Below are positions 1 through 64,000 of a stretch of 64,000 nt of DNA, one piece after another (the stretch's first letter is position 1; every line of letters begins with the position of its first letter). The position numbers and the translations under genes are program-made. The DNA comes from Nocardia sp. NBC_01730. GTDB taxonomy: Bacteria; Actinomycetota; Actinomycetes; Mycobacteriales; Mycobacteriaceae. The stretch spans positions 3,472,001-3,536,000 of the forward strand of contig NZ_CP109162.1 in assembly GCF_035920445.1 (NCBI RefSeq). Reading direction: 5' to 3'. The notes under the pieces are model-generated. The model saw nothing but the letters and a program-made list of their open reading frames with translations, was not told the DNA's origin and did not search any database.

Positions 1-122
1 TCGGCTGACCGGCCGGAGGTGGACAGGAGTTCGTCCAACCGGCGCCGCATCTCGTGCACCGCGTCGGACCACGACCCCTCGGGCGCGGCCCGACGCGGTC
101 CGGGCGAACGCCGGCCGCCCAT
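1..122 (-). CDS. recX: Recombination regulator RecX, N-terminal part (cut by the window edge)
   Basis: RecX binds RecA filaments and modulates strand exchange. Only about 40 N-terminal codons are inside the window, and the gene runs off the left end. The ATG at 122 follows the recA stop after four bases (TGA GCC G ATG), so the two genes are almost certainly co-transcribed and translationally coupled, as is usual for recA-recX in actinobacteria. The visible residues are basic and end in a helix-like stretch (HEMRRRLDELL). The assignment rests mainly on position after recA, because too little sequence is present to judge domains. Confidence 0.7.
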   Translation of the reverse strand, partial: MGGRRSPGPRRAAPEGSWSDAVHEMRRRLDELLSTSGRSA

Positions 123-126
123 CGGC

Positions 127-1173
127 TCAGAAATCGGCGGGCACCTCAGCCGCGGCCTGCTCCGCGGTCACGTCGGCGCCGATGCCGAGCTTCTCCTTGA
201 TCTTCTTCTCGACCTCGTCGCGCACGTCGATGTTCTCCAGCAAGAACTTGCGGGCGTTCTCCTTGCCCTGGCCGAGCTGGTCGCCCTCGTAGGTGTACCA
301 GGAGCCGGACTTGCGAATGAAGCCCTGTTCGACACCCATATCGATGAGCGACCCCTCCTTGGAGATGCCGTGCCCGTAGAGGATGTCGAACTCGGCCTGC
401 TTGAACGGCGGCGAGACCTTGTTCTTCACGACCTTCACGCGGGTGCGGTTGCCGACCGCGTCGCTGCCGTCCTTGAGCGTCTCGATGCGACGCACGTCCA
501 GGCGCACCGACGCGTAGAACTTCAGCGCCTTACCACCCGTGGTGGTTTCCGGCGAGCCGAACATCACGCCGATCTTCTCGCGCAGCTGGTTGATGAAGAT
601 CGCGGTGGTGCCGGAGTTGTTCAGCGCACTGGTCATCTTGCGCAGCGCCTGGCTCATCAGGCGGGCCTGCAGACCGACGTGGCTGTCGCCCATCTCGCCC
701 TCGATCTCGGCGCGCGGCACCAGCGCGGCCACCGAGTCGATGACGATGATGTCGATGGCGCCGGAGCGAACCAGCATGTCGGCGATCTCCAGAGCCTGCT
801 CACCGGTGTCGGGCTGGGAGACAAGCAGCGCGTCGGTGTCGACGCCGAGCTTGCGGGCGTAATCCGGATCGAGCGCGTGCTCGGCGTCGATGAACGCCGC
901 CACACCGCCCGCGGCCTGCGCGTTGGCCACCGCGTGCAACGCGACAGTAGTCTTACCCGAGGCTTCCGGACCGTAGATCTCGACGATGCGGCCGCGCGGC
1001 AGGCCACCGATGCCCAGCGCTACGTCCAGCGCGATGGAGCCGGTGGGGATCACCGAAATGGGCTGGCGGGCTTCCTCGCCGAGGCGCATGACCGCGCCCT
1101 TGCCGAAGCTCTTCTCCACCTGGGCCAGTGCGAGCTCGAGCGCCTTGTCGCGGTCGTACGCCTGTGGTGCCAT
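127..1173 (-). CDS. recA: Recombinase RecA
   Basis: This is the DNA-dependent ATPase that forms filaments on single-stranded DNA, catalyses homologous strand exchange and triggers LexA self-cleavage. The 348 residues match the usual RecA length and no intein interrupts the gene, unlike in M. tuberculosis. Visible features are the Walker A motif GPEASGKT near residues 69-76, the Walker B region with VIDSVAAL, and the loop L2 region with [12 protein letters not shown]. The ATG at 1173 is preceded by a purine-rich AAGGGGA site. recX follows four bases after the stop. A perfect LexA-type palindrome lies about 95-110 bases upstream, so SOS induction is expected. Confidence 0.98.
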
Positions 1174-1266
1174 GGTCCTGATCCCCTTTTCGACGGGTAG
1201 GTCTCGTTCTGTGGTTGGCGCCTACAGTAGAGGGCGGCACCGACAAGTTCTGCCGTCAAGATTAGA

Positions 1267-1280
1267 CGAACAGGTGTTCG
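1267..1280. promoter_or_regulatory. LexA (SOS) box upstream of recA
   Basis: The sequence CGAAC-AGGT-GTTCG is a perfect inverted repeat with the 4-base spacer typical of mycobacterial/actinobacterial SOS boxes. It sits 94 bases upstream of the recA start codon in the intergenic region, where a LexA-repressed promoter is expected. The role is inferred from the motif and its position. Confidence 0.85.
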
Positions 1281-1343
1281 AGTCAAGCGACGCGCCCGGC
1301 AATGCGCGAACGGACTTCGCCGTTCTCGGCAAACTTCGCGCGA

Positions 1344-2366
1344 TCACCGAACCAGCGCGATCCGATCGCTGTCCAGCAGCGTCTGCGCCTGTTTGAGCAC
1401 GCGCAGCGAGGGCGTCACCTCGAGGCCGGTGATCCCGTCCAGCGCACCGAGCCGCTCGGTGACATACCGGTAGAGGTGGGCGGTGTCGCGGCAGATGATC
1501 GACGCCATCAGATTGGACGGACCCGTGGTGGCGGCGACGAACACGATCTCGGGATGCGTCGTCATCGCCCGCCCCACCGCGTCCAGATCGGAGGGGCGCA
1601 CCCGCAGCCACAGCGCCCCGCGCACGCCGTAGCCCATCCGCTCGATCGCGAAGTCGAGGTCGAAGTACAGCACGCCCGCCGCCACCAACTCGGCCATGCG
1701 CCGCGCGACTCGCGGTGCCGTCCACCCGGTTTCGGCCGCGAGCTGGGCATATGGCGCGCGCCCGTCCCGCCCGAGTAACGCGAGCATCGCCTCGTCCGCC
1801 GCGGACAGGTCCACCAGCACGTCCGGTCCCGCGCTCGCGGGGCGAGACCGGTGGGGCCCCAACTCCTCGAGCTGTTCGGCGGTGAACAGGTGCCGGTAGC
1901 GCGGCCACTCCTCGTCGGGCGGGAACCGGTGCATCACCTCGTGCGCGGTCAGCTCGAGCACCTGCGGAGCACGCGGCAGGGTGTGCAGCAGCAGCGCATC
2001 CCGCCTTTCGACCGAGCGCGGCCTGCTGACGCAGGTCACCTCGGAACCGGTGGACAGCAATGTGACCCAGCTCAGATCCGGGAACCTGGCCAGCGACTCG
2101 GCCAGGCGCAATGCCTTGTCCGGCGTCGACTTCAGCCGCAGCACCCATCTCGCGTGCCCGAGCGGCACCGCGTTCACCTGTCCCGAAACGTGCAGGATCC
2201 CGCGCTGCCGCAGTGAGCGATAGCGCCGCGCCACCGTCTGCTCGGAGGTCTCGAGAATGCCGCCCAGCTTGGCGAACGGAATCCGGGCATCGTGCACCAG
2301 CGCGTGCACGATCTGTTTGTCCAGCACATCCATTACAGAGGATTCCATCGGGCTGTCGTCAGGCAT
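1344..2366 (-). CDS. Lrp/AsnC-family transcriptional regulator with two tandem modules
   Basis: This 340-residue protein is about twice the length of a classical Lrp. It contains two copies of the HTH-AsnC module. The first HTH lies near residues 13-60 (DKQIVHALVHDARIPFAKLG) and the second near residues 185-235 (DEAMLALLGRDGRAPYAQLA); each is followed by an AsnC-type ligand-binding fold. It is divergent from the drug exporter that starts at 2465, with about 100 bases between them, so it probably controls that exporter and itself. No strong ribosome binding site precedes the ATG at 2366. A start at an in-frame ATG slightly downstream (2348 or 2333) is possible. Confidence 0.85.
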   Translation of the reverse strand: MPDDSPMESSVMDVLDKQIVHALVHDARIPFAKLGGILETSEQTVARRYRSLRQRGILHVSGQVNAVPLGHARWVLRLKSTPDKALRLAESLARFPDLSWVTLLSTGSEVTCVSRPRSVERRDALLLHTLPRAPQVLELTAHEVMHRFPPDEEWPRYRHLFTAEQLEELGPHRSRPASAGPDVLVDLSAADEAMLALLGRDGRAPYAQLAAETGWTAPRVARRMAELVAAGVLYFDLDFAIERMGYGVRGALWLRVRPSDLDAVGRAMTTHPEIVFVAATTGPSNLMASIICRDTAHLYRYVTERLGALDGITGLEVTPSLRVLKQAQTLLDSDRIALVR

Positions 2367-2464
2367 AGGAGGAATCTAACGCCAATGCCGCTACAGCTAG
2401 GGGGATACGTTCGATTACCGCACGCTTGGCGTCGATATCGTTCGAATCCGCCATGGAGGCTCTC

Positions 2465-3874
2465 GTGAGAAAATGGCTCCCCCTGTTCGCCGCGTGTCTC
2501 GGCACGCTCATGCTGCTCATCGACGTCACCATCGTGAACGTTGCGCTGCCCGATATCGCCATCGATCTGAATGCCGGGCTGTCCGGGTTGCAGTGGGTCG
2601 TGGACGGCTATGCCCTCGCGCTGGCCGCGCTGTTGCTTGTGCTCGGATCACTGGCCGACCGGGTCGGCGCGAAGCGCGCCTACCTGGCCGGACTCACCGT
2701 TTTCGCGGTCGCGTCGCTGGGCTGCGGTGCCGCCGAGTCCGCGGCGAATCTCATTGCGGCGCGGGCGCTGCAGGGCGTCGGCGGCGCGGCCATGTTCGCC
2801 ACCACGCTCTCGCTGCTGCACGCGACCTACACCGGTCGCGACCGCGGCATCGCCTTCGGCACCTGGGGCGCGGTGTCCGGCGCGGCGGCGGGTATCGGGG
2901 TGGTGCTGGGCGGCGTGCTCACCGAGGCGCTGTCATGGCGGTGGATCTTCTTCGTCAACTTGCCGATCGCGGTGCTGGCCATCGCGTTGACCGCCACCGT
3001 GTTCCCGCCGTCGGAACGCAGGGCGGACCGGTCGGTGGATGTGCCGGGCATGCTGGCCTTCGCCACCGCGGCGACGGCGGTCACCTACGGCGTCATCCGC
3101 GGCGGCGAGCACGGCTGGACCGACACTGCCGCGCTGACCGCACTCGCGCTCGGCGCCGTCGCGACGCTGGCCTTCGGTCTCGTCGAATCCCGCGGCGCCG
3201 CGCCGATGTTTCCGCTCGCGCTGCTGCGCAACCGCGACTTCGGCGCGACCCTGTTCGGCGCTTTCGGGCAGACTTTCGCCGCATTCGCGAGCACACCCCT
3301 GATCTCGCTGTGGCTGCAGCAACAGTTGCACATGTCGCCGCTGCACGCGGGACTGGCGATGCTGCCGATGGCCGCGACCGCGTTCCTGGTGGCCGGTGCG
3401 TTCGGACGACTGCTGCACGACACCGCGCCGAAGTGGACCATCGGCGCGGGGCTGGTCGTGGTCGGGCTCGGCACCGGACTGCTCACCCTGACCGGCACCG
3501 GGTCCTCCTGGGTCGCACTGGTTCCCGGATTCGTGGTGATCGGTGTCGGGATCGGCGTGAACGCGCCCGCCTTGGTGTCGGTCGGCATGGCGGCCGTGCC
3601 GCCACGGCAGGGCGGCACCGCCGCGGGCGCGGTGAACACCGCGCGGCAGCTGGGGCTTGCCCTCGGCGTCGCGGTGCTCGGCACCGTGTTCCGTGGCGTG
3701 GCCACCGCCGGCCAGCCGATGACGTTGCCGCACTTCGTCGACGGGCTCGACGCGGCGTTCGGCGTCGCGGCGACGGTGGGCGTCGTGTTCGGACTGATCG
3801 CGTTCGGACTGTTCCATTGGCAGCGGGCGGATGTCGAACCGGCCGGAGCCGAGCCGGAAGCCGTCGCCGCCTGA
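2465..3874 (+). CDS. MFS transporter, DHA2 (EmrB/QacA-type) drug:H+ antiporter
   Basis: This is an integral membrane exporter of the 14-transmembrane-helix DHA2 family, predicted to use proton exchange to expel hydrophobic compounds. Hydrophobic helices begin at the N-terminus, where LIDVTIVNVALPDI is the characteristic helix-1 motif. The motif GSLADRVGAKR (motif A between helices 2 and 3) follows, and the motif C region SGAAAGIGVVLGG is present near residue 150. The GTG at 2465 is chosen because GGAGG at 2455-2459 lies five bases upstream; in-frame ATGs at 2426 and 2453 lack such a site. The gene is divergent from the Lrp-type regulator and ends at a strong hairpin terminator. Confidence 0.9.
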   Translation: MRKWLPLFAACLGTLMLLIDVTIVNVALPDIAIDLNAGLSGLQWVVDGYALALAALLLVLGSLADRVGAKRAYLAGLTVFAVASLGCGAAESAANLIAARALQGVGGAAMFATTLSLLHATYTGRDRGIAFGTWGAVSGAAAGIGVVLGGVLTEALSWRWIFFVNLPIAVLAIALTATVFPPSERRADRSVDVPGMLAFATAATAVTYGVIRGGEHGWTDTAALTALALGAVATLAFGLVESRGAAPMFPLALLRNRDFGATLFGAFGQTFAAFASTPLISLWLQQQLHMSPLHAGLAMLPMAATAFLVAGAFGRLLHDTAPKWTIGAGLVVVGLGTGLLTLTGTGSSWVALVPGFVVIGVGIGVNAPALVSVGMAAVPPRQGGTAAGAVNTARQLGLALGVAVLGTVFRGVATAGQPMTLPHFVDGLDAAFGVAATVGVVFGLIAFGLFHWQRADVEPAGAEPEAVAA

Positions 3875-3884
3875 CTGTCTCGCG

Positions 3885-3918
3885 AAGTGGTGACCTCCCG
3901 TCGAGGAGGTCACCATTT
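3885..3918 (+). terminator. Rho-independent-type terminator after the DHA2 exporter
   Basis: An 11-bp perfect stem (TGGTGACCTCC at 3888-3898 pairing with GGAGGTCACCA at 3905-3915) with a 6-base loop is followed by TTT and preceded by AA. It stands about 15 bases after the exporter stop. It could also serve the opposite strand, where the next gene converges. Confidence 0.8.
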
Positions 3919-4024
3919 CGCATGGACGACGCGGGAACCGGTGACCACACCTCAACAGTTTTGGGCATCGGACGTCCGAGAACAACGGCGTCACAGGCTC
4001 CCCACGGAGTTCCCAGACGCGCTG

Positions 4025-5263
4025 TCAGAACAATTCGTCGAGCAGCCGGTAGTACGCGAGGCGGAGGGGGTCCGGCTCGATCGAGCCGTAGGCCGCGAAG
4101 AAGGCCGTCACCGCCGGCTCGCCGAAGTCCTCGCGCAGATCGCGCACGGCAATCGCCAGATCCCGGTACCGATCGGCCACGCCGAGCCCGGCGACATCGA
4201 GGAGGATCTCGCCCTCCAGCACATTGGCCGGGGTGAAATCACCGTGCGCCACCACCAGATCCTCGTGGTCCGGACGTTCGGTCAGCAGCCGCGCCAGCAG
4301 GTCCGCCGGGCTCGAGCCCTGGTTGTCCTCGTCGAAATCGTCGGCATCGACGAGACCTTCGATCACTTGGCGGCGCGCCTGCGCCAAGACGACGTCCAGG
4401 CGGCCGTCGAATGGGCACTCATCGATCGGAATGCCGTGCAGCCGCCGCAGGATCGAGCCCATGACGGTGCCGATCGAGGCAGGCTCTTCGGAGCTGTCCC
4501 TCGCGGCCAGGCTCGGCGCACCCGCGTCGGCGACGACCAGCACGTCGTCCTCGAATGCCGCCACCTCCGGCAGGCGAATCCCGCGGTCCCGCAACCAGTT
4601 CAGGCGTTCGTGCTCGGCGACCGCCTTCGGACCGCGCTTCAGCCAGTAGGCGCCGTCGACGAGCACGACACCACCGCTCATGCCCTCATGATCGTCCGAC
4701 CAGGTGGGCGCCTCGCCGAGGAGCGCGATGACCGTGGGCGGCAACGGTATCGGCAGCTCACCGAGCGTGTCCAAGGCGGCGCGGGTGGATTCGATCTCCT
4801 CGGGGTCGCCTTCTGCGGCGCGCAGTTGCATCGCCTCCGCCAGCAGTGTATGCGCTTCGCGCAGCTGGTTCCGCTCGGCCAACGCCTTACCCAGGTGCTG
4901 GACGGCGAAGGAGAGCACCTCCGGCGCGGACGCACGCGCGTGCTCGACGGCGCGGCGATAGAGCCTCTCGGCCGTGACAGCGGCGCCTCGATACCGGTAG
5001 ACGTCGCCCAGATTGATCCACACGGTGATTCGACGCTGCTCGGTGTCCACCAGCTCCAGCGCACGATCGAGGTGGTCGAGCGCCTCGTCGTAGCGGCCGA
5101 GGAGCATCAGTTCGATGCCGGTTTGCCGGAAACCCGCGAAGTCGACGGGATGGGCGTCCACCACCCGGGCGGCCAAGCGCTCCGGATCAAGCGGGATCAT
5201 CCGACGCCGCTCGTCGAACCGGTAGAGCGGCCCGCCCTGATCGACCTGCCCGGTGGCGCTCAC
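4025..5263 (-). CDS. TPR repeat domain fused to an APH(3')-like aminoglycoside phosphotransferase domain
   Basis: The protein of about 412 residues has two parts. The N-terminal half is a TPR array of at least three helix pairs (for example GRYDEALDHLDRALEL, then WINLGDVYRYRGAAVTAERL). The C-terminal half is a kinase of the aminoglycoside phosphotransferase fold. The catalytic loop HGDFTPANVL lies near residue 340, and the metal-binding segment LLDVAGLGVADRYRDLAIA closely resembles the signature of APH(3') enzymes. The GTG at 5263 overlaps the DUF3046 stop (GTGA), so the two genes are translationally coupled. Stand-alone APH(3') proteins lack a TPR part. The substrate could be an aminoglycoside, but a protein or metabolite kinase guided by the TPR domain is equally possible. 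A later start at ATG 5200 cannot be excluded. Confidence 0.82.
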   Translation of the reverse strand: MSATGQVDQGGPLYRFDERRRMIPLDPERLAARVVDAHPVDFAGFRQTGIELMLLGRYDEALDHLDRALELVDTEQRRITVWINLGDVYRYRGAAVTAERLYRRAVEHARASAPEVLSFAVQHLGKALAERNQLREAHTLLAEAMQLRAAEGDPEEIESTRAALDTLGELPIPLPPTVIALLGEAPTWSDDHEGMSGGVVLVDGAYWLKRGPKAVAEHERLNWLRDRGIRLPEVAAFEDDVLVVADAGAPSLAARDSSEEPASIGTVMGSILRRLHGIPIDECPFDGRLDVVLAQARRQVIEGLVDADDFDEDNQGSSPADLLARLLTERPDHEDLVVAHGDFTPANVLEGEILLDVAGLGVADRYRDLAIAVRDLREDFGEPAVTAFFAAYGSIEPDPLRLAYYRLLDELF

Positions 5264-5454
5264 CAGTGCGCCCGCGGCACATCGAACTCCGCGCACAGCG
5301 CGCGCCACACGTCGCGCGGATCCACCCCGGCCTCGATGGCGGCGGCTCCGGTGCGTCCCCCGAGCGCGGGGACCACGTGATCGGTCAGCAGGGCGTCACC
5401 CCGCGCCACACCGAACTCGGTGTGCAACAGTTCCTGGAACTCGGTCAACCGCAC
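5260..5454 (-). CDS. DUF3046 protein (recA-linked conserved small protein)
   Basis: This 64-residue protein of unknown function belongs to a family conserved next to recA in Mycobacteriales (Rv2738c in M. tuberculosis). It shows the family features RLTEFQELL at the start, GRTGAAAIEAGVDPRDVW in the middle and a terminal aromatic (W). The GTG at 5454 is chosen because the family begins with MRLTEF. The stop overlaps the GTG of the TPR-kinase gene (GTGA). The neighbourhood (recA, DUF3046, glycosyltransferase) matches the mycobacterial order, with the TPR-kinase gene inserted. Confidence 0.88.
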   Translation of the reverse strand: MRLTEFQELLHTEFGVARGDALLTDHVVPALGGRTGAAAIEAGVDPRDVWRALCAEFDVPRAHW

Positions 5455-5533
5455 CGTGCCCAAGATACTCCCGGCGAGGGGCACACCATGGAGAGGGCTT
5501 CTCGGGCGTTTCGCCGCGGCCATATGCCATTCG

Positions 5534-6694
5534 TCAGGTTTGGACGGGGTGGAGGGTGTGGTGGCAGAGGGCGACGGGGTCCTCGAGAGCGGTCGCGGTG
5601 GCGGCCGCTTCGGCGGCCGCGGCGGAGTAACGCGGGTCGGTCAGGATCTCCTGGACCGCGGCGCGGAGGGCATCGGGTGACAGCGGGCGGACGAGGATCG
5701 AACTTCCTTGGCGGGCAGCGCGATTGGCGAGTTCCCACTGGTCGCCGCCGCCGGGAACGGTGACGATCGGGACGCCCGCGGAAAGGGATTTGGCGAGCAG
5801 ACCGTGGCCGCCGCCTCCGACGACCACGGAGGCGTGGGTGAGCAACTCGTCCTGGCGGCCGAGACCCGCGCCGACCCACGGAGGCAGGTCGGCGGGCGGA
5901 GTGTCCAGCATCGAGATCGCCACCCGGACACCGGTTCCGTCGAGGGCCGCCAGCACGGTCTCGACCATGCCCGCGACGCCGGTGTGGGCGGTCGAGGGGG
6001 CGACCATCACCAGCGGCCCGTCGCCGGCCGGAAGGTCGAGGATCGTGTCGGTCGGCTCCCACAGCAGCGGACCGATGACGTGCGCGGATTCCGGCCAATC
6101 GGGGCGCGGTACCTCGAGGGCGGGCAGAGTGGCGATCAGGCGAGCGGCGGGGCCGGGGTCGGCGGCGGGGAGACCGACGCTCTCGCGTGCCTGCTCGCGC
6201 TGGAGTCGCCCGTGACGGATCGCGCGCGAGGTCATGGTCCGCAGCACACCGTCGCGCACACGCCCGCTCAGGCCCGCGCCGGGAGCGAGCCCGCTTCCGA
6301 TGGGCGGCAACGCCTTCGACGGCAGATACAGCGGATGTGGTGACAGCTCCACCCATGGCACACCGAGCCGTTCCGCGGCCATCCCGCCGCCGGCGGTCAG
6401 CACATCGGAGACCACCAGCTCGGGCAGCATGGCGCTCAGGTCGGGCAGAATCTCGGTGGAGATGTGCGCGGCCCGCTCGTGGATGCGCTGCCCCGCGTCG
6501 GCGTCGTCGTCCATCGGTCGCGGCGCCAGACCCTTGAGTCTGCGCACGCCGATCCCGGCCCCGAGTGCCGCGTCGAACCAGCGCGGGCCGGTGAACAGGA
6601 CCGGCTCGTCACCGGCCGCCAAGAACCGCAAGCACAACGCGATAGCAGGAAAAGCATGCCCGGGATCGGGCCCCGCGACGACGGCTACTCGCAT
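5534..6694 (-). CDS. Glycosyltransferase of the MGT / UDP-glucuronosyltransferase-like (GT1) family
   Basis: This 386-residue protein is predicted to be a cytoplasmic GT-B-fold transferase that moves a sugar from a nucleotide sugar to an unidentified acceptor. The N-terminal Rossmann half begins MRVAVVAGPDPGHAFPAIAL, typical of macrolide glycosyltransferase-like enzymes. The C-terminal half has the nucleotide-binding pattern VVVGGGGHGLLAKSLSAGVP followed by PGGGDQWELANRAA, a variant of the GT1 donor loop. The ATG at 6694 is preferred over an upstream in-frame ATG because the Rossmann strand starts immediately. The gene corresponds in position to Rv2739c of M. tuberculosis, annotated as an alanine-rich transferase. 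Confidence 0.83.
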   Translation of the reverse strand: MRVAVVAGPDPGHAFPAIALCLRFLAAGDEPVLFTGPRWFDAALGAGIGVRRLKGLAPRPMDDDADAGQRIHERAAHISTEILPDLSAMLPELVVSDVLTAGGGMAAERLGVPWVELSPHPLYLPSKALPPIGSGLAPGAGLSGRVRDGVLRTMTSRAIRHGRLQREQARESVGLPAADPGPAARLIATLPALEVPRPDWPESAHVIGPLLWEPTDTILDLPAGDGPLVMVAPSTAHTGVAGMVETVLAALDGTGVRVAISMLDTPPADLPPWVGAGLGRQDELLTHASVVVGGGGHGLLAKSLSAGVPIVTVPGGGDQWELANRAARQGSSILVRPLSPDALRAAVQEILTDPRYSAAAAEAAATATALEDPVALCHHTLHPVQT

Positions 6695-6870
6695 TCGCCT
6701 AGCCTGCCACACCGGCCCGCGGTCGGATCGCACCCACGTCACACGTGGTCACCTGCTTGTCGCGACTCCGGATCGCCGAGACGCGCAGGATTCCGGCGCT
6801 ACCGCCGGTCGGGGTCCGACAGCCAGGTGTAACCATCCGCACCGTCCGCGCTTCGACGTCTCCCGCGGGA

Positions 6871-7608
6871 TCAGCCGCCGAAGTAGAAAAGTTCGACGCC
6901 GATGGCGCGCTCGGCGGGGAAACCGTCCTTGGGTCCGGTCGCCATGTCGACCACCGCACGCACCTGGTCGGCGATCGGCTCCGGGCTGAGGACCTCCAGG
7001 TAGCGACGATGCGCGGCGAGCGAGGCGGCGGCCTGGTCGATGGTGTCCGTGACGTCAACGGCATGCGTGGCGGTGGGACCGACGACGGCCGCCCACCGAG
7101 CCGACCATGGCTTCTGGTCGGCGAGCTCGGGGAAGATCCATTCGTTGCCCGCGTCCGCGATGGCGTCCAGGGCAGCACGGCCGACGGCCCGGTGATCGGC
7201 GCTGTTGGCATAGCCCGGCGCCCAGGTGTCACCGAAGTGGAACAACACCACCATCTCCGGCTGGTGTCGACGGATCGCGGCGGCCAGATCGCGGCGCAGT
7301 TCCAGGCTCTCCCGCACCCGACCGTCCGGGTAGCCGAGGAACTCCACCTCCCGCACGCCGACCAGCTCGGCCGCCGCGATCTCCTCGGCCTCGCGCAGCG
7401 GACCCGATTCGACAGGCGCCAGCCCGGCGATCCCCGCCTCCCCGCTGGTCACCAGCACATAGCGAATGTCCTTGCCCTGCCCGGTCCAGCGCGCGACCGC
7501 CGCGGCGGCACCGTATTCGATATCGTCGGGATGCGCGACGATCACCAGGCCGCGCTGCCAGTCTTCAGGAACATGCTGCACGAGAACCCATTCAAGCACT
7601 GCCGACAC
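6871..7608 (-). CDS. PIG-L family deacetylase
   Basis: This 245-residue protein belongs to the zinc-dependent GlcNAc-PI / mycothiol-type deacetylase family. The zinc motif AHPDD lies near residue 25, and the later residues NSADHRAVGRAAL supply the third metal-binding histidine. Actinobacteria use family members to deacetylate GlcNAc-inositol in mycothiol synthesis (MshB), to deacylate mycothiol conjugates (Mca) or to process natural products. This sequence is shorter than MshB or Mca, so I leave the substrate open. The start is a GTG without a clear ribosome binding site; the N-terminus is uncertain by a few residues. Confidence 0.87.
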   Translation of the reverse strand: MSAVLEWVLVQHVPEDWQRGLVIVAHPDDIEYGAAAAVARWTGQGKDIRYVLVTSGEAGIAGLAPVESGPLREAEEIAAAELVGVREVEFLGYPDGRVRESLELRRDLAAAIRRHQPEMVVLFHFGDTWAPGYANSADHRAVGRAALDAIADAGNEWIFPELADQKPWSARWAAVVGPTATHAVDVTDTIDQAAASLAAHRRYLEVLSPEPIADQVRAVVDMATGPKDGFPAERAIGVELFYFGG

Positions 7609-7668
7609 AGCGACGGGCCGCGCGGCGTCCGGATCGGACGGCGCACGGCCCGTGACGGCGTGGTCGCG

Positions 7669-7842
7669 CTACAGCTTGCTCACCGTGGAGTTGCCCGAGC
7701 CCGATACCGCCTTGTACAACAGGTACAACCCGAACACGATCGCGCTGATCACCAGGATCGGGAACAGCCCCTTGATCAGCGCACCGATCACGACCAGCGC
7801 GATCCAGACGACCGCGACGATACCGATGATCTTCCACAACAT
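7669..7842 (-). CDS. Small two-helix membrane protein
   Basis: This 57-residue protein has two hydrophobic segments (about residues 4-22 and 27-45), separated by a short lysine-containing turn, and a polar serine/glycine-rich tail. The ATG at 7842 has a strong ribosome binding site (GGGAGG, six bases upstream), which supports translation. No family is recognised beyond hypothetical actinobacterial membrane proteins. It is divergent from the DoxX-like gene. Confidence 0.72.
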   Translation of the reverse strand: MLWKIIGIVAVVWIALVVIGALIKGLFPILVISAIVFGLYLLYKAVSGSGNSTVSKL

Positions 7843-8019
7843 GTCGTGCCTCCCAGAAGTCTGTGTTTCCTCTTCGAGCATGACACCTGGACGAATACGA
7901 ATCAGCAGGCGAGACGGGATATCCGGGTGAAGATCAGGGTTCACCCTGACACGGCGGGCGCGCGACAGCCGTTCAGAACCTCGTAGAGTCACCAGACCAC
8001 TCGAACCGGCAGGAGTCAC

Positions 8020-8367
8020 ATGAACCTGACCACAGTCCTCACCCTCGCCGTCGGACTGCTCTTTCTCCTCACCGGCGCGGTGAAGCTCGTCGGCCTGCGA
8101 CAATCGCTCGAGATCCGCGATCATCTGCGCATCTCCCCTGCTCTGTGGCGCCTGACAGGCGCGCTGGAGATGGCAGGAGCCCTTGGCGCGGGCATCGGTA
8201 TCTACTTCCGACCGTTGGGGACGGCCGCGATCGTCGGCCTGGCTGCCCTGATGGTAGGAGCGATCGTGGCCCGGCTCCGTGTTCGCGACACCATCTCGGC
8301 GGTGACCATGGACGTGGTCGTCTTCGCCTTCGTCGCGGCGACGTTGGCCCTCACCGCTATTGCCTGA
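8020..8367 (+). CDS. DoxX-like membrane protein
   Basis: This 115-residue protein has four hydrophobic segments and the DoxX-family pattern: an N-terminal helix ending LTGAVKLVG, a polar RDHLRISPALWRLTGALEM stretch and glycine-rich helices. DoxX-like proteins are small quinone-pocket-type membrane proteins, some linked to redox stress. AGGAG four bases before the ATG at 8020 supports the start. It ends 36 bases before the convergent histidine kinase gene. Confidence 0.8.
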   Translation: MNLTTVLTLAVGLLFLLTGAVKLVGLRQSLEIRDHLRISPALWRLTGALEMAGALGAGIGIYFRPLGTAAIVGLAALMVGAIVARLRVRDTISAVTMDVVVFAFVAATLALTAIA

Positions 8368-8403
8368 GTCTTCTCGTGGGGAGTCGAACCGCTGGTGGAG
8401 TGC

Positions 8404-10377
8404 TCATAGGCTGTCGAGCGGGATCGTGACGTCCAGTGACGTCCCGCTTCCGACGGGGCTTGTCAACAGCATGCGGCCGCCGAGGGCCTCGACCCGGTCT
8501 TTGAGCCCGATCAGACCTGACCCTTTGCCGAGGTCAGCGCCCCCGATTCCGTCATCGCGGATCGACAGATAGAGGTTGTCGTCCTTGGACTGTGCGCACA
8601 CGGTCGCCTGGCTCGCGCGGGCATGTTTGGCGGTGTTGGTCAGCGTCTCGGCCACGATGTAATAGGCGCCGACTTCGACCGAGTCAGGCAAGCGACGGTC
8701 GATAGCGAGGTCAAGGGTGACGGGGACGGTGCAGCGGCGGGCCACTGTCTTCAGCGCGGGACCGAGCCCACCCTTGGACAGGATCGCGGGATGAATCCCG
8801 CGTGAGGTCTCCTGCAGATCCGCTGAGACTCCCGTCAAACCCGAAACGACGCCCTCCAGATGGCTTTTGAGGTCATCCAGGTGGGGCGGCACCGACGCCT
8901 CTGCCAGCCGCGCCTGCAACCCGAGCGAGACCAGCCGCTGCTGGACGCCGTCGTGCAGGTCGCGTTCCAGATGGCGGCGGGCGTCGTCTGCCGCCGCGAC
9001 GACGCGGGCGCGTGAGGCGATGAGTTCGGCGCGCGTTGCGGCGTTGGCGATCGCGGTCGCGACGAGATCGGCGAAGTCGGCGATGCGCGCCTCGCTGTCC
9101 GGCGGCATCGGCTCAGGGCGCCGTGAGCCGACGATAGCCGCACCCCATACGCGGCCGTCGACAACAATCGGGACTCCGACGATCGAGCCAATGCCCTCGG
9201 CACGGATGCGTTCGGCTTCCGGCCCGGTGGTGTTTTCGTGGTTGTCGATCCTGGCGGCGCGGCCGGTGCGTAACACGATCGCGCCGACGTCGTCGCCCGC
9301 CAACGAAATGTGCTCGCCGGTGACGGGTAGCTGCGTTATTTCCGGCTCGTACTGTACAGCGACCACATACCCTGTGCCGTCGGCCTCATAGCGGAGCAAA
9401 CCCGCGTTCGCCACATCCAGGCCGCGCGCCAATTCGGCGGTCACCGCAGCGAAGACCTCCGAGGGACTCGCTCCACGCGCGACCAGGGTCGCCACCCGCC
9501 GCAACGCGGCCTGCAGTTCAGCGAGCACACCGAGCCGGTCGCGGCTTGCCTCGACCATGCGCTGCGCCTGATGCAATTCGTCCTGCTCGCGTCTGCGATC
9601 GGTGACATCGCGGCCCACCGCGTAAGACCGGCCCTGATGAAGCACGACGCTCCAGTCGATCCACCGGTGCGAGCCGTCGCCGCAGATGACCCGGTTCTCC
9701 AAACGCACCGCCGCATTGCTGTCGGGAAGTTTCTGTAGCGCCGCAAGCACGCGATCCCGATCCTCGGGAACGACCAAATCGAGGTACGGCCGCGCCTGCA
9801 ATTCCTTGCTCGAATACCCGAGTATGCGCTCGAAGGCGGGATTAACCCGGATCACGTAGTCCGGGCCGGTGATGGCCAATAGGTCCGATGAGAGGTTGAA
9901 GAATCGTTCTCCCTCTCGCGCCAGGCCGGCAAGGGTACTGGCCCCCAACGCGACGACCAGGAAAACGGCGATGTACAGCAAGATCCGGGGATCGAACGGC
10001 TGGACCGGAGTTTCCGGCCAGTTACGGAGGTAGGCGAAGGCGATAGCACTGGCCACCGATATCGTCGCCGCCAGCCCGAACCTCCACATCGTGGAGACCA
10101 CCAAGACGCCGAGCAGGTAGAGCACGCCGAAGCCGGTCTCGCCGGTAATTTCGTTGAGCAAAAATACGACAAGGGTCTCGGCCACGATGAACGACACCCC
10201 CACCGCGATTCCCAGCACAACGGACGGGGTGGCAGGGCGAATCAAAAGCCACAGCAAACGGGCCAACATCGTTTGTGGACTCAGCCCTCGATCGGAGGTC
10301 CGGCCCGCGAAAACGCCGCCCGGCAGCCATGCCGAGCCAGGTTGCCGTGACCGCTTCTGTATCACCTGGAAAGTCAC
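8404..10377 (-). CDS. Membrane sensor histidine kinase: DUF4118-PAS-GAF-HisKA_3-HATPase
   Basis: This 657-residue kinase has these domains in order: a DUF4118 (KdpD-like) transmembrane region at about residues 45-155, a PAS domain (about 158-265, ending in a DVTDRRRE linker), a coiled linker, a GAF domain (about 305-450), a HisKA_3 dimerisation domain with phospho-acceptor H in ERDLHDGVQQRL (near residue 471), and an HATPase_c domain with DDGIGG and GSGLIGLKDRV. HisKA_3 kinases normally pair with NarL/LuxR response regulators, and one lies at 11521. A second kinase at 13 kb is highly similar from DUF4118 to the C-terminus but lacks PAS, which indicates a duplicated pair. The start is a GTG; the N-terminal 40 residues are not conserved in the paralogue. 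Confidence 0.92.
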   Translation of the reverse strand: MTFQVIQKRSRQPGSAWLPGGVFAGRTSDRGLSPQTMLARLLWLLIRPATPSVVLGIAVGVSFIVAETLVVFLLNEITGETGFGVLYLLGVLVVSTMWRFGLAATISVASAIAFAYLRNWPETPVQPFDPRILLYIAVFLVVALGASTLAGLAREGERFFNLSSDLLAITGPDYVIRVNPAFERILGYSSKELQARPYLDLVVPEDRDRVLAALQKLPDSNAAVRLENRVICGDGSHRWIDWSVVLHQGRSYAVGRDVTDRRREQDELHQAQRMVEASRDRLGVLAELQAALRRVATLVARGASPSEVFAAVTAELARGLDVANAGLLRYEADGTGYVVAVQYEPEITQLPVTGEHISLAGDDVGAIVLRTGRAARIDNHENTTGPEAERIRAEGIGSIVGVPIVVDGRVWGAAIVGSRRPEPMPPDSEARIADFADLVATAIANAATRAELIASRARVVAAADDARRHLERDLHDGVQQRLVSLGLQARLAEASVPPHLDDLKSHLEGVVSGLTGVSADLQETSRGIHPAILSKGGLGPALKTVARRCTVPVTLDLAIDRRLPDSVEVGAYYIVAETLTNTAKHARASQATVCAQSKDDNLYLSIRDDGIGGADLGKGSGLIGLKDRVEALGGRMLLTSPVGSGTSLDVTIPLDSL

Positions 10378-10520
10378 ATCGATTTTCGGCGGGCGTCAAC
10401 GAGATGAGCAAGCTAAGCATAACCACCCGGGACGGGCATAGTTCCTTGCATCGTCGGTGACCGCGCTCGACCCGCTGATGGATCCGCCGCCCAACACCAG
10501 CGCCGCGAACCGCCCGCGTG

Positions 10521-10889
10521 CTAGGCACGGCCTAGTGCGTGAACACCACCGATATGTGCCTCCGCCAGGAAATCGGTGAGCGTGACAGACAACCGCGCGC
10601 TGACTTCGATCAGCGCGGCCAGCAGCGCTTGCACCGGTTCCGGCCCGGTCGCTTGGAGCGCTACCGGCGTCGGCCGCAACCCCTCGATCTGTAGCCGGCA
10701 CAGATACTCCCGATCGGCGTCCGTCGACGGAAACCGCTGAGGCTCACCCACGATCACAAGTACCGACCGACCGTCCAGCCGAATCTCCCTGGTGGCCAGC
10801 ACTTTTCCGATCTCGCCAGTCGTCGCGAATGCTGATGGCAGATCCGGGACAATGGCATCGGTCGACGGTGCGGGCTCTGGGTCGGTCAT
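10521..10889 (-). CDS. Conserved hypothetical protein between the two-component genes
   Basis: This 122-residue soluble protein begins with an acidic, proline-rich segment. It continues with a beta-strand pattern (TREIRLDGRSVLVIVGEP, then REYLCRLQIEGL) and ends in an alpha helix (PVQALLAALIEVSARL). The pattern resembles small DUF6968-type proteins of actinobacteria, but I am not certain of the family. AGAGG seven bases upstream supports the ATG at 10889. It could be co-transcribed with the downstream kinase gene, 143 bases away. No function is proposed. Confidence 0.6.
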   Translation of the reverse strand: MTDPEPAPSTDAIVPDLPSAFATTGEIGKVLATREIRLDGRSVLVIVGEPQRFPSTDADREYLCRLQIEGLRPTPVALQATGPEPVQALLAALIEVSARLSVTLTDFLAEAHIGGVHALGRA

Positions 10890-11022
10890 TATCGTGCCTC
10901 TCGGTTGATGGATCGAACGGTTATCGGACCGCTGTCTGCGGCGACGTCGAGGTTCAGCGCGACGAGCACGGTTCCTGCCGGAGCGCCCCGAGGAGGTGGG
11001 CCGTGATCGGTGGAGTGCTGGA

Positions 11023-11154
11023 TCATTCGAGCCAGGGATTTATTTCGATGACTTCGACGAACAACAGTGGCGGCGCGCTGTCGCGGACCAACTCGGTGGC
11101 TTCGGCTACCAGACGGCTCTCTGGAACGGCGACGCCTGCGATGTGTTCGGTCAT
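11023..11154 (-). pseudogene. N-terminal stub of an HD-domain (cyanamide-hydratase-like) protein
   Basis: A 43-codon reading frame begins MTEHIAGVAVPESRLVAEAT and continues to PPLLF. This matches my memory of the N-terminus of HD-domain metal-dependent hydrolases, which usually continue with an HHSRRV motif. Here the frame departs from the family after PPLLF and stops within a dozen codons, so the HD catalytic part is absent. Immediately upstream on the same strand are two overlapping frames (down to an in-frame TGA directly before the ATG) that look coding but are shifted against each other. The whole 10.9-11.4 kb stretch appears to be decayed sequence. Confidence 0.4.
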
Positions 11155-11520
11155 CAGAATTCTCCAGTGAACTGGGCGCGGATACCGGTTTCGATTCGGT
11201 CGCCGAGTTCCTTGCCGAGATTGCGCCAGTGCTCAAAGGCGCGTTGCAGGACCGGTCTCGGTGACTGCGTTGCAGAGGTGGCCGAATTTCTTGGGATCGA
11301 ACCGTGTCGCGACTCCTCGCATTGCGCTATGGACTTCAGAATCGCGCTGTCGGCCGCGGAAGTCGTCAGTGCTGGCGGCCGTTGCCCCCGCCCGCCAGCC
11401 CCCGACCGCGGCTACCTGCTAGCTGCAAGTCGACCCGGACCGCGCCGCCATGCATGGATCGGCCCGGACGCCCAGGTGCAGCGGATATGCTCGAATCGGA
11501 TCAGCCAGGAGGTGGACTGG

Positions 11521-12231
11521 ATGGAGCCGACCACGGCCGGATCGGACGGTGCCCGAGCAGCCGGTCCGGGCGACTCCGCGGCCGGCTTGCGGGTGATTCT
11601 GGTCGAGGACGATGTCCTGCTGCGCGAGGGTTTGGCGAGCCTGCTCGAGCGCTCGGGATTCGAGGTCGCCGCCCAGGCCGGCGACGCGGTGCAACTGCTG
11701 AAGCTGGTCCGGGACCGGGCACCGCAGCTCGTAGTGGTCGATATTCGGATGCCTCCGACCCACACCACCGAGGGACTCGACGCCGCGCGCGCGATCCGCG
11801 AGGCATTTCCCGAGACGGGCATCCTGGTCCTGTCCGCGCATGCCGATGTCGAGCATGCGATGGAACTGCTGGCCAGCGGTCGCGGGATCGGCTACCTGCT
11901 CAAGAGCCGGATCACCGACGTGGAGGATTTCGTCGACACCCTGCACCGCATCGCCAAAGGCGCGTCGGTCGTGGACCCAGCGCTGGTCACCGAGTTGGTC
12001 TCCGCGCGCCGGCGCAACGATCCACTCGCTGCGCTCAGCGCGCGGGAGTGCGAGGTATTGGCGTTGATGGCCGAAGGCCGGTCCAACGCCGGGATCGGTC
12101 GTCGGCTGTGGGTCACCGAAGGCACTGTCGAGAAACATGTCCGCAGCATTCTGACCAAGCTGAATCTGCCCGAAACCGACGACGACCACCGCCGCGTCCT
12201 CGCGGTCGTCAGGTTCCTCGAGTCACGCTGA
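11521..12231 (+). CDS. NarL/LuxR-family response regulator
   Basis: This 236-residue DNA-binding response regulator has a receiver domain (about residues 25-145) with acidic pocket VEDD, phospho-acceptor D in VVVDIRMPP and conserved K in YLLKSRI. A LuxR-type HTH follows (about 170-230) with LSARECEVLALMAEGRSNAGI and EKHVRSILTKL. The ATG at 11521 is preceded by AGGAGGT at 11507-11513 with a 7-base spacer, which is a strong site. It is the natural partner for one or both HisKA_3 kinases in this island. Its 3' end overlaps the convergent single-domain receiver gene by 23 bases. Confidence 0.93.
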   Translation: MEPTTAGSDGARAAGPGDSAAGLRVILVEDDVLLREGLASLLERSGFEVAAQAGDAVQLLKLVRDRAPQLVVVDIRMPPTHTTEGLDAARAIREAFPETGILVLSAHADVEHAMELLASGRGIGYLLKSRITDVEDFVDTLHRIAKGASVVDPALVTELVSARRRNDPLAALSARECEVLALMAEGRSNAGIGRRLWVTEGTVEKHVRSILTKLNLPETDDDHRRVLAVVRFLESR

Positions 12232-12598
12232 GCCGACCCGCGTTGTCGCCTCGGAGCAGATCGTCGATGGCCGCGGACGACAGCGCGGATTTGGACAAGA
12301 AACCCACCGCCGGGCTCTCCGCGATCAGCTCGGCGAAGTCCTGCTCGGAGTGGGTGGAAATCAGGATGACCGGCACGGTGAGGCGCTCGGCGACTGCGAA
12401 GCCGCTCTCGGCACCGAGATTGACATCGACCAGGGCGACATCGGGCCGCAGCTGCGCTACCCGCCGCAGCGCCTCGGCACCGGTCGCCGCCACCCCCACA
12501 ACAGTCACCCCCTGCTGCTCGAGCAGACCACGAGCGGCAGCGAAGAAATTCGGGCTGTCATCGATGATGAGGCAGCGTAACGGCGTAACCCGTGTCAT
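12209..12598 (-). CDS. Single-domain response regulator (receiver only)
   Basis: This protein of about 129 residues consists of one receiver domain and no output domain. It has acidic pair IIDD near the start, phospho-acceptor D in VALVDVNL, switch S/T in ISTHS and conserved K in FLSKSAL. Such proteins act as phosphate sinks, relay intermediates or protein-protein regulators. The ATG at 12598 is chosen because the receiver strand starts just after it; an in-frame ATG at 12634 would add 12 residues. It overlaps the convergent LuxR regulator at 12209-12231, so the two genes cannot be fully transcribed at once without antisense overlap. Confidence 0.85.
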   Translation of the reverse strand: MTRVTPLRCLIIDDSPNFFAAARGLLEQQGVTVVGVAATGAEALRRVAQLRPDVALVDVNLGAESGFAVAERLTVPVILISTHSEQDFAELIAESPAVGFLSKSALSSAAIDDLLRGDNAGRLSVTRGT

Positions 12599-12759
12599 CA
12601 CGTCAGCTTGCCCGGACACACCGCGGGTCCGCATTGCTGCTAACGGGAAACCACTGCGGCGTTGCAGCTGGCGAGTAACCCGGAATTACCGCTGGCCGGA
12701 AGAAGCGATGCCCGCCAGCGGTGGCGACAGGCACTCCGCGCCGCGCGAGAGTGATCGAC

Positions 12760-13077
12760 ATGCGGATGACAACCTTGCCGGCCAGCGGACTCCGTGTCTC
12801 CCGAATTGCCTTCGGCACATGGCAACTCGGCGGCGGCCGCGGCCACTCGACGACGATGCGGCGACCACCGCGATCCGCCACACCCGCTAGCTCGTTGTCA
12901 ACTTCTTCGACACCGCGCAGGGATACGGTTTCGGCGCGGCCGAACGGCTCCTCGGCAGGGCACTCCGCCACAAACTCGCCACCGCCCGTGACGAACTCGT
13001 GATCGCTACCAAGGGCGGCCTTCGCCACACCGACTCCGGTCTGGTCCGCGACGCAGGCCCGGACTGGCTACGGCGAC
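12760..13077 (+). pseudogene. Aldo/keto reductase remnant with frameshift and nonsense codon
   Basis: The ATG at 12760 starts a typical aldo/keto reductase N-terminus (MRMTTLPASGLRVSRIAFG then TWQLGG). After about 12846 the homology continues in another frame (DDDAATTAIRHTR), which fits the loss of a single base. An in-frame TAG at 12888-12890 then interrupts it. The same frame goes on with VVNFFDTAQGYGFGAAERLL (the family's D..Y active-site segment) and DELVIATKGGLRHTDSG (the catalytic lysine strand). Homology stops at about 13077 (PDWLRR), where histidine-kinase sequence begins without a change of frame. The C-terminal two thirds of the barrel are missing, so this is a dead gene joined to the kinase gene. 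Confidence 0.75.
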
Positions 13078-14591
13078 TGGTGTCGTTATCCCTGCGCCCG
13101 ACGACCCCGCCCTTCTGGCTCGGATTCACAGTCGCCGCAACATTCATCGCCGTGCAATCAGTGCTCGTCGTTTGGCTCAAACAGTTCTCCCCGGGGGATG
13201 CGTTCGGTGTGGTCTACCTGCTCGGCGTCCTGGTGGTCTCCACGATATGGGGACTCGGGATGGCGGTGGCGACGTCACTGGCCAGCGCGATCGCCTTCGA
13301 CTACTTCCGCAACTGGCCGACGCCCTTCGTCCCCGGTGCCGACGACCTGGCGGCCATCGCCGTGTTCCTGGTCGTCGCATTGCTGGCCAATACGCTCGCG
13401 GATTTGGCCCGAACCCATGCCATCGAGGCGGATCGACGACGAGCCGAAGCCGATCAGGTCGCCGACCAGCAAGCCGCGTTGCGCCGCGTCGCCACACTCG
13501 TCGCGCGCGGAGCAACCTCGTCGGAAGTGTTCTCGGCAGTCACTGAGGAATCGACCCGCTGCCTCGGTGTCTCGAGCGCGACGCTGTTCCGCTACGACCC
13601 CGACGGCTCAGGCACGATAGTCGCACGCCGCGATGAACCCGGCCTGCAAAAACCGCCGGTCGGCGAGCGCCTCACCCTCGACGGCGAGAACATCTCGGCC
13701 ATGGTGCTGCGCACAGGTAGCCCCGCCCGCCTCGACAGCCACGACCATGCTTCGGGCTCCGCCGCCGCACGCATCCGCGAGTTCGGTCTGCGCGCGGGCG
13801 TCGGCGCGTCGATCGTCGTCGACGGCCGCCTCTGGGGAGTCATCGTCGCCGGGACGTCGCGACGCGAGCCACTGCCTGCCGACATCAAGGCGCGCCTGGC
13901 CGAGTTCGCGGACCTGGTCGCGACCGCGATCGCGAAGGCAGAAGCGCACGCGCAACTCACCGCCTCCCGCGCCCGGATCGTCGCCGCCACCGACGAGGCA
14001 CGGCGCCGCCTGGAACGCGACCTGCACGACGGGGCGCAACAGCGCCTCGTCTCGCTGGGTCTCATGCTCCGCACGGCCGAGGCCATGGTGCCATCCGGAT
14101 CGACCGCGCTGCGCGCGCGGCTCTCGGACGTCGTGCAAGGTCTGGTCGACGTCTCGGAGGACCTACGCGAGATCTCCCGAGGAATTCATCCGGCGATCCT
14201 GTCGAAAGGTGGACTCGGCCCGGCGCTCAAGGCGCTGGCGCGGCGCTCGGCTGTCCCGGTCCGGCTCGACGCGGCGTTGCACGAGCGCTTGCCGGAGTCC
14301 GCCGAGATAGCCGCATATTACGTTGCGGCAGAAGCGTTGACGAACGCCACCAAGCACGCACAGGCATCCGGGGTCGAGATCGATGTGCGAACCGAAGGCC
14401 CATATCTTCAACTCTCGATCCGAGACGACGGAATCGGCGGCGCCGATCCCGCCGGCGGGTCCGGGCTCATCGGACTGACCGACCGCGTCGAAGCCCTCGG
14501 CGGCCGGCTGGACATCACCAGCCACCCAGGACACGGAACTACCCTGCTCGTGCGTATCCCGATCGCCACCACGTCAGCGACAATTTCCTGA
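12999..14591 (+). CDS. Membrane sensor histidine kinase: DUF4118-GAF-HisKA_3-HATPase, frame fused to aldo/keto reductase debris
   Basis: From about residue 27 this is a paralogue of the kinase at 8404-10377. It has a DUF4118 transmembrane region (FWLGFTVAATFIAVQ, then GVVYLLGVLVVSTIWGLG), a short coiled linker, a GAF domain (about 160-310), a HisKA_3 domain with H in ERDLHDGAQQRL (near residue 342) and an HATPase with DDGIGG. It lacks the PAS domain of its paralogue. The first 26 codons of the open frame (from the GTG at 12999) encode aldo/keto reductase sequence. The functional start may therefore be the GTG at 13080, exactly at the junction. Neither start has a clear ribosome binding site. 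Confidence 0.88.
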   Translation: MIATKGGLRHTDSGLVRDAGPDWLRRLVSLSLRPTTPPFWLGFTVAATFIAVQSVLVVWLKQFSPGDAFGVVYLLGVLVVSTIWGLGMAVATSLASAIAFDYFRNWPTPFVPGADDLAAIAVFLVVALLANTLADLARTHAIEADRRRAEADQVADQQAALRRVATLVARGATSSEVFSAVTEESTRCLGVSSATLFRYDPDGSGTIVARRDEPGLQKPPVGERLTLDGENISAMVLRTGSPARLDSHDHASGSAAARIREFGLRAGVGASIVVDGRLWGVIVAGTSRREPLPADIKARLAEFADLVATAIAKAEAHAQLTASRARIVAATDEARRRLERDLHDGAQQRLVSLGLMLRTAEAMVPSGSTALRARLSDVVQGLVDVSEDLREISRGIHPAILSKGGLGPALKALARRSAVPVRLDAALHERLPESAEIAAYYVAAEALTNATKHAQASGVEIDVRTEGPYLQLSIRDDGIGGADPAGGSGLIGLTDRVEALGGRLDITSHPGHGTTLLVRIPIATTSATIS

Positions 14592-15433
14592 CGCCCACAG
14601 CGCTGGGGGATCCGACACCGACCTCGGTATCGCGACGACGTCGTGGACACCCGATCAACCCGCCGACATTGCGAGTTCCGGCACGGCCGCCACATCACGC
14701 CCGCGAAAACGTCCGGACACGCGGCAGGCGGGACGAGGAACCTATCCGCCTGGCAGGAGCTTTGTGGGGACGCTCGGACGGGCCGGCCGTCGAGGTGGTC
14801 GAGGACTGCGTCGTCGGTCTTCCCACCGGCCTGTTGTTGCGTGGGCATCGGGCGCCGAACCCCGCGATGCGCCGGCGCCTGGAAACGGCCGTACGCGCCA
14901 TCCTCTCCCTGGACCCACCACCACAGCGAAAACGACAGAGCGACAACGTACGGCGCCGAGGCGCACGCCAGCGGGCTGATCGACCGCACCGCACCGGAAG
15001 GTGCCGTGCTCGACACCGCCATCGAACTCATCAGGCCGATCGCAGGGAAAGACCCGAGCACCCTCGGCGCCATCAAATCCACCATGTTCGCCAGCGCGGA
15101 CTCCCCCACGTGCGGGTGCGGACGGGTGGGTGCGGCGGGATCGGCGGCACCTCGGGAGTTGCGGCCGTGCCGCATCGCGAGCACTACGGCCGCCGCACCG
15201 CGGCAAGTGCTCGGTGGTGCCGGCGGCGGAGCACGACGATCGGCCTCGGCGACGGCGACAGTTGGCCACTTGCCGCTCATGCGACTACGGCTTGTCGGAT
15301 TGCCTTGGCGGAGTTGAGGAGTCAGCCGCTTCGGTGCGACCCCCGGGTTATCCTTCCCCAGGGAAGATACGGCACGCGCAGGGGGCGGCACCGGGCGACT
15401 TCACAGCCGGTGCCACCCCGTGCGGGCGGCGGA
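14592..15433. other. Gene-poor accessory stretch with decayed sequence
   Basis: No intact gene is supported between the second kinase and the PRC-barrel gene. Long open frames exist on both strands, but they have the arginine/proline-rich composition of high-GC shadows. Besides the crotonase remnant at about 14948-15100, the plus strand near 14755-14925 could hold a broken helix-turn-helix-like fragment (VGLPTGLLLRGHRAPNPAMR). I regard that as unproven. The stretch belongs to the same rearranged segment as the HD-domain stub and the aldo/keto reductase remnant. Confidence 0.5.
14948..15100 (+). pseudogene. C-terminal remnant of an enoyl-CoA hydratase/isomerase
   Basis: About 50 codons read as the C-terminal helices of a crotonase-family protein: GAEAHASGLIDRTAPEG, then DTAIELIRPIAGKDPSTLGA and IKSTMFA. 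The catalytic N-terminal domain is absent and no start codon with a ribosome binding site precedes the match. The surrounding frame drifts into unrelated sequence after FASA. The call is by pattern recognition of the family C-terminus. Confidence 0.5.
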
Positions 15434-16192
15434 TCACCGCCGACGACAGTCGGGATCATCGACCCCTTCGGTGTCGATGAGCTCCTCGCGCACGGCGCCG
15501 GAGACGATGCGGCTGTCCTCGACCTCGTCGACATCGAGGCAGACCCGCTCGACCCGCCGCGATTCGTTGTTCACCATCATCTGGTCGTGGTGCAGGGTGA
15601 CCTCGGCTCCTTGCTCGCCGATGTCGTAAGGACGGATGGTGTACGGGTCGGTGATCGGCTCGCGGTCGACCTGTACCTCTTCGCGACTGGTGGGCACCTC
15701 GACCGTCTGTTCCTCGGTCTCGATGTACCTGCGCACCCGCGCCCTGCCCGCGATCTCCTGCTCGGTACCGAGGTCGAGCCGCTCCTCCGGGCGCACCATC
15801 CCGTTGCCGGGACGTTGCCGACCCTGGGCCGGGCTCGCGGCCCGCCGCGGCTGCATCTCGAAGGTGTTCCACCCGGACCGATTCGGGTCGATGTCGTAGT
15901 GGTCGAACAGTTCCAGCTCGGCCTCAGGACTGATCATCCCGTTCTGGGCCAGATTCGGCGCGGTCTTCACAACGTCCTTCTTCACCTGCACCTGCAGCGC
16001 GCCCGCGTCCCACTGGTGCTGGGCACCGGCCAGCGGCACCAGCGCATCGTCTCTGAACAGTCCGGTGGATACCGCGACCCAGGTAGGTGATCCGGAATCG
16101 TTGTCGATATAGACCCGCTTGACCTTGCCGATCTTGTCGCCGCCCGGGTCGTACACAGCGCTGCCGATGAGCGCGTCCAGCATGTCAGTCAT
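15434..16192 (-). CDS. PRC-barrel and DUF2382 (YsnF/AvaK-type) stress protein
   Basis: This 252-residue protein has an N-terminal PRC-barrel domain (about 1-90), containing KIGKVKRVYIDNDSG and PTWVAVSTGLF. A proline/arginine-rich linker follows, then a C-terminal DUF2382 domain (about 135-245), marked by LDLGTEQEIAGRARVRRYIE and the repeated VEVPTSREEVQVDREPI pattern. Proteins of this build occur in several general-stress loci; the molecular role is not established. GGAGG four bases before the ATG at 16192 gives a strong start. No operon partner is obvious; a small gene follows the same strand upstream. Confidence 0.87.
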   Translation of the reverse strand: MTDMLDALIGSAVYDPGGDKIGKVKRVYIDNDSGSPTWVAVSTGLFRDDALVPLAGAQHQWDAGALQVQVKKDVVKTAPNLAQNGMISPEAELELFDHYDIDPNRSGWNTFEMQPRRAASPAQGRQRPGNGMVRPEERLDLGTEQEIAGRARVRRYIETEEQTVEVPTSREEVQVDREPITDPYTIRPYDIGEQGAEVTLHHDQMMVNNESRRVERVCLDVDEVEDSRIVSGAVREELIDTEGVDDPDCRRR

Positions 16193-16269
16193 GGTTCCTC
16201 CGCGGTTCGTTCGATGCGGTGCGCAGGCCGAGGGAACGCGGGCTGTACACCGCGTCTGCTGAGAGTGGT

Positions 16270-16437
16270 TCAGTCGCTTGTCGATCGCTCGGTCACGTCG
16301 AGCCCAGCAGTGCTGCGCCGCGCTCTGCGCGCCTGCCGCACCGGGTCCTCGTCGAGGTCACACGTCAGGTATCGACTGATGTCCAGCCGCTGCGTGTCCT
16401 GGTCGAGCTGAGATATTCGGTGGGAAACATCAAACAT
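16270..16437 (-). CDS. Small hypothetical protein upstream of the PRC-barrel gene
   Basis: A 55-codon frame starts at ATG 16437 with GGAG seven bases upstream. The product is hydrophilic and rich in arginine and aspartate (MFDVSHRISQLDQDTQRLDI at the start). It lies on the same strand as the PRC-barrel gene, 77 bases ahead of it, so the two may share a transcript. No family is recognised. The case rests on the ribosome binding site and position. Confidence 0.42.
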   Translation of the reverse strand: MFDVSHRISQLDQDTQRLDISRYLTCDLDEDPVRQARRARRSTAGLDVTERSTSD

Positions 16438-16712
16438 CACGTTGCTCCTGCCCAGTAGTGAATGTTCCCGGCCCGCTGCGGGTCGGGCGGTCAGCAACAT
16501 GGTGGCAACTACCCGGCTATCGACCCCTCAAACAAGAATCCCGGTGGCGATTCGATCAATTCGGCGAGGATTCGATCGTCGTGCGCTCATCGGCGACGCC
16601 ATAGCAATCGGTCCGGTTCGTGGCTCGCCGCCCTGGGGTGAAATGTCAACAGGGTTGACATCCGGATAAGGCCGCCACATCGTTCGACGAAGCTACTCGC
16701 GTGCCTCCCGGC

Positions 16713-18242
16713 TCAGCGATTTGCGGGCGCGCGGTCGGGTTCGCAGTCGGCGCTCTTGATCAGGATCAGCTCCGAGGGTCGGCTGGTGAACCGGAAGTTC
16801 TTGCCGCGGTAGTCGACTTCGCCGTCGGTCGCCAGCGAGACCGGCGCTTCGGCCACCCGCACGTCGAGCCGGACGACCCGGTGGTGCACATAAGTGGGCG
16901 AGTGTTCCAGCATGCCGGTGACGGTGGCAGCGATCAGGCGCAGCCGCGAGAACGGGAGATCGGCGCGCAGATAGCGGACGTCGAGGGTGCCCCCGCGCAG
17001 CTCCGGGCGCGACATCGGAATCTGATCGGCAGGCTCGTACCTGCCGTTCCCGATGAACAGCATCCACAGCGCAGTGCGAGTGTCGCCGATGGTGACATGC
17101 ACCGGCTGGGCGCGGAACAGCACACGCACCATCGCGATTCCCGCGGCGGGCCATTTGCCGATGCGGCGCTCCCAGCGTTCCCGGATGCGAACGAAATCGG
17201 GGTAGCCGCCGAGGCTGGCGGTGTTCACGAAGACACGCTTATCGGCGTCGTCGACACGCACCTCGGCCACGTCGACACGGACCGCTTCGCCCGCCTCCAG
17301 CGCGGCGCGGGTCCGATCGGACTCGTCCACTCCGGCGTCCCTGGCGAAATGGTTCAGCGTGCCGCCCGCGAAAACGGCAAGCGGCAACCGATGGCGCACC
17401 GCGCACTCCGCGACTGTGGAAACCGTGCCGTCGCCTCCGACCACGCCGAGCGCGACGATGTGATCGTGGCGCAGCCACTCGTCGACCCGTGCCTCGAAAT
17501 CGTCGGCGCCGTCGAGTTCGAGCACCTCCGCCTCAGGGGACCGGTCGCGCAGCAACGCGAGCGTGTCGTCGCCGTCGCCCGCTCCAGACTGTGGGTTGCC
17601 GATCAGCAGCAATCCGGCGCCGGCGTGGATCGGCTGGATCCGCTCGGCCGGTCCGAGCGCGGCGGGTTCGTCGTCGCGTACCGCCCACCACTGCCTGGTG
17701 ACCAACGCGACCGCGCCACCGAACAGCGCCCCCGCGACCACGTCGGAGGGCCAGTGCACGCCGATGTGCACCCTGGAATAGCCGACAGCGACCGCGACCG
17801 GCGCTACCAACGCACCCGCCGCGGGCGACTCCAGCGCCAGCCCCGTCGCGAACGCGGCCGCCGAGGCCGAATGCCCCGACGGAAACGACGACGACACCGG
17901 CGGAACGACCAGCCTGCGCACGAACGGCACGGACTCGTCGGGCGGGCGCCGACGCGGGAACAGCGGTTTGGCGATTCCGTTGGCCACACCGCTGGCGATG
18001 CCCAACGCGAGGAGACCGCGGACGGCGCCGCGCCGCGTCGAGCGGTCCCCCGCTACGAACAGGGCCGCGCCGAGCACGACCCACAGGCGGTTCTTGTCGG
18101 CCACCGTGCTCAATCCTTTGAGCAGGCGGTCCCCCGGGGTCGGGCGGACGCGCGCGCTGCGGGAGACCAACCAGCGATCCAAGCTGCCTGCCGCACCGGC
18201 GACGCGCCTGCTGCTCGATCCGCGAGTCGAAAGTTGCCGCAT
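16713..18242 (-). CDS. Bifunctional PAP2 phosphatase / diacylglycerol kinase-type lipid kinase
   Basis: The N-terminal half of this 509-residue protein is a type-2 phosphatidic acid phosphatase. It carries the three family motifs K-x6-RP (KPLFPRRRP, near residue 92), PSGHS (near 119) and SRVHIGVHWPSDV (near 157) on hydrophobic helices. The C-terminal half is a diacylglycerol kinase catalytic domain with GGDGT (near 271), followed by FAGGTLNHFARD and the beta-sandwich accessory region. Together the two parts could interconvert phosphatidate and diacylglycerol-like lipids at the membrane. This fused build is found in several actinobacteria. The gene stands alone on its strand. Confidence 0.9.
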   Translation of the reverse strand: MRQLSTRGSSSRRVAGAAGSLDRWLVSRSARVRPTPGDRLLKGLSTVADKNRLWVVLGAALFVAGDRSTRRGAVRGLLALGIASGVANGIAKPLFPRRRPPDESVPFVRRLVVPPVSSSFPSGHSASAAAFATGLALESPAAGALVAPVAVAVGYSRVHIGVHWPSDVVAGALFGGAVALVTRQWWAVRDDEPAALGPAERIQPIHAGAGLLLIGNPQSGAGDGDDTLALLRDRSPEAEVLELDGADDFEARVDEWLRHDHIVALGVVGGDGTVSTVAECAVRHRLPLAVFAGGTLNHFARDAGVDESDRTRAALEAGEAVRVDVAEVRVDDADKRVFVNTASLGGYPDFVRIRERWERRIGKWPAAGIAMVRVLFRAQPVHVTIGDTRTALWMLFIGNGRYEPADQIPMSRPELRGGTLDVRYLRADLPFSRLRLIAATVTGMLEHSPTYVHHRVVRLDVRVAEAPVSLATDGEVDYRGKNFRFTSRPSELILIKSADCEPDRAPANR

Positions 18243-18495
18243 CGCCGAAGCCTACCGACCGACAAGGCACCGTGTCGGTCGCCCGTCAATTCCTTTGCCA
18301 GCACGCGCGATTGCGTGTTTCGGCCGAAAGGGCCCACCCACAGTCCGCACCATATCCCTATTCAGTGCACGGATGTACTCTGATCTCGAGCGCACACTAC
18401 CGTTGAACGTCAACCAGGAAGAGATGATCGATGTATGCAGACACCTCATTCAGCACACAGTCATGCACTGAAACTCAGGTGAGGGTCGGGACCTG

Positions 18496-18690
18496 ATGGA
18501 ACACACGAACGAGCTGGCACAGGAACTCGCGGCCGCGGCACGGCGACATGGTTCGGCGATCGCGGGGATCGTCGGCTCTGCCGCACGCAAGGCGTCGTGG
18601 GAGGTGCTCGACCTCATGGCCGAAGGCCGCGAACTGGTGGGTGCGGCCCTGCGCGCCCGAGCCGAGGAACAACAGCACCGAGACGGGTGA
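18496..18690 (+). CDS. Small hypothetical helical protein
   Basis: This 64-residue frame has an alanine-rich, strongly helical composition (EHTNELAQELAAAARRHGSA, later EVLDLMAEGRELVGAALRAR) and a charged C-terminus. A weak purine-rich site precedes the ATG at 18496. It converges on pspM, which ends 15 bases away. No family is recognised. It could be an unannotated small protein, but the composition is also what a shadow frame would give. Confidence 0.42.
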   Translation: MEHTNELAQELAAAARRHGSAIAGIVGSAARKASWEVLDLMAEGRELVGAALRARAEEQQHRDG

Positions 18691-18705
18691 CGCTGAGCCG
18701 GACGA

Positions 18706-19596
18706 TCACATCGGTGGCCGCGGCGACGCGGGCACCGATTGATCGGCAACCTCGGTGAGCGCCTGCGCCCACCCGTCGAGGCGGTCGGACGCATGCCGTA
18801 GATCCGCGACGATGGTGTCGAAATTGTGCCGCAGCAGGGTTTTTTCGGGAACCGCGAGGATTCGGCCCGCCGCGGCAACCACCTGTTCGTACTCCGCCAC
18901 CCCGGCGTCGAGCCTGCCGAGGGTGAACCGCAAATTCTCCGTGAGCGCCACCGCCGCAGGAGAATTCGAGCGCCCCATCGTGCCGAGCGCCTGCTCCATC
19001 GCGGTGATGTCGGCAGCGAGGGCGTGCAACGCCGCGGATCCCGAGGCAGCGGTTTCGAGCAGATCGGCCAGCTCGTCCTCGGGCAGTCGACTCGAGCGAC
19101 GGATCTGTGCGCCCAGCCCATGCAATGCCTTCTCCGCGCGCACCAGTCGCCCGATCGGCGCGCGGGCGCTCGACCACAGCGGCGGCTGTTTGCGTGGAAG
19201 GAACGCCGCCTGCGGCAGAGGAGCACCACGCAGACGCAGATAGCGGCGGGTACTCAGAGCCGCGCCGGTGACCAACGCGACCGCTCCGCCACCGACCATG
19301 ACCACGGCCCACACCGGCGCCGAGATGACCACGAGGCCAACGGTTCCCGCGGTAGTGAGCCCGGAAACGGTGCCGAGCTGGAAGCTGCGGCGGCGGACCC
19401 TGCGGCGACGACGCAGCTCCCGCTCCCGGGGATCAGCCCAGCGCCGCACCGCGACAAGTGCGTTCCCGCCGACCTCGCGAATGTTGTCCGGCAGGCTACC
19501 CGGCTGCGGCGCCAGGGCGGCCTGCGCCCGGATGATCGCGGACCCGCGGACCCGACGCGCTTCGGGCCGCTGCTCGCGAAACTCACTGCCGCTCAT
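18706..19596 (-). CDS. pspM: PspM-like membrane partner of PspA
   Basis: This 296-residue protein lies directly downstream of pspA, as Rv2743c (PspM) does in M. tuberculosis. A basic N-terminal segment (DPRERELRRRRRVRRRS) is followed by two closely spaced hydrophobic helices (roughly residues 75-115) and a long helical C-terminal part. This matches the topology expected for a protein that anchors PspA at the membrane. The ATG at 19596 is chosen over 19698 because GGGAG lies seven bases upstream. A homologue of the fourth mycobacterial gene (PspN, Rv2742c) is not present at this place. The assignment combines synteny with topology; sequence identity could not be measured. Confidence 0.75.
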   Translation of the reverse strand: MSGSEFREQRPEARRVRGSAIIRAQAALAPQPGSLPDNIREVGGNALVAVRRWADPRERELRRRRRVRRRSFQLGTVSGLTTAGTVGLVVISAPVWAVVMVGGGAVALVTGAALSTRRYLRLRGAPLPQAAFLPRKQPPLWSSARAPIGRLVRAEKALHGLGAQIRRSSRLPEDELADLLETAASGSAALHALAADITAMEQALGTMGRSNSPAAVALTENLRFTLGRLDAGVAEYEQVVAAAGRILAVPEKTLLRHNFDTIVADLRHASDRLDGWAQALTEVADQSVPASPRPPM

Positions 19597-19731
19597 GCCT
19601 TTTCTCCCACCGGGTGCGCGGATCGGACGGACGTGCGCCCGATCCGGCCGACGGCCGGCCGGTATCCACGCATTGCCGTTCAGTGAACCAGCCCCCACCG
19701 ACCATATCCTTGCCGAGCGCCCGACCGCTGC

Positions 19732-20562
19732 CTACTGCTGCGCGGTCTGGCCCTTGTTCATCTGCGGCTGCGCCGCATTGGACTGGGTCTGCGCCGGATT
19801 GATGGCGGGCTGGGCGGCGCCACCGGCGGGCAGCTGATCACCGCGCATGGAGGCGCGGATCTGCTCCAGCTTGCTGTGTCCGGCCATCTGGACGCTGGCC
19901 TGCTGAACCTCGAGCATTCGGCCCTGCACCGAGTTCTGCGCGAGTTCGGCGGCGCCGAGAGCGTTGGCGTAGCGGCGCTCGATCTTCTCGCGCACCGCAT
20001 CCAGGCTCGGGGTGCTGCCAGGCGCCGACAGCGTGGAATCCATCCGCTGCAGTGACGCGGAGACCTGCTCCTGCATCTTGGCCTGCTCCAGCTGGCTGAG
20101 CAGCTTGGTGCGCTCGGCGACCTTCTGCTGCAGCAGCATCGCGTTCTGCTCCACGGCTTTCTTGGCCTGGGCAGCCGCCTGCAGCGACTGGTCGTGCAGG
20201 ACCTTCAGGTCCTCGACGGACTGCTCGGCGGTGACCAGCTGCGCGGCGAACGCCTCAGCGGCGTTGGTGTACTGGATCGCCTTCTCGGTGTCGCCCGCCG
20301 CGGCGGCCTGATCGGCCAGCAGAACGGCTTGGCGCGCGTTGGCATTGAGCTTCTCGACCTCGTCCAGCTGCCGGTTCAGCTTCATCTCCAGCTGACGCTG
20401 GTTGCCGATCACCGACGCGGCCTGCTGCGAAAGAGCCTGGTGCTGCCGCTGGGCTTCCTCGATAGCCTGCTGAATCTGAACCTTCGGATCCGCGTGCTCC
20501 TCGATCTTGGCATCGAAGAGGGCCATCATGTATTTCCAGGCCTTGACGAACGGATTAGCCAT
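19732..20562 (-). CDS. pspA: PspA/IM30-family membrane stress protein (35 kDa antigen type)
   Basis: PspA is an ESCRT-III-related coiled-coil protein that coats and stabilises stressed membranes. The 276-residue product starts [20 protein letters not shown], with the amphipathic N-terminal helix and the family's [18 protein letters not shown]. It continues as a nearly uninterrupted glutamine/alanine-rich coiled coil to about residue 230, then ends in a low-complexity Gln/Asn/Ala/Pro tail. The ATG at 20562 is chosen because the family begins there; GGAGG is about 12 bases upstream. clgR precedes it and pspM follows, as in mycobacteria. Confidence 0.93.
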
Positions 20563-20663
20563 CGATTGATCCCGCCTCCATCTGACATGCCGCGCTCCGG
20601 CGCGACTCCAGTGCGCGACCGTCACGCACTCGATATCTGCCTATCCTCCACCATGTGGCACCT

Positions 20664-20683
20664 GGGCCGGGCGAACCCGGCCC
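20664..20683 (-). terminator. Strong hairpin with UUCG loop between clgR and pspA
   Basis: On the minus strand GGGCCGGG-TTCG-CCCGGCCC forms a perfect 8-bp GC stem closed by a UUCG tetraloop. It lies 79 bases after the clgR stop and about 100 bases before pspA. There is no U-tract, so it may be a partial terminator or an RNA processing/stability element that lowers or separates pspA expression from clgR. Confidence 0.5.
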
Positions 20684-20761
20684 AATCGACACCTATGGAG
20701 AATCTATCCGCTTTCGGCGTCGGTCCGCAGTGTTGCGGCGGCGACCACGTCTCGTTCTGCG

Positions 20762-21235
20762 TCACACACCCTTCACCAAAACCAGCATGTCCGACTTCGG
20801 CGCGGGGATCACGATCCTGGTGTCCTCGGCGAGCGGCAGCGGGCGGGCGCGGGCCACCGACATGGTGGCGGTCGCGGGAGCCAGCGCCGGCTCGGCGGGC
20901 GCGGCGGCCTCCGAGTTTGCGCCGACCTCGACAGCGGTCTGCTCCCGCTCCGCGGGAGCGGCGGCGGCCGCGGCGTCCGCCGGAGTGCCGGTGGGCAGTC
21001 CCGCGGCGTCGGCCATGACCGTGCTCACGTCCCACAGCACCCGCGACAGCGGCACGTCCAGCGCCTCGCAGATGGCGGCGAGCAATTCACTGGAGGCTTC
21101 CTTGCGGCCGCGCTCGACCTCGGACAGGTATCCCAGGCTCACGCGCGCCGAGGTGGACACCTCGCGCAGGGTGCGGTTCTGGGCGAGACGCGCACGCCGC
21201 AGACTGTCTCCGATCGCCTCTCGCAGCAGCGTCAT
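20762..21235 (-). CDS. clgR: ClgR-type XRE-family transcriptional regulator
   Basis: This 157-residue protein has a cro/C1-type HTH at about residues 10-70 ([36 protein letters not shown]). It is followed by an alanine/glutamate-rich, probably disordered linker and a short conserved C-terminus. ClgR activates clp protease genes and the psp genes in Mycobacterium and Corynebacterium, and is itself degraded by ClpP. AAGGAG six bases before the ATG at 21235 defines the start. The C-terminal residues VKGV are not the classical AA degron, but the exposed hydrophobic tail is compatible with proteolysis. An ECF-type promoter motif lies upstream. Confidence 0.9.
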
Positions 21236-21310
21236 CTCGTTCTCCTTCGCTCCCGGTCGCCGGGCCGACGAGCTACGTCGGATCCCCACGCATGCCGTTC
21301 TTTCTCGCAC

Positions 21311-21337
21311 AACGTCGGACGAGGGCCGGTTGGTTCC
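21311..21337 (-). promoter_or_regulatory. ECF (SigE-like) promoter upstream of clgR
   Basis: On the minus strand GGAACC (21337-21332) is followed after 17 bases by CGTT (21314-21311). This matches the GGAAC(C/T)-N16/17-CGTT consensus of mycobacterial SigE-type promoters. It lies in the short gap between cinA and clgR, about 76 bases before the clgR start. In M. tuberculosis clgR is induced by SigE under envelope stress. The promoter role here is inferred from motif and position. Confidence 0.65.
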
Positions 21338-21349
21338 CACAGGGGCAAA

Positions 21350-21877
21350 TCATTCGCTCCGCCCGATGCGTTCGGCCGGACCGGGGTCCGGCTCACACAC
21401 ACATCGAAGCAACTCGCGCACCGCGGTATGTGTCGCACCGATTCTGATAGTCCACCGGTCCCCCGGGAGTTTCAACCGCACCACTTCGGTATGCCCCGGA
21501 CCAGCCAGGCCGAGAAAGACGGTGCCCACCGGGTATCCGTCCTGCGAATCGGGTCCGGCGACGCCGGTCAGCCCCACACCCCAGTCCGCAACGCACCTCG
21601 TCCGTGCGCCCACCGCCAACTGCTCCGCGGTACTCGCCGCCACCGGACCTTCCGTCGCCAGCACTTCCGCTCCGACGCCCGCGAGGCTCTGTTTGAGGTC
21701 TGTGGCGTACACCACCAACCCGCCGCGTAGGACGGCGCTGGCGCCCGGAACTCCGGCGATGGTCGCGGCGAGCAAGCCCGCCGTGAGCGACTCCGCGGTC
21801 GCCACCGTCTGCCGCGCGGCCACCAGTGCTCGCACGAGGTCGGCGGCGGGCACGCCGGCGGTGAGTGGATCGGTCAT
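21350..21877 (-). CDS. cinA: CinA-family nicotinamide-nucleotide amidohydrolase (C-terminal domain protein)
   Basis: This 175-residue protein is the stand-alone amidohydrolase domain that deamidates nicotinamide mononucleotide to nicotinate mononucleotide in NAD salvage (PncC activity). Family motifs are ATAESLTAGLLAATIAGVPGAS near residue 25, GGLVVYATDLKQSL, and VGLTGVAGPDSQDGYPVGTVF with the conserved GVAGP. The N-terminal MoeA/MogA-like domain of full-length CinA is absent. The ATG at 21877 overlaps the pgsA stop (ATGA), so translation is coupled to pgsA. clgR follows after an intergenic promoter. Confidence 0.88.
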   Translation of the reverse strand: MTDPLTAGVPAADLVRALVAARQTVATAESLTAGLLAATIAGVPGASAVLRGGLVVYATDLKQSLAGVGAEVLATEGPVAASTAEQLAVGARTRCVADWGVGLTGVAGPDSQDGYPVGTVFLGLAGPGHTEVVRLKLPGDRWTIRIGATHTAVRELLRCVCEPDPGPAERIGRSE

Positions 21878-22527
21878 GCGCCGCGCGACCGGCCCGGCCC
21901 GCCCGCGAACCACACCCTGGCCGCTTGGCCCACATAGTCCAACCCGGTCACCACGGTGAGTGCGACGGCCAGGTACATCAGCGCCATCCCGGCATCGGCG
22001 AACCAGCCCGACAGCGGCAGCAGCAGCACCGCGATCGCCAACGACTGGACGAGCGTCTTCAGCTTGCCGCCGCGTCCGGCGGGAATCACACCGCGCCGCA
22101 CGACCGCGAGCCGCAGCAGCGTCACGCCGATCTCGCGGCCACAGATGATGATCGTGATCCACCAGGCCAGATCGCCGAGCACGGACAGGCCGATCACCGC
22201 CGACCCGATCAGCGCCTTGTCCGCAATGGGGTCGGCGAGCTTGCCGAAGTCGGTGACCAGACCATATTTGCGCGCCAGTTGCCCGTCGAACCGATCTGTG
22301 ATCGCGGCGAGGCCGAACAGCGCGGCGGCGGTGATCCGCCAACCGGTCTCGTGTCCGTCCCCGACGAACAGCGCGACGACGAACAGCGGCACGATCGCGA
22401 TCCGCAGCATGGTGAGGATGTTCGCGATGTTCAGCAGCGGCACCGCGGTCTCGGCTTGAGCGAAACCAGGTCGCATCGGGCTCGGAGCGCTCCACGGGCG
22501 GTCCATTTCGTCAGGTTGCGCGCTCAT
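21874..22527 (-). CDS. pgsA: CDP-diacylglycerol--glycerol-3-phosphate 3-phosphatidyltransferase
   Basis: This 217-residue integral membrane protein of the CDP-alcohol phosphatidyltransferase family makes phosphatidylglycerol phosphate from CDP-diacylglycerol. The catalytic motif D-x2-DG-x2-AR-x8-G-x3-D-x3-D is complete, split here as DRFDGQLAR and DFGKLADPIAD (near residues 78-104). It is surrounded by hydrophobic helices. It corresponds in position to pgsA3 (Rv2746c). Phosphatidylglycerol is the cardiolipin precursor and fits the neighbouring membrane-stress genes. An in-frame ATG (residue 18) is an alternative start. Confidence 0.92.
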   Translation of the reverse strand: MSAQPDEMDRPWSAPSPMRPGFAQAETAVPLLNIANILTMLRIAIVPLFVVALFVGDGHETGWRITAAALFGLAAITDRFDGQLARKYGLVTDFGKLADPIADKALIGSAVIGLSVLGDLAWWITIIICGREIGVTLLRLAVVRRGVIPAGRGGKLKTLVQSLAIAVLLLPLSGWFADAGMALMYLAVALTVVTGLDYVGQAARVWFAGGPGRSRGA

Positions 22528-22668
22528 GCCCCTGCCTTGCCCGCGATCGGCTCGGTCATGGCAGCCTCGTCATCCCGTCGCGCTGGCCGGCGCGATGCGG
22601 TGAGCGGAACGACTGGAGGTGCGGCACACGTTCAGACTATCGGTAGCCGGGCCGACTACTGTGCACCC

Positions 22669-23235
22669 ATGACCTCTCGGGGACCATTAGGTGGTTCGAC
22701 CAGCGACGCGCATCCGGGCACGGCTTCTGCTGCGCAGATCTCCGTCCCGGCTGTCCGACGCGCGCGAACCTCCGACGTGCCCGAGATCAAGCGCCTCGTC
22801 GATGCCTACGCGGGCCGGATCCTGCTGGAGAAGAACCTGGTCACGCTCTACGAGGCAGTGCAGGAGTTCTGGGTCGCCGAGCTGGACGGCCGCGTCGTCG
22901 GCTGTGGCGCGCTGCACGTATTGTGGGCCGACCTCGGCGAGGTGCGCACGGTCGCGGTCGATCCGGATGTCAAGGGCTCCGGTGTGGGCAAGCTCATCGT
23001 GCAGCGCCTGATCGCGGTAGCCCGTGAGATCGAGCTGCGGCGGCTGTTCGTGCTGACCTTCGAGGTGGAGTTCTTCGGCAGACACGGGTTCGTCGAGATC
23101 GACGGCACCCCGGTCACCGCCGAGGTGTATGCGGAGATGTGCCGGTCCTACGACACAGGTGTCGCCGAGTTCCTCGATCTGAGCTATGTGAAGCCGAACA
23201 CCCTCGGCAATACTCGAATGCTGCTGACGCTCTGA
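22669..23235 (+). CDS. argA: Amino-acid N-acetyltransferase (N-acetylglutamate synthase, ArgA type)
   Basis: This 188-residue GNAT-fold protein would acetylate glutamate at the first step of arginine synthesis, as shown for the mycobacterial Rv2747 type. After about 25 variable N-terminal residues the fold starts at PAVRRARTSDVPEIKRLVDA. The acetyl-CoA loop is VDPDVKGSGVGKLIVQRLI, and a C-terminal FFGRHGFVEI motif closes the GNAT domain. The ATG at 22669 is chosen because the promoter-facing sequence before it holds no other good start. It is divergent from pgsA, as in M. tuberculosis. Confidence 0.88.
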   Translation: MTSRGPLGGSTSDAHPGTASAAQISVPAVRRARTSDVPEIKRLVDAYAGRILLEKNLVTLYEAVQEFWVAELDGRVVGCGALHVLWADLGEVRTVAVDPDVKGSGVGKLIVQRLIAVAREIELRRLFVLTFEVEFFGRHGFVEIDGTPVTAEVYAEMCRSYDTGVAEFLDLSYVKPNTLGNTRMLLTL

Positions 23236-23263
23236 GTCCGTCTCTACAGGAAGCGATCCACCC

Positions 23264-23548
23264 GTGCCGATCTTCGCCGTCCACTACAGCTACTCCGACA
23301 GCACCATCGCCGACCGCGACACCCACCGTCCCGAGCATCGGGCCTGGTTGGCCGGTCTGGTCGAATCCGGCACCCTGCTGAGCAGCGGGCCGTACCCGGA
23401 CGGGTCCGGCGCGCTGCTCATCTTCCGGTCGGACGACGCGGGACAGCTGAAGGAACTGCTGGCGCGGGATCCGTTCGCGCGGGAGGACCTCATCGACGAC
23501 GTCCGCGCGGTCGAATGGGTTCCCGTGCTGGGCGCCTTCGCACCCTGA
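23264..23548 (+). CDS. YciI family protein
   Basis: This 94-residue protein has the YciI/ferredoxin-like dimeric fold. It begins PIFAVHYSYSDSTIADRDTH, contains the conserved HR..H segment PEHRAWLAGLV and the SGPYPDG loop, and ends with a VEWVPVLG strand. The family includes proposed degradative enzymes with a His-Asp pair, but the substrate is unknown. The GTG at 23264 follows argA by 28 bases, so co-transcription is likely. It converges on the TerC gene. Confidence 0.85.
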   Translation: MPIFAVHYSYSDSTIADRDTHRPEHRAWLAGLVESGTLLSSGPYPDGSGALLIFRSDDAGQLKELLARDPFAREDLIDDVRAVEWVPVLGAFAP

Positions 23549-23561
23549 TCACGGTCCCGAG

Positions 23562-24554
23562 CTATTCACCGACTCGGCTGCGCACTTGGCCGCGGGTCCG
23601 GATCAGGCTCGCGACCGTCGCGACGATCAGGATGCCGAGGATGACACCCAACGAGACCGGCGTGGAGATCTCCGGGACGACGACGTGTTCACCGCCGTTG
23701 ACGAACGGCAGCGTGTTCTCGTGCAGTGCGTGCAGCACCAGCTTCACGCCGATGAACGCGAGGATGGCCGCCAGACCGTAGGAAAGGTAGACCAGCCGGT
23801 CGAGCAACCCGCCGATCAGGAAGTACAGCTGCCGCAAGCCCATCAGCGCGAACGCGTTCGCAGTGAAGACGAGGTAGGGCTCCTCGGTGAGGCCGTAGAT
23901 GGCCGGGATGGAGTCCAGTGCGAACAGCAGGTCGGCGAACCCGATGGCCAGCAGGGCGAGCAGCAGCGGCGTGATCGCGCGGCGCCCGTCCATCCTGGTG
24001 ACCAGCTTGTCGCCGTCGTACTCGTCGGTGGTCGGCAGCATCCGCTTGACAAGCGCGACGATGCGGCTGTCGCGCTTCTGCTCGTGCTCGACCTCGTGGC
24101 CGCTCTCCCGGATCAACTTGACGGCGGTGTAGACGAGAAAGAGGCCGAACAGATAAAACACCCAGCTGAACGCGCTGATCGCGGCCGCGCCGACGGCGAT
24201 GAACATGCCGCGCATCACCAAGGCGATCACGATGCCGATCAGCAGCGCCTTCTGCTGGTAGATCCGCGGTACCGCGAAGGTGGACATGATGATCAGGAAG
24301 ACGAACAGGTTGTCCACCGAAAGCGCCTTTTCGGTGACGAAGCCCGCATAATACTCGCCCGCGTACGTCGATCCCCACTGCCAGGCGACGACCCCGCCGA
24401 AGGCCAGCGCCAGCCCGATGTACACGGCGGACCAGAATCCGGATTCCCGGAACGTCGGCTCGTGTGGCGTGCGGACGTGTGCGTAGAAGTCGAAGACGAA
24501 CAAGCCGAGGATCACCGCGATGGTGATTCCCCATTCGAGTGCGGTTACCTGCAT
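23562..24554 (-). CDS. TerC family integral membrane protein
   Basis: This 330-residue protein has eight to nine predicted transmembrane helices. The TerC signature is present: EKALSVDNLFVFLIIMSTF with the conserved acidic DN pair, and the second half repeat FADLLFALDSIPAIYG. A charged cytoplasmic loop (RDSRIVALVKRMLPTTDEYD) separates the halves. TerC proteins are linked to tellurite resistance and to manganese or other metal export during protein secretion. The ATG at 24554 (MQVTALEWG) is preferred to 24614 because it directly precedes the first helix. Confidence 0.92.
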   Translation of the reverse strand: MQVTALEWGITIAVILGLFVFDFYAHVRTPHEPTFRESGFWSAVYIGLALAFGGVVAWQWGSTYAGEYYAGFVTEKALSVDNLFVFLIIMSTFAVPRIYQQKALLIGIVIALVMRGMFIAVGAAAISAFSWVFYLFGLFLVYTAVKLIRESGHEVEHEQKRDSRIVALVKRMLPTTDEYDGDKLVTRMDGRRAITPLLLALLAIGFADLLFALDSIPAIYGLTEEPYLVFTANAFALMGLRQLYFLIGGLLDRLVYLSYGLAAILAFIGVKLVLHALHENTLPFVNGGEHVVVPEISTPVSLGVILGILIVATVASLIRTRGQVRSRVGE

Positions 24555-25044
24555 GCGGTGCGCCGATCGGCAGCGAATGTCATGGTGTCCATAATGCCCG
24601 ATTTGTCCGTTCACTTCTGCTTGCGGGGTGATTGCCGACCATACTTACACAGGCATTCGCCCAGGCGCTGGGGCCAGGGTTGACGACGGTGACCGATGCG
24701 CCGTGCCGGTTGCCGAGCATCGAGCAGTGGGCAAGTACCGTCTCCGGACTGCCGCGGGCGGGCGTTCCTCGATCTCGTCACCGCCTCCCGAACTCGCCGG
24801 ACACCGCAGCGCCATGGACCGCGCTCCCGATCGACCGAATGACGGCTCCTGCGAGGCTGGCACCCCACCGACCACACGGAACACCCACCCTCGGCCACGC
24901 CGTTGAGCCCGGTAAGACTGAACCCGACGCCCGCTCCGGGACGGTATCGAGAAACAAAAGTCTTGTCTCCGAGTGGAAAAGCGGTTCACAAGACGAAATC
25001 GGGTGTTAGCGTCGAGGCAACGAAACCACAAGGAAGGCACGACG
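24555..25044. other. Non-coding stretch between TerC and the tRNA array
   Basis: No intact gene is supported. A 7-bp inverted repeat (GTCTTGT at 24960-24966 and ACAAGAC at 24988-24994) lies about 50 bases before a small open frame and could be an operator or a promoter-proximal hairpin. Near 24650-24880 the plus strand gives short stretches faintly like an NmrA-type dehydrogenase C-terminus, in different frames. I do not consider that established. Confidence 0.4.
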
Positions 25045-25164
25045 ATGACAGAGACGGTGCGGCGACAGCAGTTGCTGAGCCGTGCCTGGCAGTCGTATCC
25101 CTATACCTTGCTATCGATCTCGTCCGTCGGATATCGACGGATGATCGTCCGGAGCGGCCCATGA
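25045..25164 (+). CDS. Small hypothetical protein before the tRNA array
   Basis: A 39-codon frame starts at ATG 25045 with AGGAAGG seven bases upstream. The product begins MTETVRRQQLLSRAWQSYPY and ends in a basic segment. A strong terminator hairpin follows 24 bases after the stop, so this looks like a complete one-gene transcription unit. It could encode a short protein or a leader peptide for the RNA genes behind it. No family is recognised. Confidence 0.45.
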   Translation: MTETVRRQQLLSRAWQSYPYTLLSISSVGYRRMIVRSGP

Positions 25165-25187
25165 CTGTGTCTTTCACAGACCCGCAG

Positions 25188-25231
25188 AAGGGGTCACTCC
25201 GCGGCGAATTGCCAAGGGGTGACCCCTTTTT
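25188..25231 (+). terminator. Rho-independent terminator ahead of the tRNA array
   Basis: AAGGGGTCAC (25188-25197) pairs perfectly with GTGACCCCTT (25219-25228) across a 21-base loop and runs into five T residues (25227-25231). It ends only eight bases before the first tRNA-like element, so it either closes the small gene upstream or acts as an attenuator in front of the array. Confidence 0.8.
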
Positions 25232-25238
25232 CCGCGCT

Positions 25239-25310
25239 ACGGACGTAGCTCGACCGGTACACCGACGTCTCCGAAACCGTAGGTCGGGTGTTCGAGTCCC
25301 TCCGTCCGTA
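25239..25310 (+). tRNA. Degenerate tRNA-like gene (possible Arg, anticodon CCG)
   Basis: A perfect acceptor helix is present (ACGGACG at 25239-25245 with CGTCCGT at 25303-25309). Three outer bases extend the pairing on the 5' side, giving 10 bp in all. T8 A9 follow correctly, and a T-loop TTCGAGT (25291-25297) closes a T-stem with one mismatch. The anticodon loop can be read as CTCCGAA with anticodon CCG (25271-25273), but its stem has only two good pairs plus a wobble. The D-stem GCTC has no matching GAGC. No CCA is encoded. It is probably a tRNA pseudogene or an unusual array tRNA. Confidence 0.4.
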
Positions 25311-25318
25311 GCACAGGC

Positions 25319-25344
25319 CGGTGGTTCGATTCCACCCACAGGTA
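25319..25344 (+). other. 3'-half tRNA fragment
   Basis: A perfect T-arm (GGTGG-TTCGATT-CCACC at 25320-25336) followed by a 7-base acceptor-like strand CACAGGT and an A is a clear tRNA 3' half. No complementary 5' acceptor strand, D-arm or anticodon arm precedes it; the previous tRNA-like element ends eight bases before. It looks like a recombination scar within a tRNA array. Confidence 0.45.
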
Positions 25345-25353
25345 CGAAACCGA

Positions 25354-25430
25354 TCCCTCGTAGCCCAATCGGTAGAGGCGCCGGATCTAGATTCCGGGAG
25401 ATGCGAGTTCGAATCTCGCCGAGGGAACCA
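25354..25430 (+). tRNA. tRNA with UAG anticodon loop (class I fold, non-standard position 33)
   Basis: All stems are intact: acceptor TCCCTCG/CGAGGGA, D-stem GCC/GGC, anticodon stem CCGGA/TCCGG and T-stem GCGAG/CTCGC around TTCGAAT. The discriminator A and CCA are encoded (25427-25430). The 7-base anticodon loop is TCTAGAT, which by position gives anticodon TAG (25388-25390), a reader of the leucine codon CUA. The variable loop has only five bases, whereas tRNA-Leu has a long arm. Position 33 is C instead of the invariant U. The amino-acid identity is therefore unclear. Confidence 0.65.
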
Positions 25431-25554
25431 CTCCGCGCTGCGCGAGCACGCGTCCGTCCCTCGATGGAGAGAGCACCTGATCACGCGCCAGGCGCACCAG
25501 CTTTGCCGAAGAACGATCAGTCGATCGACCGAGCTGGTGCGCTGCATAGGCAAG

Positions 25555-26140
25555 TCACTTGACGATCGAGTTCGCCCATTCGACGACGGCGGCCTGATAA
25601 TCGGCGGTGTTTCGCGCGAGATTCACCGAATGCCCGCTACCGGGCAACACGAACGTGCGCAACCGCGCGGCCAGGCCGAAGAACGGCGCTTCTGTGGCGT
25701 ACAGGGTCTCGGTATTCGCGCATGCCGAGTAACCGGGGCCACAGGACAATCGGTCCGAACTGCCGTTGACGACGAAGACCGGCGCGGTGATGAGGTTGGT
25801 CATGGGCGGAATGGTGGAGGTCAGACCGTCGGGATACTCCGTCGGAGCGAAGACGTCCTTGGTGGCCTCATCGGCCGCGACCACCTCGGGGTCGGCGTCA
25901 TCGGGCGCAAAGAAATCATGTGCGCGAGTTCCGGGCTGCGTCACGAGGTAGCCCGGATCGTATCCGCGGTCGGCGAATTGGGGTCCTGCGTAGCTTGATG
26001 GTAGGTGGCCATCACTCCGACGACCTCGGAAACGTTCAGGGCGTGGGAGAACCCGGTGAGCAAGACACCGTCGTTAGCCCGGCTCTGTGTTGCCGTCGGC
26101 CCAGTCGGGTCGACGGTGCAGTCGGCCCAGCCTTTCGGCC
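25555..26140 (-). pseudogene. Alpha/beta hydrolase remnant (frameshifted, N-terminus missing)
   Basis: From about 26140 to 25980 one frame reads CTVDPTGPTATQSRANDGVL then LTGFSHALNVSEVVGVMATY. The homology continues in another frame from about 25977 (FADRGYDPGYLVTQPGTRAH) to a stop at 25555. The second part holds VFVVNGSSDRLSCGPGY and VLPGSGHSVNLA, the Asp and His strands of an alpha/beta hydrolase triad. The nucleophile region and N-terminus are absent, because the ftsK 3' end abuts at 26159. The frame change fits loss of a single T (TTTC to TTC). An ATG-less C-terminal fragment alone is unlikely to work. Confidence 0.65.
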
Positions 26141-26158
26141 GACCCCCACAACGGCGGA

Positions 26159-28738
26159 TCACTCCTCCGGCTCGCCGCCCGCACCGCCGCCGCGGATCGA
26201 CCACAGCAACCCTTCCAGCTCATCGGGTTTGACGAGGACGTCGCGCGCCTTGGACCCCTCGCTCGGGCCGACGACGCCGCGGGTCTCCATGAGGTCCATC
26301 AGCCGCCCCGCCTTGGCGAAGCCGACCCGCAGCTTGCGCTGCAGCATGGAAGTCGACCCGAACTGTGAGGTGACGACAAGCTCCACCGCCTGGAGGAAGA
26401 CGTCGATGTCGTCGCCGATGTCGGAGTCGACGTCCTTCTTCTCGCCCGGCTTGGCGGCGGTCACACCGTCCTGGTAGTCGGGTTCGGCTTGGTTCTTGGC
26501 GAAGTCGACGACACCGTGGATTTCCTCGTCGCTGATGAACGCGCCCTGCAGCCGTGTCGGCTTGCCCGCGCCCATCGGCAGGAACAATCCGTCGCCCATG
26601 CCGATCAGCTTCTCGGCACCGGGTTGGTCGAGGATGACGCGCGAGTCCGTCAGCGAGGAGGTAGCGAACGCCAACCGGGACGGCACGTTGGTCTTGATCA
26701 AACCGGTGACCACATCCACCGACGGGCGCTGGGTGGCCAGCACGAGGTGAATGCCCGCGGCACGGGCCTTCTGGGTGATCCGGACGATGGCGTCTTCCAC
26801 GTCGCGCGGGGCGGTCATCATCAGGTCGGCGAGCTCGTCGACGATGGCCAGGACATACGGATAAGGCTTGTACACCCGTTCGCTGCCCAGCGGCGCGGTG
26901 ATCGCACCGGACTTCACCTTCTTGTTGAAGTCGTCGATGTGGCGCACCTTGTTCGCCTGCATGTCCTGATAGCGCTGCTCCATCTCCTCCACCAGCCAGG
27001 TCAGCGCGGCCGCGGCCTTCTTCGGCTGGGTGATGATGGGCGTGATCAGGTGTGGAATGCCCTCGTAGGGGGTGAGTTCCACCATCTTCGGGTCGATCAG
27101 AATCATCCGGACCTCATCCGGCGTCGCGCGCTGCAGCAGCGACACCAGCATCGAGTTCACGAAGCTCGACTTACCCGATCCGGTGGAACCCGCGACCAGC
27201 AGATGCGGCATCTTGGCCAGGTTCGCCGATACGAACTCGCCCTCGATGTTCTTGCCGAGGCCGATCACCAAGGGGTGATGGTCATTGCGGGTGGACGGTG
27301 CCTTGAGCACGTCGGCGAGACGGACCAGCTCGCGGTCGGCGTTGGGCACCTCGATACCGACCGCGGACTTGCCTGGGATCGGCGCGAGCAGCCGGACGTT
27401 CTCCGTCGCGACGGCATAGGCGATGTTGCGGGCCAGTGCGGTGATCTTCTCGACCTTCACGCCCGGCCCGAGTTCCACCTCGTAGCGAGTGACCGTCGGG
27501 CCGCGCACGAAGCCGGTGACCGCCGCGTCGATCTTGAACTGCACCAGCACCTCGGTGATCGCCTCGATCATCGATTCGTTGGCGGCGCTGCGCTTCTTGG
27601 GCGGGTCGCCGTCGGTCAGCAGGGACAGCGGCGGCAGCGTGTAGTCGCCCTCGACCACACGATCGGTGACGAATTCGAGCTGCTTCGGCGCGGCCGGAGT
27701 CTGATCCTCGGCCACCACTGCCGGAGGTTGTCGCTTCGGCTTCGGCTTCGGCTTCGGCTTCGGCGCGGGCTCCTCGACGGCGATCGGCTTGGCATCGCGC
27801 AGCGGCGGTTCGCCTAGCACCTCGGTGACGGCATCTGGATCGCCGAACTCGTCCGCCGGGTAGTTCTCGGCGGGCGTGCGGCCACGCCGTTTCGAGCCGG
27901 AGCGGTGCACCGGGAAGCCGTCGGCGTCGTAGTCACCCGGATCGTATTCTCCGAATTCGCCGCCGTACTCGCCGTATTCGTCGCCACCGCTCGCGGTGCC
28001 GAAATATCGGCGGAGCTTGTCAGGCACCTCCCGCACTGTCGTCCCGGTCACCAGCAGCACACCGAAGACGATGGCCAGCAACAGGATCGGGACCGCGAGC
28101 CAGGCGGTCAAACCATTGGTGAGCGGGCCTCCCGCCACGAAGCCGACGAAACCGGCTGCGTGGGAACGTCCGTGCGCATTGGTGGGCGCACCGGCCGCGA
28201 CGTGCCACAGACCCAGGACCGGCAGCCCGATCAGGAGCCCGCCGAGCACGAGCCGCGGGCGAATCTCGGGGCGCGGCTCGGTGCGCATGAGGACGACGGC
28301 GATCCCGCATGCGACGAAAGGCAACCCGGCCGAAGCCGACCCGGACACCGCGCGGATGACGTCCTCGACCCAGTGCCCGACCGGCCCGCCCGCCGACAGC
28401 CATACTGCCGCCGCGATCACGGCGCTGAGCGCGATCAAGGCGAGCGCGATGCCGTCGCGGCGATGTCCGTGTTCGATCTCCCCGGCCCGGCTCAACGTCC
28501 GGGTGGTGGCGCCGACCGCGCGGGCCAGCATGGTCCAGCCGCTGCCGATGCCGCGCCCGAGCATCGCGAGCGGTGCCGTGTTCGACTTGCGACGCACCGG
28601 GCGCCGAACCGGCGTGGTGCGCCCACGCGGCGCCCCGGACGCGCGGGGCGTGGCCGCGCGAGACCGTGCCGTCGTCCTCCCCCGCGCCGATCCCGCCCGC
28701 GCCCGAGTGGTCGTGGTGCTGCGGGACTTACCTGCCAT
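26159..28738 (-). CDS. ftsK: DNA translocase FtsK/SpoIIIE
   Basis: This is the septum-associated dsDNA pump that segregates chromosome termini at division. The 859 residues comprise a basic, disordered N-terminus (TTTTRARAGSARGRTTARSR), four to five transmembrane helices (about 95-245) and an acidic tyrosine/glycine-rich linker. A proline/lysine segment with a KP dipeptide repeat lies near residue 331. The motor domain has the Walker A motif GSTGSGKS (near 517-524), and a C-terminal gamma winged helix (QRKLRVGFAKAGRLMDLME) reads KOPS sites. The gene position next to argA, pgsA and clgR matches Rv2748c. The ATG at 28738 starts the conserved basic N-terminus. Confidence 0.96.
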   Translation of the reverse strand: MAGKSRSTTTTRARAGSARGRTTARSRAATPRASGAPRGRTTPVRRPVRRKSNTAPLAMLGRGIGSGWTMLARAVGATTRTLSRAGEIEHGHRRDGIALALIALSAVIAAAVWLSAGGPVGHWVEDVIRAVSGSASAGLPFVACGIAVVLMRTEPRPEIRPRLVLGGLLIGLPVLGLWHVAAGAPTNAHGRSHAAGFVGFVAGGPLTNGLTAWLAVPILLLAIVFGVLLVTGTTVREVPDKLRRYFGTASGGDEYGEYGGEFGEYDPGDYDADGFPVHRSGSKRRGRTPAENYPADEFGDPDAVTEVLGEPPLRDAKPIAVEEPAPKPKPKPKPKRQPPAVVAEDQTPAAPKQLEFVTDRVVEGDYTLPPLSLLTDGDPPKKRSAANESMIEAITEVLVQFKIDAAVTGFVRGPTVTRYEVELGPGVKVEKITALARNIAYAVATENVRLLAPIPGKSAVGIEVPNADRELVRLADVLKAPSTRNDHHPLVIGLGKNIEGEFVSANLAKMPHLLVAGSTGSGKSSFVNSMLVSLLQRATPDEVRMILIDPKMVELTPYEGIPHLITPIITQPKKAAAALTWLVEEMEQRYQDMQANKVRHIDDFNKKVKSGAITAPLGSERVYKPYPYVLAIVDELADLMMTAPRDVEDAIVRITQKARAAGIHLVLATQRPSVDVVTGLIKTNVPSRLAFATSSLTDSRVILDQPGAEKLIGMGDGLFLPMGAGKPTRLQGAFISDEEIHGVVDFAKNQAEPDYQDGVTAAKPGEKKDVDSDIGDDIDVFLQAVELVVTSQFGSTSMLQRKLRVGFAKAGRLMDLMETRGVVGPSEGSKARDVLVKPDELEGLLWSIRGGGAGGEPEE

Positions 28739-28819
28739 GGACCCAGGCTAGCCGCAAACGCCCCATCCGGACCATCCGCAACACTGGTATCGCTGGTCGC
28801 AGCTGCGCGCGAGACGGAG

Positions 28820-29437
28820 TCAGACCGAGCGGTCCAGGCTGAGCACCGCGCGGACGGCGTCGGCGTCACCGGCGCTCTCCAGCCGGACCTCGTCTCGTCC
28901 GAAGGCATGCAGCAGCAGCTCCGACGGCTTGCCGGTCAATGTCACGACCACGCCGGACGCGGACCGGGCCACCACGCGCCTTCCGTCCTGCGTCCGCAGG
29001 GCGACCGTGACCGGCGCCTTGCGGTAGGACATCGACGCCATCCTGCGTACCTGCGACCACAGCTTGTCCTCGTCCGCGGCGGTCAGCTCGCGCGGCTGCC
29101 AGCCCGGCGCGGCGCGGCGCACGTCCTCGTGGTGCACGAACATCTCCGACAGATTGACTACCGCGTCGACCGGCCGCAGCGGCGACCACCACGGCGGACC
29201 GGTGCGCACCTGCTCCAGTAGCGCGGGAAACGGCTTGCTCGCCGCCTTCGTCTGCACCCGATCGAGGTAGCCTGCGAACGGCTTCAGCAGGATTCCCGGT
29301 GCGGCATCGGGCCGCCGCTCGCGAACCACCAAGTGCGCGGCGAGATCCCGCACCGTCCACTCACCACAGAGGGTCGGCGCCTCCGGCCCCGCGGATCGCA
29401 TCGCCTCGACCAGCCCCTGACGTTCCCGCTGCGCCAT
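28820..29437 (-). CDS. TIGR03085-type metal-binding protein (DinB/MDMPI fold)
   Basis: This 205-residue protein belongs to the mycothiol-dependent maleylpyruvate isomerase-like, DinB-fold superfamily. The N-terminal four-helix part contains PTLCGEWTVRDLAAHLVVRE, with the H that binds metal, and NLSEMFVHHEDVRRAAPGW, with the second metal histidines. The C-terminal part is an SCP2-like beta domain. Members are thought to use mycothiol as cofactor; this one has no known substrate. The ATG at 29437 (or the GTG two codons before) begins the conserved region. Confidence 0.8.
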   Translation of the reverse strand: MAQRERQGLVEAMRSAGPEAPTLCGEWTVRDLAAHLVVRERRPDAAPGILLKPFAGYLDRVQTKAASKPFPALLEQVRTGPPWWSPLRPVDAVVNLSEMFVHHEDVRRAAPGWQPRELTAADEDKLWSQVRRMASMSYRKAPVTVALRTQDGRRVVARSASGVVVTLTGKPSELLLHAFGRDEVRLESAGDADAVRAVLSLDRSV

Positions 29438-29873
29438 AGTCACACCCCGAACATACTCACCTGAGCGCCCAACCGAAGGGGATGTCACCCAGGCCGCGTT
29501 TCGGTTTCGCCACAACTCCTGTGCCGCTCGACGGACGGCAGCCCGAGGTACCGGAAGAGCGAAATCATGCGCTGCCGAGCCAGGGAATTCGGTGCGGCCG
29601 GTCGATAAGCACGCCATCGGGAGACCGCAATAGCATTGCCCTGCATGAAGATTCAATGATGACCCGGACGGACAACTTCGGGGAATCGGGGTGCGGGAGG
29701 TCCCGCCTTGGACGACAGTGTGCCGACACAGGGGGCCGAGGGGCAGGTCCTCGTCGCGGGAACGCGGACTCCCTACCCCGGGAATCTCCGGCTAGCGCAA
29801 TGAGAGTCGGCTATGTACCTTGTCACTCGGTCCATCGGGTCGTGGACCTAATGACAAGAAGGGCAAATCCTCC
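29438..29873. other. Intergenic region before the DUF4189 gene
   Basis: This stretch of 436 bases separates divergent genes. I see no conserved reading frame, tRNA or strong hairpin. It should hold the promoters of the TIGR03085 and DUF4189 genes. AGAAGGG near 29857-29863 acts as a distant ribosome binding site for the latter. Confidence 0.4.
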
Positions 29874-30254
29874 GTGAAGAAGCTTGCTAGCGGTGTGGCC
29901 GTGCTGGCGGCGGCGGGTACCGCGCTGGCCGTCAGCGCACCTGCGGCACACGCCTACACCAACAACTACGGCGCCATCGCGCTGTCCACCTCGACCGGGC
30001 TGATCGGGTATTCCTACGACTACCCGGACTCCGCTGCCGCAAAGCGACGCGCCATCAGCTCCTGCGGCGCGGCAGACTGCAGCACAAGGGTCTGGTTCGC
30101 CAACGGCTGCGGCGCCGTGGCGTACTCCAGCAGCAACGGCACCTGGAGCTGGGCATACGCCTCGTCGCGCCGCGCCGCGCAGAGCCGAGCCTTGTCCAAC
30201 AACAGTTCCAACGCCTACATCGTGCACTGGAACTGCACATCCAACCACGGCTGA
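29874..30254 (+). CDS. Secreted DUF4189 domain protein
   Basis: This 126-residue protein has a classical signal peptide (VKKLASGVAVLAAAGTALAV, cleavage after AHA near residue 24). The mature DUF4189 domain has YGAIALSTSTGLIGYSYDYP, an alanine/arginine helix (SAAAKRRAISSCG) and paired cysteines (SSCGAADCS and NGCGAV) likely to form disulfides. DUF4189 proteins are abundant secreted proteins of Nocardia and Mycobacterium relatives with unknown function. The GTG at 29874 is preferred because the basic-hydrophobic signal peptide starts there; a purine-rich site lies about ten bases upstream. Confidence 0.87.
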   Translation: MKKLASGVAVLAAAGTALAVSAPAAHAYTNNYGAIALSTSTGLIGYSYDYPDSAAAKRRAISSCGAADCSTRVWFANGCGAVAYSSSNGTWSWAYASSRRAAQSRALSNNSSNAYIVHWNCTSNHG

Positions 30255-30283
30255 CGTCCGGAATTCGAGTCGAAGGAAACATC

Positions 30284-30841
30284 GTGAAGCACCGCATTTT
30301 CCGGACCGCCGTGGCAGTCGTTCTCACCGCGGCGGCCTGCTCGCTCGCCGCCTGCGCCTCCAGCGACGACTCGTCGTCCCCGAGCACCAGAGCCAACCCG
30401 AGCAACACTCCGGGCGAACTGGAGGGCGGCTCGGACAAGGGTGACAAGGAGACCGGCTCCGCGCCGACCACCCCGTCCGCACCGGCGCTGGCCAAGCCTT
30501 CGGTACAGCAGCTGAACGAGCGGCTGCAGAAGGCGTTCGATCCGAACGTACCGAACAAGGAGAAGATCAGCTGGATCCAGGCCGCCGAGCAGGATCCCTA
30601 CCTGGTCGCCAACCTGGTCGACGCGGCGAAGAAGCAGAACGTCAAGGTCGAGGTCACCAATGTGGGCGACCCGAAGGACGGCAAGCTGAAGGCCGACGCG
30701 AAAGTCACCATCGACGGCACCCCGGTGGACGACGCCTTCATCCAGTTCGTCTCCGAGGGCGGCGAATGGAAGGTCGACCACACCTTCGCCTGCAACATCG
30801 TGAAGAGCGCGAAGATCGAGTCCGCGGCCTGCCAGGAGTGA
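30284..30841 (+). CDS. Lipoprotein resembling low-molecular-weight antigen MTB12/CFP-2
   Basis: This 185-residue protein has a lipoprotein signal peptide with lipobox LAAC (near residue 24) and a serine/threonine/proline-rich spacer (about 25-75). Its C-terminal domain resembles the Mtb12 (Rv2376c) family: PSVQQLNERLQKAFDPNVPN, KVEVTNVGDPKDGKLKADAK, and a closing GGEWKVDHTFAC strand. It would be anchored to the outer face of the cytoplasmic membrane; the function is unknown. AAGGA six bases before the GTG at 30284 supports the start. It follows the DUF4189 gene by 29 bases and probably shares its transcript. Confidence 0.82.
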   Translation: MKHRIFRTAVAVVLTAAACSLAACASSDDSSSPSTRANPSNTPGELEGGSDKGDKETGSAPTTPSAPALAKPSVQQLNERLQKAFDPNVPNKEKISWIQAAEQDPYLVANLVDAAKKQNVKVEVTNVGDPKDGKLKADAKVTIDGTPVDDAFIQFVSEGGEWKVDHTFACNIVKSAKIESAACQE

Positions 30842-30860
30842 CCGCGCCCGACTGAACGAG

Positions 30861-30894
30861 AAGCGCCGAACGGCTCAGCCGTCCGGCGCTTTTC
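30861..30894. terminator. Bidirectional terminator between the MTB12-like gene and rnj
   Basis: AAGCGCCG (30861-30868) and CGGCGCTT (30884-30891) pair, with an inner ACGG/CCGT extension, and T residues follow on the plus strand. It stands between two convergent stop codons (30841 and 30907) and can serve both genes. Confidence 0.75.
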
Positions 30895-30906
30895 ATCATT
30901 CGGGGA

Positions 30907-34002
<3,096 letters not shown>

Positions 34003-34446
34003 ATGGATCTGAACAAGTACACCGCTCAACTGCGCGAAAACCTGATCGCGGCCGGAGCGCTCGGCGACGAGAAGACCCAGGCCACCGCGGCGGCGCTGGC
34101 CGCGGCGACGGAAGGCTCGGCACGGCTGGTGCTGCTCGCCGCGCTGTCCGAGCTCGCCGCCGAGGTCGGTACAGCGCTCGGCGACCGAACGGTGCACGTG
34201 TCGGTCGACGGCACGGATGCCTCGATCGATGTGCGCAAGAGCACGGCAACCGACGAGGCCCCGACGTTCGAGGAGATGACCGGCGACATCAGCCGCGTCA
34301 CGCTCCGGCTGGTCGAGCAGATGAAGGCACGCGCGGAAGAAGCTGCCGCACAGAGCGGTCAGTCGCTGAATTCGTGGCTGTCCGGTGCCGTGCACGGCGC
34401 GCTGCGCGACCAGATGCGGGGATACGGGTCGAAGCGCGACTCCTGA
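34003..34446 (+). CDS. HicB-like / ribbon-helix-helix-type regulator
   Basis: This 147-residue protein has a helical alanine-rich N-terminal region (about 1-60) and a short beta segment (RTVHVSVDGTDASIDVRK). Its C-terminal pattern typical of HicB-family RHH domains is LVEQMKARAEEAAAQSGQSL followed by NSWLSGAVHGAL. There is no hicA-like toxin gene beside it (the neighbour is dapA on one side and a YcaQ-like gene on the other), so it may be a solitary regulator. The ATG has no ribosome binding site and is abutted by a palindromic operator. Confidence 0.7.
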   Translation: MDLNKYTAQLRENLIAAGALGDEKTQATAAALAAATEGSARLVLLAALSELAAEVGTALGDRTVHVSVDGTDASIDVRKSTATDEAPTFEEMTGDISRVTLRLVEQMKARAEEAAAQSGQSLNSWLSGAVHGALRDQMRGYGSKRDS

Positions 34447-34480
34447 CTGTGCGGCGCGCCCGAGCCGGCCACGTCATCGA

Positions 34481-35680
34481 CTACAGCAGCGAGACGAGGT
34501 TGCCCCGGTCACCGATCACCACCTCGTCCAGTTCGAGCCAGTCGGCCATCTCACGCAGCGCGCCGGTGAGTGCGTGCGCGGTGGCCAGGGTGTCGTACCC
34601 GGGTTCAGCGAACGCACCAGGCACCCGAAGGCGACCGGTCGCTCGTTCCGCGCGCAGGTCGACGCGACCGACGAGCTCGCCGTCGAGCAGGAGCGGGAAG
34701 ACGTAATAGCCGTGCACCCGTTTGTGTTCCGGGGTGTAGATCTCGATGCGGTAGTGAAAGTCGAAGATTCGCTCGGTACGAGCGCGGAAGAAGATCAGCG
34801 GGTCGAACGGGCACAGCAGCGCGGCGCCCTCGACGCGGCGCGGCGCGGGCGCACCGGCCCGCAGGAAGCCGGGTTTGTCCCACCCCTCGACCGCCACCGG
34901 GATCAGCTCACCCGCGTCCACCAGTTCGGCGATGGCCGGTTCGGTTTGGGTACGTTGCAGGCGGTAATAGTCGCGCAGGTCGGTCTCGGTGCCGATGCCG
35001 TGCGCGGTGGCCGCGCGGCGCACCAACTCGCGCACCGCGTCCTGTTCGGAAACGGTGCGCGCCAGCACGTCCGCCGGGATCACCCGCTCCGTGAGGTCGT
35101 AGTGCCTGGCGAACCCGACGCGTTCGGCCACGGAGAGCGAACCGGCGGCGAAAAGCTGCTCGCAAATCATCTTGGTGTCACTGAGATTCCACCAGGAACC
35201 CTTGGGGCGCGGCTTGTCCAGTTCGAGATGGCGCTCCACCTCGCCGGCGGTGGCCGCTCCGACCTCGGTGATCACGTCGAGAATGTCCTTGCCCAGCGTG
35301 GGATTGCGCTCCACGACCTTGCGCATGCCGGACCAGCGCCCGTGCTCGTACTGCCTCATTCGCCAGCGCATCAGCGGCCAGTCCTCGACCGGAATGAGCG
35401 CGGCCTCGTGTGCCCAGTACTCGACGAGTGCACGCGGCCGCCGCACGCCGTTGCTCCACGCGGCCTGGTCGAGCAGCGCGCGGTCGTAAGCCCCGATCCG
35501 GCTGAACACCGGCGCGTAGTGCGCTCGCACCACCGCGGACACCGAATCCAGTTGCAGCAGTTGGGTTCTGTCCAGCACCCCGAGCACAGACCGCCGGGTG
35601 ACCCGCGCGTGCCTGCGCGCACCGAAACCCTGCGCCGCCAACGCCGTTCGACGCGCCGCCGACGCACTCATGTTCCGCAT
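34481..35680 (-). CDS. Winged-helix DNA-binding protein of the YcaQ/AlkX (HTH_42) family
   Basis: This 399-residue protein belongs to the DUF1006/HTH_42 family of AlkZ-type DNA glycosylases. Family members unhook interstrand crosslinks or protect from alkylation. Visible family features are LQLDSVSAVVRAHYAPVFSR near residue 42, LVEYWAHEAALIPVEDW, ICEQLFAAGSLSVAERVGF, and LCPFDPLIFFRARTERIF with the conserved F.Y motif after it. The length fits the family. The ATG at 35680 is followed by a second ATG three codons on. It stands alone, convergent with the RHH-like gene. Confidence 0.85.
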   Translation of the reverse strand: MRNMSASAARRTALAAQGFGARRHARVTRRSVLGVLDRTQLLQLDSVSAVVRAHYAPVFSRIGAYDRALLDQAAWSNGVRRPRALVEYWAHEAALIPVEDWPLMRWRMRQYEHGRWSGMRKVVERNPTLGKDILDVITEVGAATAGEVERHLELDKPRPKGSWWNLSDTKMICEQLFAAGSLSVAERVGFARHYDLTERVIPADVLARTVSEQDAVRELVRRAATAHGIGTETDLRDYYRLQRTQTEPAIAELVDAGELIPVAVEGWDKPGFLRAGAPAPRRVEGAALLCPFDPLIFFRARTERIFDFHYRIEIYTPEHKRVHGYYVFPLLLDGELVGRVDLRAERATGRLRVPGAFAEPGYDTLATAHALTGALREMADWLELDEVVIGDRGNLVSLL

Positions 35681-35761
35681 GAAGGGAACTTTGCCATGCG
35701 GGACCGACAGGTTGGTCGCGGCGGTTGGGCCGATCGGCCTCCCGGACCGCCATGAACCGCG

Positions 35762-36787
35762 CTAGGTCGAGACGGTCACCACGCCCGCCGCGTCGATCTC
35801 CAGGCGACGGTCCTGATCCGGCGCCGTCGCGAGCACGGTGGCAAGAATGCGCCGGCCCACCGGCAGGACACGGACCGTGACCGCCCCTTCGTTCGCGGCG
35901 TCCAATTCGCGAGTGGCCGCTTCGATCACCTGCCGACGCACCCCGCGCGGCACGCCCGCGAAACCGCCGTCATCGAGCAGGACCACCTCCACGCCGCGCG
36001 AACGTGCCCCACGTGCGGCGCTGCTGAGCTGGTCGGTGACCAGCTGCGGAGCCCGAAGTCCATCGCGCAGTTCGGCCTCCAGGAGTCTGCACTGCTCGCG
36101 CTCCCCCGCGGTGAGCTCGTCGCCGTCGGCGATGCGTTCCAGGATCGGCCGCGCCACCGCATCCAGCCTGGCCAGCTGCTGGTTCCGTTCCCCGTTCTCC
36201 GCGGCCATACCGGCCTCAGCGGCGGCGCGCATAGTCGCCTCCTCGCGCAGCAGACGCAGCGAACGCTGGGTCGGGCGCATTATCGCCGCGAACAGCGACA
36301 CCCCCGCGACCGTGGCGACCGGGACTATCGAGCCGACGACCACACTCAACCGCGGTCCTGCCACCAGACCGACCACCGCGATCACCACACCGATACCCGC
36401 GACACCGAGCCAGGCCGCGCCGAGCCGTCCGCGCAGCACCAGCACCGCTAGCAGGTACGACGAGGCAAACGCCGTCCACACCTGCCTCGACGACCCGTGC
36501 TCCACGTCGAACGCGGTCAGGATAGTCGCCAGCGGACCGGAGGCGGCAACGAACACCGTCGTGGGCCAGGGCAGCGGATCCACCGGGACCACTAGCACCA
36601 CGACCCCGGCGACCGCGAGCAGCACCAGTGCGGCAACGGCGGCGACCAGCGGCGATTCCGAAAAGTTCCGAACCATGTACAACACGATGGTCGTCTCGAG
36701 GATGATCAGGAACAGCCAGGCCGCCCGGTCACGCAGGCCGAGCAGATCGCGCAGTCCGAACCCGGTGTCCTGGTCAGCCATCTCCAC
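35762..36787 (-). CDS. Membrane protein with degenerate histidine-kinase-like C-terminus (accessory to the 36774 kinase)
   Basis: This 341-residue protein has six predicted transmembrane helices (about 20-170), a coiled linker (EEATMRAAAEAGMAAENGER) and a C-terminal domain. In that domain VEVVLLDDGGFAGVPRGVRR and QVIEAATRELDAANEGAVTV recall the N-box half of an HATPase domain. No phospho-acceptor histidine and no G-boxes are seen. The start overlaps the end of the kinase gene by about 14 bases, so the two are coupled. I infer a sensing or dimerisation partner rather than an active kinase. Confidence 0.7.
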   Translation of the reverse strand: MEMADQDTGFGLRDLLGLRDRAAWLFLIILETTIVLYMVRNFSESPLVAAVAALVLLAVAGVVVLVVPVDPLPWPTTVFVAASGPLATILTAFDVEHGSSRQVWTAFASSYLLAVLVLRGRLGAAWLGVAGIGVVIAVVGLVAGPRLSVVVGSIVPVATVAGVSLFAAIMRPTQRSLRLLREEATMRAAAEAGMAAENGERNQQLARLDAVARPILERIADGDELTAGEREQCRLLEAELRDGLRAPQLVTDQLSSAARGARSRGVEVVLLDDGGFAGVPRGVRRQVIEAATRELDAANEGAVTVRVLPVGRRILATVLATAPDQDRRLEIDAAGVVTVST

Positions 36788-38063
36788 CCCACACCAGCGT
36801 CACAGTCGTGCCCTCACCCGGCTGCGATTCCACGAATCCGGCACCGCCCGCGAGACGGCGCATGCGGCCGAGGATGCTCACCGAGATACCGAGCCGATCG
36901 GCGGGTACTTCACTCAGGTCGAAACCGGTGCCGTCGTCCCGGAACACCACGCGGATTCCGCCCGCGCTGATCGTCACGGTGACAGTACGGCGCACCTCGC
37001 GGCCCTCGAAGGTGGCGTGACGCAAGCTGTTGCGCGCGGCCTCGGCCAGCGCCGCGGCGATCGTGCTCGCGGCCTCCACCGGCAGGTGCAGATCGTCGAA
37101 TCCGGCCCAGCGCCGCGCGGTGAACCGGATGCCGGGGTTCACCTCGTGCACGGCCGAGCGCAGGAACCCGATCGCGGACTGCGCGTCCAGCCGGTCGGGT
37201 TCGACCTCGCCCACCCGGCATGCGTCGAGTTGTTCCAAGGTCTGCTCGGCCTGTCGGCGCAGCACCGGCGATTCGGTCCCGCCGCGCGAAGCGTCCAGCA
37301 GAGTCGAGAGCACCGCGTCGTGGATCAGCGCGGCGAAGCGCGCCCGTTCTCGCTCCCTGGCCGCCGCGCCCGCGACCACCGCCGCCCGGCTGCTCTCTAT
37401 GGCCGACTCGCGGTCGACCCGGTCGGCCGCGACCCTGGCATGAATAGCGCACCACAGAAACAACGCGCTGAGCCCTGCTGCCCTGGCGAAATCGCCTAGC
37501 AGTGAGAGCGCTGTGGTCTCCCGCAGCACGAACAGATTCGCGAGCGCACCGAGTGCGGCGCTGACCAGCAGGTACGCAATAGCCAGCGGCGGACGCCAGG
37601 CAAGGACGGCCGCAAGGACACCCAGCGCGAGTACCCGGTACAGCCACACCGAGGCCCCCTCGGCCTCGGGCCGCGAATAGGCGAACGGGACCACCGCCAT
37701 CGCGGCGACGAAACTCACGGCCGCCAGACCGGCGACGTACTGGATGGCGCGGCAACTCATCCCGACCGAGACGACCGCGAGCACCGGGAACAACCCGAAG
37801 GCCAGCGCCACCTCGACCACCGTCCACCCGAGCGGCACGAACCGGCTCTGGTTTGCGATCTCGGGTAGCTCGACGATCGCGGCGATTACCCCCGCGATCC
37901 CGATGGCCAGACCGAGCCCGCGCAGAACGCGGCCGACGGCGCCCTCGGACACCTTCTCCCTGGACACCGCGACAACCCTGCGGCGCCAACGGCTCGCGCG
38001 TGGCCGGTCGAGCGGCATGGAGTGGGAGGGCTGCGGGGTGTCCAGCATGCTGGACACGATCAT
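36774..38063 (-). CDS. Membrane sensor histidine kinase
   Basis: This 429-residue protein has a basic N-terminal segment and six to seven transmembrane helices (about 50-225). A dimerisation region follows with FAALIHDAVLSTLLDAS, a candidate phospho-acceptor H in an atypical HisKA_3-like motif. The HATPase domain contains EAARNSLRHATF (N-box), FRDDGTGFDLSEVPADRLGI (G1) and GEGTTVTLVW (G2). The ATG at 38063 overlaps the response-regulator stop (ATGA). The order regulator-kinase-accessory membrane protein is one coupled operon. Confidence 0.88.
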   Translation of the reverse strand: MIVSSMLDTPQPSHSMPLDRPRASRWRRRVVAVSREKVSEGAVGRVLRGLGLAIGIAGVIAAIVELPEIANQSRFVPLGWTVVEVALAFGLFPVLAVVSVGMSCRAIQYVAGLAAVSFVAAMAVVPFAYSRPEAEGASVWLYRVLALGVLAAVLAWRPPLAIAYLLVSAALGALANLFVLRETTALSLLGDFARAAGLSALFLWCAIHARVAADRVDRESAIESSRAAVVAGAAARERERARFAALIHDAVLSTLLDASRGGTESPVLRRQAEQTLEQLDACRVGEVEPDRLDAQSAIGFLRSAVHEVNPGIRFTARRWAGFDDLHLPVEAASTIAAALAEAARNSLRHATFEGREVRRTVTVTISAGGIRVVFRDDGTGFDLSEVPADRLGISVSILGRMRRLAGGAGFVESQPGEGTTVTLVWGGDG

Positions 38064-38749
38064 CCGCGCGGATGCCGCTCGGGAACCGGTAGCCATCCGT
38101 CCTCCACCGCCCGCTTGTACAGGTCGGTCTTGGTCGGCGCCGGACGCCCCGCGTCGGCGTACTTCTGCCGGATCCGGCCGAGATAGTCGTTGACCGTCTG
38201 CTCGGACAAACCGGTCAACCGCGCGACCCGGGACGCCTTCTCGCCGGACGCGTACAGCGTGAGCACTTCTTCCTGGCGCGGGCTCAGACCCACGTCCGAC
38301 AATTGCGGGTCACCGTCGATGGCGGCCGCCCAGTCGGTGGTGACCACCTGTTCGCCGGAGGCCGCGCGGCGCACCGCGGCGACCACGGTCGGCACATCCT
38401 CGGACTTGCGCACCACGCCGAGCACACCGGCGCGCGCCGCGGAGCGCACCAGGAACACGTTGTCCGCTCCGGTGAAAACCAGCACCTCGATGCCGCGGTC
38501 ACGCAGTGCGCGCACATTGTCCTCGGGTGTCGACCCGTCGGCCAGTCGCAGATCGAGCACGACCAGGTCCAACTGCGGCGCACCATCGACGGCGGTCAGC
38601 AGGTCCGGCACGGTGCCAGAGGCCAGCACCAGATCGAGGTCGGGTTCCGGCGCAAGCATCGCGGCCAGACCGATCGCGACGGATTCGTGGTCTTCGACCA
38701 ATCCGATCCGGCGCGGTGCGTTCTCGCCGCATCCTTCGGCCCACGTCAC
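38060..38749 (-). CDS. NarL/LuxR-family response regulator
   Basis: This 229-residue regulator has a receiver domain (VEDHESVAIGLAAML at the start, phospho-acceptor D in LVVLDLRLADG, K in GVVRKSEDV). It is followed by a LuxR HTH (LSPRQEEVLTLYASGEKASR and SEQTVNDYLGRIRQKY). The GTG at 38749 is chosen because GGAGAG lies five bases upstream; an in-frame GTG at 38779 is an alternative. It is the first gene of a three-gene operon with the kinase and accessory protein. The signal is unknown. Confidence 0.88.
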   Translation of the reverse strand: MTWAEGCGENAPRRIGLVEDHESVAIGLAAMLAPEPDLDLVLASGTVPDLLTAVDGAPQLDLVVLDLRLADGSTPEDNVRALRDRGIEVLVFTGADNVFLVRSAARAGVLGVVRKSEDVPTVVAAVRRAASGEQVVTTDWAAAIDGDPQLSDVGLSPRQEEVLTLYASGEKASRVARLTGLSEQTVNDYLGRIRQKYADAGRPAPTKTDLYKRAVEDGWLPVPERHPRG

Positions 38750-38860
38750 GTGACTCTCCAATCCCGACCACTTGTCCACATCCCCACTGGAACAATCGCT
38801 GTGCCAGTATGCCGGGCCGCCACTTGGAATGGTCAGACACCAGAAATCGGGGGGACCCCC

Positions 38861-39313
38861 TTACTCCATCAGTCCCGCGGCCAGCGTCGCGCCGAGTTCC
38901 CAGCAACGCTGGATGTCCTCCTTGCCGGGCGGGCCGGAGACGACCACCGTCGCGGCGGCGCACTCCCAGCCCAGGCCGGTTGTCACGCGCTCCACGCCGC
39001 GCTCCGCGCCTTCGGTGCCCTCGTTACCGTGCAGGTAGAGCCCGTACGGGCGGCCGCGGGTCGAATCGAGGCACGGGTAGTAGAAAGTGTCGAACGCATG
39101 CTTGAGCGCACCGCTCATGTAGCCCAGATTCGCCGGGGAGCCGAGCAGGTACCCGTCGGCTTCCAGCACGTCCGGCGTGGTGACGGCCAGCGCTGCCCGG
39201 CGCACAACCTCAACGCCTTCGATCTCGGGGTCGGTGGCCCCGGAGACGACGGCCTCGAACATCGCCTGCATATACGGGGACGGCGTGTGATGGATGATCA
39301 GCAACCGGGCCAC
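38861..39313 (-). CDS. Flavodoxin / NADPH-dependent FMN reductase-like protein
   Basis: This 150-residue flavodoxin-fold protein has an N-terminal strand ending in the phosphate-binding loop HHTPSPYMQAMFEAV, with the variant sequence seen in flavodoxin-like reductases. DGYLLGSPANLGYMSGALKH contacts the flavin ring in family structures. A third loop is YLHGNEGTEGAERGVERV. It probably binds FMN and transfers electrons or reduces quinones. The GTG at 39313 directly starts the first strand. It follows the dapB gene group on the same strand. Confidence 0.85.
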   Translation of the reverse strand: MARLLIIHHTPSPYMQAMFEAVVSGATDPEIEGVEVVRRAALAVTTPDVLEADGYLLGSPANLGYMSGALKHAFDTFYYPCLDSTRGRPYGLYLHGNEGTEGAERGVERVTTGLGWECAAATVVVSGPPGKEDIQRCWELGATLAAGLME

Positions 39314-39341
39314 GGTGCGATGGTATCGGCCCCCGCGACGG

Positions 39342-40594
<1,253 letters not shown>

Positions 40595-40614
40595 TCATTC
40601 CGCTTCGGTTCGGG

Positions 40615-41069
40615 TCAGCCTATCGACCGCGCCGGGATACCGTTCGGCTGACCTGTGCTCGGCGCGCCCGCCATGTTCTGCGCCATCCGCTGTAGCACCC
40701 GCACGGTCTCCGTGTACTGCTCGTCGGTGATCCCCTCGACCATCCGTCGCCGCCGCTCCCTGATTCGGACCCATGCCTGATCATGTGTGACGCGTCCTGC
40801 CTCGGTCAGTGCCAGCATGCCCGCGTCGTCGGCCACCCACCCCCGGTCCGTCACATCGGCCAGTTCGCCGCTCCATTCGGAGTCGTGGGTCCAGAACGCG
40901 TCGAGTGCGTCCCTGAGGTCGTCGGCGCGCTGCGGCCCGTCTGCCAGGGGGTGCAGCATCTGCCAGTGCCTGCGGCTCAGTTCGCCCGCTGCGAGGTCCT
41001 CGTCGAGCGCTCGCTGATCAGCCGATCGAGTTCCACGAGCCAGTACCCGATCGAGCGCTGAACAGCCAT
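40615..41069 (-). pseudogene. MarR-type winged-helix regulator, frameshifted
   Basis: The ATG at 41069 opens MAVQRSIGYWLVELDRLISE, the usual first helix of a MarR-like regulator. This frame then closes. Winged-helix homology resumes in another frame: DEDLAAGELSRRHWQMLHPL, VTDRGWVADDAGMLALTEAG and a C-terminal helix to 40615. Restoring one T at about 41006 (CGCTCGACG to CGCTTCGACG) would join the two parts as ISERFDEDLA. It is either a natural pseudogene or a sequencing error. Without correction an internal start would give a regulator lacking its dimer helix. Confidence 0.6.
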
Positions 41070-41235
41070 GCGCGGCCAGACGGTTCGAGGTAGACCGTCT
41101 TGCCGCCCGACGCGGGGCCGTCAGGTGCTCCGAAAGATCAGCACACCGGATCGAATCCGAGATCGAGATGCGCAACCAGCACCGGACGGCCCGATGACCA
41201 CGGGACCCGCTCCGCCCGCCGGGGCCGCTGACACC

Positions 41236-42348
41236 TCAATCGAAGATGATCACCTGACGCAGCGCGTGGCCCGCGGCGAGTTCATCCATGGCGTGGTTGA
41301 TTTCGTCGAGACCGATGTGGGCCGAGACCAGCCGCTCGACCGGGAGGCGGCCCGAGCGCCACATACGGACGTACTCGGGAATGTCGCGGGAGGGAACGGC
41401 GGAGCCGAGGTAACTGCCGACGATCGAACGCCCCTGGGCGACCAGGGCCAGCGGCGAGATGCCGGCACGCGCGTCGGGAGCCGGCAGGCCGACCGTGACC
41501 GTGGTGCCGCCGGGCGCGGTCGCCGCCACCGCGGTTTCGAAGGCGCGGATATTGCCCGCGGCCTCGACCACCACCTCCGCCTGCACACCGAGTTCGGCGA
41601 CCTCAGCCGGGGTGTACACCGCGTGAGCACCCAATTCCCTTGCAAGGGAGAGCTTTTCGGGAACAGTGTCGACCGCGATGACCTCGTGCCCTTCCGCCGC
41701 GAGCGAGATCGCGACGAGTACTGCCGCCATGCCGACACCGCCGAGACCGACCACCATGATCCGGTCCCCCAGGCCCGGCTTCACCGAATTCAGCAGGGCG
41801 CCACCACCGGTCAGCACAGCGCAGCCGAGCACGGCGGCGACCTCCGGCGGCACATCGTCGTCGACCGGCACCACCGACCTGCGGTCGACGACCGCGTGGG
41901 TAGCGAAGGCGGACACTCCGAGATGGTGGTGCACCTCAGTGCCGTCGCGGATCAGCCGCCGACCGCCGCCGAGCAGTTCGCCTGCGTTGTTGGCGACGCT
42001 GCCCGGCACGCATGGCGTCCGTCCCTCCGTCGCGCAGCCCGCGCAATCCCCACAGCGCGGCAGGAAGGTCATCACGACGCGCTGCCCGACCTCGATATCG
42101 CTGCCACCGGGTCCAACCACCTCGACCCGCCCTGCGGCCTCGTGCCCGAGCAGCATCGGCACCGGCCGCACCCGATTGCCGTCCACCACGGACAGGTCCG
42201 AATGGCACAGCCCCGCCGCTTCGATCCGAACCAGCAGCTCGCCCGGTCCTGGCTCGCCCAGATCCAGCTCGCATACGGTGATCGGCGCCGACTCGGCGAA
42301 CGGCACCGGCGCAGCGATTCGCTCCAGGACTGCCCCACGAATCCTCAT
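41236..42348 (-). CDS. Zinc-dependent alcohol dehydrogenase
   Basis: This 370-residue medium-chain dehydrogenase has the catalytic zinc motif in GLCHSDLSVVDG and GHEAAGRVEVVGPG. The structural zinc loop CGDCAGCATEGRTPC has four cysteines. The nucleotide loop is VVGLGGVGMAAVL, with VDTVPEKLSLARELGA after it. Zinc dehydrogenases of this type oxidise alcohols or formaldehyde adducts with NAD; the substrate cannot be told. The ATG at 42348 is close to an AT-rich promoter-like stretch. The catalytic Asp-His order is standard. Confidence 0.92.
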   Translation of the reverse strand: MRIRGAVLERIAAPVPFAESAPITVCELDLGEPGPGELLVRIEAAGLCHSDLSVVDGNRVRPVPMLLGHEAAGRVEVVGPGGSDIEVGQRVVMTFLPRCGDCAGCATEGRTPCVPGSVANNAGELLGGGRRLIRDGTEVHHHLGVSAFATHAVVDRRSVVPVDDDVPPEVAAVLGCAVLTGGGALLNSVKPGLGDRIMVVGLGGVGMAAVLVAISLAAEGHEVIAVDTVPEKLSLARELGAHAVYTPAEVAELGVQAEVVVEAAGNIRAFETAVAATAPGGTTVTVGLPAPDARAGISPLALVAQGRSIVGSYLGSAVPSRDIPEYVRMWRSGRLPVERLVSAHIGLDEINHAMDELAAGHALRQVIIFD

Positions 42349-42666
42349 AGTTCATTTTTACTGTGTTTTTGGCCGCGCGGGCGCGGCGGGTTCGCAATGC
42401 GCGGTCTCGCTTCACTCGAAAGTGGGAGTGGGCCGATGCCGTCGTGTGCGGCGGCAACCGCCAGATCTGGGGCGCCGCTGTATGCCGGGTTGCTGATGGA
42501 CGGGTGGCCACCGCTGGCAAACTCGACGCCGGGGGTCGGCCGGTCGGAGGGGCACTGGCGCTTTTCGGGAGTACGGTGCTATTTTCTTCGATCGTGACGG
42601 TGCTCCCGTTGGCCGCCTTGTACCGAGCCCGGGGTCGGGATCGTCACGACCAGAGGAGAAATTCCA

Positions 42667-43062
42667 CTGTCTGTACAGTTCAATCACACCATTGTCGGTT
42701 GCCACGACAATCGGGTGTCCGCCGAATTCTGGGCGGACATCCTGGGATTGGAAATCGGAACACCTTGGGGGCCGTTCATTCCGGTTTTCCTGGATAATGG
42801 CGTCACCCTCGACTTCGCCAACGTGCCGCCACACGTCACCGAAATCCAAGCCCAGCATTATGCATTACTGATCTCCGAAACCGAGTTCGACACGGCCTAC
42901 GCCAAGATCCAGCGCTACGGGCTGGAGCATTGGGCCGATCCCCGTCAACAGGGGGTCGGCGAGATCAACCACAACGACGGCGGTCGCGGCGTCTACTTCC
43001 TCGACCCCAGCGGTCATTTCCTGGAGTTGCTCACCGTCCCGTACGGCGGCTGGCCGACGTAA
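42667..43062 (+). CDS. VOC-family (glyoxalase/bleomycin-resistance fold) protein with a CTG start
   Basis: This 131-residue protein has the two beta-alpha-beta-beta-beta modules of the vicinal oxygen chelate superfamily. It begins SVQFNHTIVGCHDNRVSAEF and ends with GRGVYFLDPSGHFLELLTV. The conserved N-terminal FNHTIV strand lies upstream of every in-frame ATG/GTG. The start is placed at CTG 42667, which has AGGAG seven bases upstream. Metal ligands cannot be fully assigned: H in FNHTIV, and E in the closing FLEL. It may bind or degrade a small molecule. It stands alone. Confidence 0.8.
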   Translation: MSVQFNHTIVGCHDNRVSAEFWADILGLEIGTPWGPFIPVFLDNGVTLDFANVPPHVTEIQAQHYALLISETEFDTAYAKIQRYGLEHWADPRQQGVGEINHNDGGRGVYFLDPSGHFLELLTVPYGGWPT

Positions 43063-43187
43063 CGACACGGGGGCGGCGTCCGCGGGGCGCCTCGGCAGGC
43101 CGGTCCTCGAGTGTCGGCGCATGGCATCTACCTCCGTTCGGGTGCGCAGCCCGTCGGCTGCGTGCTGGAGCGTTGTCGAGTTCGGGA

Positions 43188-43673
43188 TCAGGTGTAGAGC
43201 TTCGCGAGGAACGCGCTCATGTTGTCGCGCACCCGCTCCACCTTCTCCTCGAGCGTGAGATCTTCGCGATACCGGCTGCCGAGCGCGGGCCTCTTCTTGT
43301 TCCGCGCGTACAGCGAGCAGGCGAGATCGGTGCACATGTAGGTGCCGACCGAGTTGCCTTTCCGCCCGGATTCGCCCGCCTTGTGCGCGGTCATCAGCGA
43401 GACGCCGCCGGTGTGCGTGGTCAGGCAGATCGTGCACATCTGCGCCCGACCGGAGCCACCGGTCGGGTAGCGCAGCGCGACACCGACGAGCCGATCGTCC
43501 TGTGGGACGACGAGAAAGCCCCGCCCGGGGAAGGACGGGTCACCCCAGCCGAGAAAGTCCAGATCCTCCCACGGGCGATCGTCCAGGTCCCGGGGCACGG
43601 GTAGTCGCTTGGCCTCGCCTTTCGAACAGTTGACGAACGACGACCTGATGTCGCGTTCGGTGACGGCGTGCAT
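43188..43673 (-). CDS. FBP domain protein (EF-G-binding type treble-clef zinc finger)
   Basis: This 161-residue protein of the FBP/FusB-like family has a helical N-terminus (ERDIRSSFVNCSKGEAKRLP) and a treble-clef zinc finger. The first cysteine pair lies in MCTICLTTH and the second in TYMCTDLACSLYARNKKR. FusB-type proteins bind elongation factor G and free stalled ribosomes, for example under fusidic acid. Actinobacterial FBP members are less studied. AAGGAG seven bases before the ATG at 43673 gives a firm start. Confidence 0.85.
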   Translation of the reverse strand: MHAVTERDIRSSFVNCSKGEAKRLPVPRDLDDRPWEDLDFLGWGDPSFPGRGFLVVPQDDRLVGVALRYPTGGSGRAQMCTICLTTHTGGVSLMTAHKAGESGRKGNSVGTYMCTDLACSLYARNKKRPALGSRYREDLTLEEKVERVRDNMSAFLAKLYT

Positions 43674-43911
43674 GACGAATCTCCTTCGGTTGATCGATGG
43701 GCAAACCGAGGCGACATTACGGGCCCGCCGTGGAGTCGAACAACGGATTTCGGCGCGCGAAGCGCTGCCCCGACCGCTCAGTCCCAGAAGACGTTGCGGG
43801 CACCGCGAAGTCGGCGGTGTAGACGCCCTCGCCTGCGCCGCAATCACCGCTGGTTCCCCTCCGCACCGAGTTCCCGGATCTGCCGGTGGATCATAGCCAG
43901 ACCGAGTCCCG

Positions 43912-44388
43912 TTGTCGCACCGAAATATTCGCGTTGGTGCGACGTCGAGATGTAGGGATCTCCCTACTGTCGGACTGCCGGGTGTGCTGCGCCGATCCTC
44001 TCGCATCCGATGGCGCGATCTGCCGATCGTCGTCACCACCGCGATGCCGGCCGCGGGGCTGCTCGGCCTGTGGCGGATGCCGACCACAGTTCCATGGCTC
44101 TTGGCCGTCGCCATCGGCGTCGGGCTGGGAGCATTGTCGCTGGTGCTCACCCTGGTTCCCCTGAGCACGCCTGAACCGGAGTGGGCCACCACGGTGTCGG
44201 CGGTGACCCACGGCCTGGGCTACGCCTTGGCCGGCGGGGGTGTCGCGACGCTCAGCGCGCTGCGCGTCCACACCGGCGGCTGGGGTCCGATCCTATGGTC
44301 ACTGCTGGCGATGTACGTCGTCCAGGCCGCGGCGGGCGTGACGGCGCTGCGGAGCAGGCTGGAACCGGAGGCAGTGCGGACGCCCTGA
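43912..44388 (+). pseudogene. C-terminal remnant of a CynX/NimT-type MFS transporter
   Basis: The open frame reads RDLPIVVTTAMPAAGLLGLW, then WLLAVAIGVGLGALSLVLTL, GLGYALAGGGVATLSALRVH and a last helix. This is the pattern of the final four helices of CynX/NimT-type permeases. The first eight helices are missing. The 16 residues before the hydrophobic part are arginine-rich, without the character of a start. No ribosome binding site is seen before the ATG at 43912. It is probably the tail of a deleted transporter gene, although a short membrane protein cannot be excluded. Confidence 0.55.
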
Positions 44389-44457
44389 CCAGGCACCACT
44401 CTGTGCCGCACGGAAATCTCAGGTTTTCGGACGAGGTCGACCCGAGGTGTCGAGCGA

Positions 44458-45111
44458 TCAGCCGGCTGGGTCCAGTCGAAGCGCATTCCACCAGAGTCGA
44501 TTCAGGGTGTCGACCAGCTGCTCGAAAGTGATCTTCTCCCGCTGCACGAACACCGTGTACGCCATCCGGCTGACCATGTTCGACAGCGCGAGCGCGGTTA
44601 CCCATGGATCGAGTTCCGGATCCACCTCGCCACGCTCCTGCAGCTCGCGGATCATCGCGGTATTGCGTTCACCGAACGCCATCGCGCGCTCGTACCGCAT
44701 CGCCTGAAATTTCTCGTCGATCTGCGACACCTGTTCGAGCAGAGCCATGAGGCGTGCGTTGCGACGATAGGACAGCAGGTATTCGCGATTGGCCGCAGCG
44801 ATCAACTGCCGCGGATCGTCGATTCCGGTCCGCTGCCGCACATGCGGGTGCAGCATCTCCTCGCGCACCTGTTCGACGACGGCGGCGAAGATCTCGTCCT
44901 TGCTGTCGAAGTAGGTGTAGAAAGACCCCGATGCCACCCCGGCGGCTTTGGAGATGTCACTGATCCTGGCGTCCAGGTACCCGTCCCGCTCGAACACCTC
45001 CCGAGCCGCTGCCACCAAGGCGCTACGGGTCCGCATCCCGCGTTTGCTGCGCGGAGCCCCGCGGCCGGCGTCCCCCTCGGCAACGTCCTGGGCGCTCAAC
45101 GTCTCACTCAC
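44458..45111 (-). CDS. TetR/AcrR-family transcriptional regulator
   Basis: This 217-residue regulator has an N-terminal HTH (RSALVAAAREVFERDGYLDA, ISDISKAAGVASGSFYTYF) and a helical ligand-binding part with TetR_C features. A disordered acidic/glycine-rich segment precedes the HTH. The GTG at 45111 is chosen because upstream codons are arginine/serine-rich shadow sequence. It is divergent from the acyl-CoA dehydrogenase operon. A near-perfect palindrome between the two promoters is its probable operator, so acyl-CoA or a related ligand may be the inducer. Confidence 0.88.
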   Translation of the reverse strand: MSETLSAQDVAEGDAGRGAPRSKRGMRTRSALVAAAREVFERDGYLDARISDISKAAGVASGSFYTYFDSKDEIFAAVVEQVREEMLHPHVRQRTGIDDPRQLIAAANREYLLSYRRNARLMALLEQVSQIDEKFQAMRYERAMAFGERNTAMIRELQERGEVDPELDPWVTALALSNMVSRMAYTVFVQREKITFEQLVDTLNRLWWNALRLDPAG

Positions 45112-45332
45112 TGTCGTCGGATCACATGCTGATTCCGGGGATCGTAACAGCGCTGCAGAGCTACCCCGCCGGACAGCGCCGGACGGAGACCGCACTCCAC
45201 TGCTCGGTCAGGAGCCGAACAGCCAATGGATTCGATTCTCACATTGCCACACGGCTCGGGGGCATCGCCGCCCAGTGCGTCGCTTTCACACCGGCCCGCA
45301 GCGTGTCACAAACCTGCCCACCGACGATAGTT

Positions 45333-45350
45333 GAATATGACGTCAAATTC
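45333..45350. promoter_or_regulatory. Palindrome, probable TetR operator
   Basis: GAATATGACGTCAAATTC is an 18-base palindrome with one mismatched pair, centred on TGACGTCA. It lies in the 450-base divergent region between the TetR gene and the acyl-CoA dehydrogenase operon, 222 bases from the regulator start. The operator role is inferred from symmetry and position. Confidence 0.55.
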
Positions 45351-45565
45351 GAATACGATCGGCCCGGCCTATGCGGCGGTATGCAGCGGAAGCGATGGCC
45401 CATGACCAGCGAGGTGGCAGTGCCCGGCGCACCCGGAACCAAGCAGTCCTGATGCAGGATCACGAACGCCGGAGTCAGCGTTGGGCAGCCCTGCCAGCAG
45501 TTACACAACGCCGCGCCGTCGCCCACAGCGAGCAGCACGCCCACGCCCCGACCATCGGAGGTCCC

Positions 45566-46807
45566 ATGGATCCGTTCACCTCGTCCGAACGCTCACGGCA
45601 GTACCAGCGGGAGCTGCTCGCCTTCATGTCCGAGTGCGTGTACCCCGCCGAATCGGTCTACGAGGAGCAGATGGCCGCGTCCGGCAATCCGCATCACCAT
45701 CCGCGGATTCTCGAGGATCTCAAGGTCGAGGCACGCCGCCGCGGGCTGTGGAACCTCTTCCACCCGCACCTGGAATGGGGTCCGGGACTGAGCAATCTGG
45801 AGTACGCTCCGCTGGCCGAGATCATGGGTCGCAGCCCCCACCTTGCCCCGGAGGCATGTAACTGCAACGCTCCCGACACCGGCAATATGGAGGTCTTCAC
45901 CCTCTTCGGCTCGCAGGAACACAAGGAGCGCTGGCTCGAGCCGCTGCTGGCCGGCACCATCCGCTCGGCTTTCGCGATGACCGAACCGGCAGTGGCCAGC
46001 TCGGACGCCACCAACATCGAACTGCGCATGGAACGCGACGGCGACCACTATGTGCTCAACGGCCGAAAGTGGTTCGCGTCCAATGCGATGCACCAGAACT
46101 GCAAGGTGCTCATCGTCATGGGCAAGACCGATCCGGACGGCCCGAAGCATCGCCAGCAGTCGATGATGGTCGTGCCCATCGACGCTCCGGGGGTCAGAGT
46201 GGTCCGCAACCTTCCGGTGTTCGGGTACGCGGATCGCGAGGGCCACGCGGAGATCGTCTTCGCCGACGTGCGCGTACCTGCGACCGATGTGCTGAAGGGC
46301 GAGGGCGAAGGCTTCGCCATCAGCCAGGCCCGGCTTGGCCCCGGCCGCATCCACCACTGTATGCGCGCCATCGGCATGGCCGAACGCGCCCTGGAACTGA
46401 TGTGCACTCGCGCCGATTCACGAAACACGTTCGGACAGAAGTTGAGTGAGCGCGCCAACATCCAGGACTGGATCGCCGAGGCACGCATCGCGATCGAGCA
46501 GACCCGGCTGCTGACGCTGAAGGCCGCATGGATGATGGACACTGTCGGCAACAAGGCGGCGCGAGTCGAGATTGCCGCGATCAAGGTGGCGGCGCCCACC
46601 ATGGCCCTGCAGATCGTGGACCGCGCCATCCAGGTGCACGGCGGCGGCGGCGTCACCAACGATTTCCCCTTGGCCGGCATGTACGCGCACCTGCGCACGC
46701 TGCGTCTCGCCGACGGGCCCGATGAGGTGCACAAACGTTCCATCGCTCGAGCCGAGCTGGGAAAGGTCCGCGCCGAGGCGGACACATCGGCCACCCTCGG
46801 CTCCTAA
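45566..46807 (+). CDS. Acyl-CoA dehydrogenase (ACAD10/11-like)
   Basis: This 413-residue FAD enzyme dehydrogenates acyl-CoA thioesters. Family features are [20 protein letters not shown] (acyl-CoA/FAD binding) and [40 protein letters not shown] follows, and [20 protein letters not shown] lies at the C-terminal FAD site. The sequence resembles the ACAD10/11 dehydrogenase part more than short-chain enzymes. GGAGGT ends three bases before the ATG at 45566. The next gene, a phosphotransferase 26 bases downstream, is the partner that is fused to the dehydrogenase in eukaryotic ACAD10/11. Confidence 0.92.
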
Positions 46808-46833
46808 CGGGACACCTGCGGCGGGAGTAGCGA

Positions 46834-47895
46834 ATGCAACACAACAGCGGGACGGCACTCATTCGTCCCACCGAGGATTCGTCGGCCTTCGACATCGACG
46901 ATGCCGAAATCACCGCCTGGTTGTCGGCGCTGGACATAGCCTGCACCTCGCCGGTTCAGGCTGCCCGGATCGGCATCGGACAGTCCAACCTGACCTTTCT
47001 GCTCACCGATGCCGACGAGCGACGCTGGATCCTGCGGCGCCCGCCTTTGGGGCACCTACTGGCGTCCGCGCACGATGTAGCTCGCGAGGCGCGAATCGTG
47101 TCCGCACTGGAACCCACCAACGTCCCCGTCCCCCGGATCCTCGATGTGCGGCACGAGGGCGAGACAGCATTGGTGTTGATGGAGTACGTCGACGGCTTGG
47201 TAGTCGATCGAATGGACAGCGCCGTCCAGCTGACCGCTGAGCAGCGTCGCACTACCGCCATCGCCTTGGTGCGCACGCTGGCCCGCATCCACGCCGTCGA
47301 CCTGGCGGCCACGGGTCTGATCGACCTGGCCAGCCACAAGCCGTACGCCCGGCGTCAGCTGAAGCGCTGGTCCGATCAGTGGAAGAGGTCCAAGACCCGC
47401 CAGCTGCCGCCGCTGGACCGGTTGACCGAACGCCTGCTGGCCGCCGTTCCCGAACAGCGAGAACTCACCCTTGTACACGGCGATTTCAACCTGCGCAACG
47501 TCATCGTCGCGCCTGCTACCAGTGACATCGCGGCGGTGCTCGACTGGGAACTGTGCACTCTCGGCGATCCGCTCGCCGACATCGGCAGCCTCCTGGCCTA
47601 CTGGCCGACCGTCGGCGAACCGACCATCGCGGGCCTTGAAATCTGTACCCTGCCCGGCTTCCCCGTCCGCGAGGAGTTGATCGAGGAGTATCTCACCATC
47701 ACCGGGCGCGATCGGCGAGCGTTGGGGTTCTGGCATGCGCTGGGACTGTGGAAGCTCGCGATCATCGCCGAGGGCGTATTCCGGCGAGCCCTCGACGATC
47801 CCCGCAATCGAGCTGCCGCAGGCACCCCGACCCGTGAACTCGTCGAAGGCCTCATCGATACCGCCGACCGCGTCGCGACCGAGGCCGGTCTCTGA
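46834..47895 (+). CDS. Phosphotransferase of the ACAD10/11-associated (APH fold) type
   Basis: This 353-residue kinase of the choline/aminoglycoside kinase fold has the nucleotide loop GIGQSNLTFLLTDADERRWI and RRPPLGHLLASAHDVAREAR. The catalytic motif HGDFNLRNVIV lies near residue 215, and the metal site VLDWELCTLGDPLADIG follows. Proteins of this kind phosphorylate the hydroxyl of 4-hydroxyacyl-CoA so that a dehydrogenase partner can remove phosphate. The operon with an acyl-CoA dehydrogenase fits that reaction. The substrate chain length is unknown. The ATG at 46834 follows a GGCGGGAG-type purine site. Confidence 0.88.
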   Translation: MQHNSGTALIRPTEDSSAFDIDDAEITAWLSALDIACTSPVQAARIGIGQSNLTFLLTDADERRWILRRPPLGHLLASAHDVAREARIVSALEPTNVPVPRILDVRHEGETALVLMEYVDGLVVDRMDSAVQLTAEQRRTTAIALVRTLARIHAVDLAATGLIDLASHKPYARRQLKRWSDQWKRSKTRQLPPLDRLTERLLAAVPEQRELTLVHGDFNLRNVIVAPATSDIAAVLDWELCTLGDPLADIGSLLAYWPTVGEPTIAGLEICTLPGFPVREELIEEYLTITGRDRRALGFWHALGLWKLAIIAEGVFRRALDDPRNRAAAGTPTRELVEGLIDTADRVATEAGL

Positions 47896-48001
47896 CCCGG
47901 AGTTCGCTTCCCTCGGCACACCCGAACCCCGCACGGACAGCACCGGCCGGAGGGCCGAACGGATCGGAATGTTCAGCCCTCCAGCAATTTTCGTCAGGCG
48001 A

Positions 48002-48454
48002 TCAGGGCACCAGCACGGACAGTGCTTCGGCGACACAGGCCGGTTTGTCGCCACCGTCACGTTCGATGGTCACCCGAGCTGTCACCTGAGCCCCCGCGCT
48101 GGTGTGCTTCAGCTCCACCAACTCGACACCGGCCCGCACCCGGCTGCCCACCGGTACCGGGGACGGGAAACGAACCTTGTTGCAGCCGTAGTTGATCCCC
48201 ATCTTCAGACCGTCGACTCGATAGACCTGCGACACCAGTAGTGGCAGCAGCGACAATGTCAGATAGCCGTGCGCGATGGTGGTGCCGAACGGGCCCCGCG
48301 CGGCTCGCTCCGGGTCCACGTGGATCCACTGACGGTCACCGGTAGCCTCGGCGAACAGATCGACCTGCTGCTGTGTCACCGGGTACCAGTCGCTGTGGCC
48401 GAGATGGGTGCCGATGGCCTGCTCGAGTTCGGCAATTCCGTTGAACACTTTCAT
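48002..48454 (-). CDS. MaoC-family (hotdog) enoyl-CoA hydratase
   Basis: This 150-residue single-hotdog protein has the hydratase-2 motif FAEATGDRQWIHVDPERAAR, with catalytic D and H, and FGTTIAHGYLTLSLLPLLV, with the family G-x-x-I-A-H-G. It would hydrate a 2-enoyl-CoA in beta-oxidation-like turnover. It follows the SDR gene by 13 bases on the same strand, and GAGGAAGG precedes the ATG at 48454. Together they could perform consecutive hydration and oxidation steps for the acyl-CoA dehydrogenase operon that faces them. Confidence 0.9.
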   Translation of the reverse strand: MKVFNGIAELEQAIGTHLGHSDWYPVTQQQVDLFAEATGDRQWIHVDPERAARGPFGTTIAHGYLTLSLLPLLVSQVYRVDGLKMGINYGCNKVRFPSPVPVGSRVRAGVELVELKHTSAGAQVTARVTIERDGGDKPACVAEALSVLVP

Positions 48455-48467
48455 GTTTCGCCCTTCC

Positions 48468-49229
48468 TCAGTTCGTCGGCCCACCGGCGACGTAGAGCAC
48501 CTGCCCGGACACGAACCCAGCGCCATCGCCGACGAAGAACGACACGGCGTTCGCGACGTCCTCCGGTTTGCCGGAGCGGCCCACCGGGATCTGCGCCACC
48601 AAGGCATCGCGGAACTCCTCGAACGACACACCCATCCGTTCGGCGGTCGCGGCGGTCATATCGGTCTCGATGAATCCGGGTGCGATCGCGTTCACGGTCA
48701 CCCCGAACTTGCCCAGCTCGATCGCGAGCGTCTTGGTGAAGCCCTGCAGGCCCGCCTTGGCCGCGGCGTAGTTGGCCTGGCCGCGGTTGCCGAGCGCCGA
48801 AGTGCTGGACAAGTTGACGATCCGCCCCCACTTGGCCTCCGTCATGTACTTCTGCGCGGCACGGCTCATCAAGAATGAACCCCGCAGATGCACGTTCATG
48901 ACGGCGTCCCAGTCGGCGACTGTCATCTTGAAAAGCAGGTTGTCCCGGAGGATACCGGCGTTGTTCACCAGCACAGTCGGCCTGCCCAGTTCGGTGGCGA
49001 TCCGCTCTACGGCGGTCGTCACGGCCTGTTCGTCGGAGACGTCGGCACCGACCGCGATCGCCTGTCCGCCGGCGGATTCGATCTCGTCCACTACGGATTG
49101 GCATGCCGATTCGTCCAGATCTACAACGGCGACGGCGAATCCGTCCATCGCCAAACGCCGGGCGGTCGTGGCACCGATGCCGCGAGCGGCGCCGGTGACG
49201 ATGGCGGTACGGGTTATTGCTGTGCTCAT
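48468..49229 (-). CDS. Short-chain dehydrogenase/reductase (FabG / 3-hydroxyacyl type)
   Basis: This 253-residue SDR has TGAARGIG (nucleotide loop), VLVNNAGILRDNLLFKMTVA, IVNLSSTSALGNRGQANYAA (catalytic S and YxxxK follow) and APGFIETDMTAA. Such enzymes reduce 3-ketoacyl or oxidise 3-hydroxyacyl thioesters. It lies 13 bases before maoC on the same strand. The ATG at 49229 has a purine-rich GGAGAGAAG-like site upstream. The frame immediately before it holds the tail of a broken quinone-reductase gene. Confidence 0.92.
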   Translation of the reverse strand: MSTAITRTAIVTGAARGIGATTARRLAMDGFAVAVVDLDESACQSVVDEIESAGGQAIAVGADVSDEQAVTTAVERIATELGRPTVLVNNAGILRDNLLFKMTVADWDAVMNVHLRGSFLMSRAAQKYMTEAKWGRIVNLSSTSALGNRGQANYAAAKAGLQGFTKTLAIELGKFGVTVNAIAPGFIETDMTAATAERMGVSFEEFRDALVAQIPVGRSGKPEDVANAVSFFVGDGAGFVSGQVLYVAGGPTN

Positions 49230-49249
49230 AACTCTTCTCTCCTGTTCGG

Positions 49250-49437
49250 GTCGAGTCCCTCGGACGGTTCAGATAGTCAGGCAGCAAGACCAGGCGCCCG
49301 ACGGTCTTGCCATCGGCGAGCCGTTGCGGTCCGGAAGCCGCCTCGTCCAGCGGCAGCTGTTCACCGATCAGTCGCCGTACCAAGCCGTCCGTAACCAGTC
49401 GAGTCAGCTCGGAGTGGCAGTCGCGAAGATTACGCCC
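49250..49437 (-). pseudogene. C-terminal remnant of a zinc-type quinone oxidoreductase
   Basis: About 60 codons read HSELTRLVTDGLVRRLIGEQ and LPLDEAASGPQRLADGKTVG, then RLVLLP. This is the C-terminal helix and strand of the NADPH:quinone oxidoreductase branch of medium-chain dehydrogenases. The rest of the enzyme is missing; a truncated deazaflavin-dependent oxidoreductase fragment starts divergently just beyond. The open frame runs on into the SDR gene in a different register and therefore has no proper stop of its own. Confidence 0.55.
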
Positions 49438-49475
49438 CCTTGCCTTCGATGACGGGCAGGCGGACGCTCGAGTTC

Positions 49476-49757
49476 ATGGCCAAGCCGTATCGAGCACGGT
49501 GGGGAGTCAGGGCGTCCAACGCGTGGATGCGGACCGTGATACGCGCTGGACTGCCGATATGGACCTTCCGTGTCCTCACGGTGCCAGGACGGCGCACCGG
49601 CCGCGCGATCGAGACGCCGCTGGCAGTGTTCGAACAAGACGGTCGGCGATACCTGGTGGCGTCCTACGGAACGGTGAATTGGGTGCTCAACCTGCACAAA
49701 GAAGCCGCCGCACCGGGGTGCCGATTGCCCTCGGTTCCGCCGGGCGAAGGCGCGTAA
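49476..49757 (+). CDS. Truncated nitroreductase-family deazaflavin (F420)-dependent oxidoreductase
   Basis: The first 75 residues match the Ddn/F420-dependent quinone-reductase fold: VLTVPGRRTGRAIETPLAVF, YLVASYGTVNWVLNLHKE. The full-length family continues for about 50 more residues. Here the frame departs after VLNLHKEAA and stops after a proline/glycine-rich tail. F420-binding residues in the missing part are therefore absent. It is probably inactive or a fragment created by the same rearrangement that removed most of the divergent quinone oxidoreductase. Confidence 0.55.
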   Translation: MAKPYRARWGVRASNAWMRTVIRAGLPIWTFRVLTVPGRRTGRAIETPLAVFEQDGRRYLVASYGTVNWVLNLHKEAAAPGCRLPSVPPGEGA

Positions 49758-49840
49758 CCCTTACCTCGCCGTGGTTCGGCCGAGCCCGCGGGGCTCGGCC
49801 GAACCGTGCCGCGACGGGCGTCGGCCGCCGCGGGTGCATA

Positions 49841-50236
49841 TCAGGGGACGGTAACCGTCACCGGCTCGGTGAACGGCATCCCGCCAGTGGAGGTGTCGTC
49901 GAAACAGCCGCCTCGGGCGCTGATGGTCGTGCCCGGTTCGAGCCCTTCCAGTGTTGTGGTCACGGTCTGGCCGGGGCCTGCCATCGACTCCGGGGCACTG
50001 TTGCCGAAGAAGCGGTGGTTGTTCTCAGGGCCGACACCGGCTTCCGCCCAGCACCGGCCGGTGCCGTTAGGGTTGTGCAGGGTCGCGGTCACGGTTCCCG
50101 GCGCGGTGCCGGCGAAGGTGACCTCAGGAACCTGCAGCGGTGCTTGCGCGCTCGCCGGCGCGGTAATCGGGCCGAACGCGACAAGCGCGGCGGACGCGGC
50201 CAGCAGAAGGGTTCCATTGATTCGCTTATTTATCAC
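49841..50236 (-). CDS. Secreted hypothetical protein
   Basis: This 131-residue protein has a signal peptide (INKRINGTLLLAASAALVAF, cleavage after ASA near residue 30). The mature beta-rich domain has one cysteine pair (TGRCWAEAGVG and ARGGCFDDTS) and repeated threonine/valine strands. It is exported and probably disulfide-bonded. No catalytic motif is seen. AAGG eight bases before the GTG at 50236 supports the start. Similar secreted beta-sandwich proteins are common in Nocardia, without known function. Confidence 0.68.
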   Translation of the reverse strand: MINKRINGTLLLAASAALVAFGPITAPASAQAPLQVPEVTFAGTAPGTVTATLHNPNGTGRCWAEAGVGPENNHRFFGNSAPESMAGPGQTVTTTLEGLEPGTTISARGGCFDDTSTGGMPFTEPVTVTVP

Positions 50237-50317
50237 CGGACGGACCTTATCCGAAGCAAGTGAGCCCAATGCTCGCTTCCACCACCGGATTGCGAGCACA
50301 TTCGACTGTTGATTGCG

Positions 50318-50450
50318 AAGGATGCCATCTGGCTCGAACCACAGGTCGTGGGCGGAGTTTCGTTTGCCGAACTGACCGGCGACGGCCGATTTCGACATCC
50401 ATCCCGGCGGGGGCTTCGCCCAGACAAGACGCCAAGTGAAGTCGGGGCTT
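50318..50450 (+). pseudogene. C-terminal remnant of an ATP-dependent DNA ligase
   Basis: About 44 codons read AIWLEPQVVGGVSFAELTGD, then GRFRHPSRRGLRPDKTPSEV. This is the end of the OB-fold domain of LigC/LigD-type ATP-dependent DNA ligases, with the RHPSWRGLR-type motif (W replaced by R). The nucleotidyltransferase domain is absent, and nothing ligase-like precedes it because the secreted protein gene begins at 50236 on the other strand. The frame continues into unrelated sequence. Confidence 0.6.
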
Positions 50451-50499
50451 TGTCTTGGCCCGTCGGATCGAACTCGACGGTAGGAACCCCGCTGGGTCG

Positions 50500-50830
50500 T
50501 TTCAGATCCGCTCGGCCAGCGCTCGCAGCGTGGCAGGATGTCGCTGTTCGCCGAAAGAACCTGGATCGCAACCTGATTCGCGCCGACGTCGAGGTGGGCG
50601 CGCAGTGCGGTGGCGACCACGTCCGCGCCGCCGCGCACGGCGAGTTCATCGGTGAGCCGGTCGCTGCCGGGGAAGGCCAGGTCGTCCTCGCCTGAACCGA
50701 TACAACGCAGGTTGGCAACGTAGTTCGACAGCCGCAGGTATGGACCGGTGCGGGCGCGGCCGAGTTCGTGTGCCCGGTTTGGGGTTGTCGTCTAACACGA
50801 CCTTCTGCTCATGCCGGTGATCGCACTTCA
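50500..50830 (-). pseudogene. C-terminal remnant of an LLM-class (F420-dependent) oxidoreductase
   Basis: On the minus strand KVVLDDNPK, then YLRLSNYVANLRCIGSGEDD, SDRLTDELAVRGGADVVATA and LRAHLDVGANQVAIQVLSAN read as the C-terminal third of a luciferase-like monooxygenase. Two frame changes are evident. One lies after DDNPK at about 50780, and one at about 50525, where an added base would restore a normal LRALAERI end and a TGA. The N-terminal barrel is missing. This is a decayed gene. Confidence 0.6.
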
Positions 50831-51477
50831 CCTCGAAGCAGCTGGAAGGTCGATACCGGCACACCGACCCGCTCGATCGGTTCGCCAGAGCGGTCGATCA
50901 TGGCGAGCGCTTGCTCGAACGCGAGCAGCCCGGAAAGGAATATCGCGAGGACAGCCTGGTAATACAGCTGACTCCGCCGGCGATGCTGGAGCATCGACCT
51001 TCAGAGGGGTCGGAACACCGCCCCGGGTTCCTATGGAGATATAGGGATTTCCCTACTGCGTCCGACCGCCGACGGAGCCCGATCCTTGTTGTGGCGATAC
51101 AGCTGAATCTCTGCTGACAACCGCTCGACAAAGTTCGGCATTCCGGTCCATCCGGTACCGGGGTCCGCTGGTCGCCTGGAACGTCTGAGCAGCACCCCGC
51201 TGACCAGCGCTGAACATCTGCAGGAGCGCCGCATGCTCGATGAAGTGCCCCGTCGGTCTTACCAACCCGTAGCGAGCCACCCCAGGAGACAGCCGAGTCT
51301 CCCCGTCACGATCGCGCCCAGCGCGAGGTCGACCCGGCAGCAGCAGGACGAGTTCGCGGCCACGGCGGACGACGCGGTTCGCGACAACGACGTGCGCGGC
51401 GAGGACACCGCCGGGCCGGTGCCGTATGACAGTGCCCGCCGAGAAGCGGCAATCCACACCGCATGGCTGGGCTGCCG
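50831..51477. other. Debris and promoter region before the hemB-containing operon
   Basis: No intact gene is supported in these 650 bases. Several open frames on both strands have shadow composition. A minus-strand frame around 50810-50990 contains a hydrophobic stretch (YYQAVLAIFLSGLLAFEQAL) that might derive from a real protein, but I do not recognise it. The promoter of the operon starting at 51478 should lie in the last part. Confidence 0.4.
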
Positions 51478-51825
51478 ATGAGCACGGCGTTGCTATCTCC
51501 TACTGCCGCAGCACGGAGCACCCGGATGAGGTCGTTCGAGCCGGGCGCGAGCGCCGCCCCTGACCAGCCTGTGGTCTGGGGCGCCCCGGCAACGCTGGCG
51601 GCGCTGCGGAATTGGGTGGCGGCCGTGTCCGAGGCGGAGTTGCGACGCCTGGACGGCCGCGCGCCCGGGCTCGACGCCCGCGCCCGCGACGAGGTTTCTC
51701 GTGCCATCCAGCGGGTGGTGGATGGCCTCTTCGGTGATCTCGGATCCCGGTTGGCCCGCGACGCCGCCCTCATCGACGCGCTCCGCGTGCTCTTCGCACT
51801 CGACCCCTCGGGAGGCAACCCGTGA
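51478..51825 (+). CDS. Stand-alone glutamyl-tRNA reductase (HemA) C-terminal dimerisation domain
   Basis: Of 115 residues, about the last 75 match the helical dimerisation domain of HemA: TLAALRNWVAAVSEAELRRL, PGLDARARDEVSRAIQRVVD and the terminal ALRVLFALDP typical of the family end. The catalytic domain with its active-site cysteine and the NADPH-binding domain are absent, and no trace of them is found upstream. The gene is first in a tightly coupled operon: the next gene starts at the overlapping GTGA. It may be a truncated gene kept for translation coupling, or a small regulator that dimerises with a full-length HemA. Confidence 0.6.
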   Translation: MSTALLSPTAAARSTRMRSFEPGASAAPDQPVVWGAPATLAALRNWVAAVSEAELRRLDGRAPGLDARARDEVSRAIQRVVDGLFGDLGSRLARDAALIDALRVLFALDPSGGNP

Positions 51826-52541
51826 CCAGGGTGGGTGTCGTGGTACCGCCGGCCAACCCGGCCGTGGAACCGGAGTTCGCACGCCTTCTTGGCGCGCATG
51901 CGGACCTCCACGTCACCCGCTTCCCCGTACAGCCCTGCCTTTCGTTGTCCGAGCGCCTGAACGCCTACAACGGTGCGCTGCCCGGCATGATCCGCTCTTT
52001 CGGCGGACTTCCGCTCGACGCGCTGGTCATGGCCTGCAGCGGCGCACGCTATCTGCTGGGCCCGGTCGAGGACCGCCGCCGCTGTGCCGAGCTGAGCGCG
52101 GAGTTCGGGCTACCCGTCGCCTCCGCTACCGAGGCCACCAGGCAGGCTTTGGCACACCTCGACACCGAGACGATCACGCTGATCTCGCCGTACCAGCCGT
52201 GGCTGACCATCCACGCCGACCGATTCTGGACGGCGGCGGGCGTGCGGATCGCCCAGGTGGTGGCGGTGAAGGCCGGCCAGCGCTTCGCCCCCTACGAGGT
52301 GACCACGGATCAGCTCGTCGCGCAGATCGAGCAAGCCGGGGTGGCGCAGGACGGGGTGCTGTTGCTGACCGGCACCGGCATGCCGACACTGCACGCGATC
52401 GGCCGGCTCACGGCGGGTAACGCGCGAGTCATCCTGACCTCCAACCTGTGCGGCGCCTGGTGGGCCCTGACCAGCACGGGCCTGCCCGTCACCCTCGGCG
52501 GCGCCGAGCACGCGGCGCAGGTCGAGCAGGTCGCGACATGA
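51822..52541 (+). CDS. Maleate isomerase / arylmalonate decarboxylase-like protein (Asp/Glu racemase superfamily)
   Basis: This 239-residue protein starts RVGVVVPPANPAVEPEFARL. The two catalytic cysteine positions of the superfamily are kept: VMACSGARYLL (first half) and LTSNLCGAWWAL (second half). VTLISPYQPWLTIHADRFW is the dicarboxylate-binding region. Maleate isomerases and AMDases use this pair for cis-trans isomerisation or decarboxylation of dicarboxylates. GGGAGG six bases before the GTG at 51822, and overlap with the preceding stop, indicate strong coupled translation. The substrate in this operon is unknown. Confidence 0.82.
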   Translation: MTRVGVVVPPANPAVEPEFARLLGAHADLHVTRFPVQPCLSLSERLNAYNGALPGMIRSFGGLPLDALVMACSGARYLLGPVEDRRRCAELSAEFGLPVASATEATRQALAHLDTETITLISPYQPWLTIHADRFWTAAGVRIAQVVAVKAGQRFAPYEVTTDQLVAQIEQAGVAQDGVLLLTGTGMPTLHAIGRLTAGNARVILTSNLCGAWWALTSTGLPVTLGGAEHAAQVEQVAT

Positions 52542-52621
52542 GCGAGCGCAGCGAGCGAGCTATGGACACAGCCGAGTTCTCGGTCATGACGGAGCCGAGC
52601 GCCAGCGAGGCGGAGGCATGA
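52538..52621 (+). CDS. 27-codon bridging mini-ORF (actinobacterial GAGCGCAGCGAGCGA-type repeat)
   Basis: The ATG at 52538 overlaps the previous stop (ATGA), and its own TGA overlaps the ATG of the monooxygenase gene (ATGA). The peptide MSERSERAMDTAEFSVMTEP ends in an alanine/glutamate tail. The DNA (AGCGAGCGCAGCGAGCGAGC, later GAGCCGAGCGCCAGCGAGGC) resembles a repeat family that I have seen between genes in Nocardia and relatives. It may simply keep ribosomes moving between two genes after a repeat insertion. Whether the peptide is functional is unknown. Confidence 0.45.
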   Translation: MSERSERAMDTAEFSVMTEPSASEAEA

Positions 52622-53766
52622 CCGCCGACGTCATGGTGGCAGGGGCCGGGCCGGTCGGGTTGATCGCGGCACTGACCCTGGCCAAGGCCGGGGTGTCGGT
52701 GCTGGTGCTGGAGCGCGAGCCGGGGCTGGTCACGAGCTCGCGCGCCGCCACCATTCACCCGGCTACGCTCGACCTTCTCGACGAGCTGGAGGTAGCCGCG
52801 GAGCTGGTGGCGCACGGCATGGTCGTGGACCGCATGCAGTGGCGCGACCTGTCCGGAACCGTGCTGGCCGAGATGACGATGGCCGCACTGGACGGCCTGA
52901 CCGGGCATCCCTTCCGGCTGCACGCGGAGCAGGCGGTGCTGACCCGGCTATTGCTCGGCGCTCTCGAAGCACATCCGGAGGCGGTTGTCCGGTTCGGTGC
53001 TCCGATCGAAACCGTAACCGACACAGGCTCGGCCGTACGAGCCAGAACCGCGAGCAGCTGGGAACAGGCGCAGTATCTTGTCGCGGCAGACGGCGCACAC
53101 AGCACCGTCAGAACCTCGCTCGGTCTGTCATTACCGCAGTCCGTCTACCCGACGCACGTGCTACGGATCTTCACCCGTTCACCACTCGATGAACTGCTTC
53201 CAGGACTGGCGCCGGTGACCTACATCCGCGACCTCATCCAGTCGTGCAGCCTGTTGCGGTTGCCCGACCACTGGCGGATCATCCTCCGGCTGGCGCGCGA
53301 CGAGCCGATGCCACAGCGCGTAGCCGGACTGGAATTGAGTGACCTGAACGTCATCGACGCGCATCGCTACACCCTGGCCAGCGGGGTGCTGGACACCTTC
53401 TGCCACGGCCGGGTGCTGTTCGTCGGCGACGCCGCGCACATCACTTCCACCGCTGGCGGACTCAACATGAACGCCGGTATCCACGACGCGGTCGACCTCG
53501 GCAGGACACTCGCCGGTGTGCTCGCGGGGCCCACGTCACCGGCCTCCTTGGAAAGCTGGTCCCGGCGCCGTCGCGCGGTCCTGATCGACCATGTCGTCCC
53601 GACCAGCGAGGCAAGGGTCGCGGGCGTGCAGGACGGCGAGCCCGCCCGACTGCCCGCCGCGGTCGCCACGTTGAGGGCCATCGCCGCCGACGGCGAAGCC
53701 ACCAGGGCCTACCTGGCCAGAGCCTCCATGCTCGACACCGTCCCCCTTGCGATAAGGCACACCTGA
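52618..53766 (+). CDS. FAD-dependent monooxygenase (aromatic hydroxylase type)
   Basis: This 382-residue group A flavin monooxygenase has VAGAGPVGLIAALTLAKAGV (GxGxxG FAD loop), the DG motif in YLVAADGAHSTVRTSLG, and the GD motif LFVGDAAHITSTAGGLNMNA. The length and motif order match enzymes that hydroxylate aromatic rings or pyrroles with NAD(P)H and oxygen. It is translated by ATGA overlap with the mini-ORF and ends one base before the next gene. In this operon a pyrrole such as porphobilinogen would be a plausible substrate; this is inference. Confidence 0.9.
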   Translation: MTADVMVAGAGPVGLIAALTLAKAGVSVLVLEREPGLVTSSRAATIHPATLDLLDELEVAAELVAHGMVVDRMQWRDLSGTVLAEMTMAALDGLTGHPFRLHAEQAVLTRLLLGALEAHPEAVVRFGAPIETVTDTGSAVRARTASSWEQAQYLVAADGAHSTVRTSLGLSLPQSVYPTHVLRIFTRSPLDELLPGLAPVTYIRDLIQSCSLLRLPDHWRIILRLARDEPMPQRVAGLELSDLNVIDAHRYTLASGVLDTFCHGRVLFVGDAAHITSTAGGLNMNAGIHDAVDLGRTLAGVLAGPTSPASLESWSRRRRAVLIDHVVPTSEARVAGVQDGEPARLPAAVATLRAIAADGEATRAYLARASMLDTVPLAIRHT

Positions 53767-53767
53767 C

Positions 53768-54559
53768 ATGCGAATTCGGTTCCAGAAACACGCCGTCGAG
53801 GGGCGCTCGCCGCTGCTCGACAAGCTCTACGCCGAGCATCTGACCAAGGTGTCGGGGCCCGACACCACGGTCGAGATCCACACCCTTCCGCCGCTGACCT
53901 ATCCGACTGAGCTGCCTGAGGAGCTGGTCGGCTTCGGGTCGATCGGGCTGCTGTTCGGCGACTACTTCGCGCGCACGGCCGTGTCCGCCGAACGCGACGG
54001 CTGCGCCGCGTGGATCAGCGGTGCCGGCCAGGATCCCGGGCTCGCCGCCGCGCGCGTCCGCGCCACCATCCCCGTGATCGGGTACGGAGACGCCACCTGG
54101 CAGGCTGCTCGGCAGGAGCGTCACCGGCTCGGCGTGCTCGGCTTCATTCCCCATCTGGCCGAGCCGATCACCGACAACATCGCCTCCTCCGGCGCTACCT
54201 TGGCGTCCTACCAGGTGATCGACGACGGTGCAGTCGTCGTCTCCCGCGCGCTGGCCGAGGATTTCGAGCCGTTCGTGCGAGCGTACCGAGCTGCCGCCGA
54301 GCGGGCGGCGAAGGCGGGTGCGCAGTGGTTGGTGCCCGCCGAAGGGATACCCAACGAGATCCTCGTCCACCTGGAGATCCGGGAGCTGTGCGGGCTGCCG
54401 GTCATCGACCCCGGCGGGCTGGCGGTCAAGACCGCCGAGTACCTGGTTGGCCTGCGCCATCTCGGCATTACCGCCAAGACCGAAACCGGGTACTGGTACC
54501 GGCAGCCGTCCCGGGCCGTCGTCGAGCACGTCGAACGCATACTGGAGGCCAGGTCATGA
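53768..54559 (+). CDS. Asp/Glu/hydantoin racemase-fold protein lacking both catalytic cysteines
   Basis: This 263-residue protein has the superfamily fold: SPLLDKLYAEHLTKVSGPDT at the start, DPGLAAARVRATIPVIGYGD after the first active-site loop, and LPVIDPGGLAVKTAEYLVGL near the end. At the first cysteine position (usually ACFGDPG) it has SGAGQDPG, and at the second (usually LGCAGM) it has VPAEGIP. Racemisation by the two-cysteine mechanism is therefore unlikely. It may bind a dicarboxylate or catalyse a different step. It starts one base after the monooxygenase stop and overlaps hemB by ATGA. Confidence 0.78.
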   Translation: MRIRFQKHAVEGRSPLLDKLYAEHLTKVSGPDTTVEIHTLPPLTYPTELPEELVGFGSIGLLFGDYFARTAVSAERDGCAAWISGAGQDPGLAAARVRATIPVIGYGDATWQAARQERHRLGVLGFIPHLAEPITDNIASSGATLASYQVIDDGAVVVSRALAEDFEPFVRAYRAAAERAAKAGAQWLVPAEGIPNEILVHLEIRELCGLPVIDPGGLAVKTAEYLVGLRHLGITAKTETGYWYRQPSRAVVEHVERILEARS

Positions 54560-55533
54560 ACTTCCCCGCAGTCCGACCGCGGCGGCTGCGCCGTACCGCC
54601 GCGTTACGCGCGCTGGTGGCCGAGCACCGGCTACACCCGTCAGAGCTGGTCCAGCCCCTGTTCGTGCGCGAGGGCATCGAGGAGCCTCGGCCCATCCCCG
54701 CGATGCCCGGCCAGCTCCAGCACACGCGCGAGAGCCTGCGCAAGGCGGCCGCGACCGCCGCACAGGCGGGGGTGGGCGGAATCATGATCTTCGGTATCCC
54801 CGAGGCCAAGCATCCCGACGGGCGCGGCGCCTGGGACGAGCACGGCATCGCCCAGCTCGCGATCGCCGACGTCGCGGCCGAGGTGGGCGACGCGACTGTG
54901 GTGATCGGCGATATCAATCTCGATGAATACACCGATCACGGACATGTCGGCCTCCTCGGAGCCGACGGCGACGTAGACAACGACGCCACGCTGCGCGCCT
55001 ACACTCGGGTCGCGCTGGCGCAGGCCGGAGCCGGAGCCCACCTGGTAGCGCCGAGCGGCATGATGGATGGCCAAGTCGCCGCCATCCGCGCCGGACTCGA
55101 CGCCGCCGGGTATGAGCGGGTACCCATTCTCGCCTACGCGGCGAAATACGACTCCGCGTTCTATGGGCCCTTCCGCACGGCCGTCGAATCCTCGTTGGTC
55201 GGCACCAGATCCACCCATCAACAGGACCCGGCCAACCTCCGCGAGGCGCTGCGCGAGGTGCTGCTCGACGTCGAGGAGGGCGCCGATCTGGTCATGGTCA
55301 AACCCGCCGGACTCTACCTCGACGTGGTGCGCAGGGTGGCCGACACGGTGGATGTGCCAGTCGCCGCCTACCAGGTCTCGGGTGAGTACGCCGCAATCGA
55401 GGCCGCAGCGCAGCAAGGGATGCTGCAGCGTGAGCGGGCCATCGAGGAGAGTCTGACCGCGATCCGCCGGGCCGGGGCGCGGATCGTCATCACCTACTGG
55501 GCCACCGAGGTCGCACAGCGGCTACCTGGATAG
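54556..55533 (+). CDS. hemB: Porphobilinogen synthase (5-aminolevulinate dehydratase) paralogue
   Basis: This 325-residue TIM barrel would condense two 5-aminolevulinate molecules to porphobilinogen. The start PRRLRRTAALRALVAEHRLH, the first Schiff-base lysine in AYAAKYDSAFYGPFR and the second in LVMVKPAGLYLD are complete. The zinc cysteines of the human-type enzyme are replaced: the loop reads DINLDEYTDHGHVG, without C, which suggests a magnesium-type site. It is the last gene of the operon, coupled by ATGA. The housekeeping hemB of actinobacteria normally sits with hemA-hemC-hemD, so this is probably a second copy with a special role. Confidence 0.93.
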   Translation: MNFPAVRPRRLRRTAALRALVAEHRLHPSELVQPLFVREGIEEPRPIPAMPGQLQHTRESLRKAAATAAQAGVGGIMIFGIPEAKHPDGRGAWDEHGIAQLAIADVAAEVGDATVVIGDINLDEYTDHGHVGLLGADGDVDNDATLRAYTRVALAQAGAGAHLVAPSGMMDGQVAAIRAGLDAAGYERVPILAYAAKYDSAFYGPFRTAVESSLVGTRSTHQQDPANLREALREVLLDVEEGADLVMVKPAGLYLDVVRRVADTVDVPVAAYQVSGEYAAIEAAAQQGMLQRERAIEESLTAIRRAGARIVITYWATEVAQRLPG

Positions 55534-56161
55534 CTGCCGAGCAGGGTAAGCGTGTAACGACGTGGCTGGGGCTTTCTTCGGACTCGACTACGCGCAGGAA
55601 TTCGCTGTCCTCCCCGCGGATACGGTGAAGGCCGTGCTTCACCTGCGGCCCGGCCCAATGTCGTGTCGAGGTTCGAAAGGACCAAGGGACCGCTGGAGCC
55701 CGATCACCCTCGGTGTCAGCGCAGCCGTGTTGCAGGCGTTCCGCGGTGGGTGATCACATCATCATCGGCATGCCGGGAAACATTTGATTCAACCAGTCGC
55801 GTGCCATCGCCATCATCTGATCCAAGGTCATCATCGTGCTCATCTCCTCTCGCTCGAGACTCACCGAAACGGATACCCACGAAGCCGCATCCAAACGGCG
55901 GGACGGCTCACCCGCCGCCGACGCCGACCGCCGCTGCGAACTCGGGCCTCGACGTCACCTCCGACGCTGCTCTCTCAGGTCACAGCGAGCGTTCGATCAG
56001 TGTCAGCTCGATGGTCTGCGGCAGAGTCCGCCGCGGCCTTGTTCGGTTTCGATGTAGCAGTCGGTGGATATCCCGGCGAGCATGGCGACTTCTCCGGCTC
56101 CCGCCTGTCACAACCGGAATTGTGTCCAGCAGGAATACCCACTTCCGAAGGGACCGAGAAC
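55534..56161. other. Intergenic region between hemB and an SDR gene, carrying one micro-ORF
   Basis: Apart from the Met-rich micro-ORF at 55754-55843, no gene is supported. Plus-strand frames are short and shadow-like. The last 300 bases contain the SDR promoter. No clear hemB terminator hairpin with a T-run is visible. Confidence 0.4.
55754..55843 (-). CDS. Methionine-rich micro-protein (29 residues, 11 Met)
   Basis: A 29-codon frame starts at ATG 55843, immediately after AGAGGAG. A further ATG-ATG pair at codons 4-5 has that site at a normal 9-base distance. The peptide reads MSTMMTLDQMMAMARDWLNQ followed by MFPGMPMMM: eleven methionines in 29 residues, with a short amphipathic helix. Such composition is hardly expected by chance in 70% GC DNA. 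Methionine clusters can bind copper(I) or act as oxidant sinks; neither is shown here. It is on the opposite strand to hemB and the SDR gene. Confidence 0.5.
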   Translation of the reverse strand: MSTMMTLDQMMAMARDWLNQMFPGMPMMM

Positions 56162-56890
56162 ATGAGCACCCGAGTAGCCATTGTGACCGGCGGATCGCGG
56201 GGCATCGGACGGCGCAGCGCCGAGCGGCTGGCCGCCGACGGTATGGCGGTCGTCATCGCCTACGCCGCCGATACCGCCGAGGCCGACGCCGCGGTCACGG
56301 ACATCACCACGGCAGGCGGCCAGGCCGTCGCGGTCCGTGCCGACGTCGCCGACGAAGCCGCCGTCACCGCCCTGTTCGACACTGCCGAGCAGCAGTTCGG
56401 CGGCGTCGACGTCGTAGTCAACGCGGCCGGAACGATGACTCTCGCACCGGTCGCGGACCTGGGCCTGAACGCCATGGATCGGATGCACCGCACCAATATT
56501 CGCGGCACCTTCGTCGTCGACCAGCAGGCCGCCCGCCGGGTCCGATCCGGTGGCGCGATCATCAATTTCTCCACCTCGGTGCTCGGCCTGGCACTGCCTG
56601 GCTACGCCGCCTACGCCGCCACCAAAGCAGCCGTCGAAGCCGTCACCCGCATCCTGGCCCGGGAACTACGCGGCCGCGACATCACCGTCAACGCAGTAGC
56701 CCCCGGCCCGACGGCCACTGCCCTGTTCTTCGACGGTAAGGACGAACAAACCATCGCCCGCATGGCCGCACAACCGCCGCTCGAACGCCTCGGCACACCC
56801 GACGACATCGCCGAAGTCGTCGCATTCCTGGCTGGCCCGAGCCGCTGGATCAACGGACAGGTCATCCGCGCCAACGGCGGCATCGTCTGA
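56162..56890 (+). CDS. Short-chain dehydrogenase/reductase
   Basis: This 242-residue classical SDR has TGGSRGIGRRSAERLAADGM (nucleotide loop), VVVNAAGTMTLAPVADLGL, INFSTSVLGLALPGYAAYAA (catalytic S and YxxxK) and APGPTATALFFDGKD. It closely follows the FabG-like pattern but the substrate is unknown. GAAGGGA eight bases before the ATG at 56162 supports the start. The DUF302 gene follows after 85 bases and may share the transcript. Confidence 0.9.
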   Translation: MSTRVAIVTGGSRGIGRRSAERLAADGMAVVIAYAADTAEADAAVTDITTAGGQAVAVRADVADEAAVTALFDTAEQQFGGVDVVVNAAGTMTLAPVADLGLNAMDRMHRTNIRGTFVVDQQAARRVRSGGAIINFSTSVLGLALPGYAAYAATKAAVEAVTRILARELRGRDITVNAVAPGPTATALFFDGKDEQTIARMAAQPPLERLGTPDDIAEVVAFLAGPSRWINGQVIRANGGIV

Positions 56891-56975
56891 TCCCCTCCTG
56901 GGATCTCCACCAGTTGCTCGACGCCACGAACATGACGTCTCGCCACAGCCGAACCAACAGAAAGCGGACCGCACC

Positions 56976-57377
56976 ATGAACCTGGCCCTATCGACCACAC
57001 TCCACACCAGCTTCGACGACGCCGTCGAACGAACCCGTGCAGCACTGTCCGACCAGGGATTCGGCGTGCTCACCGACATCGATATGAAATCGACGTTGAA
57101 GACCAAACTCGGCGAGGACATGGAGGACTACCGCATCCTCGGCGCCTGCGACCCCTCATTGGCCCACCGCGCGGTCGGCGTGAACCGTCAGATCGGGCTG
57201 CTGCTGCCCTGCAACGTGATCGTCCGCCGAGACGCCGCGACCGACAACACCATCATCATCGAAGCGATGAACCCCGAACTGATGGTCCAGGTCACCGGCG
57301 AGCCCGCACTCGAGCCCATCGCCACCGAGGCCACCACCAAACTCCGCACAGCAATCGATTCCCTCCGCGACCGTTGA
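56976..57377 (+). CDS. DUF302 domain protein
   Basis: This 133-residue protein has the DUF302 pattern: TSFDDAVERTRAALSDQGFG, LTDIDMKSTLKTKLGEDMED, YRILGACDPSLAHRAVGVNR and LLLPCNVIVRRD with the conserved LPC. DUF302 proteins are soluble, small and widespread; some sit near sulfur or redox enzymes. The conserved cysteines (GACDP and LLPCN) suggest redox or metal binding. The ATG at 56976 begins the conserved region. Confidence 0.85.
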   Translation: MNLALSTTLHTSFDDAVERTRAALSDQGFGVLTDIDMKSTLKTKLGEDMEDYRILGACDPSLAHRAVGVNRQIGLLLPCNVIVRRDAATDNTIIIEAMNPELMVQVTGEPALEPIATEATTKLRTAIDSLRDR

Positions 57378-57659
57378 CGCACAGCAGGATTCACCTGATC
57401 GGCCGACGCCGATCCAGCCGATGACAGCGACCAGGGCGCCACCAACACTGCGCCGAAACCCGATCTAGATCCCCGGCGCGCGCATCGTTTACCCGCTCGG
57501 AACCAGTTCACGGCGGAGAAGCCACGAGTCCACGATGAGATCGTCGGTACGGTCGGAGCCCAGCCCGGCCAGTTCGCCAAGACACTCGAGTCGATTTCGG
57601 ACGGTGACACCGCCGCCACGCTGTATGTCCATTCAGTGGCTGTGACCAGGTCTTCGTGG

Positions 57660-57733
57660 AGCGGATGACGGGATTCGAACCCGCGACCCTCACCTTGGCA
57701 AGGTGATGCGCTAGCCAGCTGCGCCACATCCGC
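57660..57733 (-). tRNA. tRNA-Gly (anticodon GCC)
   Basis: On the minus strand the acceptor GCGGATG (from 57733) pairs with CATCCGC. The D-arm GCGC..GCGC is intact, and the anticodon stem TCACC/GGTGA closes the loop TTGCCAA with anticodon GCC. The T-arm CGGGTTCGAATCCCG is canonical, and CCA is encoded at 57659-57657 after the discriminator T. The tRNA faces the MFS gene on the same strand and is a typical potential integration site, but no integrase is near. Confidence 0.95.
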
Positions 57734-57807
57734 ATTCGCATCGCGGCTTTATCCGGGATGCGATATAGAACATTAGCGGACACCCGGGGGCAAATGCCAA
57801 TCGCCGC

Positions 57808-59028
57808 TCAGTCCGTCTGCCGGGCCGCCACTCGGTTGCGGCGCACTCCGAGTCCGGCCGCGAACAAGCAGGCCAGGGCGACGACCCCGATGAACCACGG
57901 GAAGACGGTGCTCAGGCCCCAGGTGGTGGCTGCCCAACCGGCCAGGATGGTGGGCAGCGCCATGGCCGAGTAGGCCAGGAGGTAGTACGCCGACATCGTT
58001 TCGCCCCGCTTGTGTTGTGGCACAACTTCCGACAGGTGGCGTAGCGAACCGCCGAAGCCGAGTCCGAAGGTCGCTCCGAGCGCGACACCCGCGCCGAGCA
58101 CCGCGACCCAGTTGTGTGTCGCGAGCGCCGGCACGGTCAGCAGCAGCGCCAGCGCCATGCCGGTGTCGCCGATGATCGCGGCCCACCGTGCGGGCACCCC
58201 GGTCGCGAACAGCTGCGCGGTGGCGGCGGAGAGCGCGGTCGAGGCGACGACGGCTCCGCCGAAGACCAGGTTGTGGATGCCGGTTTGCTGGGTGGCCAGC
58301 GAGGGGTACAGCGACAGCAGCACACCGAGCACCGACCAGGCGGCCATCACCCCGATCGCCGAGAACCAGAAGTCGCCGCGAATCTCCTGCGGCACCGCCG
58401 GTTTCGCGATCCGGATGCGATCGGCCACCCGCGCCGAGTGCGGTTCGCGCAGTGCGAGCACGCCGACGCCGATCGCCAGGCAGACGACGGTGATCACGAC
58501 GTAGGGGGTACGCAGCGGATGCGGGGCGTACTGCGCGAGCAGCGCCGAGCCAAGAATCGCCACGGCCATGCCCACGTTGAACGCGACGCCGCTGAGCTGC
58601 CCGGACCGCTCGCCGCGATGCGGACGCAGATCCAGCAGCGCGGCGGCGCCCGCGACGACGGTCGAGCCGACCGCGACGCCATGCAGCGCACGCGCGAGCA
58701 GCAGCAGCATGACGCTGTCGGCGAGCATGAACACCACCAGCCCCACCACCATGGTGACGAAAGCGCCGAGCAGCACCGGCTTTCGACCGACTACGTCGGA
58801 AATACGTCCGGACACCAGCACCGCGCCCAGCGCGGCGACCGCGTAGACGGCGAACACGATGGTCGTCGTGAGCGGCGAGAGGTGCCACTGCATCTCGTAG
58901 ATGCCGTACAGCGGTGCGGGCACGCCCGACACTCCGAGTGCCACGCCGGTCGCGGCCAGCACCAAGGCGTAGGCCCACCGTTGTGCGATCTGCTCATCCT
59001 CGGCGGCCACCGCCATTGTCGCTGCCAT
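57808..59028 (-). CDS. MFS transporter (12-helix drug efflux type)
   Basis: This 406-residue membrane protein has twelve predicted helices, motif A-like RISDVVGRKPVLLGA between helices 2 and 3 and a glycine-rich helix 5. The N-terminal helix reads GVALGVSGVPAPLYGIYEMQ, common in actinobacterial drug exporters. GGAG five bases before the ATG at 59028 defines the start. The gene is divergent from an ArsR-type regulator with about 90 bases between, including an inverted repeat that probably controls both. The export substrate is unknown. Confidence 0.88.
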   Translation of the reverse strand: MAATMAVAAEDEQIAQRWAYALVLAATGVALGVSGVPAPLYGIYEMQWHLSPLTTTIVFAVYAVAALGAVLVSGRISDVVGRKPVLLGAFVTMVVGLVVFMLADSVMLLLLARALHGVAVGSTVVAGAAALLDLRPHRGERSGQLSGVAFNVGMAVAILGSALLAQYAPHPLRTPYVVITVVCLAIGVGVLALREPHSARVADRIRIAKPAVPQEIRGDFWFSAIGVMAAWSVLGVLLSLYPSLATQQTGIHNLVFGGAVVASTALSAATAQLFATGVPARWAAIIGDTGMALALLLTVPALATHNWVAVLGAGVALGATFGLGFGGSLRHLSEVVPQHKRGETMSAYYLLAYSAMALPTILAGWAATTWGLSTVFPWFIGVVALACLFAAGLGVRRNRVAARQTD

Positions 59029-59047
59029 CGAAACTCCGATCAGGTAA

Positions 59048-59103
59048 GTTTGATAACGGTCGAACCACGATCGACCATACATCCAGTACGATGATCATCA
59101 AAC
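59048..59103. promoter_or_regulatory. Inverted repeat between the MFS and ArsR genes
   Basis: GTTTGAT (59048-59054) and ATCAAAC (59097-59103) form an inverted repeat flanked by CAGGT/ACCTG-like bases. A second near-palindrome (CGATCGACC region) lies inside. The element covers the promoters of both divergent genes and is a likely ArsR-family operator. This is inference from position. Confidence 0.5.
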
Positions 59104-59121
59104 CTGGGAGTGAGCTAGATC

Positions 59122-59451
59122 ATGGCGAATGCTAAAGAGGCAGCACTCGGCGCGCCGCCGGTGGCCTCGCTGCCCACGGTGCTCGGCGCGCTCCAGGACC
59201 CGGTGCGCCTGGAGATGGTACGACGGCTCAGCAACGCGGGAACGGCCGTCCGCTGCGGAGCGCTCTATGAGGTGATCAACAAATCGACCGCCACCCACCA
59301 CTTCAAGATCCTGCGCGAGGCCGGCGTCATCGAGCGCCTGATCATCGACGGCCAGACCTGCCAGCGCCTGCGCACCGAGGACCTCGAATCCGCCCTGCCC
59401 GGGCTGGTTCGCACGATCGTCGAAGCCGCTAACCGCGCCCAGCGCGAGTGA
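59122..59451 (+). CDS. ArsR-family winged-helix transcriptional regulator
   Basis: This 109-residue protein has the ArsR fold: LGALQDPVRLEMVRRLSNAG, then the recognition helix region NKSTATHHFKILREAGVIER and a wing (DGQTCQRLRTED). No CxC metal motif is present in the recognition helix, so a small organic ligand is more likely than a metal. It is divergent from the MFS exporter, which it probably represses. The ATG at 59122 has a GGGAG site somewhat far upstream (11 bases). Confidence 0.87.
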   Translation: MANAKEAALGAPPVASLPTVLGALQDPVRLEMVRRLSNAGTAVRCGALYEVINKSTATHHFKILREAGVIERLIIDGQTCQRLRTEDLESALPGLVRTIVEAANRAQRE

Positions 59452-59480
59452 TACGGTCGCCTTCGCCTGCGGAACCGCGC

Positions 59481-59897
59481 TCAGCAGCTGTCGAACCGCC
59501 ACTGCCCGTCGATGAACGTCCAGGTCCGCGGCTTCGGATCGTCCTCACCGGCGCGGGCGTCGAAATTCTTGATCGTGACCATCCCCGTCGATCCCGACGT
59601 GGTAACGGTGATCTCCGACGGCTTGTTCTTCAGGTCCCTGCCGTCGTAGAGCTGCGCCATGGACGCCGCGTAATCGTCCTCGTTCAGCGTGAGCTTGCAG
59701 CGCGCGGAGCGGAACTGATAAGAGGCAGCGTAATCGTGGCTCGCCAGCGCGGCCGTCATCTTCGAGGCTTCGTCGCGCAGCGCGGCGGAAGTCGGCCCGC
59801 CGGTGGTGCCCCCGCTCGCACCGCCGCACGCGGACAGCACGAGGATCAGCATCGACCCCACGCACAGCGAGCGAAGGGCACGATTCGTTCGGTTCAT
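59481..59897 (-). CDS. Hypothetical lipoprotein
   Basis: This 138-residue protein has a lipoprotein signal peptide (NRTNRALRSLCVGSMLILVL, lipobox LSAC near residue 24), a short glycine/threonine linker and a small alpha-beta domain (EASKMTAALASHDYAASYQF; later PRTWTFIDGQWRFDSC). Two cysteines (SARCKL and the C-terminal C) may form a disulfide. AGGAG five bases before the ATG at 59897 defines the start. It would be anchored on the outside of the membrane. No specific family is recognised. Confidence 0.78.
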   Translation of the reverse strand: MNRTNRALRSLCVGSMLILVLSACGGASGGTTGGPTSAALRDEASKMTAALASHDYAASYQFRSARCKLTLNEDDYAASMAQLYDGRDLKNKPSEITVTTSGSTGMVTIKNFDARAGEDDPKPRTWTFIDGQWRFDSC

Positions 59898-60073
59898 CTC
59901 GACTCCTAGCCACAGATTGCCGGAACGGTACCTGGACAACCGAGTTCAGCACTACACCGACGCGGATGTCGACCCCCGGTCGGCCGAACCGTATCGCAGC
60001 AACGGATTCTCCACCAAGCTGGACACGGAGATCCTGGATCAGCCGACGTGACCACACCGCAGCGGTATCGGGA

Positions 60074-61441
60074 TCAGTTGGGCACCAGCCGCCGAACGGT
60101 CGAGGGCAGGTCACGAATGCGCTTGTACGGCCCCGCGACCGATGCGGCGAAGGGCCGGGACAGCAGCGTGCTCGCGATGGCGGAAACTTCTTCGGTGGTG
60201 ACGGCGTCGATGCGGGAAAGGGTTTCGGAGACGCTGCGATGGTTGCCGTAGCTGAGTTCGCTGCGCCCGAGCCGATTCATCCGTGAGGCGGAGTCCTCCA
60301 GGCCGAGCACCAGGCCGCCGCGCAGCGAACCCTTGGCGCGCGCGCACTCGGCGTCGCTGATCCCGTTGGCCGCCACCTCCTCCAGCACATCACGCGCCAG
60401 CGTCGCCACCTGGCCGAGGTTCTCTGGCTGGCAGCCGATGTAGACCGAGAACGCACCGGTGTCGGCGAATGTGTCGACGCTCGAATACACCGAGTAGGCG
60501 AGCCCGCGTTCTTCCCGGATGCGTTGGAACAGACGGGAACTCAGCCCACCACCAACTACCGCGTTGAGCACCGACAACGGCCAGCGCTGATCCCCCTCGT
60601 GCCGTCCGAAGGCGCGCACCCCGAAAGCCAGGTGCGCCTGCTCGCTGTCGCGGTGGCTCCAGTGCAGCTGCGGCGTGCCGTGCGGGCGGAACCGTCCCTC
60701 CCGCCGTGGCGCGGGCGTCGCCGAAAGGTCGACCCGATTCTCGAAAGCACGGTGCACCAACTCCACCGTGTGATCGTGCTCGACGTTGCCCGCGACCGCG
60801 ACCACCATCCGGTCCGGCCGGTAGCGCCGCAAGTGGAACGACCGCAGCTGCGCGGCCCGCATGGCCTCGATGGATTCGATCGAGCCGATCACCGGGCGCC
60901 CGATCGGGTGGTCGCCGAACAGCGCGGTGAGGAACGCGTCGCCGACCAGGTCCTCGGGGTCGTCGTCGCGCATGGCGATCTCCTCGAGCACCACCTGACG
61001 CTCGACGTCGACGTCCGCGGACCGGCACAGGCCATTCAGCACCACGTCGGACACCAGGTCGACAGCCAAGGGCAGGTCCTCGTCGAGCACGTGCGCGTAG
61101 TAGCACGTCTGCTCCTTGGCGGTGAACGCGTTGAGTTCACCACCGACCGCATCCATCGCCTCGGCGATGTCCAGTGCCGACCGCGTGGGCGTCGCCTTGA
61201 ACAGCAGATGCTCCAGGAAATGCGCGGCGCCCGCGACCGTCGGGCCTTCGTCGCGCGAACCGACCCCTACCCAGACGCCGATCGAGGCCGAGCGCACCCC
61301 GGGCAGGTACTCGGTGACCACGCGCAATCCGCCGGGCAGCACGGTACGCCGCACTCCGGTATCGCTTTCCACCCGCAGCTCCAGTGACGAACCCCCCCGC
61401 CCGGTGTTGAGCAGAGGGGTTGCCATCTTCTTCTTCGTCAC
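60074..61441 (-). CDS. M16-family zinc metallopeptidase (PepR-type processing protease)
   Basis: This 455-residue protein has the inverted zinc motif HxxEH (HFLEHLLFK, near residue 75), the downstream glutamate region (VDVERQVVLEEIAMRDDDPE) and the C-terminal RG-Y loop (REERGLAYSVYSSVD). Pitrilysin-type enzymes of this length work as dimers and degrade peptides. The gene follows pnp by 11 bases on the same strand, the order of Rv2783c-Rv2782c in M. tuberculosis, so co-transcription is expected. The start is a GTG at 61441, before a lysine-rich N-terminus. Confidence 0.92.
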   Translation of the reverse strand: MTKKKMATPLLNTGRGGSSLELRVESDTGVRRTVLPGGLRVVTEYLPGVRSASIGVWVGVGSRDEGPTVAGAAHFLEHLLFKATPTRSALDIAEAMDAVGGELNAFTAKEQTCYYAHVLDEDLPLAVDLVSDVVLNGLCRSADVDVERQVVLEEIAMRDDDPEDLVGDAFLTALFGDHPIGRPVIGSIESIEAMRAAQLRSFHLRRYRPDRMVVAVAGNVEHDHTVELVHRAFENRVDLSATPAPRREGRFRPHGTPQLHWSHRDSEQAHLAFGVRAFGRHEGDQRWPLSVLNAVVGGGLSSRLFQRIREERGLAYSVYSSVDTFADTGAFSVYIGCQPENLGQVATLARDVLEEVAANGISDAECARAKGSLRGGLVLGLEDSASRMNRLGRSELSYGNHRSVSETLSRIDAVTTEEVSAIASTLLSRPFAASVAGPYKRIRDLPSTVRRLVPN

Positions 61442-61452
61442 AGAGACAAGTA

Positions 61453-63729
61453 CTACTCGGTCCCGGCGGCGCCCGCATCGGCCGCGTCGTCAGCCGGCTG
61501 TTCGGCGTTCTCGTCGACCGGAACCAGGGAGATCTTGCCCCGGTTGTCGATGTCGGCGATCTCCACGCGCAGCTTGTCGCCGACGTTCACCACGTCCTCG
61601 ACCTTGGCGACGCGCTTGCCGTTGCCCAGCTTGGAGATGTGCACCAGGCCGTCGCGGCCCGGCAGCAGCGAGACGAACGCGCCGAAGGCAGTGGTCTTGA
61701 CGACCGTGCCGAGGAAACGCTCGCCGACCTTCGGCAGCTGCGGGTTGGCGATGGCGTTGATCGCGTCGATCGCGGCCTGCGCCGACGGGCCGTCGGTCGC
61801 GCCGACGAACACGGTGCCGTCGTCCTCGATGGAGATATTGGCGCCGGTGTCCTCGGTGATCTGGTTGATCACCTTGCCCTTGGGGCCGATCACCTCACCG
61901 ATCTTGTCGACCGGGATCTTGATCGCGGTGACGCGCGGCGCGTACGGGCTCATCTCGTCCGGGGTGGTGATGGCCTCGGCCATCACGTCCAGGATGGTGG
62001 TGCGCGCGTCGTGCGCCTGGCTCAGGGCACCGGCCAGCACCTGCGAGGGGATGCCGTCCAGCTTGGTGTCCAGCTGCAGCGCGGTGACGAACTCGCGGGT
62101 GCCCGCGACCTTGAAGTCCATGTCACCGAAGGCATCCTCGGCGCCGAGGATGTCGGTCAGCGCGACATAGCGGACCTCGTCCTCACCCTTGTCGTTGGTG
62201 ATGGTGTCCGACACCAGGCCCATCGCGATCCCGGCGACCGGCGCCTTCAGCGGCACACCGGCGTTCAGCAGCGACAGGGTGGAGGCGCACACCGAGCCCA
62301 TCGAGGTGGAGCCGTTGGAGCTCAGCGCCTCCGAGACCTGCCGGATGGCGTACGGGAACTCCTCCTGGCTGGGCAGCACCGGGATCAGCGCGCGCTCGGC
62401 CAGCGCGCCGTGCCCGATCTCGCGCCGTTTGGGCGAACCGACTCGGCCGGTCTCACCGGTGGAGAACGGCGGGAAGTTGTAGTGGTGCATGTAGCGCTTG
62501 CTGGTCTCCGGGCCGAGCGAGTCGACCTGCTGGGCCATCTTCACCATGTCCAGGGTGGTGACACCCATGATCTGGGTCTCGCCCCGCTCGAACAGCGCCG
62601 ACCCGTGGGCGCGCGGAACGACCGCGACCTCGGCGGACAGCGCACGGATGTCGGCGAGCCCACGGCCGTCGATGCGGAAGCCGTCGGACAGGATGCGCTG
62701 GCGCACCAGCTTCTTCGTGACGGAGCGGAACGCGGCGCCCAACTCCTTCTCCCGTCCGGCGAAGTCGTCGCCGAGCCGGTCGAGCACGGCGAGCTTGATC
62801 TCGTCGATCTTCTCCTCGCGTTCCTGCTTGCCCGCGATGCCAAGCGCCTCGCTCAGCTCACGCTTGGCGGTGCCTTCGACGGCCTCGTACACATCCTGGC
62901 CGTACGGCGGGAACAGCGGGAACTCTTCGGTCGGCTTCGACGCCAGCTCGGCGAGATCCTGCTGCGCGCGACACAGGCGGGCGATGAACGGCTTGGCGGC
63001 CTCCAGGCCCTCGGCGACGACGGCCTCGGTCGGCGCCTGCGCACCACCCTCGACCAGCTCGATCACCTTGTCGGTGGCCTCGGCCTCGACCATCATGATG
63101 GCGACGTCACCGGACTCGACCACGCGGCCCGCGACCACCATGTCGAACACGGCGCCCTCGAGCTGCTCGACGGTCGGGAACGCCACCCACTGGCTGTCGA
63201 TCAGCGCGACACGCACGCCGCCGACCGGGCCGGAGAACGGCAGACCGGCGATCTGGGTGGACGCGGACGCGGCGTTGATCGCCACCACGTCGTAGAGGTC
63301 GTTCGGGTCCAGGCTCAGCACGGTGACCACGACCTGGATCTCGTTGCGCAGGCCGTCGACGAACGACGGGCGCAGCGGCCGGTCGATCAGGCGGCAGGTC
63401 AGGATCGCGTCGGTGGAGGGACGGCCCTCGCGTCGGAAGAACGAACCGGGGATGCGGCCCGCCGCGTACATCCGCTCCTCGACGTCGACCGTCAGCGGGA
63501 AGAAGTCGAACTGGTCTTTGGGATGCTTGCCGGCGGTGGTAGCCGACAGCAGCATGGTCTCGTCGTCCAGGTAAGCGACGACCGAACCGGCGGCCTGCCG
63601 GGCAAAGCGTCCGGTCTCGAACCGGACGGTGCGGGTGCCGAAGCTGCCGTTGTCGATCAATGCGACGGATTCGAATACGCCGGGCTCGACCTCGATGGCC
63701 GATGTCTTGCGTTCAGTTGTTTCGGTCAT
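61453..63729 (-). CDS. pnp: Polyribonucleotide nucleotidyltransferase (PNPase)
   Basis: This phosphorolytic 3'-5' exoribonuclease and polymerase takes part in RNA turnover. The 758 residues have, in order, the first RNase PH domain (with [20 protein letters not shown]), an all-helical linker and the second catalytic RNase PH domain. The latter carries the phosphate/active-site motif [23 protein letters not shown] domain ([16 protein letters not shown], near residue 600) and an S1 domain ([20 protein letters not shown], near 675) follow. The tail is acidic and alanine-rich. The ATG at 63729 fits the family. In mycobacteria rpsO precedes it; here it must lie beyond the window. Confidence 0.97.
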
Positions 63730-64000
63730 TCTCTTCTCTCAACCTCTCGTCTTCGCCGGCTCGAGCGCGTTGTGGGCGCGATCCGGCTGTCGTCAGCCGT
63801 ACCGGGTACGGGCGCGCGGCAACCCTCCTGGCTGCGACGCGCACACCCGGCCGAATCCCCTTGGACACGGCGACGCGGAGGCGGTCATCGATCGAAGCCC
63901 GACGGCGCGAACTCGCTGCCGAAAGGCCACTACCGAAGACCGACGCCACGCGGGCGGGTGCATACGGCCGTGCATGTTGTAGTGCGACGGGGCAAATCCA
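63730..64000. other. Leader region of pnp
   Basis: No gene is seen in these 271 bases up to the window edge. The 3' end of rpsO, expected upstream of pnp, is not recognised in any minus-strand frame. The region should contain the pnp promoter or the rpsO-pnp intergenic leader, possibly with autoregulatory hairpins. A weak GC-rich stem is possible near 63760-63830. Confidence 0.4.

Follow-up and report, generated by a model that had tools for sequence, protein, structure and literature searches.

The window analysed here, a stretch of 64,000 nucleotides from Nocardia sp. NBC_01730 (GCF_035920445.1, NZ_CP109162.1, positions 3,472,001-3,536,000), carries at 51,478-55,533 an operon in which a second hemB follows a lone HemA domain and three putative tailoring enzymes. 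The original prediction had set out this gene order, its coordinates and its tight coupling, all of which are borne out, the junctions being 4-base overlaps or a 1-base gap; the HemA C-terminal domain, group A flavin monooxygenase and complete HemB that it named were likewise recovered by Pfam (Table 1). The Nocardia operon probably starts earlier than first claimed, with one small gene upstream of hemA-C whose last bases, up to 51481, lie inside the beginning of hemA-C. The start of this small gene is uncertain, with an alternative in-frame ATG at 51233; its C-terminus, ARREAAIHTAWLGCR, resembles the small gene at the same place in Nonomuraea, and comparison with the copy in locus L012 gave 36% identity, with RREAA and W.GC invariant in 10 aligned rows. 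We considered it as a tautomerase, and rejected this identity as none of four copies tried had a Pfam match at E<=10. A 139-aa gene of the Streptomyces locus L053 is a Pfam tautomerase and a different protein, with a similar gene in 7/11 Streptomyces loci. Within the Nocardia operon itself we recognised neither an exporter nor a regulator gene, and a promoter and terminator scan found nothing.

Table 1. Features of the operon, in positions of the window
Feature	Position	Strand	Match or remark
Upstream small ORF	51302..51481	+	no Pfam match; counterpart in same place in Nonomuraea
hemA-C, lone GluTR dimerisation domain	51478..51825	+	GlutR_dimer PF00745, 24.6 bits (cut-off 22.9)
AMDase/maleate-isomerase-like protein (amd)	51822..52541	+	PF17645, 37.8 bits (cut-off 25.9)
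Mini-ORF, 27 aa	52538..52621	+	open reading frame between amd and fmo
Group A FAD monooxygenase (fmo)	52618..53766	+	PF01494, 175.5 bits
Asp/Glu-hydantoin-allantoin racemase-fold protein (race)	53768..54559	+	PF01177
Second HemB, porphobilinogen synthase	54556..55533	+	PF00490, 421 bits; NF006762 above cut-off

The core is whole or nearly whole in 29 loci (5 Nocardia, 13 Nonomuraea and 11 Streptomyces), and the co-occurrence of these families in the same order holds across the three genera; because the order is conserved so widely, the operon lies far beyond chance. The mini-ORF, which had been counted as a member, is present in the window and missing from the relatives compared. It opens in a GAGCGAGCGCAGCGAGCGAGC repeat-like stretch. 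Of the 27 other amd-bearing loci, 26 show a 4-base overlap of amd with fmo or a spacing of 2 bases, the exception being L058 with its broken frames. Read from these alignments, the mini-ORF is a genome-specific insertion between amd and fmo that no other genome compared shares, which is why we dropped its reading as a functional peptide.

The window genome has two hemB genes, the housekeeping copy lying elsewhere, and a second hemB was present in 3/3 Nocardia and 11/12 Streptomyces genomes searched. The operon copy matches PF00490 over residues 6-321 of its 325 aa and scores 433.8 bits against NF006762 (cut-off 297). It retains both Schiff-base lysines, in AAKYDS and VMVKP (VMIKP in L014), and the two motifs recur in all 27 near-full cluster HemBs, as well as in what can be read of the broken L058 copy. 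Its zinc-type cysteine ligands are replaced, with N and V occupying the positions of the two C of the housekeeping copy; across the cluster HemBs, N replaces one Cys in 27/27, and the remaining Cys is V or T in those copies that were matched. In a tree of 27/29 cluster HemBs (omitting the frame-broken L058 copy and the deleted L186 copy) and 15 housekeeping copies from genera other than Nonomuraea, the cluster HemBs separate from the housekeeping HemBs of Nocardia and Streptomyces with support of 100/97. HemB is near full length in 27/29 loci, with one more in the broken-frame locus and one truly deleted, and a dN/dS of 0.07-0.11, from the window against five Nocardia and Nonomuraea relatives only, indicates purifying selection. 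On this evidence the cluster HemB is an intact, conserved and active-looking porphobilinogen synthase. A chance arrangement around the housekeeping gene is ruled out by the second hemB, the conserved loci, in which the other core genes travel with the cluster hemB, and the separate HemB clade.

The source of 5-aminolevulinate (ALA) appears to differ between the genera. By its domain content, hemA-C is a lone domain and not a GluTR: it has neither the catalytic N-terminal nor the NADPH domain, and its match to the NCBIfam GluTR model is confined to 348-426 of 447. It is found in 16/18 Nocardia and Nonomuraea loci, with a dN/dS of 0.36-0.60 in the same five comparisons. In the HemA-domain tree, from which L058 was left out, the 16 fragments form one clade, with a mean identity, over 75 columns only, of 47% to housekeeping HemA and 37% to the HemA of the Streptomyces cluster. 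An origin as a truncated copy of the latter is thus not supported, the fragments being no nearer to it than to housekeeping HemA, and we therefore treat the 29 loci as two different arrangements lumped together. In Streptomyces, the core is joined by gltX, full-length hemA and hemL in one gene order, in agreement with the public annotation of NZ_CP109002.1, and a second full set of these three genes occurs in 11 of the 12 genomes having the racemase gene; G1216 contains a further complete copy. HIGH-type and KLSKR motifs are present in GltX (11/11), TCNR in HemA (10/11, with all three GluTR domains in L053), and the PLP-lysine motif in HemL (10/11 loci); with these three genes, the Streptomyces version encodes a complete route from glutamate to porphobilinogen. 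No cluster-borne tRNA-Glu turned up among 18 loci, where the ARAGORN calls were one tRNA-Lys and one left unassigned. Nocardia genomes also hold a second gltX-type match, which is shorter (224-236 bits), lies away from the operon in the window genome and presumably represents another synthetase-like family.

These four families are those by which the housekeeping C5 pathway (GltX-HemA-HemL-HemB) reaches porphobilinogen, and their catalytic motifs are kept; the cluster copies, however, sit with a flavin monooxygenase, AMDase-like and racemase-like proteins and exporters, their HemB has no zinc cysteines, and hemC is missing. As predicted, the operon has no hemC: the window genome has its matches at 1.54 and 5.29 Mb, away from the window (3.47-3.54 Mb), and no hemC match was found near the cluster in 23/24 genomes searched. 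Only in G873 is there such a neighbour, a PBG-deaminase-like gene with, as we read it, Gly at the cofactor-cysteine position; the cluster hemB of G873 is internally deleted and amd-fmo-race are kept. The presence of such a gene also points to porphobilinogen. Could the cluster instead be an extra supply of heme or of an unusual tetrapyrrole? The HemA, HemB and HemL paralogs would suit such a role, but the lack of a nearby hemC match in 23/24 genomes searched, the Gly in the lone hemC-like gene and the lack of later heme genes among the annotated neighbours of the cluster make this very improbable.

The tailoring enzymes were only partly as first described. The AMDase-like protein matches the maleate isomerases 2xed, 2xec and 4fq5, and had been credited with both cysteines, which does not hold for its catalytic sites. 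Cys72 aligns with the maleate isomerase nucleophile Cys76, whereas the position of Cys194 is Gly in 28/28 copies; another cysteine, C210, lies off the catalytic sites and is absent in 7/28. As in maleate isomerase and arylmalonate decarboxylase (2xec, 4fq5; PF17645), the profile, the first Cys, the Asn of VPPANP and the Tyr of SPYQPW are conserved, yet the protein is distant from these enzymes, at 37.8 bits to the Pfam model and 33.5 bits to NF052327, far under its cut-off of 225. Its sequence places it in the family, with neither the cysteine pair of maleate isomerase nor the second-site cysteine of arylmalonate decarboxylase, which we take to be Cys188. A cysteine at the first site is also the arrangement of the engineered decarboxylase G74C/C188S. 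The racemase-fold protein matches the Asp/Glu/hydantoin racemase fold and conserves QD.GL and PAEGIPN. It had been described as free of cysteines, and C79 and C208 are in fact present; what stands is that neither catalytic site has a Cys at or around it in 29/29 copies, the first position being Ala and the second, depending on the alignment, Ala, Glu or Gly. In this it departs from the allantoin and hydantoin racemases, including fungal OpaE (9qbx), whose Cys90/Cys199 (Cys79/Cys184 in KpAllR) are both missing here.

By its FAD-binding motifs, the fmo product is a group A flavin monooxygenase: the window copy carries GAGPVG, ADGAHS and GDAAH, and across the loci GxGPxG is found in 27/29 and GDAAH in 29/29, with the second FAD motif, by the pattern used, in only 16/29. 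The closest solved structures by sequence are PnpA (E 4.5e-32) and HspB (E 3.9e-31). HspB, by its name, acts on a hydroxypyridine and PnpA on a nitrophenol; both are degradative enzymes that hydroxylate ipso with loss of a substituent. This kinship raises the possibility of a catabolic operon, in which the monooxygenase and the AMDase/maleate-isomerase-like and hydantoin-racemase-like proteins degrade an N-heterocycle, with HemB as a passenger. Distant racemase relatives (L193/L194) do sit within other oxidoreductase clusters, beside FAD oxidoreductases and isochorismatase-like proteins (families assigned by eye), and G765 has a racemase gene with no hemB, amd or fmo nearby, so the racemase family as such is not tied to porphobilinogen. 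Against a passenger HemB stand its length in 27/29 loci, its strong purifying selection in the Nocardia/Nonomuraea comparisons and the three further ALA genes of Streptomyces, and we regard the catabolic reading as improbable.

We consider it likely that the locus is a horizontally spread specialised-metabolite operon tapping the tetrapyrrole trunk. The evidence from the cluster strongly supports the diversion of ALA or porphobilinogen into a specialised metabolite, the core idea of the original prediction, which stands on the second hemB, the co-travelling genes and the Streptomyces gltX, hemA and hemL unaccompanied by hemC; its cysteine-based reading of the maleate-isomerase-like enzyme does not. 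Gene content suggests that the cluster probably turns porphobilinogen into a secreted compound rather than heme, by a putative chemistry as follows. In Nocardia and Nonomuraea, ALA would come from the housekeeping route, with hemA-C probably binding the housekeeping GluTR and altering ALA supply, and in Streptomyces from the dedicated GluRS-GluTR-GSAM set. The cluster HemB would condense two molecules of ALA to porphobilinogen, or to a closely related pyrrole, which the monooxygenase could hydroxylate at the free alpha carbon of the electron-rich ring, or ipso with loss of a substituent, to give a pyrrolinone. The AMDase-like enzyme, with its single nucleophilic Cys and carboxylate pocket, may decarboxylate an acid side chain or isomerise it, while the five-membered lactam may be tautomerised or epimerised by the racemase-fold protein before export of the product; a neighbouring MFS gene is seen in Nonomuraea loci and in 10/11 Streptomyces loci. 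Counting against this reading are the lack of a recognised exporter or regulator in the Nocardia operon, the solitary racemase gene of G765, the distant racemase relatives of L193/L194, the deleted hemB of G873, the gene losses of N. exalbida, the two arrangements of HemA and the patchy match to the second FAD motif.

Exporters adjoining the core would also suit self-resistance, in which the operon makes an ALA-like or porphobilinogen-like antimetabolite and the additional HemB (in Streptomyces also HemA, HemL and GltX) provides target copies that escape inhibition, much as one might suppose for producers of the HemB inhibitor alaremycin. The altered metal site of the cluster HemB would fit, and alaremycin is a known ALA analogue that suppresses porphyrin synthesis (PMC13402209). 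However, four successive enzymes of one route, including a tRNA synthetase and a GluTR, fit supply better than resistance, HemB shares its operon with tailoring enzymes, and no ALA-synthase-like gene was found among the annotated cluster genes; self-resistance thus seems unlikely to us.

We lean, if only slightly, towards a more specific form of the diversion reading: porphobilinogen would be the precursor of a novel class of bacterial metabolite other than the tetrapyrroles, and the cluster an additional exit from the ALA/porphobilinogen trunk, fed by its own glutamyl-tRNA synthetase in Streptomyces and accompanied, in Nocardia and Nonomuraea, by a free GluTR dimerisation domain that regulates the housekeeping GluTR. 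To our knowledge, porphobilinogen is generally known only as the tetrapyrrole monomer. C5N-unit and alaremycin-type pathways start from an ALA-synthase type enzyme and, as far as we know, do not use HemB, whereas the present cluster relies on the C5 route and on HemB. What they would share with the cluster is the entry of ALA or an ALA-like unit into a specialised metabolite. No description of the cluster was found in searches of open-licence PMC papers, including passages of PMC13402209 and PMC12661438. If our reading is correct, a conserved mobile cluster that passes porphobilinogen to oxidative and rearranging enzymes in the absence of hemC would be an unexplored biosynthetic branch, offering chemists a predictable starting block, traceable by ALA labelling. 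Testable questions on the control of ALA supply would likewise arise, one from a glutamyl-tRNA synthetase dedicated to a metabolite cluster and one from a GluTR dimerisation domain encoded on its own.

A few loci lie at the margins of this distribution. In N. typhae (L170), an additional hemA/hemB locus turned out to be a distinct cluster, and the amd of G063 (46%) had no other core genes within the 19 kb read. In N. exalbida (L004), race and hemB are kept, and hemA-C and amd are gone together with the beginning of fmo.

The operon proposed around a second porphobilinogen synthase (HemB) is real, and it is better founded than could be told from the sequence alone. Window sequence and family profile matches place its five genes and mini-ORF where the original prediction had them, with spacings of -4 between the free glutamyl-tRNA reductase (GluTR) dimerisation domain (hemA-C) and the AMDase/maleate-isomerase-like gene (amd), +76 between amd and the flavin monooxygenase gene (fmo), with the mini-ORF inside, +1 between fmo and the racemase-fold gene (race), and -4 between race and hemB. 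Because amd directly overlaps fmo at this place in relatives, we take the mini-ORF, whose product begins MSERSERAMDT, for a genome-specific insertion that has retained translational coupling. A small upstream frame of uncertain start, which runs across the hemA-C ATG (51478) and stops at 51481, has RREAA and W.GC at its end in common with an equivalently placed small gene of Nonomuraea, and is probably one further gene of the operon. Among the genes of the Nocardia operon itself, none was recognised as an exporter. A tRNA-Gly, a possible insertion site, lies ~2.1 kb downstream.

To judge from its sequence, the cluster HemB is a specialised, selected enzyme, and probably an active one. The 8.68 Mb, single-contig genome holds another hemB at 5.286 Mb, with matches to hemL, hemC and hemA 2.8 to 6.1 kb away, and a second hemB was found in 14 of the 15 genomes searched (the exception being G765). 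A HemB tree separates 27 cluster sequences from 15 housekeeping ones, the latter drawn from Nocardia and Streptomyces but not Nonomuraea, on a single branch (support 100/97). Both lysine motifs are retained in the cluster copies; Asn replaces one zinc cysteine in 27/27, and the other is Val or Thr in the copies read (Val in L185). The window hemB has the lowest dN/dS of the five genes, 0.07-0.11 against five Nocardia and Nonomuraea relatives. The window's genome also contains a second hemC-like match, split across two frames and far from the operon.

Using the racemase-fold protein as distribution marker, we found it in 13/54 Nonomuraea and 12/295 Streptomyces genomes and, own genome counted, in 2/396 genomes sampled across the phylum and 5/394 sampled across the class (profile search); a closely similar AMDase-like protein (at least 77%) occurs in 3/148 Nocardia genomes, again counting our own. 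Genera were assigned through named loci. Neighbourhoods were read at five Nocardia loci (the window, L003, L004, L005 and L014) and in all 13 Nonomuraea and all 12 Streptomyces genomes with the marker. Co-occurrence in a fixed order holds across these genera: amd, fmo and race stand together in 4/5 Nocardia, 13/13 Nonomuraea and 11/12 Streptomyces, and a near-full hemB then follows in 5/5, 12/13 and 10/12, respectively, with an eleventh Streptomyces hemB in a locus of broken frames without recognisable MFS and LysR genes (L058). The five Nocardia loci branch with Nonomuraea typhae and N. endophytica inside Nonomuraea diversity (support 96/94 for the racemase-fold protein, 99/96 for HemB) and have few flanking genes in common by a crude gene comparison, so horizontal spread of the operon is likely. 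A 90 kb linear plasmid of Streptomyces sp. NBC_00704 carries the full cluster close to its end. The Nocardia exalbida operon (L004) has decayed, having lost the 5' part of fmo along with hemA-C and amd; race and hemB persist. The Nonomuraea core is preceded by an MFS gene; between it and the small ...WSGC gene, L188 carries a conserved peptide gene, which recurs at matching places in other Nonomuraea loci (62-103 aa) with a common ending like RTVHRLHHIRQVSDQAISVIDQ, and the copies tested matched no Pfam family above cut-off.

It is the Streptomyces version that explains the Nocardia operon. Its order in 11/12 genomes, with families identified in L053 and transferred to the remaining loci by similarity, is gltX (minus strand), MFS, LLM-type F420 oxidoreductase, LysR, EamA exporter, LuxR-like, amd, fmo, race, hemB, full hemA, acetate-CoA-ligase-like protein, hemL, Ohr and CaiB-type CoA transferase, with a tautomerase gene between LuxR-like and amd in 7/11 loci; the public annotation of one locus (NZ_CP109002.1) agrees with these assignments, and G1216 holds a further complete copy. 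Catalytic motifs are retained in the cluster enzymes, and gltX, hemA, hemB and hemL each have another copy outside the cluster in these genomes (the hemL copies of G754, which are broken, fall below the family cut-off). With all four duplicated in the cluster, its predicted enzymes thus duplicate the whole route from glutamate through glutamyl-tRNA, glutamate semialdehyde and 5-aminolevulinate (ALA) to porphobilinogen. In 23 of the 24 genomes searched, hemC has no match near the cluster; as read from its genes, the duplicated route ends at porphobilinogen.

From here, two ALA would be condensed to porphobilinogen by the second HemB, and the monooxygenase would turn the pyrrole into a pyrrolinone by hydroxylation, in which a substituent may be lost; the AMDase-like enzyme could decarboxylate or isomerise an acid side chain, the racemase-fold protein could tautomerise or epimerise the five-membered lactam, and the product would finally be exported. 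Biosynthetic gene clusters assembled from primary-metabolism paralogs, of which this is one, are already known; we know of no described branch point at porphobilinogen without hemC, and open-licence PMC papers yielded nothing on the cluster or its product.

The free GluTR domain heads the core in 16/18 Nocardia and Nonomuraea loci (not L004 or L186; the L185 copy is very divergent). These fragments form a single clade (support 100/100) with a mean identity of 47% to housekeeping HemA versus 37% to the full cluster HemA of Streptomyces; HemA has therefore been brought in by two lineages in two different ways. At 0.36-0.60 in the window comparisons, hemA-C dN/dS indicates weaker constraint than on the enzymes, yet stays below 1. 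Our inference is that ALA is limiting for the pathway and that housekeeping GluTR is what the free domain binds, in keeping with plants, where the regulator FLU docks onto the GluTR dimerisation domain.

Some relatives depart from this pattern. L186 (Nonomuraea, G873) keeps amd-fmo-race; its hemB lacks the central catalytic region, the PF00490 match being confined to 253-316, and its nearby hemC-like gene matches PF01379 and PF03900, with Gly, on our own reading, at the expected dipyrromethane cofactor Cys position. A different locus of Nonomuraea typhae (L170, G829) holds second hemA, hemB and hemC copies and, by eye, a ferrochelatase-like gene, adjoining a 51-aa peptide that has a GG-type leader and an ABC transporter whose start, also by eye, is peptidase-like; the product of this locus may be a peptide requiring heme.

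Coordinates of features in the window and in related loci
Feature	Sequence	Position	Strand	Setting
tRNA-Gly	window	57657-57733		downstream of operon
Second hemC-like match	own genome	G000:C1:1543543-1544186		
Porphobilinogen-deaminase-like gene and HemB reduced to two ends	L186	14654-15301 and 8553-8957	minus	beside amd-fmo-race
Locus with second hemA, hemB and hemC copies	L170	~8000-15900		
Decayed operon	L004	9189-11763		
Conserved peptide gene	L188	12636-12845	minus	
Full plasmid-borne cluster	L196	NZ_CP109002.1 64000-90356		

The racemase homologue of G765 (46%) stands without any other core gene in the 20 kb read. More distant racemase-fold homologues (31-33%) occur in L193 (G1080) and L194 (G1127), in other oxidoreductase clusters that share a similar gene order and are probably degradative; their neighbours, by eye, are FAD oxidoreductases, SDR, isochorismatase-like and PEP-mutase-like proteins.
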